Shown: one piece after another, positions 1 to 64,000 of the stretch
Numbering within the stretch: position 1 is the stretch's first letter
Layout: each line of letters starts with the position of its first letter
Assembly (NCBI GenBank): GCA_034926675.1
Contig: JAYFQW010000006.1
Span: 62,001 to 126,000, forward strand
DNA length: 64,000 nucleotides
Source: Clostridia bacterium
GTDB lineage: Bacteria; Bacillota; DTU025
Reading direction: 5' to 3'
Notes under the pieces: model-generated
The model's database searches: none
The model's input: only the letters and a program-made list of their open reading frames with translations
What the model was told of the DNA's origin: nothing
Made by a program: the position numbers and the translations under genes

Positions 1-258
1 CTCCACAGCGCCGATAGCCTCATCAACCTTGTCGTCGGGAAGGAGAGCGAAAATGGTCCGGTTGAACGGTCGGCTTTCGTTTAGATGATGGCGCAGGGCT
101 GCGAAGATTGGTATGGATGAGTTCCCTATCTCGGAAATGGTGCGCCCCATGCCTACACTTTCTATGCAGGTGGCACCGGTTATCCCGGCCCTGAGGAAGG
201 CCGAAAAGAGGTCATCGAGGAAGGTCGTATCATTCAGTACAACGAACAGAACCTGCAA
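1..258 (-). CDS. P-II-like (GlnB-superfamily) small protein, 3' end cut by window
   Basis: The first 86 codons are visible and the frame runs off the left edge. The product begins MQVLFVVLNDTTFLDDLFSA and continues with a GATCIESVGMGR stretch and a NRTIFALLPDDKVDEAI stretch. This is the beta-alpha-beta pattern of short P-II-like proteins that are annotated in Bacillota but mostly unstudied. The start chosen is TTG at 256-258, because a GGAGGGAAGG ribosome site lies just upstream on the minus strand. A role in small-molecule or nitrogen sensing is inferred from the fold only. The gene is divergent from hom. Confidence 0.6.
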   Translation of the reverse strand, partial: MQVLFVVLNDTTFLDDLFSAFLRAGITGATCIESVGMGRTISEIGNSSIPIFAALRHHLNESRPFNRTIFALLPDDKVDEAIGAVE

Positions 259-428
259 GTTCCTTCCCTCCAAGATGGGTGCAACTTCTTACTTAACTAT
301 AGTGCAGCCAGATATCGATGACAAGACATGCCTACAATATCGCAAGGAACCGCAGTGCACCATTGCCGCCCGTGTGAAGGTATTCCGCAGAGATGGGAGA
401 ATACACGACATTCAAATGAGCAAGGGCG

Positions 429-1748
429 GTGGACGCGACGCGGAACACGATAAACGTTGGAATGCTAGGTTTTGGAACAGTCGGCGCCGGGGTTTACAGG
501 GTCCTGGCCGAAAACGCAGCAGAAATCGGCGCAAGAGTGGGGCGCCCAGTGCGCATCTCCAGGATACTGGTGAAAGATCCCACAAAGCCAAGGCCGCTCA
601 GGTTCGATAGGTCCATTATAACATGTGATGCCAGTGATATCCTGTCGGATCCAGATATCGATATCGTCGTGGAACTTATCGGAAATTCGCATCCTGCACT
701 TGAGTACACACTGCAGGCCATCGGAAATGGGCATCATGTCGTCACAGCCAATAAGGAGGCGATTGCGAAGTATGGCGACAGAATATTCCAGGCCGCAGCC
801 TCTTCGGGAGTAGATGTAAGGTTCGAGGGCAGTGTGGCCGGCGGAATACCGATCATTCGCTCCATCGTCGATTCCCTGGCAGCGAACAGGGTGGAGAGCA
901 TTTTGGGCATAGTGAACGGCACTACCAACTTCATTCTCACTCAGATGACCGAGAATCACACGGAGTTCGGCGATGCGCTCTGCGAAGCTCAGCGACTCGG
1001 CTACGCCGAGGCCAACCCGAGCGATGACATTGAGGGCTACGACGCGGCCTACAAGACAGCCATTCTGGCCTCGGTGGGATTCTCCGCGCAGGTCGCCCCG
1101 GAGATGGTCTCCCGTGAAGGCATATCTCGCATCCACGCATTGGACATCGGGTACGCCCGGGACCTCGGATATGTGGTCAAGATGGTGGCCTGCGCAAGGA
1201 GGCGTTGCAGCGGCCTTGAGCTATGGGTGCGGCCCACTCTTGTGCATGAGGCCCATCCTCTGGCGTCTGTTGCCGGGGCTTACAATGCGGTAATGGTTAG
1301 GGGCAACGCATCAGGCGATCTCATGTTCTCAGGGCGTGGCGCGGGCGATCTTCCCACCGCCAGCGCAGTGGTTGGGGATATCGTGGAGATTGCCGAGGGA
1401 ATCGTGCACTCCCGGGGTCCTCGCACATGGCGGTCGGCAGGCAGTCCGGCGCCAGTGTACCCCAATGACGAACTCGAATCCAGTTTCTACATCCGCACAG
1501 TGGTCGACGATTCCCCTGGAGTTCTTGCCTCCATTGCGGGCGTATTCGCAACACTAGGCGTAAGCCTGCAATCGGTGATCCAGAAAGGCAGGAAGAGGCC
1601 AGTCGATGTGGTGTTCATTACCCACCCTGCCAAACTCGGAGCTGTTCGGACAGCGGTGGATCAGATCAAGGCAGGCAGGTTTGTCCACGATGTTCCAGCC
1701 GTCATCCCAGCCCTCGATGATCCCGAGTGGCGGGGCGCCCTTAGCTGA
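429..1748 (+). CDS. hom: Homoserine dehydrogenase with C-terminal ACT domain
   Basis: Reduces aspartate semialdehyde to homoserine with NAD(P)H in the threonine and methionine branch of the aspartate pathway. The dinucleotide-binding loop GFGTVGAG is near residue 14, followed by a TANKE motif and by NGTTNFILTQM, the homoserine dehydrogenase signature. From about residue 350 there is an ACT domain (SFYIRTVVDDSPGVLASIAG), which in this family usually gives feedback inhibition by an amino acid. The length of 439 residues is normal for the ACT-bearing form. GTG at 429 is taken as the start; its ribosome site is weak. A second homoserine dehydrogenase without ACT domain lies at 22338-23402, and no thrB or thrC is nearby. 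Confidence 0.93.
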   Translation: MDATRNTINVGMLGFGTVGAGVYRVLAENAAEIGARVGRPVRISRILVKDPTKPRPLRFDRSIITCDASDILSDPDIDIVVELIGNSHPALEYTLQAIGNGHHVVTANKEAIAKYGDRIFQAAASSGVDVRFEGSVAGGIPIIRSIVDSLAANRVESILGIVNGTTNFILTQMTENHTEFGDALCEAQRLGYAEANPSDDIEGYDAAYKTAILASVGFSAQVAPEMVSREGISRIHALDIGYARDLGYVVKMVACARRRCSGLELWVRPTLVHEAHPLASVAGAYNAVMVRGNASGDLMFSGRGAGDLPTASAVVGDIVEIAEGIVHSRGPRTWRSAGSPAPVYPNDELESSFYIRTVVDDSPGVLASIAGVFATLGVSLQSVIQKGRKRPVDVVFITHPAKLGAVRTAVDQIKAGRFVHDVPAVIPALDDPEWRGALS

Positions 1749-1804
1749 TCGGTCTGTTCCCGCCGGACCGCGTCAACCACGCAACACTAATTGGAGGCAG
1801 CGAC

Positions 1805-2503
1805 ATGTTCGAGAGTCTCATCGACATAACCCGCCCGCTTGATCCAAACACGCCGATATGGCCAGGAGACCCGGCAGTGCGCGCACTGCCCTTCCGTTCC
1901 ATCCCAGCCGACGGAGCGAGGGTCACTCAGATCGAGATGGGCACGCACTCTGGAACTCACATGGACGCGCCCTCCCACTTCCTAGAAGGCGGCGCAGGTA
2001 TCGACCATGCTCCACTCCAAGCCATGGTGGGGAAGGCTCTGGTGTGCGCGGTCGGCGATGAGCGCGGGCTGGTCAACCGCGCCGCGCTTTCGGCCGCACT
2101 TGGCAATGGCCACCTAAAGCGGCTGCTCCTCAGAACACGTTCCGTGGCACACCGCTCCGGAGCGTGGATAGACACTGATGCTGCGCTCTATCTTGTAAAA
2201 CACGGAGTGCGCCTGATCGGCACGGAGGGGATGTCGATTGAGGCGCCCGATGGATCCGGCGCCGTTCACAGGGCGCTGCTAGGAGCTGGGATCGTGATCC
2301 TGGAGTACGTGGATCTGAGTCACGTGGAACCCGGCATCTACAACCTTATCGCTCTTCCCCTGCGCCTCACCGATCTTGATGCGGCGCCGTGCAGGGCGAT
2401 ACTTGCTTCTGTCGGGGCACACTATCGCCTTACGCGCCGTTCGCTCGGTTTCCTCCGCACGGAAAACCCGAAATGCCCAAGCTGCACGCCAACGGAGTGG
2501 TAG
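1805..2503 (+). CDS. Cyclase-family (kynurenine formamidase-like) metal hydrolase
   Basis: The protein of 232 residues has the family motif HSGTHMDAPSHF at residues 48-59, which supplies metal ligands in arylformamidase and isatin hydrolase relatives. It starts with the typical IDITRPLDPNTPIWPGDP strand. Family members hydrolyse N-formylkynurenine or related cyclic amides, but many are of unknown substrate. No tryptophan degradation genes are nearby, so the substrate is not assigned. ATG at 1805 follows a GGAGG site. The gene lies 56 bp after hom, so co-transcription is possible. Its last 82 bp overlap the 3' end of the convergent flavin reductase gene. Confidence 0.85.
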   Translation: MFESLIDITRPLDPNTPIWPGDPAVRALPFRSIPADGARVTQIEMGTHSGTHMDAPSHFLEGGAGIDHAPLQAMVGKALVCAVGDERGLVNRAALSAALGNGHLKRLLLRTRSVAHRSGAWIDTDAALYLVKHGVRLIGTEGMSIEAPDGSGAVHRALLGAGIVILEYVDLSHVEPGIYNLIALPLRLTDLDAAPCRAILASVGAHYRLTRRSLGFLRTENPKCPSCTPTEW

Positions 2504-3063
2504 TGGCCATGCGCGTATGTGATGAGGCCGGCGCGCTCCAGGGCAAGTCGGCCATCATCTGCCACAAGCTCCGCCGACACCTGAACCGAAACGACCCTTG
2601 CTATGAACATCGTGTGTGAACCCAAGCCGATTGACTGAGTCACCACGCATTCGATGTTGAGTGGGCACTCCTCGATGATGGGAGGTCCCACTGCCTCGGC
2701 CTTTCCCGGGGTGAGGCCAGTTCGCTCGAACTTGTCAACGTCGCGCCCTGAGGCAACTCCGCAGTAATCGGTTGCCCATGTCAGCTCCCGTGTGGGCACG
2801 TTCACCACGAACTCGCCGGAGGACGCAATCAGAGCGTGAGAGTGTCTCTCAGGCCTTACCGACACAGAGAGCATCGGCGGGTCGCTGCACACTGTCCCCA
2901 CCCAAGCCACAGTGATTATATTTGGTTTCACATCCTGATCTTTGCAGGTGAGCATCACGACTGGAACCGGCGAGAGAACGGTGGAAGGCTTCCATTTCAG
3001 CTTCTCGGTGTTTCCCCGAGTTCTTATGCCTCCCTGACTCTCGTCCGACGCTGTCCTGACCAT
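2422..3063 (-). CDS. Flavin reductase-like FMN-binding split-barrel protein
   Basis: A protein of 213 residues from the flavoredoxin/flavin reductase family. The core matches LSPVPVVMLTCKD, NIITVAWVGTVCSDPPMLSV and GEFVVNVPT, the segments that form the FMN pocket. A family function is electron transfer to or from free or bound FMN in anaerobes; the partner is unknown here. ATG at 3063 is preceded by GAGGTG with 8 bp spacing. The polar Arg-rich tail overlaps the end of the convergent cyclase gene by 82 bp. Transcription is divergent from the SASP gene. Confidence 0.85.
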   Translation of the reverse strand: MVRTASDESQGGIRTRGNTEKLKWKPSTVLSPVPVVMLTCKDQDVKPNIITVAWVGTVCSDPPMLSVSVRPERHSHALIASSGEFVVNVPTRELTWATDYCGVASGRDVDKFERTGLTPGKAEAVGPPIIEECPLNIECVVTQSIGLGSHTMFIARVVSVQVSAELVADDGRLALERAGLITYAHGHYHSVGVQLGHFGFSVRRKPSERRVRR

Positions 3064-3200
3064 TTCCGATTCACCTCAGTCCGGTTTTCCTGTGTACGCC
3101 CGCGCATTCCTTCTGTGACGTAATCTGCTAGCATGCGCCGGCCTGCAGCGGCCAAACTACGAATGCAACCGCAGTTCATGCGAGAAAGGAGGATACCTAG

Positions 3201-3530
3201 ATGCCAAGACGGAGCAATAGGATTATGAACCCGCAGGCACGCCAGGCCCTGAACCAGATGAAATACGAGATAGCCAGCCAAGTAGGCGTCGACTATAACA
3301 CAACCGGCGGGTATCTCGGAGACATCCCCGCCCGGGAAGCGGGCAGGATCGGCGGCCAGATGGTGAAGCAGATGATCGCCGCCGCTGAGCAGAGCTTGAT
3401 CGGCCAGACCGTCGCCGGTGCGCAAGCCAGTTTCTCGCAGGCGCTTGGGCCCCAGAGTTCAACAGGCTACACTGGAGGCGCTGCCTCAGGCTTTGGGTCT
3501 CACACCAACCTCAATCTGCCGAGATCGTAA
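3201..3530 (+). CDS. Alpha/beta-type small acid-soluble spore protein with long C-terminal tail
   Basis: DNA-binding protein of the spore core that shields DNA from damage and is degraded at germination. Residues about 20-67 carry the family signature: KYEIASQVGV, which contains the likely GPR protease site, then GYLGDIPAREAGRIGGQMVK and a final AAEQSL. The protein has 109 residues, while most members have 60 to 75. The excess is a Gly/Ser/Gln-rich tail after the second helix. AAAGGAGG is placed 8 bp before ATG at 3201. No clear sigma-G promoter was found. The gene stands alone. Confidence 0.93.
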   Translation: MPRRSNRIMNPQARQALNQMKYEIASQVGVDYNTTGGYLGDIPAREAGRIGGQMVKQMIAAAEQSLIGQTVAGAQASFSQALGPQSSTGYTGGAASGFGSHTNLNLPRS

Positions 3531-3595
3531 GCCTAGTTACCTCCTGAGCTGGCGCGGCATCCGCTAACCGGATGTATCGACCATCCAGAGACAAC

Positions 3596-3617
3596 GCCCG
3601 GCCCAGTGCGGTCGGGC
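3596..3617 (+). terminator. GC-rich hairpin after the SASP gene
   Basis: GCCCGGCC and GGTCGGGC pair as an 8-bp stem (one G-U) around a 6-base loop, 66 bp after the SASP stop and just before the end of the convergent FNT gene. There is no T-run, so a terminator role is likely but not certain. Confidence 0.5.
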
Positions 3618-3623
3618 GCTGCA

Positions 3624-4436
3624 CTACGCCCGGACCCCGTCGTGAGCTGGTGACTTACGCCGGATGTAGGCGATCCAGTAGGCAACCGCCACAAGCAGCC
3701 CACCCCCAGTTATGTTTCCCAACGTGACCGGTACGATGTTCCTGGCCATGCCGGACACGGCCTGCGCCGCCGGAGTTGAGTCAAGCATGAACCCCATGGG
3801 CATGTAGAACATGTTGGCGATGGAGTGCTCTGCCCCACACATCACGAAGGCCGACACCGCCATCGCGGTGGGAACGATGCGTCCAGTGACATCATCGGCT
3901 GCGTAGGACATCCATATTCCCATGCACACGAGCCAGTTGCATAGCACGCCGCGGAAGAACGCCTGCCAGATATCTAGCGACGCTTTCTTGTGGGCTGTCT
4001 CGATTAGCGCACGCGACAGTTCACCGTCTGCCGTACGCCACAGGCCTGTTCCATAGTAAAGCCACGCAACGAAAACCGCGCCCGCAAGGTTAGCCAGGTA
4101 CACGATGATCCAATTTCGCAGCAAGGCGCCTGCTCGTATCCGCCGATCAAGCAGGGCGGCAATCATGAGTGAGTTTCCGGTGAACAGCTCCGCTCCACCG
4201 ATAATGACCATGACGATCCCGATGGAGAACGCCAAGCCTGACAGGAGCCGGACTGCCCCTGGTCCGGCCCATGAGCCTAGCCCATTCGCCACAGTATTCG
4301 ATGTGATAGCAGCTATGGCTATGAAGCCGCCGGCCAGGAAGCCTAGCATGGAGAGAGTTGTGAGATCGGTCGTAGCTTTGGTGATTCCCGAGTTCACAAC
4401 TGCCTGACCGATCTCAGATGGGGACCTGTAAGACAA
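3624..4436 (-). CDS. Formate/nitrite transporter (FNT) family channel
   Basis: An integral membrane protein of 270 residues with six predicted membrane helices. It moves small monovalent anions such as formate, nitrite or hydrosulfide. Recognisable family segments are GGAELFTGNSL after helix 2, the RGVLCNWLVCMGIW segment in the middle, and GAEHSIANMFYMP, where the central His sits. The neighbours give no substrate; formate is plausible for an anaerobe. The start is TTG at 4434-4436, preceded by AAGGCGGTG. The gene is convergent with the SASP gene and appears to be a single transcription unit. Confidence 0.88.
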   Translation of the reverse strand: MSYRSPSEIGQAVVNSGITKATTDLTTLSMLGFLAGGFIAIAAITSNTVANGLGSWAGPGAVRLLSGLAFSIGIVMVIIGGAELFTGNSLMIAALLDRRIRAGALLRNWIIVYLANLAGAVFVAWLYYGTGLWRTADGELSRALIETAHKKASLDIWQAFFRGVLCNWLVCMGIWMSYAADDVTGRIVPTAMAVSAFVMCGAEHSIANMFYMPMGFMLDSTPAAQAVSGMARNIVPVTLGNITGGGLLVAVAYWIAYIRRKSPAHDGVRA

Positions 4437-4729
4437 TGGCTACACCGCCTTCCGGAAGATGACGACCCGGAGAATATCACACCAAATATCTCAGGACGCA
4501 GACTCCGTGTCAAGCCGTGGCAGACGTGGCGCCCGTGGCAGTGCCAGTGTCGGCCGCAGCAGTGTCAGAAGCACTCCCAAGAATAGCGCCAAACCGGGCA
4601 ATGGTGCAGCTCCATCCATTGCTCCCTCCACTTTCCAAAGGGAATCCTGCATCTCTCTGGCGAATAGGCCAAACAAGAGGAAGCCCACCCCTTCCGAACC
4701 AGGCCTATCAGAGAAAGGAGTTGCAGGTA

Positions 4730-5602
4730 TTGAGATCCAGAAATCACAGCATCAGATGCGCCCTCATCATCTCAATGGCCATGGCAGTAGTCATCGCCAC
4801 AGCCGCAAGCGCGGCGTCAGCCGCTGCCGCCTACACGGTCAGGGAGGGCGACTCCTTGTTCCTCATCGCGCGCCGGTTCGGCACAACATCAAACAGCATC
4901 CGCTCAGCAAATGGGCTAGCTGGCGACTGGATCTACCCCGGTCAGGCACTGTATATTCCAAATGCTTCCCCAGGGCAGACCCAACCGCCGACCGGCTCCA
5001 CCGGTCCTTCCGTTCCGCCCTCCCAATCTTCAACCACCTATGTGGTTCGAGAGGGAGACTCTCTTTACCTTATCTCGCAGCGGCACGGTGTAAGCATTGA
5101 TGCGATCCGCGCGGCTAGCGGCCTCGCAGGCGATTGGATCTACCCAGGGCAGGTATTGAGGATCCCATCCCAGTCAGCATCGCGGCCTCCGTCGTCTCCG
5201 ACCGTTCCAAGTCAGCCGAGCAATGATCGCTACAGCGCATCCGACACATACCTGCTGGCACAGCTCGTCACTGCAGAAGCAGGAGGAGAGCCATACGAAG
5301 GGCAAGTAGCCGTGGCTGCCACAGTGCTCAACAGGACTCGCAGTGGGCAGTATCCCGCGTCTGTATCTGGAGTCGTGTTTCAGGTGGTTGACGGCAGGTA
5401 CTACCAGTACAGCCCTGTGCTTGATGGCCGCATTCGCAACACGCCGTCGGCATCGGCGCAGAGGGCAGTTCGAGATGCGATGAACGGGTCGGATCCGTCG
5501 TATGGAGCACTTGGGTTCTATAACCCGACGAAGACTTCGAACTACTGGGTGCGTTCGCGCACCATCACAAGGGTAATCGGCGAGCACGTTTTCTTCAAGT
5601 AA
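4730..5602 (+). CDS. Secreted LysM-LysM-SleB cell wall/spore cortex hydrolase
   Basis: The predicted product of 290 residues starts with a signal peptide (residues 1-34). Two LysM peptidoglycan-binding repeats follow near residues 35-80 and 104-152, both with the YxVREGDSL and DWIYPGQ patterns. A C-terminal SleB/CwlJ (Hydrolase_2) domain from about 175 to the end contains LVTAEAGGEPYEGQVAVAA and ends in GEHVFF. Such enzymes cleave cortex peptidoglycan during germination; a vegetative wall role is also possible. The TTG start at 4730 was chosen because AAAGGAG lies 9 bp upstream and the signal peptide begins directly. The open frame extends upstream without plausible protein. Confidence 0.88.
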   Translation: MRSRNHSIRCALIISMAMAVVIATAASAASAAAAYTVREGDSLFLIARRFGTTSNSIRSANGLAGDWIYPGQALYIPNASPGQTQPPTGSTGPSVPPSQSSTTYVVREGDSLYLISQRHGVSIDAIRAASGLAGDWIYPGQVLRIPSQSASRPPSSPTVPSQPSNDRYSASDTYLLAQLVTAEAGGEPYEGQVAVAATVLNRTRSGQYPASVSGVVFQVVDGRYYQYSPVLDGRIRNTPSASAQRAVRDAMNGSDPSYGALGFYNPTKTSNYWVRSRTITRVIGEHVFFK

Positions 5603-5689
5603 CGCGAAAATACGGCAGCATGGCGCCCTAGCTGGAAGACGGGCCAGGGCATCCTCATATGACCTAACACACGCCATGCTGAGAAATTG

Positions 5690-5719
5690 CCGCCCCGGGC
5701 TTGGAGGGCCCCGGGGCGG
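5690..5719 (+). terminator. Rho-independent terminator after the SleB-type gene
   Basis: A perfect 10-bp GC stem (5690-5699 with 5710-5719) is followed by tcctcttcatt. It separates the hydrolase gene from the ABC exporter operon. Confidence 0.75.
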
Positions 5720-5791
5720 TCCTCTTCATTGCACTACAATTCCCAATTGGCAGGTTAACATGACTCTGTCTATGTCAAGCGGCGCCGTCTG

Positions 5792-5820
5792 TTGACTCGA
5801 GAGGGTCTTTCCTGTACCAT
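5792..5820 (+). promoter_or_regulatory. Sigma-A type promoter of the ABC exporter operon
   Basis: TTGACT at 5792-5797 and TACCAT at 5815-5820 are separated by 17 bp, and lie 34 bp before the TTG start of the ATPase gene. Confidence 0.6.
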
Positions 5821-5853
5821 AGTTGTTTGCAGCCTATTCTGGGAGGTGGGGTA

Positions 5854-6873
5854 TTGTCAGGGCAATCATCAGATTCCGTTGTCACTGAGAATCTCCGGCG
5901 AACGTACCGAGGCAAGAGCCAGAGGAATCGGAACGGATCCGACTTCGTGGCCTTGGATGGAGTGAGCCTGACGATCCGCAGTGGTGAGCTATTCGGCCTC
6001 CTGGGGCCGAATGGCGCCGGGAAAACCACTCTCATCAAGATCCTTTCTACTCTGCTTGCCCCTTCATCTGGACGTGCCTTTGTGGGCGGGGTCGACGTAA
6101 TGGAGGATCCTAACGCGATCCGAAGGATCATGAATATGGTCTCCGGAGGTGAGAACTCAGGGTACGGACTGCTCACAGTCCGTGAGAATCTTTGGATGTT
6201 CTCGCAGTTCTATGGAATACCCACCCAATCCGCACTCCCGTGGATCGATGAACTGCTCCATCGCCTCGATTTCTGGGAAGAGCGAAATACGAAGATCAAT
6301 AAGCTGTCCACCGGTATGAGGCAGAAGATGAACTTCATTCGGGGGTTCATAAACCATCCGAGGATTCTCTTCCTTGATGAACCCACACTGGGGCTGGATG
6401 TGACAGCGTCGCGAAGCATCCGGGGATTCGTAAAGGAATGGGTCGGAGGCGAGGGAGGAAGAACAGTGCTGCTCACAACGCACTACATGGCCGAGGCTGA
6501 TGAGCTGTGCGATAGGATAGCAATCATCGACTCCGGCAGAATTCTCGCCTGCGATACTCCCGACAACCTCAAGAGGCGCATTGGCAGGAACTCGGTGCTA
6601 AGGATAGTCACGTCCCCGGCGCGTGATATCGCCCCAGCTCTCCAGGATGCTCCGGGAGTTCTCAGGTGCGCTGGAAACCTCAAGCCGGAGAGCGATAGCG
6701 CTGAATTCACCCTCATGATCGAGGATGACTCTGCGCTATCTCAGGCTGTTCACGTGATTGAGGATGCCGGATCAACCATAATCTCGCTTGCCAAGGACGA
6801 GCCGTCCCTTGAGGATGTGTTCATCGAGCTCGTAGGCAGGAGGTTGGCAGATAATGAGCATGCTCAGGGCTAA
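5854..6873 (+). CDS. ABC exporter ATP-binding protein (DrrA/CcmA-like)
   Basis: ATPase subunit of an ABC-2 type exporter, 339 residues. Walker A is GPNGAGKTT, Walker B is ILFLDEPTLGLD and the H-loop is TTHYMAEADELCD. The signature loop reads LSTGMRQKM instead of LSGGQ, a variant common in this subfamily. A C-terminal regulatory region of about 80 residues follows, as in drug and polysaccharide exporters. TTG at 5854 is taken as start because GGGAGGTG lies 5 bp upstream. The gene overlaps the next permease gene by 20 bp, so translation is probably coupled. The substrate is unknown. Confidence 0.9.
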   Translation: MSGQSSDSVVTENLRRTYRGKSQRNRNGSDFVALDGVSLTIRSGELFGLLGPNGAGKTTLIKILSTLLAPSSGRAFVGGVDVMEDPNAIRRIMNMVSGGENSGYGLLTVRENLWMFSQFYGIPTQSALPWIDELLHRLDFWEERNTKINKLSTGMRQKMNFIRGFINHPRILFLDEPTLGLDVTASRSIRGFVKEWVGGEGGRTVLLTTHYMAEADELCDRIAIIDSGRILACDTPDNLKRRIGRNSVLRIVTSPARDIAPALQDAPGVLRCAGNLKPESDSAEFTLMIEDDSALSQAVHVIEDAGSTIISLAKDEPSLEDVFIELVGRRLADNEHAQG

Positions 6874-7666
6874 CCTCATGGCCATATGGGGCCGAGCTTA
6901 CGTAAGGATCGTGGGAGTGAACCGTGAACCCTCATGGATCCTGTTCGATGTCATCTTCCCGATGCTTGGGGTCGCCTCCTACGCCTACATATACAAAGCA
7001 ATGAACGCAAGCCGGGAGTTCATGGGGTTCGCGATCTTAGGCGGCGCGATGACCGCTTACTGGATGAATGTGATCTGGTCGATGGCAAGTCAGTTCTACT
7101 GGGAGAAGCAGAACGGCAACCTGGAGCTGTTCTTCGTGGCGCCCACTTCCAGAATGGCCATACTGCTGGGAATGGCATTCGGAGGCATGGTCACCTCCAC
7201 CACCCGCGCGGTGGCGGTCATTCTGTTCGGAATGCTTGTGTTCGGAGTGCGGTTTACATTCTCCAGCTTTCCGCTGGCCGTTCTTGCGTTCATTCTGACC
7301 GTCGTGGCGCTGTATGGGCTCGGCATGATGCTCAGCTCCGTCTTCCTAATGTATGGACGCGACGCATGGCACATGGCGAATCTCATGCAGGAGCCGGTGT
7401 ATCTGATCAGTGGCCTGTACTTCCCCGTAAAGGCGCTTGGATTCTGGGCTGCGCTGGCCGGATCGATCATCCCGCTCACCCTCGGCCTCGACGCCATCAG
7501 ACAGCTTTCGTTCTCAACCGCGCCCACGGGTTTTCTGCCCGTGAAATGGGAAATCGCTGGCCTCTCCTGCCTCACAGTGCTGCTGTTCTTCGGAGCAAGC
7601 AGATCCCTCGCCTACATGGAGAAGCTCGCGAAGCGCGAAGGGAGGCTGACGTTGAAGTGGCAGTAG
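6854..7666 (+). CDS. ABC-2 type permease, first subunit
   Basis: A membrane protein of 270 residues with about six helices and the ABC2_membrane pattern, including MLSSVFLMYGRDAWHMANLMQEPVY-like text before the last helices. It pairs with the preceding ATPase and the following second permease, so the transporter is probably a heterodimer in the membrane. ATG at 6854 overlaps the ATPase gene. Function in export of a drug, lipid or polymer cannot be narrowed down from the sequence. Confidence 0.85.
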   Translation: MSMLRANLMAIWGRAYVRIVGVNREPSWILFDVIFPMLGVASYAYIYKAMNASREFMGFAILGGAMTAYWMNVIWSMASQFYWEKQNGNLELFFVAPTSRMAILLGMAFGGMVTSTTRAVAVILFGMLVFGVRFTFSSFPLAVLAFILTVVALYGLGMMLSSVFLMYGRDAWHMANLMQEPVYLISGLYFPVKALGFWAALAGSIIPLTLGLDAIRQLSFSTAPTGFLPVKWEIAGLSCLTVLLFFGASRSLAYMEKLAKREGRLTLKWQ

Positions 7667-8535
7667 CGGTACAGGCAGCACAGGTAAGGCATAGGATCAC
7701 TTCTGTCCGGACCGCATTCTGGCTTGGATGGCAGATGGATTCGAACTGGACCGATCCGTTCCTGTTCGCAGTGTACTCTATCATTAAGCCTCTGTCTGGC
7801 GCCCTGATCCTGCTGTTCATCTACAGGGTGGCGGCAGGGCCAGCCATAGGAAGCGCGTTCTTCTCCAACATGTACGTTGGGAATGCCTTCTTCGCCCTCG
7901 TTGGGCAGATGCTCCTGGGCATGAGCTGGGTGATCGTCGAGGACCGCGAGTTCTTTCGGATGATCAGGTATGTGTACGCCTCCAGTTCACCATACCACCT
8001 GTACCTGTTGGGAAGAGGACTCTCCAAACTCGCGATTTCCGCGGTATCCGTTCTGATATTGATGGGATTCGGCCGAACTGTGCTCGGACTTCCAGTCTCA
8101 CTTCACTCAGTTAACTGGCCGATGCTGTCATCCACTGTGCTCCTTGGCGTACTATGCGCTGCTGGCTTGGGATATGCCATAGCCTCGTTGCAGTTCTTCA
8201 TGGCCCGCCACGGCGGCGCTGCATCTGAGGCAGTCGCAGGAGTGCTGTATCTTCTGTGCGGCGTACTTTACCCCGTGTCAACCCTTCCGCCGTGGGCGCA
8301 GCGCGTCTCGAGGCTCATCCCGCTGACCTACTGGCTTGAGGCCCTTCGCAGGTCGGTGCTTGGATCAGAGACTGCTGCCGCATTCACCGGCGCCTACGCC
8401 GGGCGCGACCTATCGCTAATGGCCTTGCTCACGCTTGGAAGCGTTGCCTCTCTAGCCATCGGCCTGCTAGTCTTCAAGGCCGGGCAGGCCGCAGCCACGA
8501 GGCGAGGAATCATCGATACAGCTCAGGACTATTGA
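7657..8535 (+). CDS. ABC-2 type permease, second subunit
   Basis: Second membrane subunit of the exporter, 292 residues, with six predicted helices and the GVLYPVSTLPPWAQ turn typical of ABC-2 permeases. The frame stays open far upstream, but that part only shadows the first permease gene. GTG at 7657 is the first sensible start, with GGGAGG 11 bp before it, and it overlaps the previous gene by 10 bp. The product begins with a soluble segment MAVAVQAAQVRHR before the first helix. Confidence 0.82.
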   Translation: MAVAVQAAQVRHRITSVRTAFWLGWQMDSNWTDPFLFAVYSIIKPLSGALILLFIYRVAAGPAIGSAFFSNMYVGNAFFALVGQMLLGMSWVIVEDREFFRMIRYVYASSSPYHLYLLGRGLSKLAISAVSVLILMGFGRTVLGLPVSLHSVNWPMLSSTVLLGVLCAAGLGYAIASLQFFMARHGGAASEAVAGVLYLLCGVLYPVSTLPPWAQRVSRLIPLTYWLEALRRSVLGSETAAAFTGAYAGRDLSLMALLTLGSVASLAIGLLVFKAGQAAATRRGIIDTAQDY

Positions 8536-8581
8536 GTTGCAGCACGGAAGGGTGTAGAATCGTCGGAGGGAGGGACAGATC

Positions 8582-8854
8582 GTGCCGATTTTCGAGTATG
8601 TATGCAGCAAATGTGGGAAGTTTGAATTCCTGCACGGAACGGGAGAAGGCCCCCTTGCCCGCTGTCCAAAATGCGGGGCGCCAGTTAAGAGGCTTTTCAA
8701 CTCACGTATGGGCATCATCTTCCATGGATCTGGCTACTATGTCACCGATCACCGGTCTGAGAGCTACAAGAGACAGGCGAGCACGGATAGCTCCGCCAGC
8801 AGTTCATGCTCTGCCAGCAGTTCATGCTCTACCGGCAACTGCGACAGCAAGTAG
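8582..8854 (+). CDS. FmdB-type zinc ribbon protein
   Basis: A protein of 90 residues whose first 41 form the FmdB/CxxC zinc ribbon: CSKCGK and CPKCGA hold a metal ion, followed by VKRLFNSR. Members are regulators or chaperone-like proteins of poorly known function. The tail is a Ser/Cys-rich low-complexity stretch made partly by a perfect 18-bp tandem duplication at 8795-8812 and 8813-8830 that encodes ASSSCS twice. GTG at 8582 is preceded by GGAGGGAGGGAC. The gene is 46 bp downstream of the exporter. Confidence 0.85.
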   Translation: MPIFEYVCSKCGKFEFLHGTGEGPLARCPKCGAPVKRLFNSRMGIIFHGSGYYVTDHRSESYKRQASTDSSASSSCSASSSCSTGNCDSK

Positions 8855-8963
8855 AGGCCACGCCCATCTGCTCAGACAGGCCCTGACCTGCAGATCCTGC
8901 GAATCCGGGCGATCGCGCTTCTGTTGCGACCGCCCTTTGCATTTCTCGCGCAGCCATCGGCGC

Positions 8964-9929
8964 CTACATTGCTGCATCAGGACCCCAGTCCGGCAGAACG
9001 GAGTTCCCAGTTTCAGTGAGCTGGCACAGGCCGCGGCCTGGCTCGAATGCATGCACCGCGTAATGGCCCGACCCATCGACCCTGGCGGCCACTGCCACTG
9101 CCCTGGAGTCGGGGCTCCATGCAAGCCCAGCATAGCGCGGATCAGTAGCGATTGTGGCCTCCTGGGTCGCAATATCACCGTCACGCCCTATGTCCGCCAC
9201 TGCCACTGTCACTGCCTGCCCCCATCGCTGTGGTTCTCCTCCAATGCAGTATGCAAGCCTGCGCCCATCGGGTGACCATGTCAGGGACCACGGCCAGATG
9301 TCCACTGACACTCCGATCTCGGTTTCATTTCCTGTGAATGTATCCAGGATACGGAGGACTATCGAGCCAGATCCGGACGCGATGTATGCTGCGCGTGCTC
9401 CATCGGAGCTGCCTGCAAGCCCCCATATTCTCCCGGGATCTGCACTGATCGTCGCGCCGTCGCCAGTTGCCATGTCCCGCCGGGTCAAGGCGCCTCTCGA
9501 TACGAACAAGGTGCGGTATCCATCTCCGAGCCAGCACGCGAGAAGCCCTTCGAAAGCAAGAGCCTCCTCACCCGTAACTGCATCGATCAGCTTCGTGGCG
9601 CCGCCAGTCTCGATCATGAGCGCCTCTCCACTCGGCGCCCACCTCGGCGACACCAGACCTGGAAGAGGATCTCCTATTGCCTTTTCCTCCCTCGTACGTA
9701 CGTCATAAGCCCGAAGCCGCCCGTCCGCTCCTTGGAACGCAACGCGCGAGCCGTCAGGCGATATGACAGGGGCAGACGCCCATGTGCAGCTGGATACGGG
9801 GGCCTCATGGATGGCGCCATTGGATACGTTGACGAGGATGAGACCGGGGTTCTGCATGTGATCGGAAAGCGCGGCAATGGTCCCGCCCAGACCATGCTGT
9901 GCAGTGTAGCATGGCGTGTATTCTAGCAT
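8964..9929 (-). CDS. TolB/WD40-like beta-propeller protein
   Basis: A protein of 321 residues with at least four blade motifs of the TolB/DPP-IV type: APVISPDGSRVAFQG, SPRWAPSGEALMI, SLTWSPDGRRLAYC and GLAWSPDSRAVAVAA. No enzyme domain is attached and no clear signal peptide is seen from the chosen start. Function is unknown; such propellers mostly bind peptides or proteins. ATG at 9927-9929 was selected because GAGGTG lies 6 bp before it. It sits downstream of the Dpp operon, separated by a large hairpin. Confidence 0.7.
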   Translation of the reverse strand: MLEYTPCYTAQHGLGGTIAALSDHMQNPGLILVNVSNGAIHEAPVSSCTWASAPVISPDGSRVAFQGADGRLRAYDVRTREEKAIGDPLPGLVSPRWAPSGEALMIETGGATKLIDAVTGEEALAFEGLLACWLGDGYRTLFVSRGALTRRDMATGDGATISADPGRIWGLAGSSDGARAAYIASGSGSIVLRILDTFTGNETEIGVSVDIWPWSLTWSPDGRRLAYCIGGEPQRWGQAVTVAVADIGRDGDIATQEATIATDPRYAGLAWSPDSRAVAVAARVDGSGHYAVHAFEPGRGLCQLTETGNSVLPDWGPDAAM

Positions 9930-9945
9930 CGCTAACACCTCGCTT

Positions 9946-10023
9946 GCGGCCGTGCCTAAGACCAAGTATATGCCTTGCGCACCGATTCTGTGCGCACTGG
10001 CCCCTTGGCTCAGGCACGGCCGC
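9946..10023 (-). terminator. Nested hairpin between the Dpp operon and the propeller gene
   Basis: A perfect 12-bp outer stem (9946-9957 with 10012-10023) encloses a second perfect stem, TGCGCAC (9976-9982) with GTGCGCA (9990-9996). The structure starts 9 bp after the dppF stop. It probably ends the Dpp transcript. It also lies in the leader of the propeller gene if transcription continues. Confidence 0.6.
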
Positions 10024-10031
10024 GGGAGGCC

Positions 10032-11072
10032 TTACTTCATCTCAGCCCTATGGCATGCCACGACATGGCCCTCGCCATGGGCAATCAGAGCCGGTTCCTT
10101 CTCTTTGCAGATATCCATGGTGTAAGGGCACCGCGGGTGCAACCTGCATCCACTCGGGGGGTTGATGGGGTTCGGCACCTCGCCTTGCAGTACCTCTCCA
10201 AAGCCCTTGTATCTCGGATCAGGCACAAACACAGCACCGATCAGGGCCGTGGTGTACGGGTGCAGCGGATTCCGAATCACCTCGTCCACCATCCCCATCT
10301 CCACAACCTTGCCCAGGTACATGACTGCGACCCTGTCGCAGATGTGCCTCGCGGTCGCCAGGTCATGGGTGATGTACACGAAGGTGACGCCTTTCTTCCG
10401 TGAAAGGTCGAGCATCAGATTGAGGACCTCTCCCCTGATCGATACGTCAAGCATCGACACGGGCTCATCGGCTACGATGAAATCGGGATTCAGAGCCAGG
10501 GCGCGCGCTACGGCGATTCTCTGCCGCTGCCCTCCCGACAACTCATGGGGATACCGGCCCATGTACTCCTCTGGAGGAGTCATCTCCACGTCCACGAGTG
10601 TGGACATGACTGTCTCCTGGGCATCCCGAGTCGATTTGGCTATTCCCTGCAGGCGTAGGGGTTCGGAAATGATAGTCTGAACATCCATGCGGGGGTTCAT
10701 CGACTCATACGGATCCTGGAAGATTACCTGCATCTTCCGACGGATCTGCTTCATCTCGACCGAACCCAGCTTCAGTATGTCGACTCCTTCGAGGTTCACG
10801 GAACCACTCGTTGGCTCGATAAGCCTCAGTATCATCCTCGCAAGCGTGGTCTTGCCACAGCCCGATTCGCCCACAATTCCGAAGACCTCGCCCTTCTTCA
10901 CATCAAGGCTGACACCGTCCACCGCGCGGAGCACGGGAGTCTCCTTGGCGCGAAGCGACTGCCCAATGCCCATCCTAACCGGGAAGTGCTTGACCAGATC
11001 ACGCACCTTCAGTATCACATCTCCGGTCTTGGGCGCGCGAGCCTCGCCCGCCTTCGCTACTGCCGAGCCCAT
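10032..11072 (-). CDS. dppF: Oligopeptide/dipeptide ABC transporter ATPase (DppF/OppF type)
   Basis: One of the two ATPases that power the peptide importer, 346 residues. Walker A is GESGCGKTT, the signature is LSGGQRQRIAVARA and Walker B is FIVADEPVSMLD. The C-terminal oligopeptide_HPY domain has the cysteine set GCRLHPRCPYTMDIC...ACH. In a DppD homologue from a thermophilic anaerobe such cysteines hold a [4Fe-4S] cluster, so a cluster is possible here. The start overlaps the dppD end by 16 bp. It is the last gene of the operon SBP-dppB-dppC-dppD-dppF. Confidence 0.92.
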   Translation of the reverse strand: MGSAVAKAGEARAPKTGDVILKVRDLVKHFPVRMGIGQSLRAKETPVLRAVDGVSLDVKKGEVFGIVGESGCGKTTLARMILRLIEPTSGSVNLEGVDILKLGSVEMKQIRRKMQVIFQDPYESMNPRMDVQTIISEPLRLQGIAKSTRDAQETVMSTLVDVEMTPPEEYMGRYPHELSGGQRQRIAVARALALNPDFIVADEPVSMLDVSIRGEVLNLMLDLSRKKGVTFVYITHDLATARHICDRVAVMYLGKVVEMGMVDEVIRNPLHPYTTALIGAVFVPDPRYKGFGEVLQGEVPNPINPPSGCRLHPRCPYTMDICKEKEPALIAHGEGHVVACHRAEMK

Positions 11073-12052
11073 ATGTCCACCCCCTTCTGGGTCAGCTCTG
11101 CCTTATGACATGCCACAAGATGACCCTTCGCTCCCACCTCGCGAGGCATCGGCTCCGCCTGGGTGCATTCCTCATCCGCCAGAGGGCAGCGAGGATGGAA
11201 CCTGCACCCAGACGGTGGGTTCAGCAGGTTGGGTGGAGATCCAGGCAGGGATCTCACGGGAGACCTCTCCGCCTTGATGTTGGGAAAGGACCTGACCAGG
11301 CCTATTGCATAGGGGTGAGCCGGAGTGATGTACACGTCCCGCACATCGCCGTACTCGGCTATCTTGCCGGCGTACATTACTGCCACGGTATCGCATGTTT
11401 GCGCTATCACCGACAGATCGTGGGTGATGAGCATCATGGAGAGATTGAACTTCTCTCTGAGCTCCTCCATGGCCTTCAGCACCTGCGCCTGAACCATGAC
11501 ATCCAGAGCGGTAGTGGGCTCATCCGCAATCATCAGTTCCGGATGGCACGCGAGCGCCATGGCTATGACAGCACGCTGCTTCATACCGCCGCTGAACTCG
11601 TGGGGATACTCACCATAGCGCTTAGGGTTGATCCCAACAAGATCGAGAAGCCCCCGCGCCCGCTCCTGAGCATCCTCGCGGCTGACATCCTCATGCTGCA
11701 CGATGGCCTCGACGATCTGATCGCCAACTCTGTGCACTGGATTCAGGGCGTTCATCGCGCCCTGGAACACCATGGACATCCTCTTCCACCGCACTGTTTT
11801 CCGGAATTGATCCTCCGGCATGTGCAGGATGTCCTGGCCGTCCATGGTCACAGATCCCCCGATTATCTCCGCATTGCTCGGGAGAAGCCGCAGCAGCGCT
11901 GTGGCCATGCTGGATTTTCCGCACCCAGACTCCCCAGCGATTCCGATCGCTTTTCCCCTCTCGATATCAAAGCTGACGGAATCGACCGCCTTGACATGGC
12001 CCCTGAGGGTCCGGTAGTACATCTTCAGGTCTCTCACTTCAAGTAGGGCCAT
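11057..12052 (-). CDS. dppD: Oligopeptide/dipeptide ABC transporter ATPase (DppD/OppD type)
   Basis: First ATPase of the peptide importer, 331 residues. Walker A is GESGCGKSS, the signature is FSGGMKQRAVIAMALA and Walker B is LMIADEPTTALD. The C-terminal domain has GCRFHPRCPLADEEC and a final ACH, again the four-cysteine pattern. It is placed 2 bp after dppC and overlaps dppF. The partner permeases are DppB and the enlarged DppC. Confidence 0.92.
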   Translation of the reverse strand: MALLEVRDLKMYYRTLRGHVKAVDSVSFDIERGKAIGIAGESGCGKSSMATALLRLLPSNAEIIGGSVTMDGQDILHMPEDQFRKTVRWKRMSMVFQGAMNALNPVHRVGDQIVEAIVQHEDVSREDAQERARGLLDLVGINPKRYGEYPHEFSGGMKQRAVIAMALACHPELMIADEPTTALDVMVQAQVLKAMEELREKFNLSMMLITHDLSVIAQTCDTVAVMYAGKIAEYGDVRDVYITPAHPYAIGLVRSFPNIKAERSPVRSLPGSPPNLLNPPSGCRFHPRCPLADEECTQAEPMPREVGAKGHLVACHKAELTQKGVDIWARQ

Positions 12053-12054
12053 GG

Positions 12055-13527
12055 CTACGATCTCTCCCTATACCGTGGATTGAGGACCTCATTCACTGTG
12101 TTGCCGATGAAGACAAATGCCAAGCTGAGGAATGTGAGCGCAAAGCCTGGAGGCAGCAGCCACCACCATGCCAGTTCGGTGAATGCCCCAAACTGCCTGG
12201 CATTCTGCAGCATTCGTCCCCACGTAGGCACTCGAGGGTCGCCAAGGCCCAGGAAGCTTAAGGCAGCCTCCGTCAGGATGGCGCCCGGTATCCTCAGCAC
12301 CAGGTTCGCAAAGATGAGCGGAGTGACGTTGGGAAGGATGTGGGCGGCCATGATATAGTTTCCCGACGCGCCTGACGCTCTCGCCGCCTCAATGAATGTT
12401 CGTTCCTTGAGTGTGAGCGTCTGTGACCGTATGATCCTCGCTATGCCCATCCACGCGAATGCCGACACGATTATCACTACATTGAGAAGGCTCTTTCCGA
12501 ACAGAGCGCCCAGCACAATCAGGATCGGAAGATCTGGAATGGACAGCAGGACGTCCACGAGCCTCATCAGGAACTCGTCCAGGGCGCCTCCAACGTATCC
12601 GCTCACGATTCCCACGGTTGTGCCGATCGCCACCGATATGAAAGCAGAGGCCAGTCCGATGATAAGCGCAAGCCTGGTCCCGTATATCAGTTGCGCCCAT
12701 AGGTCCGATCCCATGTGATCGGTGCCCAGCACTCCGTGGAGCAGTCCGAGGATCTCAAACGTCACCGGGCTTATCCTGACAGACGCGGGCCCAGACGGCG
12801 ACTCAGAGGACACCAAGAATCGAAGCAGGTAGTCGCCCTTCTGTGAGAACACGACTGTGGCAGGATCGTCGAAGAAAGATAGCCCCATTCGCATCTTCAT
12901 ATCGAAATCGCGTGCGTCTGCAATGGCGGGGCTCTCCCCCTGGCTGCCGTTGACGGCAGCGTCCCATAGGTCATGAGTTGTGCCGTCTGGCGAGATCATC
13001 TCGAGCCTCACCTTGGTCACAGCATCATCAGGCGCATCCACTGTGTAGTCGAACTTCGCGGAGAAGGTCTGGGGAGGTTGATAGGCGTACTTCATCCCGT
13101 ACGATAGCACGACGCCATCCCCGGACCCTTCGCCTTCGGCGCGCGCAGGAATGCTGATGTCCACGCCGGCGCCTCGGTCGAATTCGGTCTTGGAAATGGT
13201 CGCTCCCCCGTCCTGCTCAACATGCCAGTCCTTCTCCGCAATTATGTTGCGGGAGGTCGCCGGCCAATCCTGGTATTTCGGATTCACCTTGCCAATCCAA
13301 GCAGGAGCGGCAAGCCGGTCTGCCAGGTACATGTCCTCCATGGGGTTGTAGGGGGTAATGTACGGGGCAAACACTGCAGCGAGCACGTACACGAGCACTA
13401 TTGCCAGCCCGACCATTCCCTGAGGTTTCCTTCGGTACTGCTCCCAGAAGGTGACCGGCCTTGGGGGCCTCGCTGTCGAAATCGCTGCCGATCCAGTCTT
13501 CGCCGCGGTATTCGTATCCTGCGTCAT
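12055..13527 (-). CDS. dppC: Oligopeptide ABC permease DppC with large extracytoplasmic insertion
   Basis: A permease of 490 residues; usual members have 280 to 320. Helix 1 is near residues 37-55. The conserved element LGTDHMGSDLWAQLIYGTR starts only near 267, then five helices and the EAA loop (EAARASGASGNYIMAAHILP) follow as normal. The stretch of about 80-260 is a soluble, beta-strand rich insertion with segments such as FSAKFDYTVDAPDDAVTKVR and GDYLLRFLVS, reminiscent of a beta-sandwich. By topology it is outside the membrane, on the side of the binding protein. It overlaps dppB by 4 bp (ATGA). Confidence 0.9.
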   Translation of the reverse strand: MTQDTNTAAKTGSAAISTARPPRPVTFWEQYRRKPQGMVGLAIVLVYVLAAVFAPYITPYNPMEDMYLADRLAAPAWIGKVNPKYQDWPATSRNIIAEKDWHVEQDGGATISKTEFDRGAGVDISIPARAEGEGSGDGVVLSYGMKYAYQPPQTFSAKFDYTVDAPDDAVTKVRLEMISPDGTTHDLWDAAVNGSQGESPAIADARDFDMKMRMGLSFFDDPATVVFSQKGDYLLRFLVSSESPSGPASVRISPVTFEILGLLHGVLGTDHMGSDLWAQLIYGTRLALIIGLASAFISVAIGTTVGIVSGYVGGALDEFLMRLVDVLLSIPDLPILIVLGALFGKSLLNVVIIVSAFAWMGIARIIRSQTLTLKERTFIEAARASGASGNYIMAAHILPNVTPLIFANLVLRIPGAILTEAALSFLGLGDPRVPTWGRMLQNARQFGAFTELAWWWLLPPGFALTFLSLAFVFIGNTVNEVLNPRYRERS

Positions 13528-14507
13528 CTAGAAACACCTGCCCCCACGCGGATCCTCGGGTCGACCAGACCGTACGCGATATCCGACAAGAAGTTGGAGA
13601 CGATCACGGCGAGCGCGATCAGGTAGAAGGCGCCCTGCGCCGCTGGGTAGTCCATCTGCAGGGTAGCGTCGAGCAGGTATTTGCCGACGCCATACCATGA
13701 GAATATGCTCTCAGTGATCACCGCGCCGGAGACAGCCCCGGGCAATGACATGAATATGATCGTCACGATCGGAGGAAGCACACTGCGGAGCGCATGGTGG
13801 TATAGGATGTCCCGAGGAGGGATTCCCTTCGCCCGAGCAGTAATGATATAGTCCTGCCCCAAGGCCTCAAGCATCGTATTGCGGGTGTACAGGGCCCACG
13901 ATCCGAAGCCCATTATGACCAGGCTCCCTGCGGGCAGCACCAAGTGCCACATCCGGTCGAGCAACCGCAGGAACATGCCATCTGGCGGAGGCGCGCTCAT
14001 TGTGCCATGTATAGGCAGAATCGGCCAGTAGTAGCCGAATAGCAGCAGCAACATAAGCTGTATGAAGAAGCCGGGAACCGCATGGGCGAAAAGCCCGGCG
14101 CCGACCACGAATCTATCAGCGAAAGTATCTCGCCTAGAGGCCGCGTACACCCCTAGAGAGATGCCGACAAGCATGTCCAAGATGAAGGTGACGAGGAACA
14201 ACACGGCAGTGTTCGGAAGCCTCTCTGCAAGCTCCTCTCGCACAGGCCTGCGCGTGGAGAATGAGAGCCCCATATCGAACCTGAGCAAAGAGGTTATGTA
14301 GTTCCAGTACTGCTTCAGCGGCGGATCGTCAAGGCCGTACTGCTTGCGCAGCATCGCCCTTGCCTCTGGAGTGAATTTCGGGTCGATTATCATCTTCGTT
14401 GCATCGCCGGGCATCAAACGAAAGAGGATGAAGTTGAATGTGAGAATTACGAATAGAACAATCACTGCGTAGAATACTCGCCTGAGCAGGTATGATCGAA
14501 AACCCAA
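13524..14507 (-). CDS. dppB: Oligopeptide ABC permease DppB
   Basis: A permease of 327 residues with six predicted helices. N-terminal text FNFILFRLMPGD and the YGLDDPPLKQYWNY segment are family hallmarks. The cytoplasmic EAA loop is DYIITARAKGIPPRDILYHH, which couples to the ATPases. It forms the channel together with DppC. It is separated from the binding protein gene by 87 bp that contain a strong hairpin. Confidence 0.92.
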   Translation of the reverse strand: MGFRSYLLRRVFYAVIVLFVILTFNFILFRLMPGDATKMIIDPKFTPEARAMLRKQYGLDDPPLKQYWNYITSLLRFDMGLSFSTRRPVREELAERLPNTAVLFLVTFILDMLVGISLGVYAASRRDTFADRFVVGAGLFAHAVPGFFIQLMLLLLFGYYWPILPIHGTMSAPPPDGMFLRLLDRMWHLVLPAGSLVIMGFGSWALYTRNTMLEALGQDYIITARAKGIPPRDILYHHALRSVLPPIVTIIFMSLPGAVSGAVITESIFSWYGVGKYLLDATLQMDYPAAQGAFYLIALAVIVSNFLSDIAYGLVDPRIRVGAGVSR

Positions 14508-14540
14508 GTCCTTCTCACCTCGTTCTGCCTCGCTACTAGA

Positions 14541-14575
14541 ACCGCCGCTCGGGACCTAGGCCCCGGAGCGGCGGT
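14541..14575 (-). promoter_or_regulatory. Intra-operon hairpin between binding protein and permease genes
   Basis: CCGCCGCTC (14542-14550) pairs with GAGCGGCGG (14566-14574), with outer A-T closure and further pairing in the loop. It sits 20 bp after the binding protein stop and inside the operon. Such hairpins usually act as partial terminators or block 3' exonucleases and so raise binding protein level over permease level. No T-run follows. Confidence 0.65.
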
Positions 14576-14594
14576 CCACGACATCAGCTCGGCG

Positions 14595-16310
14595 CTACTT
14601 CGCAGTTGGCTTGATGTGCCAGTAGTTCGGGTTCTTCACGAGCGTCACGTACTCGCCTGGCCTGTAGTCCTTCAGCATGAAGGGTCCGAGGCCGATGAGC
14701 TTCGTGAGTCCTTTCACCTTTGGATGGGGCTCTTTCCAAGGCTCGAAGGTCTTGTAGTCCTTGACATCCTTCCATATGTGCTTGGGGATGAGAATGGGAG
14801 ACGCGTTGTACAGGTGCCAGTAGCTCTCTGTGCTGAAGTACACCTTCACCGTGTACTTGTCGACTATTTCCGTCTTCACTATATCCTGGGTCGCAGAGAG
14901 AAGGCGGGCTACCTGCTGCTCCTTAGCGTAGTCGATGGAGAACTTGACATCCTCCGCCGTGAACTCGACTCCGTCCTGCCACTTGACTCCCTTGTTGAGG
15001 TAGAAAGTGATGACGGTGCCCTTCTTGCCAGGCTCAGGGTTCCAAGTTCCAACATCCCACTTGCGGGCGATCCAGGGCATATCCTCGAGGGTCTCCGGAT
15101 GCATCCGGATCAGCGAGTCGGTGATCTTCCGGTATACATCGAACTCGTAGGCGCTGGACATGACCAGCGGGTTCAGGTTCTTCGGCTCCTCTTGGAGCAG
15201 CCAGCGGATGGTGCCGCCCTCAATGGGCTTGCCGGTGCGGTCAACACGGCGGATATTCAGAGGAGTCCAATAGTTCGAGGACTCGGCTGCGCCGAAGCCA
15301 GGCTGCGGCACATAGCCGGTGACTAGGTCCGTGCGCCAGGCATCGATGTACGGCCTCGAGTATAGCGGCACGTACGGCATCTGCTCTGCCAGAATCGCCT
15401 GAGCCTTGTCGGCAGCGGTCTTGGCGCCCTTCTGGTCGACTGCGTAGAACAGAGCCTCAGTGGCCTTATCGAGCTCTGCGTTGTGGATGCCAGGCCTGTT
15501 GTAGCCTGCCTCAACGTCGAAGCTGGAGTGGAAGAAGTCGTACAGGAAGGTAGGATCACGGTCGAGGCCCCATGCAAGGGCGTACATATCGAACTCAGAC
15601 CTGTCCAGCTTATCGAGCATGACTGGAAAATCCATCGGCTCGGGAACGATGGGGATGCCGATCGCCTGCGCGGCTTCAGCGATCATCCTGCCAATTTCGG
15701 CAGAGGTGGGCGCCACTTCGTATGTAGGCGTAAAGAACTTGATCTCAGGCAGCGGCTTGCCGGTCTTGGGATCGATCCGGTTCTTGCCTGTGGCGTCAAG
15801 CTTGTACCCGGCCTTGTCGAGGAGCTCCTTCGCCTTGGCAGGGTTGTACGGGTACGTAGGGACATCTGACTTGTAGTAGTTCGACGACTGCGGCACGAAA
15901 CTGGTCATCGGCAGCATGTAACCCTTGAAGAGGGTCCGGATGATGTTGTCGCGATCAGTTACGTACGCAATGGCCTGACGCAGGACCTGGGAATCCAGGG
16001 GGGCCTTGCGCATATTGAAGCACACATAGAACATATGGAACCCGAGAACCTGGGTGAGCTCGACGTTCGAGCTGCCTTTGAGCTTGTCGATGTCCGCCGG
16101 CCTGGTGAGGCCTGGGAATACAATGCTCTCTCCGCGCTCGAACGCAATGCGCCGGGCCTCAGAGTCCTTCACGATCGGCATGATGATGGTGTCAACGTGG
16201 GGTCCCCAATCCTCCCACTTGAATTTCGCGGCACTCTCCACGCTCGACGCGCCAAACACGAGTGCAAACAGCAACACTAGGGCGACGGACAAGCGGATCC
16301 TTCTTAGCAT
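14595..16310 (-). CDS. Peptide-binding lipoprotein-like SBP (family 5) in circularly permuted order
   Basis: Extracellular binding subunit of the peptide importer, 571 residues. A signal peptide spans residues 1-28 (MLRRIRLSVALVLLFALVFG...); there is no lipobox Cys. The mature part begins with the family's second half: VDTIIMPIVKDSEARRIAFE at 39-58, NMRKAPLDSQVLRQAIAYVT at 99-118, FFHSSFDVEAGYN at 259-271 and PYVPLYSRP at 312-320. Only then comes the normal beginning: GGTIRWLLQEEPKNLNPLV from 365, GVKWQDGVEFTAEDVKFS at 441-458, PKHIWKDV at 509-516, GPFMLKDYRPGEYV at 542-555 and NPNYW at 560-564, followed by the stop. In ordinary members NPNYW leads directly into the VDxIIxPIxxD strand. AAGGAGGT lies 8 bp before ATG at 16310. 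Confidence 0.9.
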   Translation of the reverse strand: MLRRIRLSVALVLLFALVFGASSVESAAKFKWEDWGPHVDTIIMPIVKDSEARRIAFERGESIVFPGLTRPADIDKLKGSSNVELTQVLGFHMFYVCFNMRKAPLDSQVLRQAIAYVTDRDNIIRTLFKGYMLPMTSFVPQSSNYYKSDVPTYPYNPAKAKELLDKAGYKLDATGKNRIDPKTGKPLPEIKFFTPTYEVAPTSAEIGRMIAEAAQAIGIPIVPEPMDFPVMLDKLDRSEFDMYALAWGLDRDPTFLYDFFHSSFDVEAGYNRPGIHNAELDKATEALFYAVDQKGAKTAADKAQAILAEQMPYVPLYSRPYIDAWRTDLVTGYVPQPGFGAAESSNYWTPLNIRRVDRTGKPIEGGTIRWLLQEEPKNLNPLVMSSAYEFDVYRKITDSLIRMHPETLEDMPWIARKWDVGTWNPEPGKKGTVITFYLNKGVKWQDGVEFTAEDVKFSIDYAKEQQVARLLSATQDIVKTEIVDKYTVKVYFSTESYWHLYNASPILIPKHIWKDVKDYKTFEPWKEPHPKVKGLTKLIGLGPFMLKDYRPGEYVTLVKNPNYWHIKPTAK

Positions 16311-16576
16311 CAAGTTATACCTCCTTGCGATACGAGATTGAACCGCGGTTGCACTGCAGTGGAACCGAAACCCGTAGGATTTGTTCTCACATCCCTCCCT
16401 CCGATAACCAGCGATTTGGAAAGGACAGCAAATCATGGCGAATATACCTCTGCCGATTGTATTCGGCGCCAGGGAGCGAAACTCCTTCTAACAACGGCCT
16501 AGCCCAAGGTCCCATATTCAGCAGGGTATAATCCGTAGTGACTACAACACAGCAGGACGTAATCGCGAATAGAGGA

Positions 16577-17107
16577 TCACAGACTCGCCATTACTCTGCT
16601 GCTCACATCGGATTCAGCGCCGCCGTCCCATCCCTCGCGAACATATGTTATCTGCCCGGATCTGTTGATCACAAACAGGACCGGCACTCCCCTGACTCTA
16701 TACAGCACAGCAGCATCGGATGCCGCAGTTCCTCCGGCCAGCGGAAAGGAAACGCCTGCCTGCTGCCCAGCTTGCCTTACAACCGACGCGTCCTCGCCGA
16801 CGTCGGATAGCCCTGCGCATACTAGTCCCCTTCCCTTGCACGCATCCCAGATGCGGCCAAGAGCAGCAAGGGCCTCCACTGACAGCCTGTATCTGCTGTT
16901 CCAGAAAAGGACGACAGTGACCTTTCCCGGCGATGGTATTGCCACGATCTCCCTATGGGCGCCCTCAATGCTCACCCGTGGCGCCGCGGAACCAACCAAG
17001 GATGAAGGCTGGGCAAATGCGGGAAGGCACACAAGGAAGGCAACCACGACAGCCGCCGCAGAAGCACAGGCGCCAGCGGCGGCCGCTCGCTTGAGCATCG
17101 CGTTCAC
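16577..17107 (-). CDS. Secreted thioredoxin-fold protein lacking the CxxC pair
   Basis: A TlpA/ResA-like protein of 176 residues behind a signal peptide (LKRAAAAGACASAAAVVVAF...PAFAQ). The thioredoxin core is visible as KVTVVLFWNSRYRLSVEALA, VSFPLAGG and RGVPVLFVINRSGQI with the cis-proline. Where active members have W-C-x-x-C, this one reads N-S-R-Y-R-L-S, so both catalytic cysteines are absent. Redox catalysis is therefore unlikely; binding or a structural role is inferred. GTG at 17107 follows GAGGTGAG; an ATG at 17098 is an alternative. It lies 102 bp after livF on the same strand. Confidence 0.75.
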   Translation of the reverse strand: MNAMLKRAAAAGACASAAAVVVAFLVCLPAFAQPSSLVGSAAPRVSIEGAHREIVAIPSPGKVTVVLFWNSRYRLSVEALAALGRIWDACKGRGLVCAGLSDVGEDASVVRQAGQQAGVSFPLAGGTAASDAAVLYRVRGVPVLFVINRSGQITYVREGWDGGAESDVSSRVMASL

Positions 17108-17208
17108 AGAGCTCACCTCGCAGCTTGATGCGGGACGGCATCGGCGACGCCATCCGCTCACTGCGATGCGACGCGCCAGGCCAGGAATTGTTCCGCCTGC
17201 TCAGCCCC

Positions 17209-17955
17209 TTAGCTTCCCCCGAGGTAGGCCTGGCGCACCTTCTCATCCTGTGCGAGTTCACGTGCTGCTCCGGAGAGGATAACCCTTCCGGTCTCCAGAA
17301 CATAGGCCCGGTCCGCAATCGACAGAGCCATGTTCGCGTTCTGCTCCACCAGGAGCACTGTAGCTCCGGATTCCCGTATCTTGACTATGGTGTCGAATAT
17401 CTCTCTTACAAGAAGTGGAGCAAGTCCCATAGAAGGTTCATCAAGCAGGAGCAGATCCGGCCTCGACATGAGCCCTCTGGCAGTGGCCAACATCTGCTGT
17501 TCCCCTCCAGAGAGAGTGCCCGCGATCTGGCCTGATCTCTCCAGGAGCCGCGGAAACAGCTCAAACGCCCATGCCAGGTCGGCAGCGATTCCCGCCTTGT
17601 CGTTCCTGGCGTACGCTCCAAGCTGGAGATTATCGAGAACGCTGAGGTTGGCGAATATCCTTCTGCCTTCAGGCACATGCGATATTCCCAGGGAAACTAT
17701 CTTGTGCGCAGGTACGGCAGCCAGATTAACCATGGACTCATTTCTACTCGAGGCCTTTGTGGACGTGAACGCAATCGAACCGGACGTGGGCCGGATAAGC
17801 CCCGACACAGTCCGCAGTATGGTGCTCTTGCCCGCTCCATTGGCGCCGATCAGGGTCACGATCTCCCCTCGGTCCACATCGAACGATACGCCCTTTATGG
17901 CGTGGATCGCTCCATAGCTCACGTTAAGGTCATTCACTGAGAGCAGCATCAGCAC
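17209..17955 (-). CDS. livF: Branched-chain amino acid type ABC ATPase LivF
   Basis: An ATPase of 248 residues with Walker A GANGAGKST, signature LSGGEQQMLATARGLM and Walker B LLLLDEPSMGLAPLL. The last two features are typical of LivF. It overlaps the LivM-LivG fusion gene by 7 bp. Together with livH and livMG it forms a complete membrane and ATPase set for uptake of branched-chain amino acids or related compounds such as amides or urea. No binding protein gene is in the window. Confidence 0.92.
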   Translation of the reverse strand: MLMLLSVNDLNVSYGAIHAIKGVSFDVDRGEIVTLIGANGAGKSTILRTVSGLIRPTSGSIAFTSTKASSRNESMVNLAAVPAHKIVSLGISHVPEGRRIFANLSVLDNLQLGAYARNDKAGIAADLAWAFELFPRLLERSGQIAGTLSGGEQQMLATARGLMSRPDLLLLDEPSMGLAPLLVREIFDTIVKIRESGATVLLVEQNANMALSIADRAYVLETGRVILSGAARELAQDEKVRQAYLGGS

Positions 17956-19748
17956 ACCTCCTCGCCGAGGTAGGCCTCGACGACCCTTCGGTTGCGCCTT
18001 ATCTCCTCAGGAGAGCCCTCAGCAATCGTGATCCCATAATCAAGGACTACGATCCGCTCGCACAGCTTCATGACCAGACTCATGTCGTGTTCAATCAGGA
18101 GAATAGTCAGCCCAAAGCGGTCGCGGATCCACAGGATCAGTTCTGAGAGTTCGCTTGTCTCCTGAGGGTTCATCCCGGCCGCAGGCTCATCTAGAAGAAG
18201 GACCCGGGGACCAGTGGCGAGGGCCCGAGCGATCTCAAGCCTGCGCTGCGCGCCGTACGGAAGTGAACTCGCCATTTCGTCCGCCTTGTCATCAAGGTGC
18301 AGAAGCTTCAGGAGTTCCAACGACTTCACGCGTATCTGCTCTTCCTGGGCGCCGTATCTTCCGGCCCGAATCACAGCCTCAGCCATGGAATACTCACATT
18401 CGCCATGGAACGCCGTCCTCACATTATCCAGGACCGAAAGGCTGTTGAACAGCCGGATGTTCTGGAACGTGCGCGCCATGCCCATGGCAGCAACGTGCGA
18501 TGCCTTTCTGTTTGTTATGGTCTTTCCCATCAGGCGGACTTCGCCGGATGTAGCGTCAAGCATCCCTGTAAGCATGTTGAACACCGTGGTTTTCCCGGCG
18601 CCGTTCGGGCCGATCAACCCCACCAGCTCTCCATGGCGCAGGGCAACGCTGAACTTCGACACTGCCTGAAGGCCCCCGAAGGAACGCGACAGATCGCAGG
18701 CTTCCAAAACAGGGACCTCGTCCGACAGCTTCAGCGGGCGGCGACGCTCAAGCTCCGGCTGGCCGCCGGACCCGCTGGGCGCTGACCGTCCTTTGCCATT
18801 GCCAAGCCCCAACGACGCAAAGGAGAATTCAGTCGTTCCCATCAGCCCCTTGGGGCGGTAGATCATCATCACGATGAGCATCAGCGAGTAGATGACCATC
18901 CGATACTCGGCAGCCCCCCGCAGAAGCTCTGGAAGCATGGTCACTATGACTGCGGCGACAACTGTGCCCGTGAGGCTTCCAAGGCCGCCGAGGACTATAA
19001 CGACCAGGGATTCAATGGATTTCATGAAATCGAACTGCCTGGGATCGATGAAGGTTATCTTGTGCGCGTACAGCCCCCCAGCGACCCCTGCGAAGAATGC
19101 TCCGATGATGAAAGCGAGGATCTTGTATCTGGTTGTGTCGATGCCCACAGCCTCCGCAGCCGTCTCATCCTCGCGTATCGCCACGAACGCCCTGCCCTGC
19201 TTCGACCAGATCATGTTCCTAATGATAAGAACCACAGCCGCTGCAGTCCAATACGCCCAGGCCATGCTGGTGTTTGCGGGAATCGCCCACATGCCTCTGG
19301 ATCCTCCAACTGCCTCGATGTTGACTATCGCCACACGGATTATCTCGCCGAAACCCAGAGTGGCTATGGCCAGGTAGTCTCCGTGCAGCCTCAGCGTTGG
19401 AACGCCGACTAACACTCCGCCGACCGCTGCGCCGATTCCACCGGCAAGCAGGGCCAGGGGAAATGGAAGGCCCATCATCTTGGTCATGTATGCCGCAATG
19501 TATGCTCCGATCGCCATGAATCCCGCATGCCCCAGGGAGAATTGCCCGGTGAATCCGTTGATCAGGTTGAGGCTTGCCCCCATGATCACATTGATCCCGA
19601 TCCAGATGATGATCTGCACATGGTAGTCGGATAGCACGCCCGCCCGGTAAAGCCATGTAAGCCCCAGGTATCCGAGAGCGAGGGCCCCTGCCCCGATGAA
19701 TAGCCGCAGCGCCGTCCTGCGTTTGTCCGAACCACTCACTTCGCTCAT
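17949..19748 (-). CDS. LivM-LivG fusion: permease joined to ATPase
   Basis: A single protein of 599 residues. Residues about 1-310 are a LivM permease: GHAGFMAIGAYIAAYMTK, then VGVPTLRLHGDYLAIATLGF and GGLGSLTGTVVAAVIV. A Gly/Ser/Pro-rich linker of about 35 residues follows. From about 345 there is a full LivG ATPase with Walker A GPNGAGKTT, the ARTFQNIRLF motif, signature LPYGAQRRLEIARAL and Walker B VLLLDEPAAGMNP. The frame is continuous and the linker looks like a designed joint, not a frameshift scar. Fusion fixes a 1:1 ratio of the two parts. Such fusions are known in some bacteria. ATG at 19748 follows a GGAGGAGCGG site. Confidence 0.9.
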   Translation of the reverse strand: MSEVSGSDKRRTALRLFIGAGALALGYLGLTWLYRAGVLSDYHVQIIIWIGINVIMGASLNLINGFTGQFSLGHAGFMAIGAYIAAYMTKMMGLPFPLALLAGGIGAAVGGVLVGVPTLRLHGDYLAIATLGFGEIIRVAIVNIEAVGGSRGMWAIPANTSMAWAYWTAAAVVLIIRNMIWSKQGRAFVAIREDETAAEAVGIDTTRYKILAFIIGAFFAGVAGGLYAHKITFIDPRQFDFMKSIESLVVIVLGGLGSLTGTVVAAVIVTMLPELLRGAAEYRMVIYSLMLIVMMIYRPKGLMGTTEFSFASLGLGNGKGRSAPSGSGGQPELERRRPLKLSDEVPVLEACDLSRSFGGLQAVSKFSVALRHGELVGLIGPNGAGKTTVFNMLTGMLDATSGEVRLMGKTITNRKASHVAAMGMARTFQNIRLFNSLSVLDNVRTAFHGECEYSMAEAVIRAGRYGAQEEQIRVKSLELLKLLHLDDKADEMASSLPYGAQRRLEIARALATGPRVLLLDEPAAGMNPQETSELSELILWIRDRFGLTILLIEHDMSLVMKLCERIVVLDYGITIAEGSPEEIRRNRRVVEAYLGEEVC

Positions 19749-19759
19749 TGCCGCTCCTC

Positions 19760-20656
19760 CTAGACCTTCTCCCGTGCAGCCCGGCCCAGGATGCCGGCGG
19801 GCTTCACGAGTAGAATGACAATGAGTATCGCGAAGGCAATCGCGTCTTTCAGCATGGAGGAAGCGAACGCAACCACCGACACCTCGGCGATGCCCATGAT
19901 AATGCCTCCCAGCATCGCGCCTGGAACCACGCCGATCCCTCCCACAACTGCCGCAACGAAGGCCTTGAGCCCATACATGCTGCCCATCGTCGGAGAGATC
20001 CTATTGTAGTAGAAACCGACCAGCATGCCTCCAGCGGCCGCCAGCGCGGACCCGATGGCGAAAGTCACCGAGATGATCATGTCCACGTCGATGCCCATGA
20101 GGCTCGCGGCATCTTTGTCGTAGGAGACGGCCCTCATGGCCTTCCCGATCTTGGTCCGATACACCACTAGGCTCAAGATCACCATGAGCGCGACTGCCGT
20201 GCCCAGCATAACAAGCTGCGCATTGGAGATCATGACCCCTCCGATATCGTACACTGCCCTTGGCATGATGGGAGGATAGGGCCTGGGTTTGGCCTCAAAG
20301 AGAATCAGGCCCAGGTTCTGGATGAGCAGAGACACTCCGATCGCAGTGATCAGGGCCGCAATTCTGGGCGCGCGCCTCAGTGGGCGATACGCAAATCGCT
20401 CCATGACTACACCGGTTACGGCGGCGAGGATCATCGAGAGCGGAGCCGCCACATAGAACGGGGCTCTGGCTCGAGTCATCAGCAGGAATCCGTAGTAGGC
20501 GCCTAGCATGAAGACATCGCCGTGGGCGAAGTTGATTAATCGGATGATGCCATAGACCATGGTGTAGCCTAGGGCCACGAGGGCGTACACGCTGCCGAGC
20601 GCCAGCCCATTCACAATCTGCTGAACGACCTGGCTTAAGTCCACTGTGCTGCCCAC
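19760..20656 (-). CDS. livH: Branched-chain amino acid type ABC permease LivH
   Basis: A permease of 298 residues with the LivH pattern: VNGLALGSVYALVALGYTMV near the start, INFAHGDVFMLGAYYG, and GIGVVPGAMLGGIIMGIAE. It forms the channel with the LivM part of the next gene product, 11 bp downstream. GTG at 20656 was chosen because AAGGAGGTG precedes it at proper distance; TTG at 20659 is nearly as good. It is the first gene of livH-livMG-livF and has its own promoter. Confidence 0.92.
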   Translation of the reverse strand: MGSTVDLSQVVQQIVNGLALGSVYALVALGYTMVYGIIRLINFAHGDVFMLGAYYGFLLMTRARAPFYVAAPLSMILAAVTGVVMERFAYRPLRRAPRIAALITAIGVSLLIQNLGLILFEAKPRPYPPIMPRAVYDIGGVMISNAQLVMLGTAVALMVILSLVVYRTKIGKAMRAVSYDKDAASLMGIDVDMIISVTFAIGSALAAAGGMLVGFYYNRISPTMGSMYGLKAFVAAVVGGIGVVPGAMLGGIIMGIAEVSVVAFASSMLKDAIAFAILIVILLVKPAGILGRAAREKV

Positions 20657-20742
20657 CAAACGCACCTCCTTATGAACGAACCGCAAGCCCAGTGCTTGCG
20701 GACGTGAATGCTCGCGGATGAAGTTGCAGCTGCTTGGTGACA

Positions 20743-20771
20743 ATTATACATAGGTGCGCTCAGGCGGTCAA
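20743..20771 (-). promoter_or_regulatory. Sigma-A promoter of the liv operon
   Basis: On the minus strand TTGACC (20766-20771) and a perfect TATAAT (20743-20748) are 17 bp apart. The start of transcription would be near 20736, giving a leader of about 80 bases to livH. Confidence 0.8.
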
Positions 20772-20836
20772 GTGCATATCCGACATATCCGGCATGTTTC
20801 CCGAATGCGAGCACAGCCTGGAACCTGATCCAGGGT

Positions 20837-21883
20837 TCACTGCTCCTCAGTTTGCGATGCAGGCACCCACACCATCTTCCCAACGTGCTCTGAGTAGCGG
20901 TACTGCCCACCTCCGGCCGCAATTGAGTCCCTTATGGTCCGCTCGAACTTGTTCACTTGGGCGTCCATGTTGTCGGCATGATGCAGTATGCACGCCTCAA
21001 TGGTGGCTGGCTGAACAGGGGACCCCCACTCAAGCGTCCCATGATGGCTCACGATCATGTGGGTGATCTCAAGCGCCATCTGCTGAGTCCAGCATCCAGA
21101 GGCGCAACTCTGCTTCCGAGGACAGCTCGTAACGAGTTCCGCAATTCGCTTGCTGACCATCTCAACTCCGAGCACAATGTGGTCGGTCATAACCCCAGCC
21201 GGGGACATGCTCGCGGCTCCGCGAGACCTTTCATAGTCGTAGCTTCTCATCTTCCCTACATCGTGGAGAAGCGCCCCAGCGGCGAGCATATCCCAGTTGA
21301 CGAACTCATACTGCCCTGCAGCACACCTGCACACCCTCAGAACACATAGCGTGTGCTCAAGAAGCCCCCCCGAATACGCATGATGGTGTTTCACCGCCGC
21401 GGGCCATTCCCTGAACCTTCCCATGAACTCAACGTCGCCGAAGAACGAATCGAGAAGGCACTTCACAGGTTGCTGCCTGACTGATGCGATAGTCTCAAGC
21501 AACTCGCTCGCCATCCCGTTCACATCTCTGGACGTGGACGGGACGAAGTCGGAAAGATCGCACTCCTCAGGGTCGCAGATAGCGAACGCCCCGCCGTACT
21601 GCTGGCTGTCGACGGAAAGCTGGAGGTTTCCGTTGTACTCTGTCACGGTGAGGTTTCTCAGCCTCACGAAGACGCCTGGCGCCAAGCTGGATAGTGCCTG
21701 CTGATTGTAGTTCCACAGCTTCATGCTGATCTCTCCGGTCCTGTCCGCCAGACGAACGTCGGCGAACCACGAACCGGACTTGGTTTGACGCGCCCGGACA
21801 TCTGTGCACAGCAGCACTGTGCTAACAACGGTTCCCGGGCGAAGCTCGGATGCGTACTGCGATTTGGACACCCCAGTAGACAT
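20837..21883 (-). CDS. yhaM: OB-fold/HD-domain 3'-5' exoribonuclease, YhaM-like
   Basis: A protein of 348 residues. An N-terminal OB-fold (residues about 15-110; SWFADVRLADRTGEISMKLW) binds nucleic acid. The HD domain follows with HHHAYSGGLLEHT and LLHDVGKM, the metal-binding residues of the phosphohydrolase superfamily, and a later SHHGTLEWGSPVQP. YhaM trims RNA 3' ends and takes part in turnover. Two extra Cys pairs (CPRKQSCASGC) in the HD domain are unusual for the family and could bind metal. It ends the group hsd-ndk-yhaM, 36 bp after ndk. Confidence 0.85.
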   Translation of the reverse strand: MSTGVSKSQYASELRPGTVVSTVLLCTDVRARQTKSGSWFADVRLADRTGEISMKLWNYNQQALSSLAPGVFVRLRNLTVTEYNGNLQLSVDSQQYGGAFAICDPEECDLSDFVPSTSRDVNGMASELLETIASVRQQPVKCLLDSFFGDVEFMGRFREWPAAVKHHHAYSGGLLEHTLCVLRVCRCAAGQYEFVNWDMLAAGALLHDVGKMRSYDYERSRGAASMSPAGVMTDHIVLGVEMVSKRIAELVTSCPRKQSCASGCWTQQMALEITHMIVSHHGTLEWGSPVQPATIEACILHHADNMDAQVNKFERTIRDSIAAGGGQYRYSEHVGKMVWVPASQTEEQ

Positions 21884-21919
21884 TAGACAAATGACCCCAT
21901 TTCAAATAGTGCCTGTAAG

Positions 21920-22318
21920 CTAGGCGAAGAACCGGGCTGCCTCGGCCTCGGCAGATTCGCGGCTATCAGACGCATGCACAAGGTTGTACCTGATCGACGT
22001 GGCGAGATCCCCGCGAATAGTGCCGGGCGCAGCCGCCACCGGATCAGTCGCCCCGATCACCTTTCGGCAGGCTTCCACCGCATTGTGGGCCTCAAGAACA
22101 ATAGCGAGCACAGGGCCGGAAGCCATGTAGTCCAGTATCTCTGGAAAGAATGGCTCTCCCTCAAGATGGCGGTAATGCTCCCTGATCAGCCTCTCCGACA
22201 TCATCAGCGTCTTCGCTTTGACAACTCGAAGCCCCCTCCGCTCGAAACGGGCAATGATCTCGCCGCAAAGCCCACGGGCAACGCCATCAGGCTTGATCAG
22301 AACGCAGGTCCGTTCCAC
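21920..22318 (-). CDS. ndk: Nucleoside diphosphate kinase
   Basis: Transfers the gamma-phosphate of ATP to NDPs through a phospho-histidine. The protein of 132 residues begins with ERTCVLIKPDGVARGLCGEI. It has the loop GATDPVAAAPGTIRGDL, and the active-site stretch NLVHASDS contains the catalytic His. It is slightly shorter than many members but complete. The gene is 19 bp downstream of the second homoserine dehydrogenase. Confidence 0.95.
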   Translation of the reverse strand: MERTCVLIKPDGVARGLCGEIIARFERRGLRVVKAKTLMMSERLIREHYRHLEGEPFFPEILDYMASGPVLAIVLEAHNAVEACRKVIGATDPVAAAPGTIRGDLATSIRYNLVHASDSRESAEAEAARFFA

Positions 22319-22337
22319 GCAGTGTCCGCCTCCTTGG

Positions 22338-23402
22338 TTAAATGGCGTTCCGGCGGAGCTGAAGCTCCCGTCCGAGGTTCACCAGGTCGCGGAGGGCAGA
22401 GCCTGCGGCTGCAGTGAGCCCGCCAGACCCCCCCATCATCACGAGTTCACCAAACAGATCCGTCCGAAACCTGATGCCCTTCGCATCGCCGGTCACCTGT
22501 GCGAGAAAATCCCGATACGGAAGGGGAGTCGGCTTCACATCTATGCTCACGCCGTCTTCTGTTCGCACTGCCCGCCCCACCAGCTTGACCGTGCGCCCCT
22601 CCACCGACCAGGCTGCGATATCCCGTCGGCTTATGTTGTCTATGCCGCTCACCCTGACATCCCCAAGTTTCTTGTGGGCGCCCATTGCCGCATTGGCGAG
22701 AACCAGCATCTTGCAGGCGGTATCTACACCCTGCACATCTCTGCCTGGATCGGTCTCAGCAAGTCCCATAGCCTGAGCACGGCGGAGCGCGTCTTCGTAG
22801 GAGAGTCCCTCATCTGACATGGCGGTCAGCACGTAGTTAGTCGTGGAGTTCAGCACTCCCTCGATGCTCAGGATCTCCGCCCCGGCCAGGCTGACCTTCA
22901 CGGTGTCGATGGTCGGCAGCCCTGCTGCCGTGGCGCCGCTGAACTTGAGCAGGACATCATATTCCCGCGCGGTACGCTTCAGCCCATCGAAATCCACTAC
23001 CAATGGGGCCTTGTTCAGGGTGATCAGGTGACATCCCCTGCGGGCCGCACCTAGCAGCCGCGAGAGCCCAGGCTCTCCTGTTGACAGATCCGACCACGTC
23101 GCATCCACAAGCACCATCGGAACGCCGGAAGCCTGTGCCGGAAGCCAGATGTCGAGATCCTCAGGATCTCCCCCGATGAATCCGGGCTGTTCCGCAAGGA
23201 CCCTCGGACCCCGGGCGCGCTCCAATAGCTCCGAGGCGGACATCCCGTTGGGCGCTGCAACTCCGCCGTGGGAAGCGACGATGGACACTACCTGGGGCTC
23301 AATGCCATACCGCATAGCGAGTTCACCAGACCTGTCCGCCAATATCCTGACAAACTCGCGCCCCACGTTGCCGAAACCGAATAGGCTCACTGCGATCTGC
23401 AA
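22338..23402 (-). CDS. Homoserine dehydrogenase without ACT domain
   Basis: A second enzyme of the homoserine dehydrogenase family, 354 residues. It has FGFGNVGREFV at the start (NAD(P) loop), TLNKAPLVVD, and NSTTNYVLTAMSDEG matching the family signature. There is no C-terminal ACT domain, so it should lack that type of feedback control. TTG at 23402 was chosen because GGAGGGAG lies 8 bp upstream and the text QIAVSLFGFG begins at once. It could also act on a related semialdehyde; neighbours ndk and yhaM do not help. Confidence 0.85.
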   Translation of the reverse strand: MQIAVSLFGFGNVGREFVRILADRSGELAMRYGIEPQVVSIVASHGGVAAPNGMSASELLERARGPRVLAEQPGFIGGDPEDLDIWLPAQASGVPMVLVDATWSDLSTGEPGLSRLLGAARRGCHLITLNKAPLVVDFDGLKRTAREYDVLLKFSGATAAGLPTIDTVKVSLAGAEILSIEGVLNSTTNYVLTAMSDEGLSYEDALRRAQAMGLAETDPGRDVQGVDTACKMLVLANAAMGAHKKLGDVRVSGIDNISRRDIAAWSVEGRTVKLVGRAVRTEDGVSIDVKPTPLPYRDFLAQVTGDAKGIRFRTDLFGELVMMGGSGGLTAAAGSALRDLVNLGRELQLRRNAI

Positions 23403-23466
23403 GAGGCCCGCTCCCTCCGTTGCATAGATTGTCTGCAATCTCACCTGCCCGATGCGTGCTGCGGCC

Positions 23467-24714
23467 TCACTGTGCCATCTTCTCGCCTGCGGGTATTGGA
23501 TCGCCCTTCCTAACCATTCCAATGCTGAACAGAGCGGCCAATGTGCACAGGACCGCGAACGGAAACAGCGATCCGGCGCCCAGAATGTCTTTCAGAAGCC
23601 CGAACAGGGGCGGTCCGGTGATCGCCGCCATGGAGGAGAACAGGTAGTAGAGACCGGTATAGGCGCCTGTTTTGGATCTGCTCGCCATGTCCACCACCAT
23701 GGGGTATGAGTTGATGTTTATGCAAGCCCAGAATATGCCTGCTACTACCAGGATTGCGGGGACAATTATCGATACTCCCTTAACACCACTGCCGATGAAT
23801 CCCAGCGCAGCCAGGCTCGCTGCCAGCCCAACTATACCGATCTTGATGGTTCTGCCCCGCCCAATGGATGTGGCCAAAATGCCAGCTGGAATCGAAGATA
23901 GAACCAGAGCAAGTGAGAAGAACCCAAGGTAGAAGGCGGCGCTCGCCTCTGAGATGCCCCACACGGACTTCCCGTAGAGGGTGAAGAAGGCCTCGATCCC
24001 CGCCCAGGCCACGAACCAGAAGAAGATCGCGAGAAGCATGGCGCGTGCGCTTCTGTCCTCATCGCTGAAAACTTCCCGCAGAGCGCCGAGGATGCCTACG
24101 GCCTCGTCGCCCTTTTCCGTTCCCTCAACTGCTGGAGTCTCCTTGATCCACAGCCGCAAAGCGACTGTTGACAGTATCATCAGGACTGCGGCGAAGTAGA
24201 ATGGGAATCCCTTGTTCGCCCGGTACAGCAGTGATCCAATGAAGAACGCGAGCAACGCCCCAAGCCCGCCCATGAGGTTGATTACCCCATTAGCCTTGCT
24301 TCGAAGGGGTGACGGGGTGATGTCTGGCATGAGCGCAACGGTTGGAGCGCGAAACACCGCCATCGAGATGTTCATGAGCACCAGTGTAGTGATCATGGCC
24401 AAAAATGAGGAACGAAAGACCGGAATCAGCGCGAGAAAGAGCGCCCCCAGAGGCATTCCGACCAATATGTAGGGCATCCTTCGTCCGTGCGCGTTCCACG
24501 TTCTGTCGCTCTTCGCGCCGAAATACGGCTGAAGAGTGATCGCAGCGATATTGTCGAAAGTCAGGATGATCCCAATGAGAGTGCTCTTGTACGCGACATC
24601 GGCAAGTAGTCCATCGAGGAATACGGGAACGAACGCATTGTACAGCGCCCAGCTCAAGCTGATGGCGAAGAAACCGAGGCCGAGGATGAATGTGCGTCCG
24701 TAGTCTAGCTTCAT
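23467..24714 (-). CDS. MFS transporter, SLC45/GPH-like
   Basis: A carrier of 415 residues with 12 predicted helices. The loop after helix 2 reads GAKSDRTWNAHGRRMPYI, resembling the sugar-proton symporter group. A charged central loop (ETPAVEGTEKGDEAVG) divides the halves. The substrate is unknown, but sugars or glycosides fit the similarity. It overlaps the GDPD gene upstream by 4 bp, so the two are probably co-translated. Confidence 0.82.
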   Translation of the reverse strand: MKLDYGRTFILGLGFFAISLSWALYNAFVPVFLDGLLADVAYKSTLIGIILTFDNIAAITLQPYFGAKSDRTWNAHGRRMPYILVGMPLGALFLALIPVFRSSFLAMITTLVLMNISMAVFRAPTVALMPDITPSPLRSKANGVINLMGGLGALLAFFIGSLLYRANKGFPFYFAAVLMILSTVALRLWIKETPAVEGTEKGDEAVGILGALREVFSDEDRSARAMLLAIFFWFVAWAGIEAFFTLYGKSVWGISEASAAFYLGFFSLALVLSSIPAGILATSIGRGRTIKIGIVGLAASLAALGFIGSGVKGVSIIVPAILVVAGIFWACININSYPMVVDMASRSKTGAYTGLYYLFSSMAAITGPPLFGLLKDILGAGSLFPFAVLCTLAALFSIGMVRKGDPIPAGEKMAQ

Positions 24715-25454
24715 GCCTTTTCCTCCCTCTCCCTGACTTCCAGGGCCGTGGCGGTGTCATTGGTGATCACGGCATCCACACCCGATCTGATCATCCGAAC
24801 CAGGTCATCAGGCTTATCCACTGTCCAGGCATTAACCGCAATTCCAGTGGCGTGCGCACCCGCCACAAACTCAGGGAAGACGGTGTAGTGGGCTGGATGC
24901 AGCGCATCCGCTCCAATCCTCCTGGCATAGCGCCACGGCTCTACGAGGGCCTCCATATACAGCAGGCCTACCCTGAGATCCGGCGCGATCTGCTTCAGCT
25001 GCATCAGGCTGTAGTGGTTGAATGATGAAAAGATGACCTTGCCCTCAAGAGCACGCTTGCGCACAAAAGCCACCAGCTCCTGTTCGATGCCGGGGTACAG
25101 CACGATCCCGCTCTTGATCTCGATGTTAAGCAATGTGCATTCCGCCCCTACCTCATCGACGACCTCCGCGAGGGTGGGGATGCGGTGTGGCGCGCAGTCC
25201 CGTCCGAACTTCGCCGCAGCATTCAGCCCGAGGAGCTCCGCAAGGGTCTTGTCGCGCACTAGCCCAGAGCCATCGGTAGTGCGATCCACCTTCTCATCGT
25301 GGATCACCACAAGCTGGCCATCCTTGGACAGATGGACATCGAGCTCGATTCCGTCAGCTCCCGCGCGCATCGCCTGCCGAAAACTGGGAATCGTGTTTTC
25401 GGGAGCAGACACGGGCATCCCACGGTGCCCCAGTATCAGAGGCACACTCGCCAA
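24711..25454 (-). CDS. Glycerophosphodiester phosphodiesterase
   Basis: An enzyme of 247 residues that splits glycerophosphodiesters into glycerol-3-phosphate and an alcohol. Catalytic and metal motifs are GHRGMPVSAPENT near residue 9, IELDVHLSKDGQLVVIHDE, and ending parts NAWTVDKPDDL and GVDAVITND. No signal peptide is present, so it acts inside the cell. TTG at 25454 is preceded by AAAGGTG. The MFS carrier overlapping it may import the substrate. Confidence 0.9.
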   Translation of the reverse strand: MASVPLILGHRGMPVSAPENTIPSFRQAMRAGADGIELDVHLSKDGQLVVIHDEKVDRTTDGSGLVRDKTLAELLGLNAAAKFGRDCAPHRIPTLAEVVDEVGAECTLLNIEIKSGIVLYPGIEQELVAFVRKRALEGKVIFSSFNHYSLMQLKQIAPDLRVGLLYMEALVEPWRYARRIGADALHPAHYTVFPEFVAGAHATGIAVNAWTVDKPDDLVRMIRSGVDAVITNDTATALEVREREEKA

Positions 25455-25520
25455 GGCACATCACACCTTTCGTGGCGGCAGGGGTGGACCGCCTGCCATG
25501 CCGCACACTCTAACCCTGGT

Positions 25521-26792
25521 TTAATTAGACACGATGCGCTGAAATCCTTCGCCGAGTAGATCCGCGGCGATACCGATATCTGGGTAGGCCCCTATTCCAG
25601 ATAGCAGCCTGAGCGCAGCGCTCTGAAACCCAAGGCATGCTTGAGGATCGCTCTCAACGGCCCTGCCTTCGCCTGCCAGCAGCATCCGAGCTGAATAGGC
25701 ATTATCCAGGCACGCAGCACATTCGATCCCACTTCGCGTTCGCATGGCCGCAAGCTGCGCCTGTCGCGCCAGGAGCATCGGTTCATCAGACAGAACCTCA
25801 ATTCCTCTGCCAGGAGGAAAAGCAGACCCCTGCTTAGGGCGAAGGCCCATATAGTCAGCCTCGGCTCGGACTCCGATAGACCACGACGGAGCAGCCTCAT
25901 TCCCAGCCCACTCGAGCCCCGCTGTTACCGTGAACCGCGGATCCATTTTGCTTGCTTCAGCAGAGGCTGCCGCCAGCGCCAGTTCCGCTTCGGCTTCGAC
26001 CACGGCTGGGTCAGAGTCGATCCATATCCGCGCCAGCTCGTCGACACCGAACATGCGGACTGAATCGAACATGTCCAGGAGTAAGGAGAACCCCGCATGA
26101 TCCATGAGCACAGTCCGGGGATCGGCCGCATCCAGCCCCAGCATTGCGCATGCCTCGGTCAGGCCCCTGAGCGCCGCCAGCGATTCGCCCTCCCGCGCCG
26201 ACTGCACTGCCCACCTCACTCGATCAAGGGCAGCAGCCGCTGCCTCTCCTACTGCTCTAACAAGCCCAAACTGCGCAGAGCGAAGTCGGAGTTCGCGCCA
26301 GTGGGCAAGGGGATCACTACCAGGCGCCGTGCACCCGCCGCGGCCGTTCGCCAGAACGGACTCCAGGGGCGCCTCGAGCCGCGCTCGCCACTCCCCGGCC
26401 TCACAGCTCAGATGGGAGGGAAAGGTGTACACAACAGACGCCCCCATCCCCGCCGCGCTTTCCAGCCCGCCAATCACCTGGAGACCTCCAGCCCGGACCT
26501 GGGTCGTAATCGAAAGCCGCCAGGCATCGGAATCCGCCTCCTCACGGCCAAGGTCCGAAAGCCGCAGCCAAGCAGAGACACAACCCGAGTCGGCGACTGC
26601 CGCTCTTGCACACAGTTCCTCCAGGCCCATTGTCACCACGCTGGCATCTGGCCTCTCTGCGACAAAAGCTGCGCCCTCCCGCGAAGCCGAACCCGCTCGA
26701 GCTGCGGGGAGAGGCGACATCAGGGCTGCCATCAGGGCAAGCGTCATGGCCAGGCACGGGACACGCAGGGCTCTTCCTCCATGGATCCGCAT
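25521..26792 (-). CDS. Secreted Ala-rich protein of unknown function, weakly TolC-like
   Basis: Not firmly recognised. The chosen start (ATG at 26792, GGGGGAG 9 bp before) gives 423 residues with a clear signal peptide (RALRVPCLAMTLALMAALM...AARA). The rest is Ala/Arg-rich and largely helical. The stretch DPAVVEAEAELALAAASAEA, then DPRFTVTAGLEWAG and SWSIGVRAEADY resembles a helix followed by amphipathic strands of TolC-type outer membrane factors. That would imply an outer membrane, which nothing else in the window demands. It contains six or more cysteines in the mature part. It lies alone between the GDPD gene and pxpC. Confidence 0.5.
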   Translation of the reverse strand: MRIHGGRALRVPCLAMTLALMAALMSPLPAARAGSASREGAAFVAERPDASVVTMGLEELCARAAVADSGCVSAWLRLSDLGREEADSDAWRLSITTQVRAGGLQVIGGLESAAGMGASVVYTFPSHLSCEAGEWRARLEAPLESVLANGRGGCTAPGSDPLAHWRELRLRSAQFGLVRAVGEAAAAALDRVRWAVQSAREGESLAALRGLTEACAMLGLDAADPRTVLMDHAGFSLLLDMFDSVRMFGVDELARIWIDSDPAVVEAEAELALAAASAEASKMDPRFTVTAGLEWAGNEAAPSWSIGVRAEADYMGLRPKQGSAFPPGRGIEVLSDEPMLLARQAQLAAMRTRSGIECAACLDNAYSARMLLAGEGRAVESDPQACLGFQSAALRLLSGIGAYPDIGIAADLLGEGFQRIVSN

Positions 26793-26868
26793 GATCGAAA
26801 TCTCCCCCATTCTCTTATTCCAGTTACCCAGAGAATAGGGCATCTTCCGTTGGCCCGCCATCGCCCAT

Positions 26869-28011
26869 CTAGGTGATTTCCCTGATCACTACGGTGTAAT
26901 CCACACCATTCACCCGCATGGTCAGTAGACGCCCGTCATGTGGCCCGCCATCCGTCTCTGCGCACATCGGATCATGAGACTGCGCCTCCATGCAGCTGGA
27001 AGCACCGTGCGTCGTTGTGCAGCCCCTGCATGCCTCGCTCTCTCGCTCCCACGGAGGGGTGCGGGCAAGCGCGTTCGCCTTCTGCACCGGGATTCCGCAG
27101 AATTGCACTCTCGCGCCCGGGCGCAGCTGCGCAAGGACGCTCTGATCCTCCCGTATCACACAGGCGATTTTCGGGTATCCGCCCGTCGTCTGCCTGTCCG
27201 CCATCATCACTATGGGTTTTCCGTCCGCTGGCACCTGGACCGCGCCTGCCGGCATTCCGTCGGATATGATGTCCGCGCCTTCTAGGCGCTCGATTGGAGG
27301 TCCGTCGAAACGCATGCCCATCCTGTCGCACTGCGCTGTGAGTGTATACTCACTATCAAGGAACGAAGAGAGTCCGCACAGAGTAAAGCAGTCATCCTGC
27401 GGACCAATGACGACCCGTATGCGATTCGCGCGTCCGGCCGATTCGGCATCGAAAACTGCGCGGAGCGCTTCCCTCGTCCATGCCAGCCTTCTGGGGTCCA
27501 CCGCATATGCGCCCATGTCATCAAGGCGGCCTCTTCCTGCCCTGCTCACCGATATCATGTCGCCTTCACGGAAGGGCCGACCATGCAAGCCTCCGAGCTT
27601 GCCTCTTACATATGTTGACGCGCTCTTCCCGATCCGAGGGACATCGATTCCGCCCATCACTGCCACGTACACTCGAACCCCCGAATTGGGCGCGCTCACC
27701 CTAAGCACCTGATCGGGGAATGCCTCAAACGCCTCCCACATCTGCCGCTGCTCGCCATCTAGGGTGATCTCGGCATCAGCTCCGGTGCACGAAAGCACGG
27801 TACGCCGAAGAACCTGCGCCTCGAATCCGCCCATGGTCAGCTCGATCCCTGGGCTTCCAGCACTGTTGCCCGCGATCAGGTTGGCCATGCAAAAGCTCTC
27901 CCTGTCGAGCGCACCAGAGGGAGGCAGCCCGTATTTCATCCATCCAGTCCTGCCCAGGTCCTGCACTGTTGCGCATGGGCCGGAAGAGACGACCCTAAGA
28001 ACCTCCGCCAT
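26869..28011 (-). CDS. pxpC: 5-oxoprolinase subunit C (biotin-dependent carboxyltransferase family)
   Basis: One of three subunits of bacterial 5-oxoprolinase, which opens 5-oxoproline to glutamate with ATP. Family text: GPCATVQDLGRTGWMKYGLP at the start, GIELTMGGFEAQVL, and QTTGGYPKIACVIREDQSVL. It has 380 residues, longer than the usual 310 to 340, because of a C-terminal extension with a cysteine cluster (CRGC, SSC, MC) and a final strand MRVNGVDYTVVIREI. That strand resembles the first strand of biotinyl domains, but no biotin lysine follows. ATG at 28011 follows GAGGAGGGG. It overlaps pxpB by 17 bp. Confidence 0.88.
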   Translation of the reverse strand: MAEVLRVVSSGPCATVQDLGRTGWMKYGLPPSGALDRESFCMANLIAGNSAGSPGIELTMGGFEAQVLRRTVLSCTGADAEITLDGEQRQMWEAFEAFPDQVLRVSAPNSGVRVYVAVMGGIDVPRIGKSASTYVRGKLGGLHGRPFREGDMISVSRAGRGRLDDMGAYAVDPRRLAWTREALRAVFDAESAGRANRIRVVIGPQDDCFTLCGLSSFLDSEYTLTAQCDRMGMRFDGPPIERLEGADIISDGMPAGAVQVPADGKPIVMMADRQTTGGYPKIACVIREDQSVLAQLRPGARVQFCGIPVQKANALARTPPWERESEACRGCTTTHGASSCMEAQSHDPMCAETDGGPHDGRLLTMRVNGVDYTVVIREIT

Positions 28012-28759
28012 CCCGAGCTGCCCCTCCTCTCTCGCAGGTTGCCTCAGTGAACTGCGGCGCGTAGGACCCGCGCTCGACATCGGCGCAGATGGCCTCGTAC
28101 TCACCCCGCGTTACCGGAGTGAACCGCACGAAATCCCCCGTTTGGAGCAGGCATGGGGGATCAGCGGCAGGCTGCGCGAGCCGAACTGGGGTGCGCCCGA
28201 TGATCCTCCATCCCCCGGGGCTGTCCACAGGATAGACGCCTGTCTGGTCTCCTGCTATCCCCACAGACCCGGCCGGAACCCGCGTTCGCGGAGTCGCAAG
28301 GCGCGGGGTGGCGATACTCGATGGCATTCCTCCCAGGTACGGAAATCCTATCGTAAAGCCTATCATGTACACGAGATAATCGCAGGAGGAATGGATCGCT
28401 GCCACGTCTGCCTCTGAAAGGCCGGTATGGGTCGAGACGTCGGCCAAGTCCGGACCTAAGTCCTCCCCGTAACAGACCGGTAGGCTGAGGCGCCGGGGCG
28501 GCGGAGCACACTGGACAGCTGAAAGCCCATCCAGATCCCTGAGCGCCTTCACTACCTCGTCGGGACACGCGAGGCCTGGATCGTACATTACCAGAACGGA
28601 CCTATACGATGGCACAGCCTCCTGAAACCACTCGTGCCCAGCGGCTTCCACAGCTCTTGTCATCGCCCTCACTCTCATGGCGATTTCCGGGGATATCTCA
28701 TTGCCGTACTCCACCGACACCGCAGAATCGCCCGCCCACCGGTAACGTGGCTCGCTCAT
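27995..28759 (-). CDS. pxpB: 5-oxoprolinase subunit B (KipI-like)
   Basis: Second subunit of 5-oxoprolinase, 254 residues. It begins RYRWAGDSAVSVEYGNEISP and contains VCYGEDLGPDLADVS, FTIGFPYLGGMPSSI, and PAGSVGIAGDQTGVYPVDSP, all characteristic. In Bacillus subtilis the homologue KipI also inhibits the sporulation kinase KinA, so a role in sporulation control is possible. ATG overlaps the preceding gene by 4 bp. Confidence 0.9.
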   Translation of the reverse strand: MSEPRYRWAGDSAVSVEYGNEISPEIAMRVRAMTRAVEAAGHEWFQEAVPSYRSVLVMYDPGLACPDEVVKALRDLDGLSAVQCAPPPRRLSLPVCYGEDLGPDLADVSTHTGLSEADVAAIHSSCDYLVYMIGFTIGFPYLGGMPSSIATPRLATPRTRVPAGSVGIAGDQTGVYPVDSPGGWRIIGRTPVRLAQPAADPPCLLQTGDFVRFTPVTRGEYEAICADVERGSYAPQFTEATCERGGAARDGGGS

Positions 28760-29616
28760 CCTCTCCCCTCCCTTCTCTCATGCTGGCGGCTCGCGGCGTC
28801 CCCAACATCCATCCCCATGAGGAAACCCTGCACCGAGCTGTCAGGAATATCGGTGATGAACATGAACCCCGGCGAATGGGTGATCATCAGCTCGGGCCCG
28901 GCTGTTAGCGCCACAGCCTGAGGCGTAACCCCGCACGCCCAGAACACAGGGATCTCGCCGTCCCTGATGGGCGCCGGGTCTCCGAAATCCGGTACTGCAA
29001 GGTCTCTGATGCCCAGGGATTCCGGGTTCCCGATGTGGACCGGCGCGCCGTGCACTGCATGCATCGCAGCGGTGACCTCCACTGCTCGCGCCACAAGCCC
29101 GGCGGGAATGGGCCTCATGCTCACAACCATGGGTCCACTGAAAACCCCCGCAGGCCTGCACTTGATGTTCGTGATGTACATGGGTGCATTGCATCCGCAT
29201 TCAATGTGCCTAACAGGAACCCCGGAGGCCAAGAGTGCACTCTCAAAGGAGAAGCTGCAGCCCAACAGGAATGCCACCAAGTCATCGCGCCACATGGAGA
29301 TGATATCATCTGCCTCGCCTGCAAGCTTCCCGTGTCGGTAGACCCGGTATTTCGGGATATCGGTACGGATGTCGGCGCCGTCTGCACAGTAACGGGGCAC
29401 AGCAATTCCCCGATCCAACACCTCAATGATCGGGCACGGCTTCGGGTTCCTCGACGCGAACAGAAGGAAATCGAAGGCCAGATCCCCCGGGATAACCACC
29501 AGGTTCGCCTGGGTGTAGCCAAGGCATACGCCCGGGGTCGGACGCCGCCACAGCCCATTCCGAACCACTTCGCGAAACTCACTGGGCGTTGTGTTCGCCA
29601 TGTTATCAGCAGCCAA
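28756..29616 (-). CDS. DUF1445 family protein (YcsI-like putative hydro-lyase)
   Basis: A protein of 286 residues, with family text PGVCLGYTQANLVVIPGDLA, FLLFASRNPKPCPIIEVLD and a C-terminal HSPGFMFITDIPDS. In Bacillus subtilis the homologue ycsI lies between ycsF (pxpA) and kipI (pxpB), exactly as here. A mitochondrial relative that also carries DUF1445 is D-glutamate cyclase, which makes 5-oxo-D-proline, so a link to 5-oxoproline handling is plausible. TTG at 29616 with AGAGGTG is preferred; ATG at 29601 is an alternative. Confidence 0.82.
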   Translation of the reverse strand: MAADNMANTTPSEFREVVRNGLWRRPTPGVCLGYTQANLVVIPGDLAFDFLLFASRNPKPCPIIEVLDRGIAVPRYCADGADIRTDIPKYRVYRHGKLAGEADDIISMWRDDLVAFLLGCSFSFESALLASGVPVRHIECGCNAPMYITNIKCRPAGVFSGPMVVSMRPIPAGLVARAVEVTAAMHAVHGAPVHIGNPESLGIRDLAVPDFGDPAPIRDGEIPVFWACGVTPQAVALTAGPELMITHSPGFMFITDIPDSSVQGFLMGMDVGDAASRQHERREGRG

Positions 29617-29687
29617 CCGTCTGTCACCTCTCTTGCCGCAGTCCGTGCCGTATCGCTGGGGCAGTGCAATAGCAATTTTCTCCAGGA

Positions 29688-30470
29688 TCACCCCTCATTC
29701 GCACCCTCCAACACCCGAAGAAGGGGAACAACGCGGACGCCTGCGTCCTCAATGCCCGCCCGCACCAAGGCGCCAAGTCGGGCCGCCCCCGTCGTGTCGC
29801 CATGCAGGCATATGGTATGTGCGTGCACAGGGACGGCCTCCCCGGTGGATGTCCATACAAGCTGGTCTCTGGCTATGGATATGGCGCGCCTAAGGACATC
29901 ATCGGGATCGTGCACCACAGCTCCAGGCTGGGAACGTGGCGCGAGGGCGCCGTCAGGACGATACACTCTGTCGGCGAAGGCCTCCCCGGCAAAGCCAACG
30001 CCTGCCTCCTTGGCAGCGATGCCCATCTCAGATCCTGCAAGGCCCACTAGGATCAGGCCGAGGTCAAGCGAGCGAACGGCCTCTGCTATCGCTCTCGCTG
30101 CCCCGTGATCTCGTGCGGCCCTATTGTATAGAGCGCCATGGGGTTTCACATGTGTGAGCTTGACGCCCTCCACCCGGGCAGCGGCCCATACCGCGCCCAC
30201 CTGGTAGACGAGGTCGTCGAAGATCTCCTCCGGGGACACGGCCATGTCGCGGCGGCCGAAGCCCACTAGATCGGGATACCCAGGATGCGCGCCACATGCC
30301 ACACCCCTCTTGCGAGCGGCGGAAAGTGTGGCCCTTATCACGCCCGGGTCGCCGGCATGGAACCCGCAGGCAATATTCGCGCTGGTGATCGCCAGCATCA
30401 CCAGTTCATCCTCTCCTAGCGTGTAGCGGCCGAAGGACTCCCCCACATCCGAGTTCAGATCGATGAGCAC
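29688..30470 (-). CDS. pxpA: 5-oxoprolinase subunit A (LamB/YcsF family)
   Basis: First gene of the 5-oxoprolinase operon, 260 residues. It opens with IDLNSDVGESFGRYTLGEDE, then ANIACGFHAGDPGVI and HPGYPDLVGFGRR, the LamB/YcsF hallmarks, and later VKPHGALYN and ICLHGDT. GTG at 30470 is preferred because GGGAGGTGG lies 6 bp upstream. Operon order pxpA, ycsI-like, pxpB, pxpC. Cytoplasmic recycling of 5-oxoproline to glutamate is the expected job. Confidence 0.92.
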   Translation of the reverse strand: MLIDLNSDVGESFGRYTLGEDELVMLAITSANIACGFHAGDPGVIRATLSAARKRGVACGAHPGYPDLVGFGRRDMAVSPEEIFDDLVYQVGAVWAAARVEGVKLTHVKPHGALYNRAARDHGAARAIAEAVRSLDLGLILVGLAGSEMGIAAKEAGVGFAGEAFADRVYRPDGALAPRSQPGAVVHDPDDVLRRAISIARDQLVWTSTGEAVPVHAHTICLHGDTTGAARLGALVRAGIEDAGVRVVPLLRVLEGANEG

Positions 30471-30622
30471 AATCTCCACCTCCCAAGGCATCGTCACTTT
30501 TCGAGGTGCTCATTCGCCTGCACTGCCCGGTGTTCCTGCCTCAAACCAATCCGCCGCGTGCACATATGGAAAGGAAATCGTGCGCCGACGGCGAACTTAT
30601 CTTCCCCGAAAGGATGGTGAGT

Positions 30623-30639
30623 GGTCCCTTCCAGGGACC
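30623..30639 (+). promoter_or_regulatory. Small hairpin just before the AcuB-like ribosome site
   Basis: GGTCCCT and AGGGACC form a perfect 7-bp stem with a 3-base loop. It ends 6 bases before the ATG at 30646 and directly abuts the ribosome site. It could modulate translation; it lacks other T-box or riboswitch elements. Confidence 0.4.
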
Positions 30640-30645
30640 GGCGGA

Positions 30646-31284
30646 ATGCTCGTAAGGGATCGCATGTCGTCGCGCCCGGTGACCGTAAGTCCGGAAACAT
30701 CGGTAATGGATGCTCTTGAACTGATGAAGAGGAACAACGTGCGCCGGCTGCCAGTGATGTCGGGCGATACATTGGCAGGAATCGTCACTGAACTCGACCT
30801 GCTCCATATCTCGCCTTCCCCCGCCACATCGCTTTCGGTATTCGAAATCAACTACCTCATCTCCAAGATGAAAGTGCGCGAAGCCATGACCACCAAGGTG
30901 CTCACGGTGGCCGCAGACGACACTCTGGAGAAGGCCGCGCTCATGATGCGGAAACACAAAATCGGCGGCCTGCCTGTGCTCGAGGGAACGCGGCTTGTCG
31001 GCATCATCACCGAAACCGACATCTTCGACGCGTTTATCGAAGGGTTCGGCCTGAAGCATGTAGGAGTGAGGCTCACCGTGGATGTGGCCGACCGGAGGGG
31101 GGCGTTCGCCGAGCTTACACAGGCGATCTCCTCAGCCAATGCCGACATCATCAGCCTCTCCACATTCGAGCGCGCGCCCGGAGTCGCAAGGCTTGTGATT
31201 CGGCTCCGCAATGAGAATGCCGACAAGGCCTGCGAGGCCGTTGCCGCCCAAGGGTTCACGATAGTGCACAAGCACGCCGAGTAG
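30646..31284 (+). CDS. CBS-CBS-ACT protein, AcuB-like
   Basis: A cytoplasmic regulator of 212 residues. Two CBS domains (about 1-60 and 70-130; VRDRMSSRPVTVSPETSVMD and REAMTTKVLTVAADDTL) form an adenosine-nucleotide binding pair. An ACT-like domain from about 140 (VRLTVDVADRRGAFAELTQA) follows. This is the AcuB architecture, whose role in acetoin or acetate use is only loosely defined. ATG at 30646 is chosen because similarity starts there, although its ribosome site is weak. The open frame upstream overlaps pxpA and is not protein-like. Confidence 0.85.
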   Translation: MLVRDRMSSRPVTVSPETSVMDALELMKRNNVRRLPVMSGDTLAGIVTELDLLHISPSPATSLSVFEINYLISKMKVREAMTTKVLTVAADDTLEKAALMMRKHKIGGLPVLEGTRLVGIITETDIFDAFIEGFGLKHVGVRLTVDVADRRGAFAELTQAISSANADIISLSTFERAPGVARLVIRLRNENADKACEAVAAQGFTIVHKHAE

Positions 31285-31309
31285 TGGCCCTCGCAAGATG
31301 GGCCCGAAG

Positions 31310-31342
31310 GCCGAGGAGCCGCATGCGCGCGAGCTCCTCGGC
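31310..31342. terminator. Hairpin between convergent AcuB-like and GGDEF genes
   Basis: GCCGAGGAGC (31310-31319) pairs with GCTCCTCGGC (31333-31342), a perfect 10-bp stem, followed by acttctc on the plus strand. It can serve both converging transcripts. Confidence 0.7.
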
Positions 31343-31347
31343 ACTTC

Positions 31348-32319
31348 TCATCTGGCGCCGAAGCGATCCCGCGCCGCTAGGAGTTCATCACATGTGGAAC
31401 CGTCAGCAGGATATGTGACTACCCACCACTGAAGCTCCGGCGCCTGTATCCTGCCTGTGCTCGACGACACGGCGACAGCCCTCACCTGCCGGCTGATCCT
31501 GTTGGCCGCCATCTGGGCCCGGGACGCGTCAGCTCCAGGGAGGAGTATGGTGAACTCATCGTCGCCGAACCTCGCCGGCACGTCGCTTGCACGAGAGTCC
31601 CCTTTGAGTGCACGGGCAACCATTTCAAGCACCGCGTCGCCCATCTCGTGCCCGTAAGAGGCGTTGATCTCTCCCATCCCAAGGACACCGAAGAACAACA
31701 GTGCGAACTGGCCTCCTCCCCCGCGGTTCACTCGGGAGATCTCCTCATTGATCCTCTTGGCCAGGTGTTTGCGGTTGTACAGGCCGGTCTGCGGATCAGT
31801 CTCCAAGGCGCGCCTGAGCCGAGCTGCGAGGGACTTCCCCTCAATGAGAATGCCCAGGAAGTCCGCGACACTCTGGTGAACCCCCAGCTCCTCATCGCCG
31901 AACACCCCTTCTCTGGAGTCGGACCCAATCACCACACCCACTACCGACTTCCCGCCAAGCATAGGAGCACACACCTCTGATTTCGCTCCAGGGCACGTAG
32001 GTTCCAGGCGCTCTCCGGCGGCATGGCCAAGGAGAATCGAGGATCCGTGGCTAACGCAGTAGGTGAGTGTTCTGGAATCGGACGGGTTCGGAACCAGCAG
32101 TCTACCTGAAGCCTCGGGCCACGATCCGGAGAAAGCAAGCCTCACCGCGCCGCCATCCTCAGAGAAACCGACTGCACAAGATTCATAGTCCAGAGCATCT
32201 CTTACTGCGTGAGCTGCCGTCTGGCGGATCTCGTCGGGATCCGAAAGCTCGCGAAACTCCCTGGCGAGTTCAGCGAGGGCCTGAAGCAGCTTGCCATCAG
32301 CATGTTTCTGCGCACACAT
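31348..32319 (-). CDS. GAF-GGDEF protein with altered GGDEF motif
   Basis: A protein of 323 residues: a GAF-like sensor (about 10-150; SEVCAPMLGGKSVVGVVIGS) and a diguanylate cyclase domain (about 165-320; TDPQTGLYNRKHLAKRI). The catalytic loop reads ARFGDDEFTILLP, that is G-D-D-E-F instead of G-G-D-E-F. The metal-binding acidic residues remain, so activity cannot be excluded, but loss of the second Gly often lowers it. No membrane helix is predicted, so it should sense a cytoplasmic signal. No EAL partner is near. Confidence 0.85.
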   Translation of the reverse strand: MCAQKHADGKLLQALAELAREFRELSDPDEIRQTAAHAVRDALDYESCAVGFSEDGGAVRLAFSGSWPEASGRLLVPNPSDSRTLTYCVSHGSSILLGHAAGERLEPTCPGAKSEVCAPMLGGKSVVGVVIGSDSREGVFGDEELGVHQSVADFLGILIEGKSLAARLRRALETDPQTGLYNRKHLAKRINEEISRVNRGGGGQFALLFFGVLGMGEINASYGHEMGDAVLEMVARALKGDSRASDVPARFGDDEFTILLPGADASRAQMAANRISRQVRAVAVSSSTGRIQAPELQWWVVTYPADGSTCDELLAARDRFGAR

Positions 32320-32389
32320 GAAACGCCACCCCCGATGCAGGTTAGTTCTCGATTACTCACCTGAGTTCCTGCGGCATCGACCGCGGCAA

Positions 32390-32425
32390 GGCGGTGGGCG
32401 AGGCGGTGGGCGAGGCGGTGGGCGA
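32390..32425. repeat. Three 12-bp tandem repeats
   Basis: The unit ggcggtgggcga occurs three times without mismatch, in the region between the GGDEF gene start and the next gene's terminator. No gene is seen here. Confidence 0.9.
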
Positions 32426-32469
32426 GGAAACGTCGCGCGGACAAGCCGCTTTCAGGCATGCATCTAGAC

Positions 32470-32499
32470 GCAGGGCGGGGCATGACAGCCCCGCCCTGC
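32470..32499 (-). terminator. Strong hairpin after the Trp/Gly-rich gene
   Basis: A perfect 12-bp stem (32470-32481 with 32488-32499) around a 6-base loop, 60 bp after the stop of the small gene on the minus strand. Very stable, without a long T-run. Confidence 0.75.
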
Positions 32500-32559
32500 T
32501 CATCTGCAGACCCCTACAGACCCGTCTCGATGCGAAATCGTGTCAGTTGCCGGCGCTTG

Positions 32560-32796
32560 CTACCAGAACCTTCGCCGCCAGCCCGGCCCGAACCATGGGC
32601 CTGGCCCCCAGAATGGGCCGCCGCCCCACCATGGCCCACCGCCCCACGGGCCTCCCCAACCGGGACCGAAGAACGGGCCTCCGCCCCACCATGGCCCGAG
32701 AATAGCGGAATTGACGCCTTGCTCAGCAGCTTGTGCAGCCATGGCAGCCTCGGCAGCCGTGATGTCATCGTAGTAGTAGGCGGGCGCGTTCAACAT
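32560..32796 (-). CDS. Small Trp/Gly/Pro-rich protein, possible coat or surface protein
   Basis: Not assigned to a family. GGAGGTGG lies 7 bp before the ATG at 32796, giving 78 residues. Residues 1-35 are ordinary (MLNAPAYYYDDITAAEAAMA). The rest is a tandem pattern of GPWWGGGP, GPGWGG and GPFWGPG units and ends in WRRRFW. Aromatic and Gly-rich low-complexity proteins of this sort are frequent among spore coat or exosporium components, but that is only an analogy. No signal peptide is seen, as would be expected for a coat protein made in the mother cell. Confidence 0.65.
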   Translation of the reverse strand: MLNAPAYYYDDITAAEAAMAAQAAEQGVNSAILGPWWGGGPFFGPGWGGPWGGGPWWGGGPFWGPGPWFGPGWRRRFW

Positions 32797-32849
32797 CCAC
32801 GCCACCTCCATCACCCGTCTTGGAATGCGCATGTTAGCATATTCCGGGC

Positions 32850-32880
32850 TAGGCCGCTGTGGACTGGTCATGGCGGCCTA
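32850..32880 (-). terminator. Hairpin at the end of the adenosine deaminase operon
   Basis: TAGGCCGC and GCGGCCTA form an 8-bp stem around a 14-base loop, 52 bp after the stop of the secreted-protein gene. No T-run follows. Confidence 0.45.
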
Positions 32881-32932
32881 CCATGCCGCTGGCCTGGGAG
32901 CGAGACCCGCTGAATGCCAGGATGATCTGTGA

Positions 32933-33478
32933 CTATCTGACTATGGCGAACACTCCTTGCTTGTAGATGCCGATCTGGTGGCCCTTAACGCTGAATATCA
33001 CCCGCATGCTCGCGTCGGGCACGCCCGGGAAGTAGCGTCTGAGCCATGCCATGGCGACTGCCCCCGCCTCAGCGTAGGCCTCCGTCACCTCGGAATCGGT
33101 CACCGAGAACTGGGTCCCAATGACGTACTCATCCCATGTTGGCTGGGCCAGGGTGTCGACAAACAGGTCGACAGACTCCGGACCAAGGAAACACCTCACA
33201 CTCTGTCGCATGATCCTCGGCGTTAAAGCGCCCGGCGCATTGTAGTACGCGGTAACCGTAAGCGCCGATAGTTGCCCTGCAGTAATCGGAACGATCTCAT
33301 TGAGCGAATTCGGAAGGTATGGGAAACTCACTGACTGCTCAGGGCCTGGCACGCCAGGCCATGGCATGGGCGCCGCAGTGACAGCGGCGCCGCAGCATGC
33401 GATTCCGAGCACAATGACGGAGACGGCCACGCACGCCATCCCCCGCCTGCGTGCACTGCATGCTTGCATGCATTTCAT
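32933..33478 (-). CDS. Secreted protein of unknown function
   Basis: A product of 181 residues with a signal peptide (RRRGMACVAVSVIVLGIACC...TAAP). The mature part includes PITAGQLSALTVTAYYNAPG, CFLGPESVDLFVDTLAQPTW and MRVIFSVKGHQIGIYKQGVF and resembles no family I can name. ATG at 33478 follows GAGGAGGGAC and overlaps the end of the MFS gene by 4 bp, so it is translationally coupled to the adenosine deaminase operon. The larger open frame upstream is a shadow of the MFS gene. Confidence 0.65.
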   Translation of the reverse strand: MKCMQACSARRRGMACVAVSVIVLGIACCGAAVTAAPMPWPGVPGPEQSVSFPYLPNSLNEIVPITAGQLSALTVTAYYNAPGALTPRIMRQSVRCFLGPESVDLFVDTLAQPTWDEYVIGTQFSVTDSEVTEAYAEAGAVAMAWLRRYFPGVPDASMRVIFSVKGHQIGIYKQGVFAIVR

Positions 33479-34761
33479 GATATGTCCCTCCTCATACATG
33501 ACGGCGCCCTCTCTGAATCGCGCCGCCGCGCGAATGACCAGATGGCAATGCTCCCGGCTGCTCGGATAAGTGCGCAGATGCCTAACGCCCAGTATATGTC
33601 CAGTGAACGGACCAAAGCCTGGCCCACCAACGGGCCTATGAACGATGCCAGGTTGATGCAGGTGTTGTAGTATGCGATGTACTTGGTCCTTCCCTCGGCT
33701 GGGGCCAGCTCTAGCAGGGAGTTCAAGAGGAGCAGCGTCGTCCCGGATGTGAAGATGCCCATTGAAACGCTGAACACCGCCACCACCCACGGATGCCGAG
33801 ACATCCCGATCATCACAGGCGTGAGAGCCATTCCGACTGTAGCCGCTGCCAGGGCTGCCGCATTCCCCTTCTTCGCCGCGTACACGCTCCACACTGGAAA
33901 GGAGACAAACTGCGCCATGCCGGAAACCACAGAGAACACGCCGACCCAGAAATTGCCACACCTCAGCACTCTCACGTAGAAAATGGTGAAAAGCGGCTGT
34001 CCCATCAGCCACCCGAGGTAGAACAGCATAGTGCGCAGTGTGAACCCTCTGAAGTCCCGGTTCGCCAGCACTCGGCTGAGAGCAGTCTGAGGAACCTGTG
34101 CTCCCTTGCCACTGCATAGTCCGTCCATTACGGGTTCCCTGATCTGCCTTAGCACATGGATCTCCGCCATCGAGACCGCGAACGCTGCCACGAACACCGC
34201 CTGGTAGCCAATGGGGAATGCCGCGGCATCCAGGATGTAACCTCCAAGCATCGCAGGCAGGAAGCCTACAGCAGTCACCAGACGGCTCCTCGCGGCGAAA
34301 GCCTCGCCCCTGTGCTCCTCGGGAATGCTGTCAGCTATGAGGGATTGCCATGCCGTATTCGCAACAGCTCCAGGAATGTTCATGAGTGCGATCAGAGCCA
34401 CTAGTGCACCCGCACGCCTATCGGAGGTAATCAGCGGAAGGGCAGCCACACCAAGAAGGAAGAGTCTGCTCGCGAAGTAAAGAGCACAGGCTGCTCGCTT
34501 CTTGCGAGGAAATCGGCTGAGAAACGCCGCGCCGGGCATGCCCACGGCGAAGGACACAGCAGCCGGAAGCGCAGTGATCAATGCCACCTGTGCGTTGGTG
34601 CCGCCCATCCTGATTGCGATCACGCCGAGGAACGGGTTGAACAGGTTTAAGGCTAGGCTTTGCCACGCGCCGTGGGCCTTGTTGATGCGGATGTTGTGGC
34701 GTATGTCGGCGCGATCTAACCGCACCGATCGTTCATCGTGCTCTTCAGAAATCGTGCTCAC
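33475..34761 (-). CDS. MFS transporter
   Basis: A carrier of 428 residues with 12 predicted helices and a hydrophilic N-terminus of about 35 residues. The loop between helices 2 and 3 (FLSRFPRKKRAACALYFASR) and the segment DSIPEEHRGEAFAARSRLVT are MFS hallmarks. GTG at 34761 overlaps the add stop codon (GTGA). Next to adenosine deaminase a nucleoside or purine substrate would make sense, but that is inference from position. Confidence 0.82.
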   Translation of the reverse strand: MSTISEEHDERSVRLDRADIRHNIRINKAHGAWQSLALNLFNPFLGVIAIRMGGTNAQVALITALPAAVSFAVGMPGAAFLSRFPRKKRAACALYFASRLFLLGVAALPLITSDRRAGALVALIALMNIPGAVANTAWQSLIADSIPEEHRGEAFAARSRLVTAVGFLPAMLGGYILDAAAFPIGYQAVFVAAFAVSMAEIHVLRQIREPVMDGLCSGKGAQVPQTALSRVLANRDFRGFTLRTMLFYLGWLMGQPLFTIFYVRVLRCGNFWVGVFSVVSGMAQFVSFPVWSVYAAKKGNAAALAAATVGMALTPVMIGMSRHPWVVAVFSVSMGIFTSGTTLLLLNSLLELAPAEGRTKYIAYYNTCINLASFIGPLVGQALVRSLDIYWALGICALIRAAGSIAIWSFARRRDSERAPSCMRRDIS

Positions 34762-35780
34762 CTGCTCCAGCCATCCAGCATGGCACGGATGGTCTTGCGC
34801 TGGGCCTCGCTTCCAAATGAGGCCTCGAGGGCGTGTGCGTTCATCGCTGCGAAATCCGCTGCCCCCATGCCCCACGTTTCCGCGGCCCGAGCGTATTCGC
34901 CGCTCAGTGTGATTCCGGAGATGCCAGGATCATCAGTGTTGAGGCAGGTTTTCACCCCCATCTCCATCAGCCTAGGCAGAGGGTGCGCCTGCAGATCAGC
35001 GGCCACTCCGGTCTGGACATTGCTGGTCAAGCACACCTCGAACAGGGTTCCCCTCTCGGCGGCGAGTGAGGCGACCCGTGGATCCTCCACGGCCCTCACC
35101 CCATGGCCAACGCGCGGGGCGCCCAGCTTCTCAATAGCAGTGCGCACTGAGTCCGACCCCTCCGATTCACCGGCGTGCACAGTCACGCCCAGCCCGTTCG
35201 CACGAGCCCAGGCAAACGGGCGCAGGTACTCCTCAAGAGGCAGGACCGTTGTATCGGCTGCGATGTCCACACCGCGGACCCCTGCCTCGCGGTAATCCGC
35301 GGCCAACCTCACACCATCCCATCCCGCCTTTTCCCCCGATGGCTGCAGTATGATGGCGATGAAATTCACGATAATATCCGGCAATCCGCGCTTGGCAACC
35401 CTAGCTCCCTCAAGGACCGCCTCCACCGCCTGCACTGCACTGAGGCCAGTCAGTTCCTGGATGAACGACGGAGCGAACCTGAGCTCGGAGTAGATGATCC
35501 CGTCGGCCGCGCAGTCCTCTATGGCCTCGGAGGTGATCCTCGCAAGGTCTGCGGCAGATGCAATACAGGGCATGAAGAAGTTGAACTTCCCCAGAAACGT
35601 GGAGAAGGACCTCTCTCCCTCCATCATCTGAATCCTCGGTATGAGCTCTTCGAGACGTGCGCCTAGGTGCTTGCCCCGGTTTCGCTGATAGAGGTCGAGA
35701 ATGGTTGAAGGCCTAATCGCGCCCTCAAGGTGCCTGTGGAGTTCCACCTTGGGCACTCCCTGGTACTGGAAGGCATCCAT
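34758..35780 (-). CDS. add: Adenosine deaminase
   Basis: Deaminates adenosine to inosine in purine salvage. The zinc and catalytic motifs are all present in 340 residues: KVELHRHLEG near residue 11, VTVHAGESEG (catalytic Glu region), GVRAVEDPRV with the preceding GHG, and CLNTDDPGISG near the end. ATG at 35780 was chosen over ATG at 35789, which lies too close to the GGAGGG site. It overlaps the MFS gene downstream by 4 bp. Confidence 0.94.
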   Translation of the reverse strand: MDAFQYQGVPKVELHRHLEGAIRPSTILDLYQRNRGKHLGARLEELIPRIQMMEGERSFSTFLGKFNFFMPCIASAADLARITSEAIEDCAADGIIYSELRFAPSFIQELTGLSAVQAVEAVLEGARVAKRGLPDIIVNFIAIILQPSGEKAGWDGVRLAADYREAGVRGVDIAADTTVLPLEEYLRPFAWARANGLGVTVHAGESEGSDSVRTAIEKLGAPRVGHGVRAVEDPRVASLAAERGTLFEVCLTSNVQTGVAADLQAHPLPRLMEMGVKTCLNTDDPGISGITLSGEYARAAETWGMGAADFAAMNAHALEASFGSEAQRKTIRAMLDGWSR

Positions 35781-35819
35781 GTTGAGCATCCCTCCATGTT
35801 CGAGGCTCCAGCGACCCGG

Positions 35820-36674
35820 CTACTTCCTGTATCGCCCGAGGCCTAGGTATCGGCCGATGTTGGCTGCTTCACACACCACCGGTTCAATGCATGATGAAGC
35901 GGAGGTCATGATCGTGGCAACGCCCGGGCCGTGGCCTGCCAGCAGACAGTCGGAGTGCACCACAACCCCGATGCTGATTGCGCCGCGCCTGAAGCTCCTT
36001 CCATACAGGTTGTCGCAGTCCTGCAGAGCAACGATATCGCCAAAGCGGAGCTTATCAATGCCCAAGCGTGCGATCTCTTCCTTGTCGGTGGTGGTGATGT
36101 CGTAGTCGCCGGACGCAGCATCAGCCGAGCCTATCCCCGATCCCATCAGAACGGCCGGAACCAGCGCAGCCACGCGCACTCGGATCACGCCAGAAGCCTC
36201 TTCCGGATTCATCAGCTCAAGAAGACCGGGATCCAGGTTGAGCAGCTTGATGTCAGGGTAGTCCGTAAGCGCCAACCCCTGCCCAAACGAGCGAATCAGA
36301 ATCTTGTCATCGATGGCAAGCTTGTCCATGGCATCCTCATCGAAGTCGATGATGACATGCTCGATTCCACCGTGGTGCCCGGTGACCACTCCCTGAGCGC
36401 CCTTTGCATCCCCGCTCACCACGCGAGCCTTGTTTCCGATGCAGGCGAGAACGTTGTACCCAGTGTTCTTGGCATCGCCGCGCTTGTCGTAATCAGCCGC
36501 AGTGGAGACCCCAGGTTCCACGTGATCCGCTGCCCAGCCGAAGGCGGGATCTCCGACGCGAACGTTGTAGGTTATCCCACCTACCCCTGGAAGTGCAAAC
36601 GGCACGCCATCGGAGCCGATTCTGAATGCCTGCCTCCGCACAGGCGGTGCGACCACCCCCTGAATAGACATCAT
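35820..36674 (-). CDS. DUF4438 family protein
   Basis: A protein of 284 residues like the Thermotoga DUF4438 proteins of known structure but unknown function. Recognisable text: VRVGDPAFGWAADHVEPGVS, NTGYNVLACIGNKARVVSGD, TGHHGGIEHVIIDFDEDAMD and a final GHGPGVATIMTS. No membrane segment or signal peptide. It is the first gene of an operon with add, the MFS carrier and a secreted protein, with 39 bp to add. ATG at 36674 follows AAAGGTTG. A role in nucleoside metabolism is possible from context only. Confidence 0.8.
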   Translation of the reverse strand: MMSIQGVVAPPVRRQAFRIGSDGVPFALPGVGGITYNVRVGDPAFGWAADHVEPGVSTAADYDKRGDAKNTGYNVLACIGNKARVVSGDAKGAQGVVTGHHGGIEHVIIDFDEDAMDKLAIDDKILIRSFGQGLALTDYPDIKLLNLDPGLLELMNPEEASGVIRVRVAALVPAVLMGSGIGSADAASGDYDITTTDKEEIARLGIDKLRFGDIVALQDCDNLYGRSFRRGAISIGVVVHSDCLLAGHGPGVATIMTSASSCIEPVVCEAANIGRYLGLGRYRK

Positions 36675-36870
36675 GACAACCTTTTCTCTGTTTGTTCTAA
36701 CCACAGAAGAAAGCCCCCTTCCCGAAATGGCTTCACCTTGGAGTTATTCCCCCCGTGCGGCGAGATTCCTTCAAAAGTGCCCAAGGTGATGATGGCCCAG
36801 CATGGGTTGGCGAATAGGATGGGCTGGAATGTCCCGTCTCGGTAACTTCGGGTGCAAGGGAGGACGATCC

Positions 36871-37053
36871 ATGAGACCTTATGACGTGCATCAGCCTGCG
36901 ATGCTGGCCGTGGCGCATGTATGTCCGCAGGCGTACACTCAGAGATTCAACCCCATCGAGGGCCTCAAGCACGGGACGATCTTCCCGGAGCTAGTCATGG
37001 CCTACGTGCCTGAGCGGGAATGCCCGTGTGAGCCAAAGGAGGCAGATGGCTAA
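36871..37053 (+). CDS. cotJA: Spore coat-associated protein CotJA
   Basis: A peptide of 60 residues with the CotJA core: hydrophobic AMLAVAHVCPQAYTQRF, GLKHGTIFPELVMAYVP, and a Cys-Pro-Cys near the end. CotJA and CotJC interact in the inner coat of Bacillus spores. GGGAGGACG lies 8 bp before ATG at 36871. It begins the cotJABC operon and overlaps cotJB by 1 bp (TAATG). Confidence 0.88.
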   Translation: MRPYDVHQPAMLAVAHVCPQAYTQRFNPIEGLKHGTIFPELVMAYVPERECPCEPKEADG

Positions 37054-37316
37054 TGCCGTGTGTGAGAACCCGCGAGGAGATGCTCGAACGGATTCAGGCT
37101 CTTGAGTTCACCGCAGTCGACCTGAACCTGTACCTCGACACACATCCATGTGACTCCAGGGCCTTGGCCGATTACAACCAGGTATGTGTGGCGCTGCGTC
37201 AAACATGTGACGCGTACGAGCACGCGTTTGGACCGATGATGAACTTCGGGAACTCGATAGCGCGCTGCCGGTGGTCATGGGTGGATGAGCCATGGCCCTG
37301 GCAAAGTCAATCTTGA
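37053..37316 (+). CDS. cotJB: Spore coat protein CotJB
   Basis: A protein of 87 residues. The CotJB domain is recognised by MLERIQALEFTAVDLNLYLD, THPCDSRALADYNQ and FGPMMNFGNS. It is needed for coat assembly of the CotJ group in model species. The ATG shares a base with the cotJA stop, after GGAGGC. cotJC starts 30 bp further on. Confidence 0.92.
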   Translation: MPCVRTREEMLERIQALEFTAVDLNLYLDTHPCDSRALADYNQVCVALRQTCDAYEHAFGPMMNFGNSIARCRWSWVDEPWPWQSQS

Positions 37317-37346
37317 TTCCGGCCGTGCGGAAGGAGGGAATGCCAG

Positions 37347-37919
37347 ATGTGGGTGTATGAGAAGAAACTCGAGTATCCCATGAAGGTGAGCGGACCGAAT
37401 CCAAAGCTCGCGAAGTCCGTGGTCACCCAGTATGGAGGCCCTGACGGGGAGCTAGGCGCGTCCATGCGCTACCTTACGCAGCGCTACTCCATGCCAACCT
37501 CCCAGGCAGTGGGGGTCCTGACCGATATCGGAACAGAGGAATTGGCTCACATGGAGATGGTGGCATCTCTCGTGTACAACCTGCTCAAGGGGGCATCGAT
37601 CCAACAAATAAAGGCGGCTGGGATGGATGGCTACTACGCCGATCACGATAGGTCGGTATTCCTTGTGAACGGTGACGGTGTCCCGTGGATTGCCGCGTAC
37701 ATCCAGTCCAAGGGCGATCCCATAGCCGATCTCCACGAAGACCTGGCCGCCGAGGAGAAAGCCAGGGCCACGTATGAGCATCTCATCAACCTATCAGACG
37801 ACCCGGGCGCTACCGATGTTCTCCGTTTCCTGCGTGAACGGGAGGTAGTGCATTTCCAGAGATTCGGCGAGACGCTCAACCTCGTTCATGAGCATCTATC
37901 ATCTAGGAAGGTCTGGTGA
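37347..37919 (+). CDS. cotJC: CotJC, spore coat manganese catalase-like protein
   Basis: A four-helix dimanganese catalase-family protein of 190 residues. Metal ligands are expected from GASMRYLTQRYSMPT, DIGTEELAHMEM and AAEEKARATYEHLI with a later REVVHFQRFGE. It is expected to degrade peroxide or to harden the coat. It starts MWVYEKKLEYPM as is usual for CotJC. Last gene of the operon; a hairpin and then the pckA promoter follow. Confidence 0.94.
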   Translation: MWVYEKKLEYPMKVSGPNPKLAKSVVTQYGGPDGELGASMRYLTQRYSMPTSQAVGVLTDIGTEELAHMEMVASLVYNLLKGASIQQIKAAGMDGYYADHDRSVFLVNGDGVPWIAAYIQSKGDPIADLHEDLAAEEKARATYEHLINLSDDPGATDVLRFLREREVVHFQRFGETLNLVHEHLSSRKVW

Positions 37920-37939
37920 CACCGAGACCGCGCCTCAGC

Positions 37940-37973
37940 TGCCCGAGCATGGAGCGAGCAGCATGCACGGGCA
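37940..37973 (+). terminator. Hairpin between cotJC and pckA
   Basis: TGCCCG and CGGGCA pair, extended inward by GCAT/ATGC after an A-A mismatch. It begins 21 bp after cotJC and ends 3 bp before the pckA -35 element. Confidence 0.55.
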
Positions 37974-37975
37974 GC

Positions 37976-38004
37976 TTGACGCGCATATTGCATTGTGCTA
38001 ACTT
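37976..38004 (+). promoter_or_regulatory. Sigma-A promoter of pckA
   Basis: TTGACG (37976-37981) and TAACTT (37999-38004) are separated by 17 bp. Transcription would start near 38011, giving a leader of about 36 bases. Confidence 0.7.
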
Positions 38005-38046
38005 GTGTACATCTTATATGCATTACCAGAATTTGTAGAGAGTCGG

Positions 38047-39636
38047 GTGTTCGAATTGCGCAGCCTGGTCAACGAGATTCAGTCAATCGGCCTCATCAAC
38101 CCAGGAGCTATACACCACAACCTTTCGCTGCCGTCGCTTATTGAAGCCGCCTTGGCAAACGGCGAAGGCGTTCTCAGCGCCACAGGCGCACTGTGCGTTG
38201 CCACGGGGAAGTACACCGGCCGTTCTCCGGAGGATAAGTTCGTGGTGGACGAGCCTGAGAGCCACGACAGGATTGCGTGGGGAAACGTGAACAAACCCTT
38301 CTCGCAGGAGCGGTTCGACGCGCTTTACAGGAGGGTTATGGCATACCTTCAGGGCAGGCAAGTCTATGTGTTCGATGGGTTCGCGGGAGCAGATCCAGCC
38401 TACGAGCTGCCCATTAGGGTGATCAACCAGTACGCGTGGCAGAACGCCTTCATCACCCAGCTCCTGCTCCGGCCCTCGGCTGAGCAACTCAAGTCGCACA
38501 AGCCCAGTTTCACCGTCATTGCCGCCCCAGGCTTCAATGCGGATCCGGAGCTCGATGGAACAAGGTCAGAAGCGTTCGTAATCGTCAACTTCGCGAAGAG
38601 GGTCGTGCTGATCGGTGGAACGCACTACGCAGGAGAAATGAAGAAGTCCGTGTTTACTGTGATGAACTACCTGATGCCCCTGGCGGGCGTGCTGCCGATG
38701 CACTGTTCCGCGAATGTAGGCGCTGACGGGAGGACGGCCCTATTCTTCGGGCTTTCCGGAACTGGGAAGACAACGCTTTCCGCAGACCCTGCACGCAGGC
38801 TTATTGGCGATGATGAGCACGGATGGGACGACAGCGGCATCTTCAACTTCGAAGGAGGATGCTATGCCAAATGCATCGGCCTTTCCCATGAGCATGAACC
38901 GCAGATCTGGGATGCGATCAAGTTCGGCTCCATCACAGAGAACGTGTTGGTGGATCCACTGACACGGATCCCGGACTATTCAAGCGACTCGATCACTGAG
39001 AACACACGCGCGGGATATCCGGTGGAGTATATTCCGAATGCGCAGATCCCTGGAGTCGGAGGCCACCCATCCACGGTGATCTTTCTGACCGCTGATGCCT
39101 TCGGAGTGATGCCACCCATCTCCAAACTGGATCGGGCAGCTGCCATGTACCACTTCATCTCCGGGTACACAAGCAAACTCGCAGGAACCGAACGTGGGAT
39201 TATTGAGCCTACGGCCACCTTCTCCGCCTGTTTCGGCGCTCCGTTCCTTCCCATGCCGCCTGCGAAATACGCTGAGATGCTGGGGGATAGGCTGGACAAG
39301 CATGGTTCGGCAGTGTATCTGGTGAACACCGGATGGATTGGCGGGCCTTACGGTGTCGGCAAGAGGATCAGCCTCAGGCATACTCGCGCCATGGTCTCTG
39401 CTGCACTCGATGGATCGCTCGACTCGGCAGCATACAGCCGGGATCCGATCTTCAACGTCCTCGTGCCAGCGTCCTGCCCAGGTGTTCCGCAGGAGACTCT
39501 CAACCAGAGAGGACTGTGGGCTGACAGTGCGGCGTACGACAGGGCCGCGCAGGATCTCGCTCACAGATTCGCGAAGAACTTCGCCAGCTTTCAGGGCATG
39601 CATGCTGAGATCGGATCAGCGGGACCCATCGCGTAG
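38047..39636 (+). CDS. pckA: Phosphoenolpyruvate carboxykinase (ATP)
   Basis: Interconverts oxaloacetate + ATP and PEP + CO2 + ADP, the entry to gluconeogenesis or a CO2-fixing step in fermentation. The 529-residue product has [26 protein letters not shown], the kinase loop [34 protein letters not shown], and [18 protein letters not shown] at 38047 was chosen with AGAGAG upstream; an earlier TTG at 38005 would lie on the -10 element. Its neighbours do not explain it, but yvcK (gluconeogenesis factor) and the glycolytic operon are in the same window. Confidence 0.95.
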
Positions 39637-39888
39637 GGCGCAGATCCTGGGGCGGGTGGTTCGGGGCCGATAGGTCAAGCGGCGCGATTAGTGCCCGGCC
39701 CCGGGGAGAACCTGCTCAATGCCCTATGCGAAGTGAGCAGCTCACGTTCCGCATGTAACATATGGCAAGCAGGCATTTGGGGAATGATCAGCTAAAGGCT
39801 TATTTGCTCGCTCTGGTAATGTGGATCCCGGAGGTGCATGCTGTTGCACAACGTGTGTAGAACACGAAGAGATGGCACTCCGCGTTTG
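39637..39888. other. Gene-free stretch after pckA
   Basis: No gene is supported here. A loose hairpin (CGGGGCC 39662-39668 with GGCCCCG 39697-39703, 28-base loop) may terminate pckA. The rest has no recognisable content and leads into the duplicated target of the insertion sequence relic. Confidence 0.5.
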
Positions 39889-39972
39889 GATAGACTCGCG
39901 CCACGGTTTTAACGTGCCACGACTCCTTCGGCTTGCAGGCTTTGACGCCAATATCTACACCGATCCTTCGCC
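39889..39972. repeat. Left copy of 84-bp direct repeat (target duplication)
   Basis: Matches 41031-41114 in 80 of 84 positions without gaps. It ends exactly where the left inverted repeat of the IS relic begins. Within it lies a copy of the last 18 bases of the ADP-ribosylglycohydrolase gene. Confidence 0.9.
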
Positions 39973-40012
39973 CCATATTCAGCACCCTCGGGCCTTGAGT
40001 CGCTTGGTTTTC
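39973..40012 (+). repeat. Left terminal inverted repeat of the IS relic
   Basis: 40 bp starting ccatattcagcacc. Its reverse complement matches 40991-41030 with six mismatches. Confidence 0.85.
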
Positions 40013-40039
40013 AGAGGAAGCGGTTTTCTCGCGGAATTG

Positions 40040-40340
40040 TTATGCAGACCGACGGCGATAGTGCGATACTCCGAGGGTCCGGAGCATCTTGTCCGGGAAC
40101 GGCTTTGATTCGGAAAGCAGCCGACTGCCATCGGGAAGCTGAACAACGATGACAGCATCAAACGAATCCAGGATCATCCGTGCTGTAGGCCGTTTTGTTG
40201 TCCTTTTGCCCGGGATCGGCAACTCCTCATCAGTGGCTTCAGCATAACGCCTTGCTCGTCGCTGGATGATCGCACGAACCAGAGCTGCGAGGAGCACTAC
40301 ATATGCAAGAGCCTCCAGCCGTTCAGGCTTCTGAATATGG
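40040..40340 (-). pseudogene. C-terminal fragment of an IS1634/IS4-type transposase
   Basis: About 100 codons remain before the stop at 40040. The text KPERLEALAYVVLLAALVRA, then RTTKRPTARMILDSF and a final KMLRTLGV fits the end of IS1634-family DDE transposases (a membrane-like helix, then the TKRPTxR motif). The N-terminal part with the catalytic acidic residues is missing; upstream sequence switches to the repeat array. No start codon or ribosome site. It cannot be active. Confidence 0.8.
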
Positions 40341-40375
40341 ACTGGGGCTCCGAGGGCGCCCAGAATACTGGCGTT

Positions 40376-40857
40376 TCGGCCCCCAGACCACCAGCATTGA
40401 GACGCCCCAACGGGCATGGAGACACACGTTTGGCCAGGGTCGGGTGGTCAGCGTGGCGCGCTGCTGCAGCCGCGCCACATATATGATCCCCGGCTGTGTC
40501 CCCGCGCCGCCTGACGAGGCGCGACCAACGCGATCGAGCACTGGAACGATACTGTCGATGAAACCAGCATTGAGACGCCCGCAGTGTCGATGAAACCAGC
40601 ATTGAGATCCTCCAAACGCGCGTTCCGGCGAAATTGGCGACACTGCGCGCGAGAGAGCGGGATCATGGCATAATGTGGCGCGGCTGACTTGCAGCTAGAC
40701 GTGTTTTCGGAAATCGCCCGCGCGCGTCATGGAATCTGCGCGAACCTCGACCGCGGGAGTCGGACCGTCAATGTCGACCAATTGGACACTGACCCCGTGG
40801 TCAATGTCCAATTGAGTGGCATTGAGCGCGCGACAATGCCGGTTTGGCCGACATTGA
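40376..40857. repeat. Array of 25-bp semi-palindromic repeats inside the IS relic
   Basis: Units of the form TCAATG-N13-CATTGA. On the plus strand they are at 40768-40792, 40801-40825 and 40833-40857 (periods 33 and 32 bp). In the opposite orientation they are at 40581-40605 and 40549-40573 (period 32), with a degenerate one at 40376-40400. The two groups face each other across about 160 bp. Multiple terminal repeats of this design are found at ends of IS21-family elements, so this may be a nested, internally deleted element. Confidence 0.6.
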
Positions 40858-40990
40858 CAGCCTGCGGGACCGGAATCTTGAGAACCACGGAGCCGCATCA
40901 GCGGCTGTAGACGGCGTGCGAGACGTTGCCTTCCGCGATGCCAAGGCAATGCCCCGGGTACAGACTATCTAGCGAGCTCAGGGCTGCAGC

Positions 40991-41030
40991 GAAAACCGAG
41001 CGATTGAACGCCCAAGGGTGCTGAACATGG
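40991..41030 (-). repeat. Right terminal inverted repeat of the IS relic
   Basis: 40 bp; reverse complement of the left end with six mismatches. It directly abuts the right target copy at 41031. Confidence 0.85.
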
Positions 41031-41114
41031 GATAGACTCGCCCCACGGTTTTGACGTGCCATGACTCCTTCGGCTTGCAGGCTTTGATGCCAATATCTAC
41101 ACCGATCCTTCGCC
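41031..41114. repeat. Right copy of 84-bp direct repeat (target duplication)
   Basis: 80 of 84 positions equal to 39889-39972. It includes the last six codons and stop of the ADP-ribosylglycohydrolase gene (41097-41114), so the insertion left that gene intact. Confidence 0.9.
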
Positions 41115-42122
41115 GAATTGGTTGAGGGGTTCATCTCCGAATTCCAAGCTGGGAACATTTACATGCGGGACGTGAGGAGCAGGAGTCCTATCTGGATTGC
41201 GAGGCTCCCAAGCCATCTCATGCAAACCTGATGCGAGATTCTCAATTGTGCTCCTCATGGCGATCACTCGGAGCCATTTCGATGGGATCGCTTCTACTCC
41301 GTAATAGGCCCCTGCGAGCTGCCCATACACTGCAGCAGTGGTATCCGCATCATCCCCTAGGTTAACCGCCTTCAAGAGCCCGTCCTCGAACGATTCCCCG
41401 TGGAAAAACGCCCAAAGCGCTGCTTCCAGCGAATCCACGACATAGCCCGTGCCGCGGGGATTGGCAGGACGTTTGAATGACCCATGCGCAATCGCATCGA
41501 TTGCCGAGGCTAGGGGAGCACCCTCCCATATTCCAAGGGAAGGCTGGAAGTGGCTGGATAGTATCTTGTCCTTGTCCGCTCCAGCTACAGCCCCTGCGAT
41601 GAGCGCTCCCAGGTACCGGCAGGCATCCACCGCATTGCGAGCACCGTGGGTCGTTCGCGAACTCAGGCCCGACATCTCCACCGCCTTCGCTGGATCAGCA
41701 GCGAAGAACAGAGGCACAGGCGCAAGCCGCATTATCGAGCCGTTTCCCGCCGCACCCGGGTCATCTGTTCCACAGTAGGCCTCACCAGTGCGTTCGAACC
41801 TCCGGAGAGCCGCCATTGTGGTGTTCCCCACATCGAACGCCCGTCCGGTGCACGACATGTATCCTTTCCGCAGCCATTCCAGGTATCTGCGCAACTGGTC
41901 TACAGGGTCGAACCTCCTGATCTCCACCAATGATGCTGCAAGGCAAAGCGCCATCGAAGTATCGTCGGTGAACTGCCCGGGAGCGAGACCATGGGGGCCG
42001 CCTCCAACCATATCGGTCACCACTGGGAATGATCCGGGGGGCATGAACTCGACCTGTGCCCCTATGGCATCGCCGACAGCGAGGCCGAGAAGGCTTCCAA
42101 GATACCGGCTCTCCCTTTCCAA
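41097..42122 (-). CDS. ADP-ribosylglycohydrolase family protein
   Basis: Hydrolase of the ARH/DraG family, 341 residues, which removes ADP-ribose from proteins or related N-glycosides. Metal ligands are in FTDDTSMALCLA, in GDDADTTAAVYGQLAGAYYG near the end, and the start LGSLLGLAVGDAIGAQVEF is typical. No ADP-ribosyltransferase is seen nearby, so the substrate is open. TTG at 42122 with AAGGTGG is preferred; starts 10 to 15 codons upstream are possible. The gene ends inside the IS target repeat but is not truncated. Confidence 0.85.
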   Translation of the reverse strand: MERESRYLGSLLGLAVGDAIGAQVEFMPPGSFPVVTDMVGGGPHGLAPGQFTDDTSMALCLAASLVEIRRFDPVDQLRRYLEWLRKGYMSCTGRAFDVGNTTMAALRRFERTGEAYCGTDDPGAAGNGSIMRLAPVPLFFAADPAKAVEMSGLSSRTTHGARNAVDACRYLGALIAGAVAGADKDKILSSHFQPSLGIWEGAPLASAIDAIAHGSFKRPANPRGTGYVVDSLEAALWAFFHGESFEDGLLKAVNLGDDADTTAAVYGQLAGAYYGVEAIPSKWLRVIAMRSTIENLASGLHEMAWEPRNPDRTPAPHVPHVNVPSLEFGDEPLNQFGEGSV

Positions 42123-42184
42123 TGAAATCGCCACCTTCAGCTGTGCATCACCGTTCAATCCAGCCTGTCCCCGTGATTGTGCGG

Positions 42185-43363
42185 TCAGGCAAGCCCTGCC
42201 TCCCTGTGCTTGGCTGCGATCGCGTCGGCAAGTCCCTCTATCGCCTGGAAATCTGCTTCGCGCGGCATCCCCTTGCATACGACTGGCTGGATGATCTCTG
42301 CCTTCAGATTCGCGATAGCGGCCGCTATCTGTTCCACTGCCTTACCGCCCCAGCTGAAGGAGTTGATCACCGACACGTACTTCGTCCTGGGCCGAAGTGC
42401 GTTGGCCAGGAAGGCCACATTGGCCGCTGCGGGATGAGCGCCTGCTAGAACTGTTGGCGTGCCAATCACGACGGTAGCCGCATCCACAAGAGACATGGCG
42501 ATGCGCCCCACCTCAGACCCGGTAAGCTCGAACCGCTCCACCATCACTCCCCTGGCCGTCAACTCCTGCACAAACGCGTCAACCATCATCCTGGTGCTGC
42601 CGTGCATGCTGACGTAGGGAAGGGAAACCAGGTTCGACATTGGACCGCTCGTCCACGCCCGGTACTTCTCGATGATGAACTCCGGATCGTCCTGGATGGG
42701 CCCATGGCTGGGCGCGACGAGTTCGATGTCCAGTGAGGCGATCTTGTCAAGGTTCTTCGTGATGATGTTGCCAAACGGCATCATGATCTCTGCGAAATAC
42801 CTCTTAGCAGCCTCCTGCGCCTTCGGGCCCTTTCCAGCGTACAGCTGACTCGTGGCGAGATGAGAGCCGAGAAAGTCGCACGTGAAGAGGATTCTCTCCT
42901 CCACGAGGTAGCTGAACATAGTCTCAGGCCAATGCACCCACGGAGCGTGGATGAACCGCAGGGTCCTCCCGCCGAGATCCAGCACTTCCCCATCATACAC
43001 GGTCATTATGTCACTTTCCGACAGGTGGAGCAGATCCATGAGCATTGTCTTGCACTTGGGAGTGCACACCACCACCGCCTCAGGATGCCTCGCCAGAACA
43101 TCGGGGATTGAGCCCGAATGATCCTGTTCGGCGTGGTGAGCCACGATGTAGTCGATTCGTTCCACCTCATCGAGCTGCCTCATAAGCTCACCTGACTGTG
43201 AGGGGTCCACGGTGTCGAGCAACGCGATCTTATCGCGCCCTCGGACCAAGTACGCGTTGTAGCTGGTTCCATCTGGAATTGGGACCAGTGCATCGAACAG
43301 ACGCCTGTCCCAATCCACAGCGCCGTTCCACATGACCCCGTCCCGAATGCTTCTTGGCTTCAT
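42185..43363 (-). CDS. A-type flavoprotein (flavodiiron protein, FprA)
   Basis: Reduces O2 to water or NO to N2O in anaerobes. The 392-residue protein has a beta-lactamase-like diiron domain with HHAEQDHSG near residue 76, CDFLGSH near 162 and APSHGP near 225. From about 250 there is a flavodoxin domain (VSMHGSTRMMVDAFVQEL, VIGTPTVLAG, SFSWGGKA) that holds FMN. No rubredoxin domain is fused, so the electron donor is separate; the flavin reductase at 2422-3063 or a rubredoxin elsewhere could serve. It lies 62 bp before the ADP-ribosylglycohydrolase gene. Confidence 0.93.
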   Translation of the reverse strand: MKPRSIRDGVMWNGAVDWDRRLFDALVPIPDGTSYNAYLVRGRDKIALLDTVDPSQSGELMRQLDEVERIDYIVAHHAEQDHSGSIPDVLARHPEAVVVCTPKCKTMLMDLLHLSESDIMTVYDGEVLDLGGRTLRFIHAPWVHWPETMFSYLVEERILFTCDFLGSHLATSQLYAGKGPKAQEAAKRYFAEIMMPFGNIITKNLDKIASLDIELVAPSHGPIQDDPEFIIEKYRAWTSGPMSNLVSLPYVSMHGSTRMMVDAFVQELTARGVMVERFELTGSEVGRIAMSLVDAATVVIGTPTVLAGAHPAAANVAFLANALRPRTKYVSVINSFSWGGKAVEQIAAAIANLKAEIIQPVVCKGMPREADFQAIEGLADAIAAKHREAGLA

Positions 43364-43528
43364 GTCCTCATTCCAACCTCCTCGTTGTACATCCCCGCGA
43401 CAGTCTGTTACGATAGTGACCGCACTCTGTCGATTCTTTCGTCAGCATGATTCCAAATCCTCCATCAGGTGTGCGCCCTGGGGTCTGCACGCATGTGCGC
43501 GCTACCGAAATGCAGGGCCATGCAGGTA

Positions 43529-43537
43529 TGATATAAT
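43529..43537 (+). promoter_or_regulatory. Extended -10 promoter of the pseudopilin operon
   Basis: TGATATAAT is a perfect TGnTATAAT element. No good -35 is present, as is usual for extended -10 promoters. It lies about 60 bp before the first pseudopilin start. Confidence 0.55.
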
Positions 43538-43595
43538 ACTTGTGGATATCCATACATCCTATGCCAACGATGCGACGCACTGGGGGGTTGTTTGT

Positions 43596-44003
43596 GTGAC
43601 TGGTCCCTTCCACGAGCGAGGTTCCACCATGGTTGAAGTGCTGGTCTCTGTGGTAATCGTCAGTCTGGCTCTAACGTCTCTTCTTGCGTCGATATCCGAG
43701 GCGATCAGGATGGAGCGGGCGGCAGAGATGGCAGCAACCGCTGGCAACCTGGCAGGTGAAGCAATAGAGGAGTGCCGGGCCTACTTCAACTCGCATGATG
43801 AATCGAGGCTGGTGGCCAGAACCGCGCAGCAGGAGTCGGCAGCTCTGGCATCGCGGGGGCTTGGCAGCTACAGCAGAACCGTGTTGGTGTCCGAATCAGG
43901 AGTGTCTCCCAATCGGACGTGGACCCTACAGGTGACTGTCAACTACAGTGTGGGAGGATCTGAGCGCAGTGTCGTCCACCAAACGCTATTTGCTGAACGA
44001 TAG
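43596..44003 (+). CDS. Prepilin-type pseudopilin, PilV-like
   Basis: A protein of 135 residues with a type IV prepilin N-terminus: short leader with ERG, cleavage after Gly, then STMVEVLVSVVIVSLALTSL with the Glu at position 5. It is followed by the helix RMERAAEMAATAGNLAGEAI and a small beta-rich domain. It probably is a minor pilin or secretion pseudopilin. GTG at 43596 was chosen because it gives a normal leader length and GGGGGG lies upstream. It overlaps the next gene by 35 bp. Confidence 0.78.
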   Translation: MTGPFHERGSTMVEVLVSVVIVSLALTSLLASISEAIRMERAAEMAATAGNLAGEAIEECRAYFNSHDESRLVARTAQQESAALASRGLGSYSRTVLVSESGVSPNRTWTLQVTVNYSVGGSERSVVHQTLFAER

Positions 44004-44451
44004 AGGCGCCTCGCTTGTGGAGGTTCTCGTAACCCTCGTTCTGTCTGCTATGCTTGTAGCGGCAGTGTGGAGCACAGTAGGTGCAGCCAACGCCTCCTGG
44101 CGGTCCGGATCTGCGATGGCAGCGGCCACGAGAGAGTCAGAGGCTGCACTCATGGCAGTGTCATCGAAACTCAGGGTAGCGAGCAATGTAGATCTGTCTT
44201 CGCCCTCGTCTCCGGCTATCCTGGTGAGGACGCAGACTGGAGACTATTCATACGCATTCTCTCTATCGCAGACCACGCTCGAAATGCACACGCTGCGCCC
44301 TGATGGCACTGTGTCCACTGGCCGCGTCTGCTCAGATATCACGAGCCTAGTGATGTCCGAAGCCTCCGCAGACTCTTATGATGTACAGCTTACGAGCTCG
44401 GTCCGAGGAATATCGAGGACAGCTGCAACGAGAGTCACGATTAGGCGATAG
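43969..44451 (+). CDS. Prepilin-type pseudopilin, PilW/ComGF-like
   Basis: A protein of 160 residues. After a leader ending in NDRG, the segment ASLVEVLVTLVLSAMLVAAV is a type IV pilin transmembrane helix with the conserved Glu. The remainder is a short, Ser/Thr-rich globular part. GTG at 43969 is preceded by GGGAGGAT. The gene sits in the middle of a three-gene pseudopilin operon; no major pilin, ATPase or prepilin peptidase is in the window, so the machine must be encoded elsewhere. Confidence 0.75.
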   Translation: MSSTKRYLLNDRGASLVEVLVTLVLSAMLVAAVWSTVGAANASWRSGSAMAAATRESEAALMAVSSKLRVASNVDLSSPSSPAILVRTQTGDYSYAFSLSQTTLEMHTLRPDGTVSTGRVCSDITSLVMSEASADSYDVQLTSSVRGISRTAATRVTIRR

Positions 44452-44463
44452 GGGGTCAAGCCA

Positions 44464-45420
44464 ATGCCCACGAGGTTCCGACTCGACACCGACCAGCGAG
44501 GTTCGGTGCTGGTCATTTCCCTTGTGGCCCTCGCCATTCTCGGAACCATAAGCGCTGGCCTGATAATGGCGGCCTCATCTACTTATCAGATACAGATGAA
44601 TAATCGAAACAAGGTACAGGCACTGCTTGCAGCCGAGGGCGGCGCGGAGAAGGCCTACAACCTCATCAAAACTGATTCGTCTTACCGCACCACCAGGGAC
44701 TTCTCAGCCCAGATTGGAACCGTTTCAGCGAGCGGATTCATAAGCCGCGACGGCGGTTCCTATTCAATCACGTCCACGGCCACCGTGAATCGCGTGTCCC
44801 AGACTGTCCAATTGGCAGTGTACACTGGTGTGTACAGCTACGGGCTGTATGCTGGCCAGTTCATTCAGGGCGAGCAGAACAACTACGTCCACGGCGCCGA
44901 TGTAGTGGCAGGAGGAACCATCACCGGCATAGCCGTGGATCCAGGGTATGGGCTCTACCCCAGGAGTCCGCAAGTCTTCCCCGTATTCGCGGAGAACGAG
45001 TATTCCAAGTATCCTTCACCTCAGGTGGTTGGCGACACCATAACCGTAACCGGCGCCAATTACCTCAGCAATGGCATCGCCGGCAAGAACGACGTCAACA
45101 TCATCTGCCCCAGCGGAAACGGGATTCTCTATATCAGCGGCGATCTTGTCGCGAACAATAACCTCATCTTCTCAGGAGACCTTGTCGTCATTGTCGATGG
45201 TCATATGGAAGCCAAGAACAACGCCGCTACGAGCTGGGGGATGACCCATCTGATCGTGAAGAAGAACGTGCACGTGATGAACAACATGACACTCACAGGA
45301 AGCGTACTGGCAGAGGGCTCGTTCCAGTGCAAGAACAACCTGGCCATAGATTACCAGCCTGGCGCCCCTGCTCCGACCGGATCTGGAATCGGTGGATGGG
45401 CGGTGTCGTGGCGAAGGTAG
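44464..45420 (+). CDS. PilX-like minor pilin with polymer-forming C-terminal region
   Basis: A protein of 318 residues. The N-terminus DQRGSVLVISLVALAILGTI is the PilX_N helix without the Glu at position 5, followed by NRNKVQALLAAEGGAEKAYN. From about residue 200 the chain shows repeats such as NIICPSGNGILYISGDLVAN, NNLIFSGDLVVIVDGHM, KNNAATSW and MNNMTLTGSVLAEGSF, which look like turns of a beta-helix similar to bactofilin-like polymer domains. It may coat the pilus tip or bind surfaces. A hairpin terminator follows directly. Confidence 0.75.
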   Translation: MPTRFRLDTDQRGSVLVISLVALAILGTISAGLIMAASSTYQIQMNNRNKVQALLAAEGGAEKAYNLIKTDSSYRTTRDFSAQIGTVSASGFISRDGGSYSITSTATVNRVSQTVQLAVYTGVYSYGLYAGQFIQGEQNNYVHGADVVAGGTITGIAVDPGYGLYPRSPQVFPVFAENEYSKYPSPQVVGDTITVTGANYLSNGIAGKNDVNIICPSGNGILYISGDLVANNNLIFSGDLVVIVDGHMEAKNNAATSWGMTHLIVKKNVHVMNNMTLTGSVLAEGSFQCKNNLAIDYQPGAPAPTGSGIGGWAVSWRR

Positions 45421-45425
45421 GATGA

Positions 45426-45448
45426 GGCGGCGGGGATTCCCCGCCGCC
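45426..45448. terminator. Hairpin terminator after the pseudopilin operon
   Basis: A perfect 10-bp GC stem (45426-45435 with 45439-45448) and 3-base loop, 5 bp after the pilX-like stop. It also lies just beyond the end of the convergent esterase gene. Confidence 0.75.
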
Positions 45449-45476
45449 CGGTCTTCATGCGCGATTCACCCCGAGG

Positions 45477-47168
45477 CTACTTTAGCCACAGCGTTCCAAG
45501 GGCGCCCTCGGGCGCGTGCTTCGTGAGATGCTCTGCCATCTCGGCCAGCAGTTCCTCATTTGTGATGTTCCCCGTGTGGCCAAGGCGTGGGAAGCACTTC
45601 ACGCACCCATCGTAATATGGGTCCTTCGTCGCCTCCAGGAACTCCTGTATCTTGTAGACTCCATTGTTCAGGTAGTAGTTATCCATGTCGCCAACGCGAA
45701 TGTGAATCTTGCCCACGAGTTTCGGACCGATCGTCGCCCACTCCTTCTCGAGCTTGTACCGGATGTCGAAGTTCTCCTTCCAGAATGCGGCGACATCCTT
45801 GTTGATCACGCCGGTTATTGGATCCCATATCCTCGCGGGATAGCCATCTGGCCCCACAGGTCCGTATACGGCTTCCCAAACCGACCATTGCCCACCAGAC
45901 TTGTTGCCGGGTCCAAGTGCGCGCTCCCAGTCGTTCTCCTGCTTCACCGTGAATTTGATGTTCCCATCCGTGGCTCGCGCCGACGGGCGCTCGACCTGGG
46001 TCCATTCGTACTCGGTGTAGTAGGCGTTGGCGTCCTTGTAGATGTTGATCAGCTGGAAGTAGCTGAAGTCGCCCGAATCAGGGCACAGCGGCCAGGTCCC
46101 GCCGAAAGAGTCAGGGCGCCATACCTGCAAAGCGAGAGCCTCCCATCCTCCAGTGGATCCTCCACTCAGAAGGCGCGCCCAGGCCTGGGGGATAGCGCGG
46201 AAGTTGCTCTCGATGTACGGAATCAGTTCAGTCATGATGGCATCGCCGTAAGGCCCAAGGTTCGCAGAATTGATCGAGTAGGATGTATCGTAGTATGGAT
46301 TCTCATCTCGGATCTCCACGACTATCATCTGCGGGCACTGCTCCGATGCCCAGAACTTGTCGATCGAACGTCCCTGTCCGTAGCGGAGCGGAGGCCTGCC
46401 TCCCGGCCAGTGGCCCTGCTGATACCAGACTGGGTAATGCGCCTCAGGATGGCTGGCATATGTCCTAGGGAGTAGGATGTTAGCGCCTATGTACATCGGT
46501 TGGCCCCAAAAGTCGGAGAGGAGCTTACTCTGGATTTTCACGTATTTCACCATGTCGGTATCGGCGTAATTGCCCTGTTGCGCTACTTGGCCTGACCCTT
46601 CGGCCGGAAGGCCTGGCATCGCCTGAGACAGGCTGAGGTTCACCGGAGCTTTGGATGCCGGATCGATATGCATCTTCTCCGCCTTGCTCTTGAGGTTTCC
46701 AGGAGTGCTGAACATGGCCAGCGGGCCGCCTCCACCGGTCGACGCGGGCAGCTTCACCGTGTGTCCATCTGCCCTATGGTAGGTGGTGTATATGGTGAAA
46801 AACGCCTGCACGAAGTAGTCGCCGGCAGGAATGCCGCTGATATCGGCGATTGGATACCCATCCACATCAGGATCCCCGGAAGAGATCGTCATGATCTGTC
46901 CCGGCATAGCCCCGGAGATCTCCTTGCCCCAGAGCGGGACGCCAGTGACATCCACATCATCTTTGGGCTCGCTTCCGGCATCCTTCGAGATGATCACGAA
47001 CACCCTTCCGTCAAGGGGGCCGGGGTTCGCCTCTGCCGGGAAGCTGATCCGAAACTGCAGCGTCCCAGGTCCTGCCGGCGCGGGGAGTCCGGCCGCCGAG
47101 ACGGCAACCGAGGCTAGTAGAGCGACAGCAATTGTTGCCGCGAGTTGGAGTACTGTGTTCCTGCGCAT
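45477..47168 (-). CDS. Secreted esterase-family alpha/beta hydrolase
   Basis: A product of 563 residues with a signal peptide (RRNTVLQLAATIAVALLASV...SAAG). An N-terminal beta-rich module (about 30-200; GTLQFRISFPAEANPGPLDG, VDGYPIADISGIPAGDYFVQ) precedes a putative esterase D-like domain. The nucleophile elbow reads LLSGGSTGGWEALA, with GDAIMTELIPYIESNFRAIP before it and GHTGNITNEELL near the end, where the catalytic His would lie. It could act on a polymer or ester outside the cell; the substrate is unknown. ATG at 47168 follows GGAGGTGGG. The gene is alone, with a palindromic double site in its leader. Confidence 0.82.
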   Translation of the reverse strand: MRRNTVLQLAATIAVALLASVAVSAAGLPAPAGPGTLQFRISFPAEANPGPLDGRVFVIISKDAGSEPKDDVDVTGVPLWGKEISGAMPGQIMTISSGDPDVDGYPIADISGIPAGDYFVQAFFTIYTTYHRADGHTVKLPASTGGGGPLAMFSTPGNLKSKAEKMHIDPASKAPVNLSLSQAMPGLPAEGSGQVAQQGNYADTDMVKYVKIQSKLLSDFWGQPMYIGANILLPRTYASHPEAHYPVWYQQGHWPGGRPPLRYGQGRSIDKFWASEQCPQMIVVEIRDENPYYDTSYSINSANLGPYGDAIMTELIPYIESNFRAIPQAWARLLSGGSTGGWEALALQVWRPDSFGGTWPLCPDSGDFSYFQLINIYKDANAYYTEYEWTQVERPSARATDGNIKFTVKQENDWERALGPGNKSGGQWSVWEAVYGPVGPDGYPARIWDPITGVINKDVAAFWKENFDIRYKLEKEWATIGPKLVGKIHIRVGDMDNYYLNNGVYKIQEFLEATKDPYYDGCVKCFPRLGHTGNITNEELLAEMAEHLTKHAPEGALGTLWLK

Positions 47169-47182
47169 GATCCCACCTCCAA

Positions 47183-47218
47183 GTGCATTACTATGCACCA
47201 ATACTGCATCAGCATGCA
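47183..47218 (-). promoter_or_regulatory. Two tandem 14-bp palindromes before the esterase gene
   Basis: TGCAT-TACT-ATGCA (47184-47197, extended to GTGCAT...ATGCAC) and TGCAT-CAGC-ATGCA (47205-47218) have centres 21 bp apart, two helical turns. They lie 15 to 50 bp before the esterase start, where a dimeric repressor could bind cooperatively. Confidence 0.6.
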
Positions 47219-47352
47219 CCGCTATGTCAAGGCCACGCTTTTCCATAGTTGCATCCAATATTTTACCTCGGCGTGCATTGCGGCGCGCCCCCAAATGCCC
47301 CATGTGATAGACATCCACAACAGCTGATGTGGATTCGCCGTGCATAGCAAAT

Positions 47353-47381
47353 GGCCTCACGCGCTCCAGCGTCGTGAGGCC
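47353..47381 (-). terminator. Terminator of the tmRNA gene
   Basis: GGCCTCACG (47353-47361) pairs perfectly with CGTGAGGCC (47373-47381), with additional pairing in the loop. It lies 33 bp past the CCA end of tmRNA and is followed on the minus strand by atttgc. Confidence 0.75.
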
Positions 47382-47413
47382 TGATCGGGTTCCCGAAAAC
47401 ACAACATAAACCT

Positions 47414-47764
47414 TGGTGGAGGCGCCGGGAGTCGAACCCGGGTCCGAAGAGGTTACTTGAGCCGCATCTACGTGCGTAGCTCGCGAACTGTGTTTTGCCT
47501 CCGAAGTCGCGCACGGGCGCGCTACCCGAAGACTATCTCGATGATCTTAGCGCGCACCTCCGAGAATTGGTGAGCGAGCATCCTGGATTAAATGACGCCC
47601 TAGCCAAGCTCCCAGGAGAAGCCCGGGTCGGACGGCCGCTCAGTTAATTAAGCAGCGTAAGCGTAGTTGTTGGCACTTATCGTGCTTCCACCGTTTATCG
47701 AGAAGGTGGGATCTCGGCACGCCGCGCCTCGCGAAACGCTCCCCGTCGAAACCGTAACGCCCCC
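47414..47764 (-). ncRNA. ssrA: tmRNA (transfer-messenger RNA)
   Basis: Rescues stalled ribosomes together with SmpB. The 5' end GGGGGCG pairs with CGCCTCC before the encoded CCA (acceptor stem with one G-U). The 3' T-arm is GGGTTCGACTCCC. After the 5' segment containing ACGGTTTCGACGGGG, the tag frame at 47648-47674 follows a UAAGU motif and reads GCC AAC AAC TAC GCT TAC GCT GCT TAA. The full degradation tag would be A-ANNYAYAA, one residue shorter than the common ten. The molecule is 351 nt. The gene lies 45 bp after smpB and has its own promoter. Confidence 0.95.
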
Positions 47765-47779
47765 ATGTGTACGTTCCAG

Positions 47780-47808
47780 ATTATATCACGCTGCCACCGC
47801 ACGGGCAA
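47780..47808 (-). promoter_or_regulatory. Sigma-A promoter of ssrA
   Basis: TTGCCC (47803-47808) and TATAAT (47780-47785, preceded by TG as in extended -10) are 17 bp apart on the minus strand. Transcription should begin near 47773, a few bases before the mature tmRNA end. Confidence 0.8.
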
Positions 47809-47809
47809 G

Positions 47810-48295
47810 TCACTCTCGCCCTCGCGATTTCGATGCCCTCTCTATCTCGCGGTCTGCATCTCGCTTCGCGATATCCTCTCGCTTGTCCCACAGTTTCTTC
47901 CCGCGGGCAAGTCCGATCTCGACCTTGGCGAGGCCTCGGACGAGATACATCCTGAGTGGGATGATCGTGTAGCCTTTCTCGCGGACCCGCGAGTCGAGCC
48001 GAGTGATCTCGTGCTTATGAAGAAGAAGCCGACGGGGCCGCAGTGGGTCGTGGTTAAGCCTGTTGCCGTAGTCCCACTCGGATATGTGGGAGTTCACCAG
48101 GAACATCTCGCCCCCGCGCACTTCCGCGTAGGCGTCTCCGAGGCTCACACGCCCACGGCGTACGCTCTGGATCTCCGTTCCTGTCAGGGAGATCCCGGCC
48201 TCGTAGGTCTCCTCTATGAAATACTCGTGCCTGGCCTTTCTGTTGCTAGCCACCAGTTTCTCCCCGGCGCTATCCCCGGTCTTCTCGGAACCCAT
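47810..48295 (-). CDS. smpB: SsrA-binding protein SmpB
   Basis: Partner of tmRNA that delivers it to stalled ribosomes. The 161 residues include [40 protein letters not shown], and the basic tail [20 protein letters not shown], which inserts into the mRNA channel. An N-terminal extension of about 12 residues precedes the core. ATG at 48295. It is next to ssrA, as in many Bacillota. Confidence 0.96.
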
Positions 48296-48322
48296 CCATG
48301 GCGCCCCCTCTCCCGGAACCTA

Positions 48323-48874
48323 CTACAGGCCGAGCTCTGAAGCATGTGCCTGCATGGCAGTGAGGCACACCTCTATGAACTCCGGCAACTCCATGCCGAA
48401 CTCGGCGCAGGCGGCGATCTGCTCCCTCCGCGCACCCCTAGCGAAGCCTTTCTCATGATATCTGTTGACCACAAAACCCGTGTCGATCGCGTTCAATCTC
48501 TTGGCGGGATGAATGAGAGCAGAAGCCACTATCAGGCCAGTCAATGGGTCAACTGCGTACAGCGCCTTGTCCATCATCGACACTCTCGGCAGTCCGTGGC
48601 AGTCGTTGTGCACCTTTATGGCGTACACCACGTCGCCCTCGACGCCCAACGCCTCCACCATGTCCGCTCCTAACAACGAGTGCCTGGCGGGGTCGGTTCC
48701 AACTGTGTCGTAGTCGATATCGTGGAGCAATCCGGCGAGCCCCCACGCATCCTCGTTCTCGCCAAGCCTCGCCGCAAGAGCCTTCATGCATATCTCCGCG
48801 CTGATCATGTGCTTCACCAGGTTCTTGTTCTTTACGTTGGCCTCAACTGCGGCCAGTGCTTCATCCCTTGTCAT
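48323..48874 (-). CDS. HD-domain phosphohydrolase-like protein
   Basis: A cytoplasmic protein of 183 residues with the HD pattern: VKHMISAEICMKALA, GLLHDIDYDTVGTDPARHS, and a later YAIKVHNDC and SALIHPAKRL. Members of this short family are putative metal-dependent phosphohydrolases without a known substrate. It lies 38 bp after the acyl-CoA ligase gene and 27 bp before smpB, so it may be part of the same transcript. Confidence 0.82.
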   Translation of the reverse strand: MTRDEALAAVEANVKNKNLVKHMISAEICMKALAARLGENEDAWGLAGLLHDIDYDTVGTDPARHSLLGADMVEALGVEGDVVYAIKVHNDCHGLPRVSMMDKALYAVDPLTGLIVASALIHPAKRLNAIDTGFVVNRYHEKGFARGARREQIAACAEFGMELPEFIEVCLTAMQAHASELGL

Positions 48875-48912
48875 ATGATATCCCTCCCTGTGTACAGTAC
48901 TGAAGCATCTGC

Positions 48913-50490
48913 TCAGCCTTCCGAGCTCTGTGGATGCGGGCTCTGACCACCGCGCGCCCCCCTGTCGGCGGCGCGGATCGCTCTTCGAAGAGGCTTTCCC
49001 GCGCCATCCCGCGGAACCGAGTCACACAGAACAACCTGCGTCGGCGTCTTGTAGTTCGCCAGGCGCCGCCTGCAGAAGGAGGCGAGTTCCGCCGCATCAA
49101 CCGCCATGCCGGGCCTGATCGCTACGTGAGCCGCCACAGTCTCACCCCGAAGCGGGTCCGGCCTGCCGACAACTATCGCATCCTGAACCGCCGGGTGAAG
49201 CCTCAGGATCTCCTCAACTTCGCGCGGGCATACCTTGTAGCCCGCCACGTTGATCATGTCCTTGGCCCTGTCGGCCACGTACAGGTATCCGTCTGAATCC
49301 ACCCGTCCGATGTCCCCGGTTCGAAGCCACGCCCCATCCATCACAGCGCTTGTCTCGCCATGATTTCCGAAGTAGCCTGTCATTACCCCGGGACTTCCCA
49401 CTGTGATCTCCCCGGCCTCACCTGTGAGAGCGTCTGCGCCCATCTCGTCGACGATGCGCACTGTCACCCCGGGTATGGGGATTCCCACAGAGCCACGTTT
49501 CACACCTGAGCCCACCGGATTCACCGACACCACAGGCGAGGCCTCGGTCAGCCCGTAGCCCTCGGATATCCTAATGCCAAACTTGGCTTCAAAGGCGTCG
49601 AATCCATCCTGGGGAAGAGCGGCCCCCCCGGAAATGCAGGCGCGCAGCCCACGAAAGGCCGCGGGATCGACACCCCGATCCACAGTGAGCGAAAGGAGCA
49701 TCGTGGGCACTCCCGCGAGCACAGTCGACCCTGACGCAACTGCCAGCCTTGCGATGGCCGCCGGGATAAACTGCGGCGCGATCACTGCTCTCCCTCCTGT
49801 TAGAAGAGGCATGTTCAGCGCCACCGTGGCCCCGAACGAGTGGAACATAGGAAGCACGGCAAGATGCACATCATGCTCTTCGCAGCCAATCGCTTTTCCG
49901 AATGACAACGCGTTCGCAGCTAGGCCGGCCCCAGTCAGCATCACGCCCTTGGGCCTGCCTGTCGTGCCAGACGTGTATATGATGACGTCAACGCCTTGCT
50001 CTGTGAGATCGTCATCAGCGGGGTCGGCCGATCCACCGTCATTCGTGTGCTGCCCCGTACCGTCGCAGCTGCCAGTCGTCGCGAACTCCCAGGTGCTCCC
50101 GCGCGCCATCACTATGGCGCCGAAACGGGTGGAGGCGCCCTCAACTGCCTCGCGCAGGGCACTGGAACTCGGATGAGCCATTACTATGGCCACGCCTCGG
50201 CAGTCCGCCATGATGGCTCTGAGTTCATCCCGCCGAAACGTGGGATTGACAGGGACCGCAACAGCGTGCGCCGCCATGGTGGAGTAGTAGGCTAAAGCGA
50301 ACTCGATGCTGTTCCCCATTGGTATGAGCACGCGCTGCCCTCTGCGTATGCCCGCATCCTGCAGATCCCGGGCATGCTCTGTCACGCGTGCCCATAGCTC
50401 CCCATAGGTGATGCTGCGATCTCCTGAGACCAAGGCCACCCCGCAGGGATTGCGCCTGACTCTCGATGATAGTCCGCCGATGAGATCCAC
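48913..50490 (-). CDS. AMP-dependent acyl-CoA synthetase/ligase
   Basis: Activates a carboxylic acid to acyl-AMP and then acyl-CoA. The 525-residue protein has the P-loop IIYTSGTTGRPKGVML, GYGLTEASPVVSVNP, the WLRTGDIGRVDSDGYLYVAD hinge region and a C-terminal GKPLRRAIR with the adenylation lysine. The long, Asp/Gly-rich stretch around residue 150 is a flexible insertion before the P-loop. Substrate may be a medium or long chain fatty acid; specificity cannot be told. ATG at 50490 begins MDLIGGLSSRVRRNP. Confidence 0.9.
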   Translation of the reverse strand: MDLIGGLSSRVRRNPCGVALVSGDRSITYGELWARVTEHARDLQDAGIRRGQRVLIPMGNSIEFALAYYSTMAAHAVAVPVNPTFRRDELRAIMADCRGVAIVMAHPSSSALREAVEGASTRFGAIVMARGSTWEFATTGSCDGTGQHTNDGGSADPADDDLTEQGVDVIIYTSGTTGRPKGVMLTGAGLAANALSFGKAIGCEEHDVHLAVLPMFHSFGATVALNMPLLTGGRAVIAPQFIPAAIARLAVASGSTVLAGVPTMLLSLTVDRGVDPAAFRGLRACISGGAALPQDGFDAFEAKFGIRISEGYGLTEASPVVSVNPVGSGVKRGSVGIPIPGVTVRIVDEMGADALTGEAGEITVGSPGVMTGYFGNHGETSAVMDGAWLRTGDIGRVDSDGYLYVADRAKDMINVAGYKVCPREVEEILRLHPAVQDAIVVGRPDPLRGETVAAHVAIRPGMAVDAAELASFCRRRLANYKTPTQVVLCDSVPRDGAGKPLRRAIRAADRGARGGQSPHPQSSEG

Positions 50491-50573
50491 TGCGCCACCC
50501 CTCCAAACCGCTCCTGCACGCTACACCGTGGGGAATAAGGACCCAAGCGTGCGGGAAGCAAGAGACGACAAAA

Positions 50574-50599
50574 CCTCGCACCTGAGCCCAAGTGCGAGG
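50574..50599 (-). terminator. Rho-independent terminator of secG
   Basis: CCTCGCAC (50574-50581) pairs perfectly with GTGCGAGG (50592-50599). On the minus strand the stem is followed by TTTTGTC. It lies 31 bp after the secG stop. Confidence 0.85.
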
Positions 50600-50629
50600 C
50601 TGCCAGCATCGGCTCGTTTTCGGCAGGAC

Positions 50630-50866
50630 CTATACGAAGGAGAAGAGGACCGAAACCACGAGAAAGGCAACTGCAACCCATGTAGTCGCCTTATCGAGGA
50701 TCGCGTCCAGGCCCTTGTTCTTAGAAAAGAAAAGCTGGCTGCCACCGCCCAACGAACCAAGCCCCTCGCCCTTGCTCGGCTGGAGGATAACAATCGCGAT
50801 GAGCGCGATAGAGACCAAGAATTCCAGGATGATGAGAAGCGTCTTGAACAACGTCCCAACCCCCAA
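50630..50866 (-). CDS. secG: Preprotein translocase subunit SecG
   Basis: A membrane protein of 78 residues with two helices (LFKTLLIILEFLVSIALIAI and TTWVAVAFLVVSVLFSFV) joined by QPSKGEGLGSLGGGSQLFFS, the SecG signature loop. It stimulates SecYEG protein export. It is downstream of the glycolytic genes in the usual Gram-positive position, though here an ECF gene and a peptidase gene come between eno and secG. Confidence 0.95.
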   Translation of the reverse strand: MGVGTLFKTLLIILEFLVSIALIAIVILQPSKGEGLGSLGGGSQLFFSKNKGLDAILDKATTWVAVAFLVVSVLFSFV

Positions 50867-50972
50867 TGCATCTGACTGCAGATGATTGTATCACAAGGTC
50901 CTCCACGTTGACAACCGTCGCCAGACCCCCGGAGCCCCCAGCCCGCTCCGTCCCCGCCGGTCATCAGGTGTC

Positions 50973-51500
50973 CTACCTTGGTCCATTCCCGAACCCGACT
51001 CTTCGGACTGCAAGCACGACTGGTGTGACTATCACCGCAGCCGCAAGCGCCTCCGGAATGCCCTGAACTGCCGCAATGGTGATGGCGCCTATGGTCTGCC
51101 CCGTGCTCGTCAACGGGATGTAACCGAAGGTGACCGCGAGGGCCAGTGTGCCCACGGTGTTCACCGCACTGCCGAGAGCAGCGGCTGCAGGGATAGACCA
51201 CGCGGCCCTTCGGCATGCCGCGAATACGATGTAAGCTGCAGGGCCGATGAGAAGCCTCGCGGGAATCACGACGCGAAAATCACCGAGAAATCTGAACGTG
51301 AACAGGCCGAACAGGAACCCGACGAATGCCCCAACTGTAGGTCCCTCGAGAATGCCTGCGAGTATCACGGGAAGATGCATAAGAGTGGCAGCTCCAGCCG
51401 GCGTGGGAACAGGCACAAACCCGATTCCCGTGGCGCCCAAGGCAAGGGTCAGCGCGCTCAAAACTCCAGAGATGGCGATTTGCTCGGTCTGGATCTTCAT
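50973..51500 (-). CDS. ECF transporter substrate-binding S component
   Basis: A membrane protein of 175 residues with about six helices. Text GVLSALTLALGATGIGFVPV, HLPVILAGILEGPTVGAFVG and FLFGLFTFRFLGDF fits energy-coupling factor S components for a vitamin or vitamin precursor. The exact vitamin cannot be told; the leader (51501-51600) shows no thiamine, cobalamin or riboflavin riboswitch. ATG at 51500 follows GGAGGTG. The energising EcfAAT module is not in the window. Confidence 0.82.
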   Translation of the reverse strand: MKIQTEQIAISGVLSALTLALGATGIGFVPVPTPAGAATLMHLPVILAGILEGPTVGAFVGFLFGLFTFRFLGDFRVVIPARLLIGPAAYIVFAACRRAAWSIPAAAALGSAVNTVGTLALAVTFGYIPLTSTGQTIGAITIAAVQGIPEALAAAVIVTPVVLAVRRVGFGNGPR

Positions 51501-51600
51501 TTGGACTGCACCTCCGTTCCAGCCCCATTCGGGTGCCGGACGATATGATGATGCCTGGGATTGGAAAGCCCCATCGGGGTCGAGCAGGAGACGGTCCCGG

Positions 51601-52638
51601 TCACTTCGGATCCGAGCCGCTCCTTGCCACATCCCGCGCTGCGGGGCAACCCCCCGCTGACTCTGCCGACATGGCCGCCCTCACAACGGCCATCGCGAGC
51701 ACCTGCGAAGCATATGAGCCGATCAGGGTGATGTCCGCTGCCCGATCCCGCGAGAGCGGCCTGCTCCCGGTGGACAGGCAGAACACCACATCCCCGTCAT
51801 ACATGGTATGAGCGGGGATGATGGAGCGGGCAAGCCCATCCTGGGCCATTTGGGCGACCTTGTTCGCGCCTTCCTTATCTAGCATAGCATCTGTGGCCAC
51901 AACTGCAATAGTAGTGTTGACCCCCGCGACTCCCGCCTCGAGTGCAGCACTGCCTCCGCGTGCACCGACCCACGGGCTTCCCGGTCCAGCCCCGGGCCCC
52001 ACAAACTGCCGTTCATTTCTGTCGTACGCTCCCGCGACTACAGCGCCAGTCCACGGGTTCACCACGTCTCCGAGAGAGTTCACCACAACTACCGCGCCCA
52101 CATGCACTCGCTTGCCCCTACGCTCTCTTGGAATCTCCTGGGAATAGCAGCCCACTCCGCCCTTCATCGCGTGGGCGTCACCGCGCATCTTTCCGAGGGT
52201 CGCTCCGGCCCCGGCGCCTACGTTGCCCTCTGCGCACGGCGACGACGACGCGGCCGCACACGCCCTATAGCCCATTGCTGCATCAGGCCTGATTCTGGGA
52301 TCCCCGACACCGAGATCGTATATGACAGCAGCGCCAACGATGGGAACGATCCCGTAGGGCGTTGAGAAGCCGTGGCCCTGTTCTTCCAGATACTGCATGG
52401 CGCCGGAGGCAGTGTCCAACCCGTATGCACTCCCTCCGGAGAGCATCACTCCATGGACGCGCTCAACCAGATTGCAGGGACGCATCAGATCAGTCTCCCG
52501 GGTTCCGGGCGCCGAGCCTCTCACGTCCACCCCGGCCACTGCCCCGAGCGGCGTCAACACCGCAGTGCAGCCCGTAAGAGCCATCAGATCATGGGCGTGC
52601 CCGACGAGCACGCCCCCTACATCAGTCATGTTGTGCAT
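51601..52638 (-). CDS. P1 (DmpA) family aminopeptidase
   Basis: N-terminal nucleophile hydrolase of 345 residues, L-aminopeptidase/D-esterase type. The precursor is expected to cut itself before the Thr of AGVNTTIAVVATDAML (about residue 245), which becomes the nucleophile. Upstream text GVMLSGGSAYGLDTASGAMQ and GVGCYSQEIPRERRG is typical. Some relatives split beta-peptides or nylon oligomers. It is transcribed in the direction of the ECF gene, 100 bp ahead of it. Confidence 0.9.
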   Translation of the reverse strand: MHNMTDVGGVLVGHAHDLMALTGCTAVLTPLGAVAGVDVRGSAPGTRETDLMRPCNLVERVHGVMLSGGSAYGLDTASGAMQYLEEQGHGFSTPYGIVPIVGAAVIYDLGVGDPRIRPDAAMGYRACAAASSSPCAEGNVGAGAGATLGKMRGDAHAMKGGVGCYSQEIPRERRGKRVHVGAVVVVNSLGDVVNPWTGAVVAGAYDRNERQFVGPGAGPGSPWVGARGGSAALEAGVAGVNTTIAVVATDAMLDKEGANKVAQMAQDGLARSIIPAHTMYDGDVVFCLSTGSRPLSRDRAADITLIGSYASQVLAMAVVRAAMSAESAGGCPAARDVARSGSDPK

Positions 52639-52667
52639 GGAGATTCCCTCCAGTGGCCGAGTCTTGC

Positions 52668-54800
<2,133 letters not shown>

Positions 54801-54804
<4 letters not shown>

Positions 54805-56006
54805 TTCAACCCCTCCGTATCGCCATTATCCCGAAGAGCGGCCACGCCAGGCAACACCCTGCCCTCCAGGAACTCCAGGGAAGCCCCGCCGCCAGTTGAC
54901 ACGTGGGTCATCCTGTCGGCCAATCCGAACTGCTCGCATGCAGCGGCGGAATCGCCCCCTCCCACGATGGTCACCCCTCTTGACGCTGCCATCGCTCGTG
55001 CGATCTCTCGAGTGCCGGATGCAAATGGCGCCATCTCGAACACGCCCATTGGGCCATTCCAGATGATCGTTCCCGCTCCACGGATGATCGCAGCAAATCG
55101 GCCGGATGTTTCAGGGCCGATATCCAGCACCCTCCACTCCGGAGGTATCTGGTCAACACGGACCACCTTGTGAGGCGAGTCAACGGCGAACCTCTCCGCC
55201 GCCACGACATCTGTTGGAATCTCGAACATGATCCCCCGCTCCGTGGCCTTGGCCAGCACTTCTCCGGCGTAGCCCACATGGTCCGGGTCCAGGATTGAGG
55301 CGCCAATCTCGTACCCTTTTGCTTTGAGGAAAGTATTCGCCATTCCGCCGCCAATGAGCAACCCATTCACCTTATTGAGGAGGTTGTCGATGACTCCGAT
55401 CTTGTCCGCGACCTTGGCGCCGCCAAGAATGGCTATGAATGGGCGCGCGGGATCAGCCAGAGCCCGCCCCATCGTGGAGATCTCCTTCTCCAAGAGCAAT
55501 CCAGCCACTCCAGGGATGTGCCTAGCTATGCCCTCGGTAGATGCATGCGCCCTGTGGGCGGCGCCGAACGCGTCGTTCACGAACAGGTCCGCAAGGGATG
55601 CTAAGGCCTGTGCAAACTCAGGGTCGTTCGCCTCCTCTTCCTTGTGAAAGCGGACATTCTCCAAGAGCACGACATCCCCTGGATTCATCTCGGCTACTGC
55701 GCGCTCCACCTCGGGCCCAACGCAGTCATCGAGCTTCCGAACAGGCGATCCAAGAAGCTCAGATAGGCGGACAGCGATGGGATCCATGGTTGCAGACGGA
55801 TCGAACTTGCCCTTAGGACGACCCAGGTGGGAAGCGAGTATGACCTTCGCCCCCCTCCCAGCCAGATCCTTGATAGTGGGAACTGCGGCAGCTATTCTTC
55901 TATCATCGGTGATTCGGCGTCCGTCATCCATGGGGACATTGAAATCCACGCGTACGAAAACTCGCTTCCCCATCACCTCGACGTCGCCGCAGGTCATCTT
56001 GTTCAC
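54801..56006 (-). CDS. pgk: Phosphoglycerate kinase
   Basis: Makes ATP from 1,3-bisphosphoglycerate. The 401-residue protein has [35 protein letters not shown], the hinge and nucleotide part [16 protein letters not shown], and [20 protein letters not shown] at 56006 follows AAAGGAGC. It lies 46 bp after gap. Confidence 0.97.
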
Positions 56007-56052
56007 CGTAAGTCAGCTCCTTTCCAGGCCCGGTCGCGTCCAGCGCGGCGTG

Positions 56053-57090
<1,038 letters not shown>

Positions 57091-58146
57091 CTACCGATTT
57101 TGCCTGTCTGGTTCAGATGCACCCGCCATGAGGCTGATCATGCGTCTAGCGGCGCCCTCGTCCGTGACTGCAATGTGGGAGAAGCCGTTCCTGAGGACGG
57201 ACGCCAGGGCCTCCGCCTTGCTTGCTCCGCCCCCAACTGATATAACGGTCTCCACCAGTGCAAGGTCAGAAAGACGCAGTCCAAGGCTTGATGTCACATA
57301 CACGACCTTGCCGCCAGCATCGAAGTAGAACCCGAACGCCTCCCCGACTGCGCCAAGCCCCAGGATCTGCTTGACCTCGGCCGATGTGATGTTTCTTCTG
57401 CGGGCCATCTCTTCCGCTGTTCCGACCCCGTGAAGCACCACCCGGGCGCTGCGGATGGTTTCCAACACGTTTCGTATGCGAGGCTCTGCGAGAACCGTCG
57501 CCGCCGACTCGCTCCCCAGATCGTCAGGGAGATTGAGCAACTTATAGGCGCCGCCCAGCTTCTTCGCAAGTGCCGCCGCCACAGTATCAGCCTGCTTCTC
57601 CACATCTTCTCCGAGTCCGCCCCTTGCCGGCGCCACCACTACATCCCGTTTGCCAGAAGCCTCGACAGCCTCCGACGCCACGGCCGCCATAGTGGTTCCG
57701 CCGGTCACAGCCACCACGTCGCCATCGCGGATGACCTCGCGAAGCACCGATGCGCCTGCTCTAGCCATGTCGCGCTTCACAACACCATCGAGGTCGGAAT
57801 CGCCGGCAACCACGATGGCCCGCTCCAAGCCGAACTCGCGTTTGATGATCTCCTCCAGCTCGCTCATGCCAGCAAGCTTTCGTACGTACTCCGCGAGATC
57901 CCACAGGATATCCTCTCCATCTGGAGTAAGGCGGATGCCGTCCGGCGCCACGCGCACCAACCCCGCAGACCTAAGGAGGGCCTCCTCTCGCCTGACGGCG
58001 CGCTCTGCCTGGCAGAGCCTGTCAGCCAGGGCCCGTCTTCCGATAGGTTGTGCGTAGCCTACGTGGCGCAGGATGCTGTATCTCAGCACCATCCGATCTG
58101 TGAGTTCAGGAGCAACTCGACGTTGAAGCGCGATGACATCCAGCAT
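57091..58146 (-). CDS. cggR: Central glycolytic genes regulator CggR (SorC family)
   Basis: Repressor of its own operon, 351 residues. An N-terminal helix-turn-helix region (GRRALADRLCQAERAVRREE) precedes a SorC-type sugar-phosphate binding domain with VVAPARGGLGEDVEKQADTV and GVGTAEEMARRRN. In Bacillus subtilis the homologue leaves DNA on binding fructose-1,6-bisphosphate. The matching operator is present directly upstream. ATG at 58146 follows CAGGAG. Confidence 0.95.
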   Translation of the reverse strand: MLDVIALQRRVAPELTDRMVLRYSILRHVGYAQPIGRRALADRLCQAERAVRREEALLRSAGLVRVAPDGIRLTPDGEDILWDLAEYVRKLAGMSELEEIIKREFGLERAIVVAGDSDLDGVVKRDMARAGASVLREVIRDGDVVAVTGGTTMAAVASEAVEASGKRDVVVAPARGGLGEDVEKQADTVAAALAKKLGGAYKLLNLPDDLGSESAATVLAEPRIRNVLETIRSARVVLHGVGTAEEMARRRNITSAEVKQILGLGAVGEAFGFYFDAGGKVVYVTSSLGLRLSDLALVETVISVGGGASKAEALASVLRNGFSHIAVTDEGAARRMISLMAGASEPDRQNR

Positions 58147-58159
58147 GGCTCATCTCCTG

Positions 58160-58195
58160 GACGATAACCGTCCCGCATAGCAGAAATCTGTCCCA
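58160..58195 (-). promoter_or_regulatory. CggR operator
   Basis: On the minus strand: TGGGAC-N6-CTGC-N4-CGGGAC-N6-CGTC. The known Bacillus subtilis CggR operator is CGGGAC-N6-TGTC-N4-CGGGAC-N6-TGTC, so the half-site order, spacing and 20-bp repeat period are all kept. It lies between the predicted transcription start and the cggR start codon, the same place as in Bacillus. Confidence 0.88.
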
Positions 58196-58209
58196 GCCTC
58201 TGCAAACAA

Positions 58210-58238
58210 ATGATACCATTCCCAACACGCAAGCGCAA
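58210..58238 (-). promoter_or_regulatory. Sigma-A promoter of the cggR-gap operon
   Basis: TTGCGC (58233-58238) and TATCAT (58210-58215) have a 17-bp spacer. The expected start near 58203 places the CggR operator from about +8 to +43. Confidence 0.7.
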
Positions 58239-58323
58239 GACTAGCGATGGGGCGCGTCTGGGGATGGGCGTGAGGATGAGCGCTACGCCAGACAATCCTG
58301 CCCGCGCGGCTCTGCTCTCACCC

Positions 58324-59754
58324 TCAGTACCTCCGTCGCTTGCCTGAAGACGGAATAGTCATCTCCTCGCGATACTTGGCGACTGTCCTCCTGGAGATCT
58401 CGATGCCCTGCTGTCCGAGGATACCTGCAATGCGCTGATCAGAGAGGGGCGCCCCGGAATCCTCGGACGCAATCATCTCTCTTATGTACTTCTTCACGCT
58501 GGTCGCTGAGGCAGCGCCTCCCACTGAGGTGCTCACGCCTGATCCGAAGAAGAATCGGAGTTCGAACGTGCCCCTAGGCGTCTCTGCATACTTCCCGGCA
58601 GTAGCCCGGCTCACAGTGGATTCGTGAAGGCCCACATCTGTCGCAACCTCGCGAAGGGTAAGGGGTTTGAGCCATAGTATGCCTCGATCAAGGAAATCCC
58701 GCTGGTGTGCGATGATCGACCTTGTGACCCTCAGTATAGTGGCGCGCCGCTGCTCAATGGATCTGATCAGCCAAAGGGCGGAGTTCAGCTTGCCTTTCAC
58801 AAAATCCTTGGCGGTCTGATCCACCGATGAACTCGAAAGCAACCTTCGGTAGCACGCGCTGACGTTGAGCCGGGGCAGGATCGAATCGTTCGGCATCACG
58901 ATATACTCTCCGTCCACAAGCTCCACGGTAACATCGGGGATGATGTATCTGATAGCGCCTGCGCCGCTACGGAAGCAACTCCCTGGTCGAGGGTTGAGAG
59001 AGCGTATGAGGTCCATGGCAGCCTGAACCTCTCGCGCGCTCACGTGAAGCTCCGATGAGATGCGGCCTATCCTCCCAGCGGCCATGTCCTCAAGGTGGCC
59101 GCAGACAATCCGGTGTGCGAGGGAGCGGACATCGTAAGGAGCGTTCAATGCTTGGATCTGCAGGTCAAGGCATTCCTCGACACTCCTCGATCCGATTCCC
59201 ACCGGGTCAAGGCTCTGAATGATATGCAGCACCGATTCGACCTCGTCAGATCCCACTCCAAGTGCATCCGCTATGTCGCCGATGTCTCCTCTGAGGAATC
59301 CGGCCTCGTCGATGCACCCCAGGAGGTAATCTCCTATCCTGTGAGTCCTTGCACACTCCGACGCTAGGTGCAATTCCACCTCGAGCCTCTCAGCGAGCGA
59401 AGGCTCCCATCTGGCCAGCGCAGCGGTTGTGTCCTCAGAGTCCGCGTCAGGATCTCGCTGCTCCCTTGTGTACCCAGCATCAGTGCCATCAGCGAAGTAT
59501 CGCTCCCACTCAACCTCATCGGCTTTTGAGTCAGTGCCCGCGCACTCAGCAGCCTCCTCGGCCTGTCCGGAACCACCGGCGCCCTCTGAACCAGGCTCTT
59601 GCTCCTCAAGGACGGGATTCTCGAGAATCTGGCTTTCGACGTAATCGGCAAGATCCAGGCTGGGGAGCTGAAGAATCGTGATGGCCTGCCTCAGCTCCGG
59701 CGTCATCACCAACCGCTGCTCCTGCCGCAGGCTCATCTCGTATGAAAGCTCCAT
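58324..59754 (-). CDS. rpoN: RNA polymerase sigma-54 factor
   Basis: Alternative sigma factor that needs enhancer-binding activators, 476 residues. Region I is Gln/Leu-rich (RQEQRLVMTPELRQAITILQ), an acidic Ser/Glu stretch forms region II, and the core-binding domain follows. The C-terminal DNA-binding part has the helix-turn-helix REVATDVGLHESTVSRATAG and the RpoN box SRRTVAKYREE (normally ARRTVAKYRE). No sigma-54 activator is in this window. The gene is 6 bp downstream of whiA. Confidence 0.96.
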   Translation of the reverse strand: MELSYEMSLRQEQRLVMTPELRQAITILQLPSLDLADYVESQILENPVLEEQEPGSEGAGGSGQAEEAAECAGTDSKADEVEWERYFADGTDAGYTREQRDPDADSEDTTAALARWEPSLAERLEVELHLASECARTHRIGDYLLGCIDEAGFLRGDIGDIADALGVGSDEVESVLHIIQSLDPVGIGSRSVEECLDLQIQALNAPYDVRSLAHRIVCGHLEDMAAGRIGRISSELHVSAREVQAAMDLIRSLNPRPGSCFRSGAGAIRYIIPDVTVELVDGEYIVMPNDSILPRLNVSACYRRLLSSSSVDQTAKDFVKGKLNSALWLIRSIEQRRATILRVTRSIIAHQRDFLDRGILWLKPLTLREVATDVGLHESTVSRATAGKYAETPRGTFELRFFFGSGVSTSVGGAASATSVKKYIREMIASEDSGAPLSDQRIAGILGQQGIEISRRTVAKYREEMTIPSSGKRRRY

Positions 59755-59760
59755 CTTCGA

Positions 59761-60708
59761 TCACCTCCGCTCCCGGTCCCGCCTGCGAAGGCTGTCGGCG
59801 ATCGCCCCGAGCCTCCGCATTCTGTGATTGACGCCCGACTTGCCCACAGACGGCGACATCATCCCGCCGAGTTCTGCCAGGCTGACCTCGGGGTTCTCCA
59901 GCCTTGCGCAGCATGTGTCCCGCAGCGCCCGCGGAAGGCGCTCGATTCCGATCACCTCATCGATGAGGATGATGTCTTGAACCTGCCGAAGAGAGGCATC
60001 GACACTCTTGGCGAGGTTCGCGCTCTCCGCATTCACGAGCCGGTTCACGTCGTTTCGGATCGAGCGCACGATTCTCATGTTCTCCAGATCCAGCAGAGAG
60101 TTGGTGGCATCCATCACCCTCAGGAGCTCAACGATATCGTCGCCGTCTTTCAAGTACACGACCCACTTATCACGGCGAGCCACAATACCTGCCCATATTC
60201 CAAACTCCGCCAGCATGGCTGCCAGTTGCTGTGCATACGCTTCATCTGGCACGGCTATCTCCAGGTGATAGCCCTTTTCCGGTTCTGCCATGTACCCAGC
60301 GCCGAGGAACGCGCCGCGGAGGTGCGCCCTCTTGCAGCATCGCTTCTCCACTACCTTTGGCGAGATTCCGTCGGCATATCCCAGGCTGCTTCGAAGCCCA
60401 AGCCTCTTCATGACATCGAAGGCATCGCCCTGGTCTGGGATCCTGATGATGTAGGTGTTCCCCTTCGGCAGGGCTCGTCCTTTCCGAACAGCCATCTCCA
60501 GCCTGGGTCGGCCTGTCTCCCGAAGCAGCGACACGATCTTCCGGGCGACGCCTGCATTGGATTCTCTCAGCATGAGCGCGAGCCGCCCCTCGGAGATGCT
60601 CAGCACTCCGTCGGTTTTGACAAGCGCCGAAAGCTCTGCCTCTCGGCAGCATTCATGGTCTCCTATTGTGTGGGTAAGCTCATCCTTCATGCGAGAGTAG
60701 AATTCCAC
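59761..60708 (-). CDS. whiA: DNA-binding protein WhiA
   Basis: A protein of 315 residues with a LAGLIDADG-like N-terminal part (CCKRAHLRGAFLGAGYMAEP) and a C-terminal helix-turn-helix (ENPEVSLAELGGMMSPSVGK, then SGVNHRMRRLGAIA). It controls division genes in Actinobacteria and affects division and chromosome segregation in Bacillus. The usual order is rapZ-yvcK-whiA; here spmAB on the opposite strand splits whiA from yvcK. Confidence 0.95.
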   Translation of the reverse strand: MEFYSRMKDELTHTIGDHECCREAELSALVKTDGVLSISEGRLALMLRESNAGVARKIVSLLRETGRPRLEMAVRKGRALPKGNTYIIRIPDQGDAFDVMKRLGLRSSLGYADGISPKVVEKRCCKRAHLRGAFLGAGYMAEPEKGYHLEIAVPDEAYAQQLAAMLAEFGIWAGIVARRDKWVVYLKDGDDIVELLRVMDATNSLLDLENMRIVRSIRNDVNRLVNAESANLAKSVDASLRQVQDIILIDEVIGIERLPRALRDTCCARLENPEVSLAELGGMMSPSVGKSGVNHRMRRLGAIADSLRRRDRERR

Positions 60709-60840
60709 GGGAACACCGCCCTAAGTGACGCTACTGTTTCTTATTCCCCAGATAGGCGGGATTCCCTGCATCCCACGGGCGGCAGCATATGCGCAGGCGG
60801 TACAGGAATAGGATTGGCAAGGGGGAGGGACAATAGGTTG

Positions 60841-61443
60841 ATGAACTATGTCTGGCTTCTCATGCTGGCATCAGGTGCGCTTGTGGCATCGGCGTCCGGA
60901 GGTCCGAGCGCTGCAGCAGGGATAGCAATCGCCTCATGCAAAGAGGCGGTGCAGCTATCGTTGGGCCTAGCCGGATCCATAGCTCTATGGTCTGGAATCG
61001 GAAGGATCGCCCAGAAGTCGGGCCTCATGGACGCCCTAGCAAGGGCGGTCCGTCCGGTGATATCTCCTCTATTCCCAAGCGTAAGGCGGGATTCGCCCGC
61101 ACTCGGATCCATATCGGCAAGCATCGCCGCGAACCTGCTTGGGCTCGGATCCGCAGCCACGCCATTCGGCCTTGCAGCCATGGAGCAACTCGGCCTGGAT
61201 GCAGAGGAATCCCGCCGTGGAAGGCGCCAGAGGCTAGGCGCGCATACCGCCACCGATGCCATGTGCACCTTCGTCGCAGTCACTGCCTCCGGCTTCAGCC
61301 TCGCTCCCACTACGGTCATATCGCTTCGCGCTGAGATGGGCTCATCAAATCCAAGCGCAATAATCGGCGCTGTGCTGTTCGCCGGAGTATGCTCCACCAC
61401 AGCCGCCATCATCGCCGATGCCGCTCTGAGGCGCAGGCCATGA
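60841..61443 (+). CDS. spmA: Spore maturation protein A
   Basis: A membrane protein of 200 residues needed for spore core dehydration in Bacillus. It starts MNYVWLLMLASGALVASASG and carries the nucleoside-recognition (Gate) domain: CKEAVQLSLGLAGSIALWSG, and ANLLGLGSAATPFGLAAMEQ. ATG at 60841 is used, but the TTG one codon earlier has better spacing to GGGAGGG. The open frame extends about 1 kb upstream only as a shadow of whiA. It overlaps spmB by 4 bp (ATGA). Confidence 0.92.
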   Translation: MNYVWLLMLASGALVASASGGPSAAAGIAIASCKEAVQLSLGLAGSIALWSGIGRIAQKSGLMDALARAVRPVISPLFPSVRRDSPALGSISASIAANLLGLGSAATPFGLAAMEQLGLDAEESRRGRRQRLGAHTATDAMCTFVAVTASGFSLAPTTVISLRAEMGSSNPSAIIGAVLFAGVCSTTAAIIADAALRRRP

Positions 61444-61973
61444 TGGGCACAGCTGCATCGACCGCACAGTGGGTACTCCCGGCGCTCCTTCTGGGAGTGC
61501 CGGTGTATGCCGCATTACGGAGAGTGGATGTGTACAACGCCTTCGTTGAGGGCGCATCCGACGGGCTCCGAGTAGTGGCGAGGCTTGCCCCCGCAATGAT
61601 TGCGATCTTCCTCGCAGTAGGGATGTTTCGAGAATCAGGAGCGCTGGCAATTGTCGCGCGCGCAGGAGTATGGCCAGCCAGGGCAGCCGGAATTGATGCG
61701 GACATTGTGATGCTGTCTATCCTGAGGCCGATATCGGGATCAGGCTCCCTGGGAATGCTGGCGGGAATAATGAGGAAGCACGGCCCTGACTCGTTTACTG
61801 GTATGCTGGCAGGAGCAGTGCAGGGCGCAAGCGACACGGCGCTGTATGTTGTCGCGCTCTACTTTGGGGCGGCAGGAGTCTCGCAGGTTCGTCATTCCAT
61901 CGCAGCCGCCCTCATCGGAAACGTTGCCGGGCTATTGGGAGCAGCATTCATCTGTGGGCTCCTCTACCGTTGA
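61440..61973 (+). CDS. spmB: Spore maturation protein B
   Basis: A membrane protein of 177 residues. The Gate domain reads YNAFVEGASDGLRVVARLAP, then LAVGMFRESGALAIVARAG, ILRPISGSGSLGMLAGIM and GAVQGASDTALYVVALYFGA. It works with SpmA and, in Bacillus, with DacB to lower spore core water. Its 3' end overlaps the convergent yvcK end by 26 bp. Confidence 0.93.
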   Translation: MMGTAASTAQWVLPALLLGVPVYAALRRVDVYNAFVEGASDGLRVVARLAPAMIAIFLAVGMFRESGALAIVARAGVWPARAAGIDADIVMLSILRPISGSGSLGMLAGIMRKHGPDSFTGMLAGAVQGASDTALYVVALYFGAAGVSQVRHSIAAALIGNVAGLLGAAFICGLLYR

Positions 61974-62964
61974 GTTTCTCTTTCATAGCGATCCTCACTA
62001 CTTCGGCGGCGAGCTTTCCAGGGTCATGCCTTACTAGATCGCTCTCGCTCAGAACCGGGGCTGCAACCACCCTCACCCCCATGGCCTCAAGAGACCGCCT
62101 CCCGAAAACCACAGGCATAGCGCCCTCACGGGAGTATTTTTCGAGCATCTCTCCTGACACCGACGTGTTGTTCACGATGATCCAGTCAGCCGCTCGCGGC
62201 CCAGCGTGGTGCAGCACTGCCGCAAGGTGATCCTCTGCAGTGTAGTAATCTGTCTCACCGCGCTGTGTCATCACATTGCACACATAGATCTTGTGGGCGG
62301 TCGACAACGCGATTGCCTCGGCCAGGCCCTCAACAAGCAGATTTGGGATGACACTGGTGTAGAGGCTCCCCGGACCTAGCACGATGACATCAGCCTCAGC
62401 TATGGCCTTGAGCGCCTCTGGAAGAGGAGGGCACGACTCCGGGATCAGGAAGACACTCTCTATGCGCGAACCGCTTCCGCTAACCGACGTCTCCCCCTTG
62501 ACTACTCGCCCATCGGCCAGGACAGCGCCGAGAGCGCAATTCACGAGGGTAGCAGGGAGAACCTGGCCGCGCACAAGAAGGACCCTGCTGGATTCCTTCA
62601 CCGCAAGCTCGAAATCTCCAGTGATGTCGCACATGGCCGCTATGAAAAGGTTGCCAAAGCTGTGGCCTGCCAGCGGCCCATCTCCTGCAAATCTGTAATC
62701 GAAGAGCTCTTTCATTAGGGGTTCTGCATCGGCTAGGGCAACGAGGCAGTTCCTGATGTCGCCTGGAGGGAGCATGCCCATCTCTGATCTCAGACGACCG
62801 GAACTGCCGCCGTCATCTGTGACCGTGACTATCGCTGTTATCCTGCTAGTATACTCCTTCAGACCGCGCAGCAGAGTTGAAAGCCCGGTGCCTCCCCCCA
62901 GCGCCACCACCCGCAGAGTACGCGTAAAGGGTTTCGGCATGGAAATACCCAAGCTCGGACTCAC
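61948..62964 (-). CDS. yvcK: Gluconeogenesis factor YvcK (CofD-like)
   Basis: A protein of 338 residues that is needed for growth on gluconeogenic substrates and for cell shape in Bacillus. It binds UDP-sugars. Family text: VVALGGGTGLSTLLRGLKEY, AIVTVTDDGGSSGRLRSEMG, LPPGDIRNCLVAL, and VLGPGSLYTSVIPNLLV. GTG start overlaps the rapZ stop (GTGA). Confidence 0.95.
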   Translation of the reverse strand: MSPSLGISMPKPFTRTLRVVALGGGTGLSTLLRGLKEYTSRITAIVTVTDDGGSSGRLRSEMGMLPPGDIRNCLVALADAEPLMKELFDYRFAGDGPLAGHSFGNLFIAAMCDITGDFELAVKESSRVLLVRGQVLPATLVNCALGAVLADGRVVKGETSVSGSGSRIESVFLIPESCPPLPEALKAIAEADVIVLGPGSLYTSVIPNLLVEGLAEAIALSTAHKIYVCNVMTQRGETDYYTAEDHLAAVLHHAGPRAADWIIVNNTSVSGEMLEKYSREGAMPVVFGRRSLEAMGVRVVAAPVLSESDLVRHDPGKLAAEVVRIAMKEKLNGRGAHR

Positions 62965-63863
62965 CTCTCGATGCCAGCATCATCCAGCACGTCGCGTGCC
63001 ATGATCCCAATATCCCTATGCACAGTGCACACCCTGTAGCCGAGTTCGCGTACGTAGTCTGCCAAGGCGTTGGCCACCACCACCGACCTGTGCTTGCCTC
63101 CGGTGCATCCAATGCCCACAATCAGATTGGCCTTCCCTTCCTTGGCATACTCGGGGATGAGGAACCGGAATAGATCGAACAGTCTGTCGAGTAGTCTCTT
63201 GGTTACTGGCCATCGGAGAACGTACTCAGTGACCTCATCCGAACTGCCGGTGAGATCTCTCAGCGACTCCATGTAGAACGGGTTGGGCAGGAATCTCACA
63301 TCCAACACCATGTCGGCGTCGCCCGGTATTCCATGCTTGAACCCGAAAGATACGAATGTGATGCCGAGAGATGCAGATGAAGGCCCGTCGCCAAACCTCC
63401 TCACAATCTCGGCTCGGAGCTGTCGTGTTGTGAAACCGGTGGTATCGATGACCTCCGTTGAGTGTGTTCGAAGCTCCGCTAGGAGCCTGCGCTCGCGGTC
63501 GATTCCATCGAGGATCGTGCCTTGGGTGGAGAGGGGATGAGGGCGCCTGCTTTCCTTGAAACGCTTGACAAGCGTTTCGTCAGACGCTTCGAGGAACACG
63601 ACCCTGTACGCGAACCCCGAATCCTCAAGGTTTCGAATCACCGATGTGAGCTGCCCGAAGAACTCCTGCCCCCTCACATCGATCACCAGGGCAACCTTGT
63701 CGATTCGCCCGGATGTTTCCGAAAGCAGCTCCGCAAGCTTCGGGATGAGGATGACCGGAAGGTTATCAATGCAGAAATAGCCGAGATCCTCGAATGCCCT
63801 CACGGCTTCGGATTTCCCGGCGCCAGAAAGCCCGGTAATGACCACGCATGACAAGTCTCTCAC
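62961..63863 (-). CDS. rapZ: RNase adapter/nucleotide-binding protein RapZ (YvcJ)
   Basis: A protein of 300 residues with P-loop ITGLSGAGKSEAVRAFEDLG, a Walker B-like region LVIDVRGQEFFGQL, and the C-terminal domain signature VGIGCTGGKHRSVVVANALA. In Bacillus the homologue hydrolyses GTP; in enteric bacteria it guides RNase E to a small RNA. First visible gene of the rapZ-yvcK pair, 20 bp after the partial gene at the window edge. Confidence 0.95.
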   Translation of the reverse strand: MRDLSCVVITGLSGAGKSEAVRAFEDLGYFCIDNLPVILIPKLAELLSETSGRIDKVALVIDVRGQEFFGQLTSVIRNLEDSGFAYRVVFLEASDETLVKRFKESRRPHPLSTQGTILDGIDRERRLLAELRTHSTEVIDTTGFTTRQLRAEIVRRFGDGPSSASLGITFVSFGFKHGIPGDADMVLDVRFLPNPFYMESLRDLTGSSDEVTEYVLRWPVTKRLLDRLFDLFRFLIPEYAKEGKANLIVGIGCTGGKHRSVVVANALADYVRELGYRVCTVHRDIGIMARDVLDDAGIER

Positions 63864-63883
63864 GGCCGTCCCAGCAGTCCCTT

Positions 63884-64000
63884 CTATGCACCTATAATGA
63901 ACTCGAGCTCATCGGCGACGCCTTCTGGGTCTGTGAGCCATCGAAACCGGTCAGGCGATTCCAGGAACGACTGGTACATGGGCTGCCCATGGGAGAGCGC
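63884..64000 (-). CDS. C-terminal end of an unidentified protein, 5' part outside the window
   Basis: The last 38 codons of a gene are visible, ending with YQSFLESPDRFRWLTDPEGV and a final LEFIIGA before TAG at 63884-63886. The frame is in phase to the window edge, and the distance to rapZ is 20 bp, so it probably belongs to the same operon. The tail is too short to identify the family. Confidence 0.5.
   Translation of the reverse strand, partial: ALSHGQPMYQSFLESPDRFRWLTDPEGVADELEFIIGA

Follow-up and report, generated by a model that had tools for sequence, protein, structure and literature searches.

A probable natural circular permutant among the family 5 binding proteins, encoded with a DppBCDF-type importer

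The closest relatives of the binding protein (SBP) described here are the cluster C proteins DppA, OppA, AppA and NikA, with which it shares the sequence family (above the Pfam cut-off), the DppBCDF operon type and, to judge from a structure model, probably the fold. It differs from them in that the two halves are swapped, the termini lie in a loop of lobe I, R383 is missing and D436 is not conserved. Many structures have been solved for family 5, which is among the largest SBP families, yet the PDB chains matched included no permuted member and all had the normal order. The preliminary description of the locus knew of no permuted member of this family, and none was found to be described in the open-access literature searched. 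Most subscription papers were outside that scope, and this is not proof of absence.

Precedent was found only in another SBP class. TpMglB-2 (Tp0684) of Treponema pallidum, assigned to 'Cluster Bc', is a naturally circularly permuted SBP with homologues in several organisms, and its authors could not exclude an origin from another gene (PMC4990184). Like the protein described here it is a natural SBP permutation, but it belongs to the sugar-binding class of cluster B and its permutation, in the N-lobe, is unrelated. No homology of our protein to MglB-type proteins was found: SBP_bac_5 was the only Pfam family above the cut-off, and all listed PDB relatives were family 5 proteins. On the permease side, MalF-P2 of the maltose importer is an extracytoplasmic domain of about 180 residues which contacts its SBP, MalE (PMC3150292). 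An insert in the DppC permease of the present operon may act alike; permease family and position differ, and no homology is claimed.

The gene lies in the window, i.e. the whole stretch of 64,000 nucleotides that was analysed. We consider it very likely that it encodes a naturally circularly permuted family 5 (cluster C) SBP serving the DppBCDF-type ABC importer encoded behind it, the function being inferred in the absence of expression, binding or transport data.

Order of the segments and position of the new termini

The open reading frame runs uninterrupted on the minus strand from an ATG at 16310 to a stop at 14595. For the comparison, family 5 SBPs were divided into segment A (the normal N-half up to NPNYW), segment B (VDxIIxP to AGYxxD, in ordinary SBPs the part directly after NPNYW) and segment C (the rest). 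The normal order is ABC; that of the window SBP is BCA, which was named CP1. The features of the gene, all on the minus strand, are:

14595..16310, minus: coding sequence of the circularly permuted family 5 SBP, 571 aa, P0001 (ORF and Pfam scan)
16319..16326, minus: ribosome-binding site AAGGAGGT, 8 nt upstream of the ATG (sequence)
16230..16310, minus: signal peptide, residues ~1-27, without lipobox cysteine (sequence; cleavage site inferred)
15750..16223, minus: segment B, residues 30-187, VDTIIMP... to AGYKLD..., now the mature N-terminus (Pfam, PDB-chain and DppA alignments)
15255..15749, minus: segment C, residues 188-352, normal C-terminal part of the family (segment HMMs, DppA alignment)
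15219..15254, minus: linker RRVDRTGKPIEG between the ancestral C- and N-termini (homologue alignment)
14607..15218, minus: segment A, residues 365-568, GGTIRW... to NPNYW (normal N-half), now C-terminal (Pfam, PDB-chain and DppA alignments)

An obvious lipobox is also absent from the eight ordinary family 5 SBPs of the genome. The linker varies in length, being 5-6 residues shorter in some homologues, and its flanks are conserved.

Pfam SBP_bac_5 (PF00496) matched the protein with 254 bits, against a curated cut-off of 32.4, and a single collinear match over the whole chain was ruled out, since the match splits into two stretches in swapped order. The best of these aligns residues 36-263 with profile positions 145-364; when the whole genome was scanned, profile positions 145-364 were matched by the first half of the protein and positions 4-147 by the second half. 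As an internal control for the swapped order, the other SBP_bac_5 genes of this genome, eight in number, gave one collinear match each. PDB-chain comparison with DppA aligned query residues 35-170 with 205-341, 371-466 with 6-101 and 538-568 with 179-209, and AppA and other solved family 5 SBPs gave the same swap by sequence. In the alignment to E. coli DppA the N-half comprises residues ~365-568 and the C-half residues ~30-352, close to the swapped halves of the preliminary description (residues ~29-357 and 365-564). The strong ribosome site that it reported is indeed present 8 nt before the ATG, and the PF00496 alignment that it proposed as a check gave two matches in the order claimed. Annotation relying on a single collinear domain match misreads such permuted SBPs as fragments.

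In the numbering of E. coli DppA the new termini correspond to residues ~234-240 of the precursor, or ~206-211 of the mature protein. The cut lies in a loop flanked by two strands, one that finishes with NPNYW and one that contains VDTIIMP; in the structure model these are E554-559 and E41-46. It had earlier been placed at the interdomain linker; according to the DppA alignment and the strands of the model, the new termini lie instead in a surface loop inside lobe I, the lobe boundaries being those which we take to hold for DppA and OppA. Structure prediction had also been proposed beforehand: AlphaFold2, run with a 24-row alignment of permuted sequences, predicted a confident SBP-type fold in the permuted order (pLDDT 83.6, pTM 0.82). 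With Foldseek the best PDB matches of this model were AppA (1xoc) and family 5 SBPs. Only about 300 of the 571 residues were aligned because Foldseek is a sequential aligner, as is expected for a permutant.

From these data a mode of action can be inferred. The ancestral termini would lie close together, so that a linker of 5-12 residues can join them, and the new ends would lie in a loop that connects two neighbouring strands of lobe I, leaving the binding cleft undisturbed. The permuted SBP would then close on its ligand by the usual Venus-flytrap movement and dock on DppBC, where the domain inserted in DppC would offer an additional docking or capture surface, by analogy to MalF-P2 with MalE.

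In DppA, R383 binds the carboxylate of the dipeptide and D436 its amino group (PMC12136057). In the DppA alignment the window SBP has no Arg at the R383 site, and the D436 region is variable among the homologues. Judged from these residues, without binding data, the ligand is probably not a plain dipeptide, and a DppA-like dipeptide receptor is unsupported.

Distribution of CP1, its operon and the insert in DppC

Full-length collinear homologues with 49-69% identity were present in 24 other public metagenome-assembled contigs. Of 399 genomes sampled from the phylum, 26, belonging to 10 families, had CP1, and the scores of this search included no intermediate values. In a sample of 73 genomes from another class CP1 was detected in 19, in two of which it is split over contigs; the two samples partly overlap. 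No permuted homologue was located on a plasmid among the best 15 matches listed. When distinct ORFs were classed with the segment HMMs, 41 had the order BCA, 48 ABC and 8 CAB. For five close CP1 pairs dN/dS was 0.04-0.10; the CP1 gene is under strong purifying selection. The gene is not a singleton: the suggested search for homologues with the same order found them in dozens of related genomes, and it is one member of large permuted families.

The genes behind the SBP gene, also on the minus strand, are:

13524..14507, minus: dppB-type permease, BPD_transp_1 (Pfam)
12055..13527, minus: dppC-type permease, 490 aa, OppC_N and BPD_transp_1 (Pfam)
12730..13302, minus: extracytoplasmic insert of DppC, ~190 aa, between TM1 and the transport domain (insert profile)
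11057..12052, minus: dppD-type ATPase, ABC_tran and oligo_HPY (Pfam)
10032..11072, minus: oppF/dppF-type ATPase, ABC_tran and oligo_HPY (Pfam)

The window SBP thus has both a signal peptide and a cognate DppBCDF-type importer. The complete transporter operon noticed before is made up of these DppBCDF-type genes, and together with the purifying selection and the conserved segment order it supports the earlier impression that the gene is functional, still in the absence of experimental data. The operon is followed at 8964-9965 by a WD40/TolB-like beta-propeller protein without obvious signal peptide; homologues at 46-47% follow the operon in two other loci (L016 and L017).

The DppC of the window owes its length of 490 aa to an insertion of about 190 residues between TM1 and the transport domain. 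There is no Pfam match inside the insert, its profile had no significant PDB match, and no homology to MalF-P2 was found. Across the operons examined, DppC measured 444-555 aa. The insert profile matched 27 of the 399 genomes, exactly the 26 CP1 genomes and G011, whose contig begins inside dppB. In the 73-genome sample there were 19 genomes with the insert and 19 with CP1, the mismatches being G419 and G471; each of the three mismatches in the two samples lies at a contig end.

The only other insert match in the 73-genome sample, G453, led to a long divergent family of SBPs (P0003 and relatives, 816-892 aa) with the order B-C-A plus about 110 residues, carried by 43 genomes out of 73 from one class. 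It aligned collinearly with CP1 in the permuted order (probability 98.8%, E 5e-17). The nearest solved relative of this long permuted family, the 732-aa oligopeptide SBP of PDB 7fi3, has the normal order: P0003 residues 497-707 match chain residues 102-311, and residues 77-262 match 366-570. In P0003 (L209, 7273-9738) the extra ~110 residues, at ~713-822, follow on the new C-terminus and have no Pfam match. DppC of the long family measured 443-447 aa in the 18 operons that are not cut by a contig end and 445 aa in G453, and the DppC inserts of the long family and CP1 are related (probability 96%, E 4e-9).

Two explanations of the pairing of permuted SBP and DppC insert have to be weighed. The permutation may be neutral and the DppC insertion unrelated, both having been fixed in the same ancestral operon. 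The SBP and DppC genes are always neighbours and are therefore inherited together, and such linkage in one operon may by itself explain the pairing. In addition, SBPs with the CAB order (named CP2) use a DppC of normal size (290-316 aa). Against linked inheritance only, the pair has been kept in two SBP subfamilies that diverged deeply and in at least 10 bacterial families, while similarity has fallen to near undetectable, and no insert was seen together with an SBP of normal order, though the profile detected a single long-family insert, that of G453. We give linked inheritance alone a little under an even chance. Alternatively, permuted SBP and DppC insert constitute a co-adapted docking module, an ancient and undescribed Dpp-type subclass spanning at least two deeply diverged SBP families, with permutation fixed repeatedly at preferred cuts; this proposal we can put forward only tentatively. 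Whichever applies, the co-occurrence with a permease insertion makes docking of the SBP testable.

Further permutations and the origin of the swapped order

CP2 was found at L051, L062, L069-L072, L101, L103 and L214. A full-length CP2 gene was present in six genomes of the 399-genome sample, some with a second copy, and also in G429; the raw tally of 8 had also counted G215, with a truncated SBP-OppF chimera, and the genome carrying CP3 (see below). In the chimeric ORF (L107 4898-6358, G215:C27) a truncated CP2-type SBP is followed by an OppF-type ATPase, owing either to deletion of the intervening genes or to an assembly error. The finished isolate genome of Natranaerobius thermophilus carries two CP2 genes, each in a DppBCDF operon. 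This genome is the CP2 host G062, whose contigs measure 17207, 3165557 and 8689 bases; over its first 8000 bases the 17-kb contig shows 100% identity to plasmid pNTHE01 of this species. The structure model of CP2 was too poor for use (pLDDT 53.5 from 6 sequences).

A third permuted gene, CP3 (G370:C8:2-1543), shares its cut with CP2, but is placed in a normal-order clade. Its orthologues in G216 and G404 have the order ABC and are ~75% identical, and all parts of CP3 match these same normal-order orthologues at 70-76%. CP3 is a recent permutation, resting on one assembly in which the contig starts at the gene. CP1 and CP2 each form a single clade; the data neither establish nor exclude a joint clade of the two (p-AU 0.228). 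A single origin of CP2 and CP3 was rejected (p-AU 1e-54), so at least two independent permutations have originated in the family, and the existence of these further permutations indicates that the fold tolerates permutation. Natural permutants at different cuts, one of them with ~75% identical normal-order orthologues, amount to a natural experiment on origin and tolerance.

The rearrangement probably came about by tandem duplication, fusion and trimming. The route proposed initially, in which a tandem copy was fused and then trimmed at each end, is plausible but lacks proof; no fusion remnant was found elsewhere in the window, and no intermediate was found. Instead of a single gene having been permuted, the C-half of one SBP could have been fused with the N-half of another paralogue. 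In the segment trees the closest normal-order parent stays unresolved for both halves, and over B+C the closest normal relatives share only 32-37% identity, which leaves room for such a fusion. However, both halves group alike and are complementary with nothing missing, and the parts of CP3 share the same normal-order orthologues, which indicates that true permutation does happen in this family. We regard a fusion of paralogues as unlikely and retain the permutation of a single gene. That an ordinary SBP gene was misjoined, or a tandem duplication of it collapsed, during assembly can be dismissed almost entirely: the window genome is a 90-contig draft and the CP1 homologues come from MAGs or drafts, but the same order and the same junctions recur at 45-70% identity in dozens of independent assemblies, on contigs of up to 460 kb, these independent full-length collinear homologues exclude misassembly, and the finished Natranaerobius thermophilus genome contains a different permutation.

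Some neighbouring arrangements were also recorded. In one genome (G027; L210 1372-3447) an ordinary family 5 SBP is present as two ORFs, an N-half and a C-half, 34 bases apart; frameshift, sequencing error and true split were not distinguished. In the window itself, 17949-19748 is one ORF of 599 aa, apparently a fusion of a LivM-type permease and a LivG-type ATPase, which adjoins LivF and LivH genes. Finally, two CP1 copies lie in tandem ahead of one DppBC permease at L015 (3877-7707) and L019 (3468-7704), suggesting SBP duplication for ligand range.
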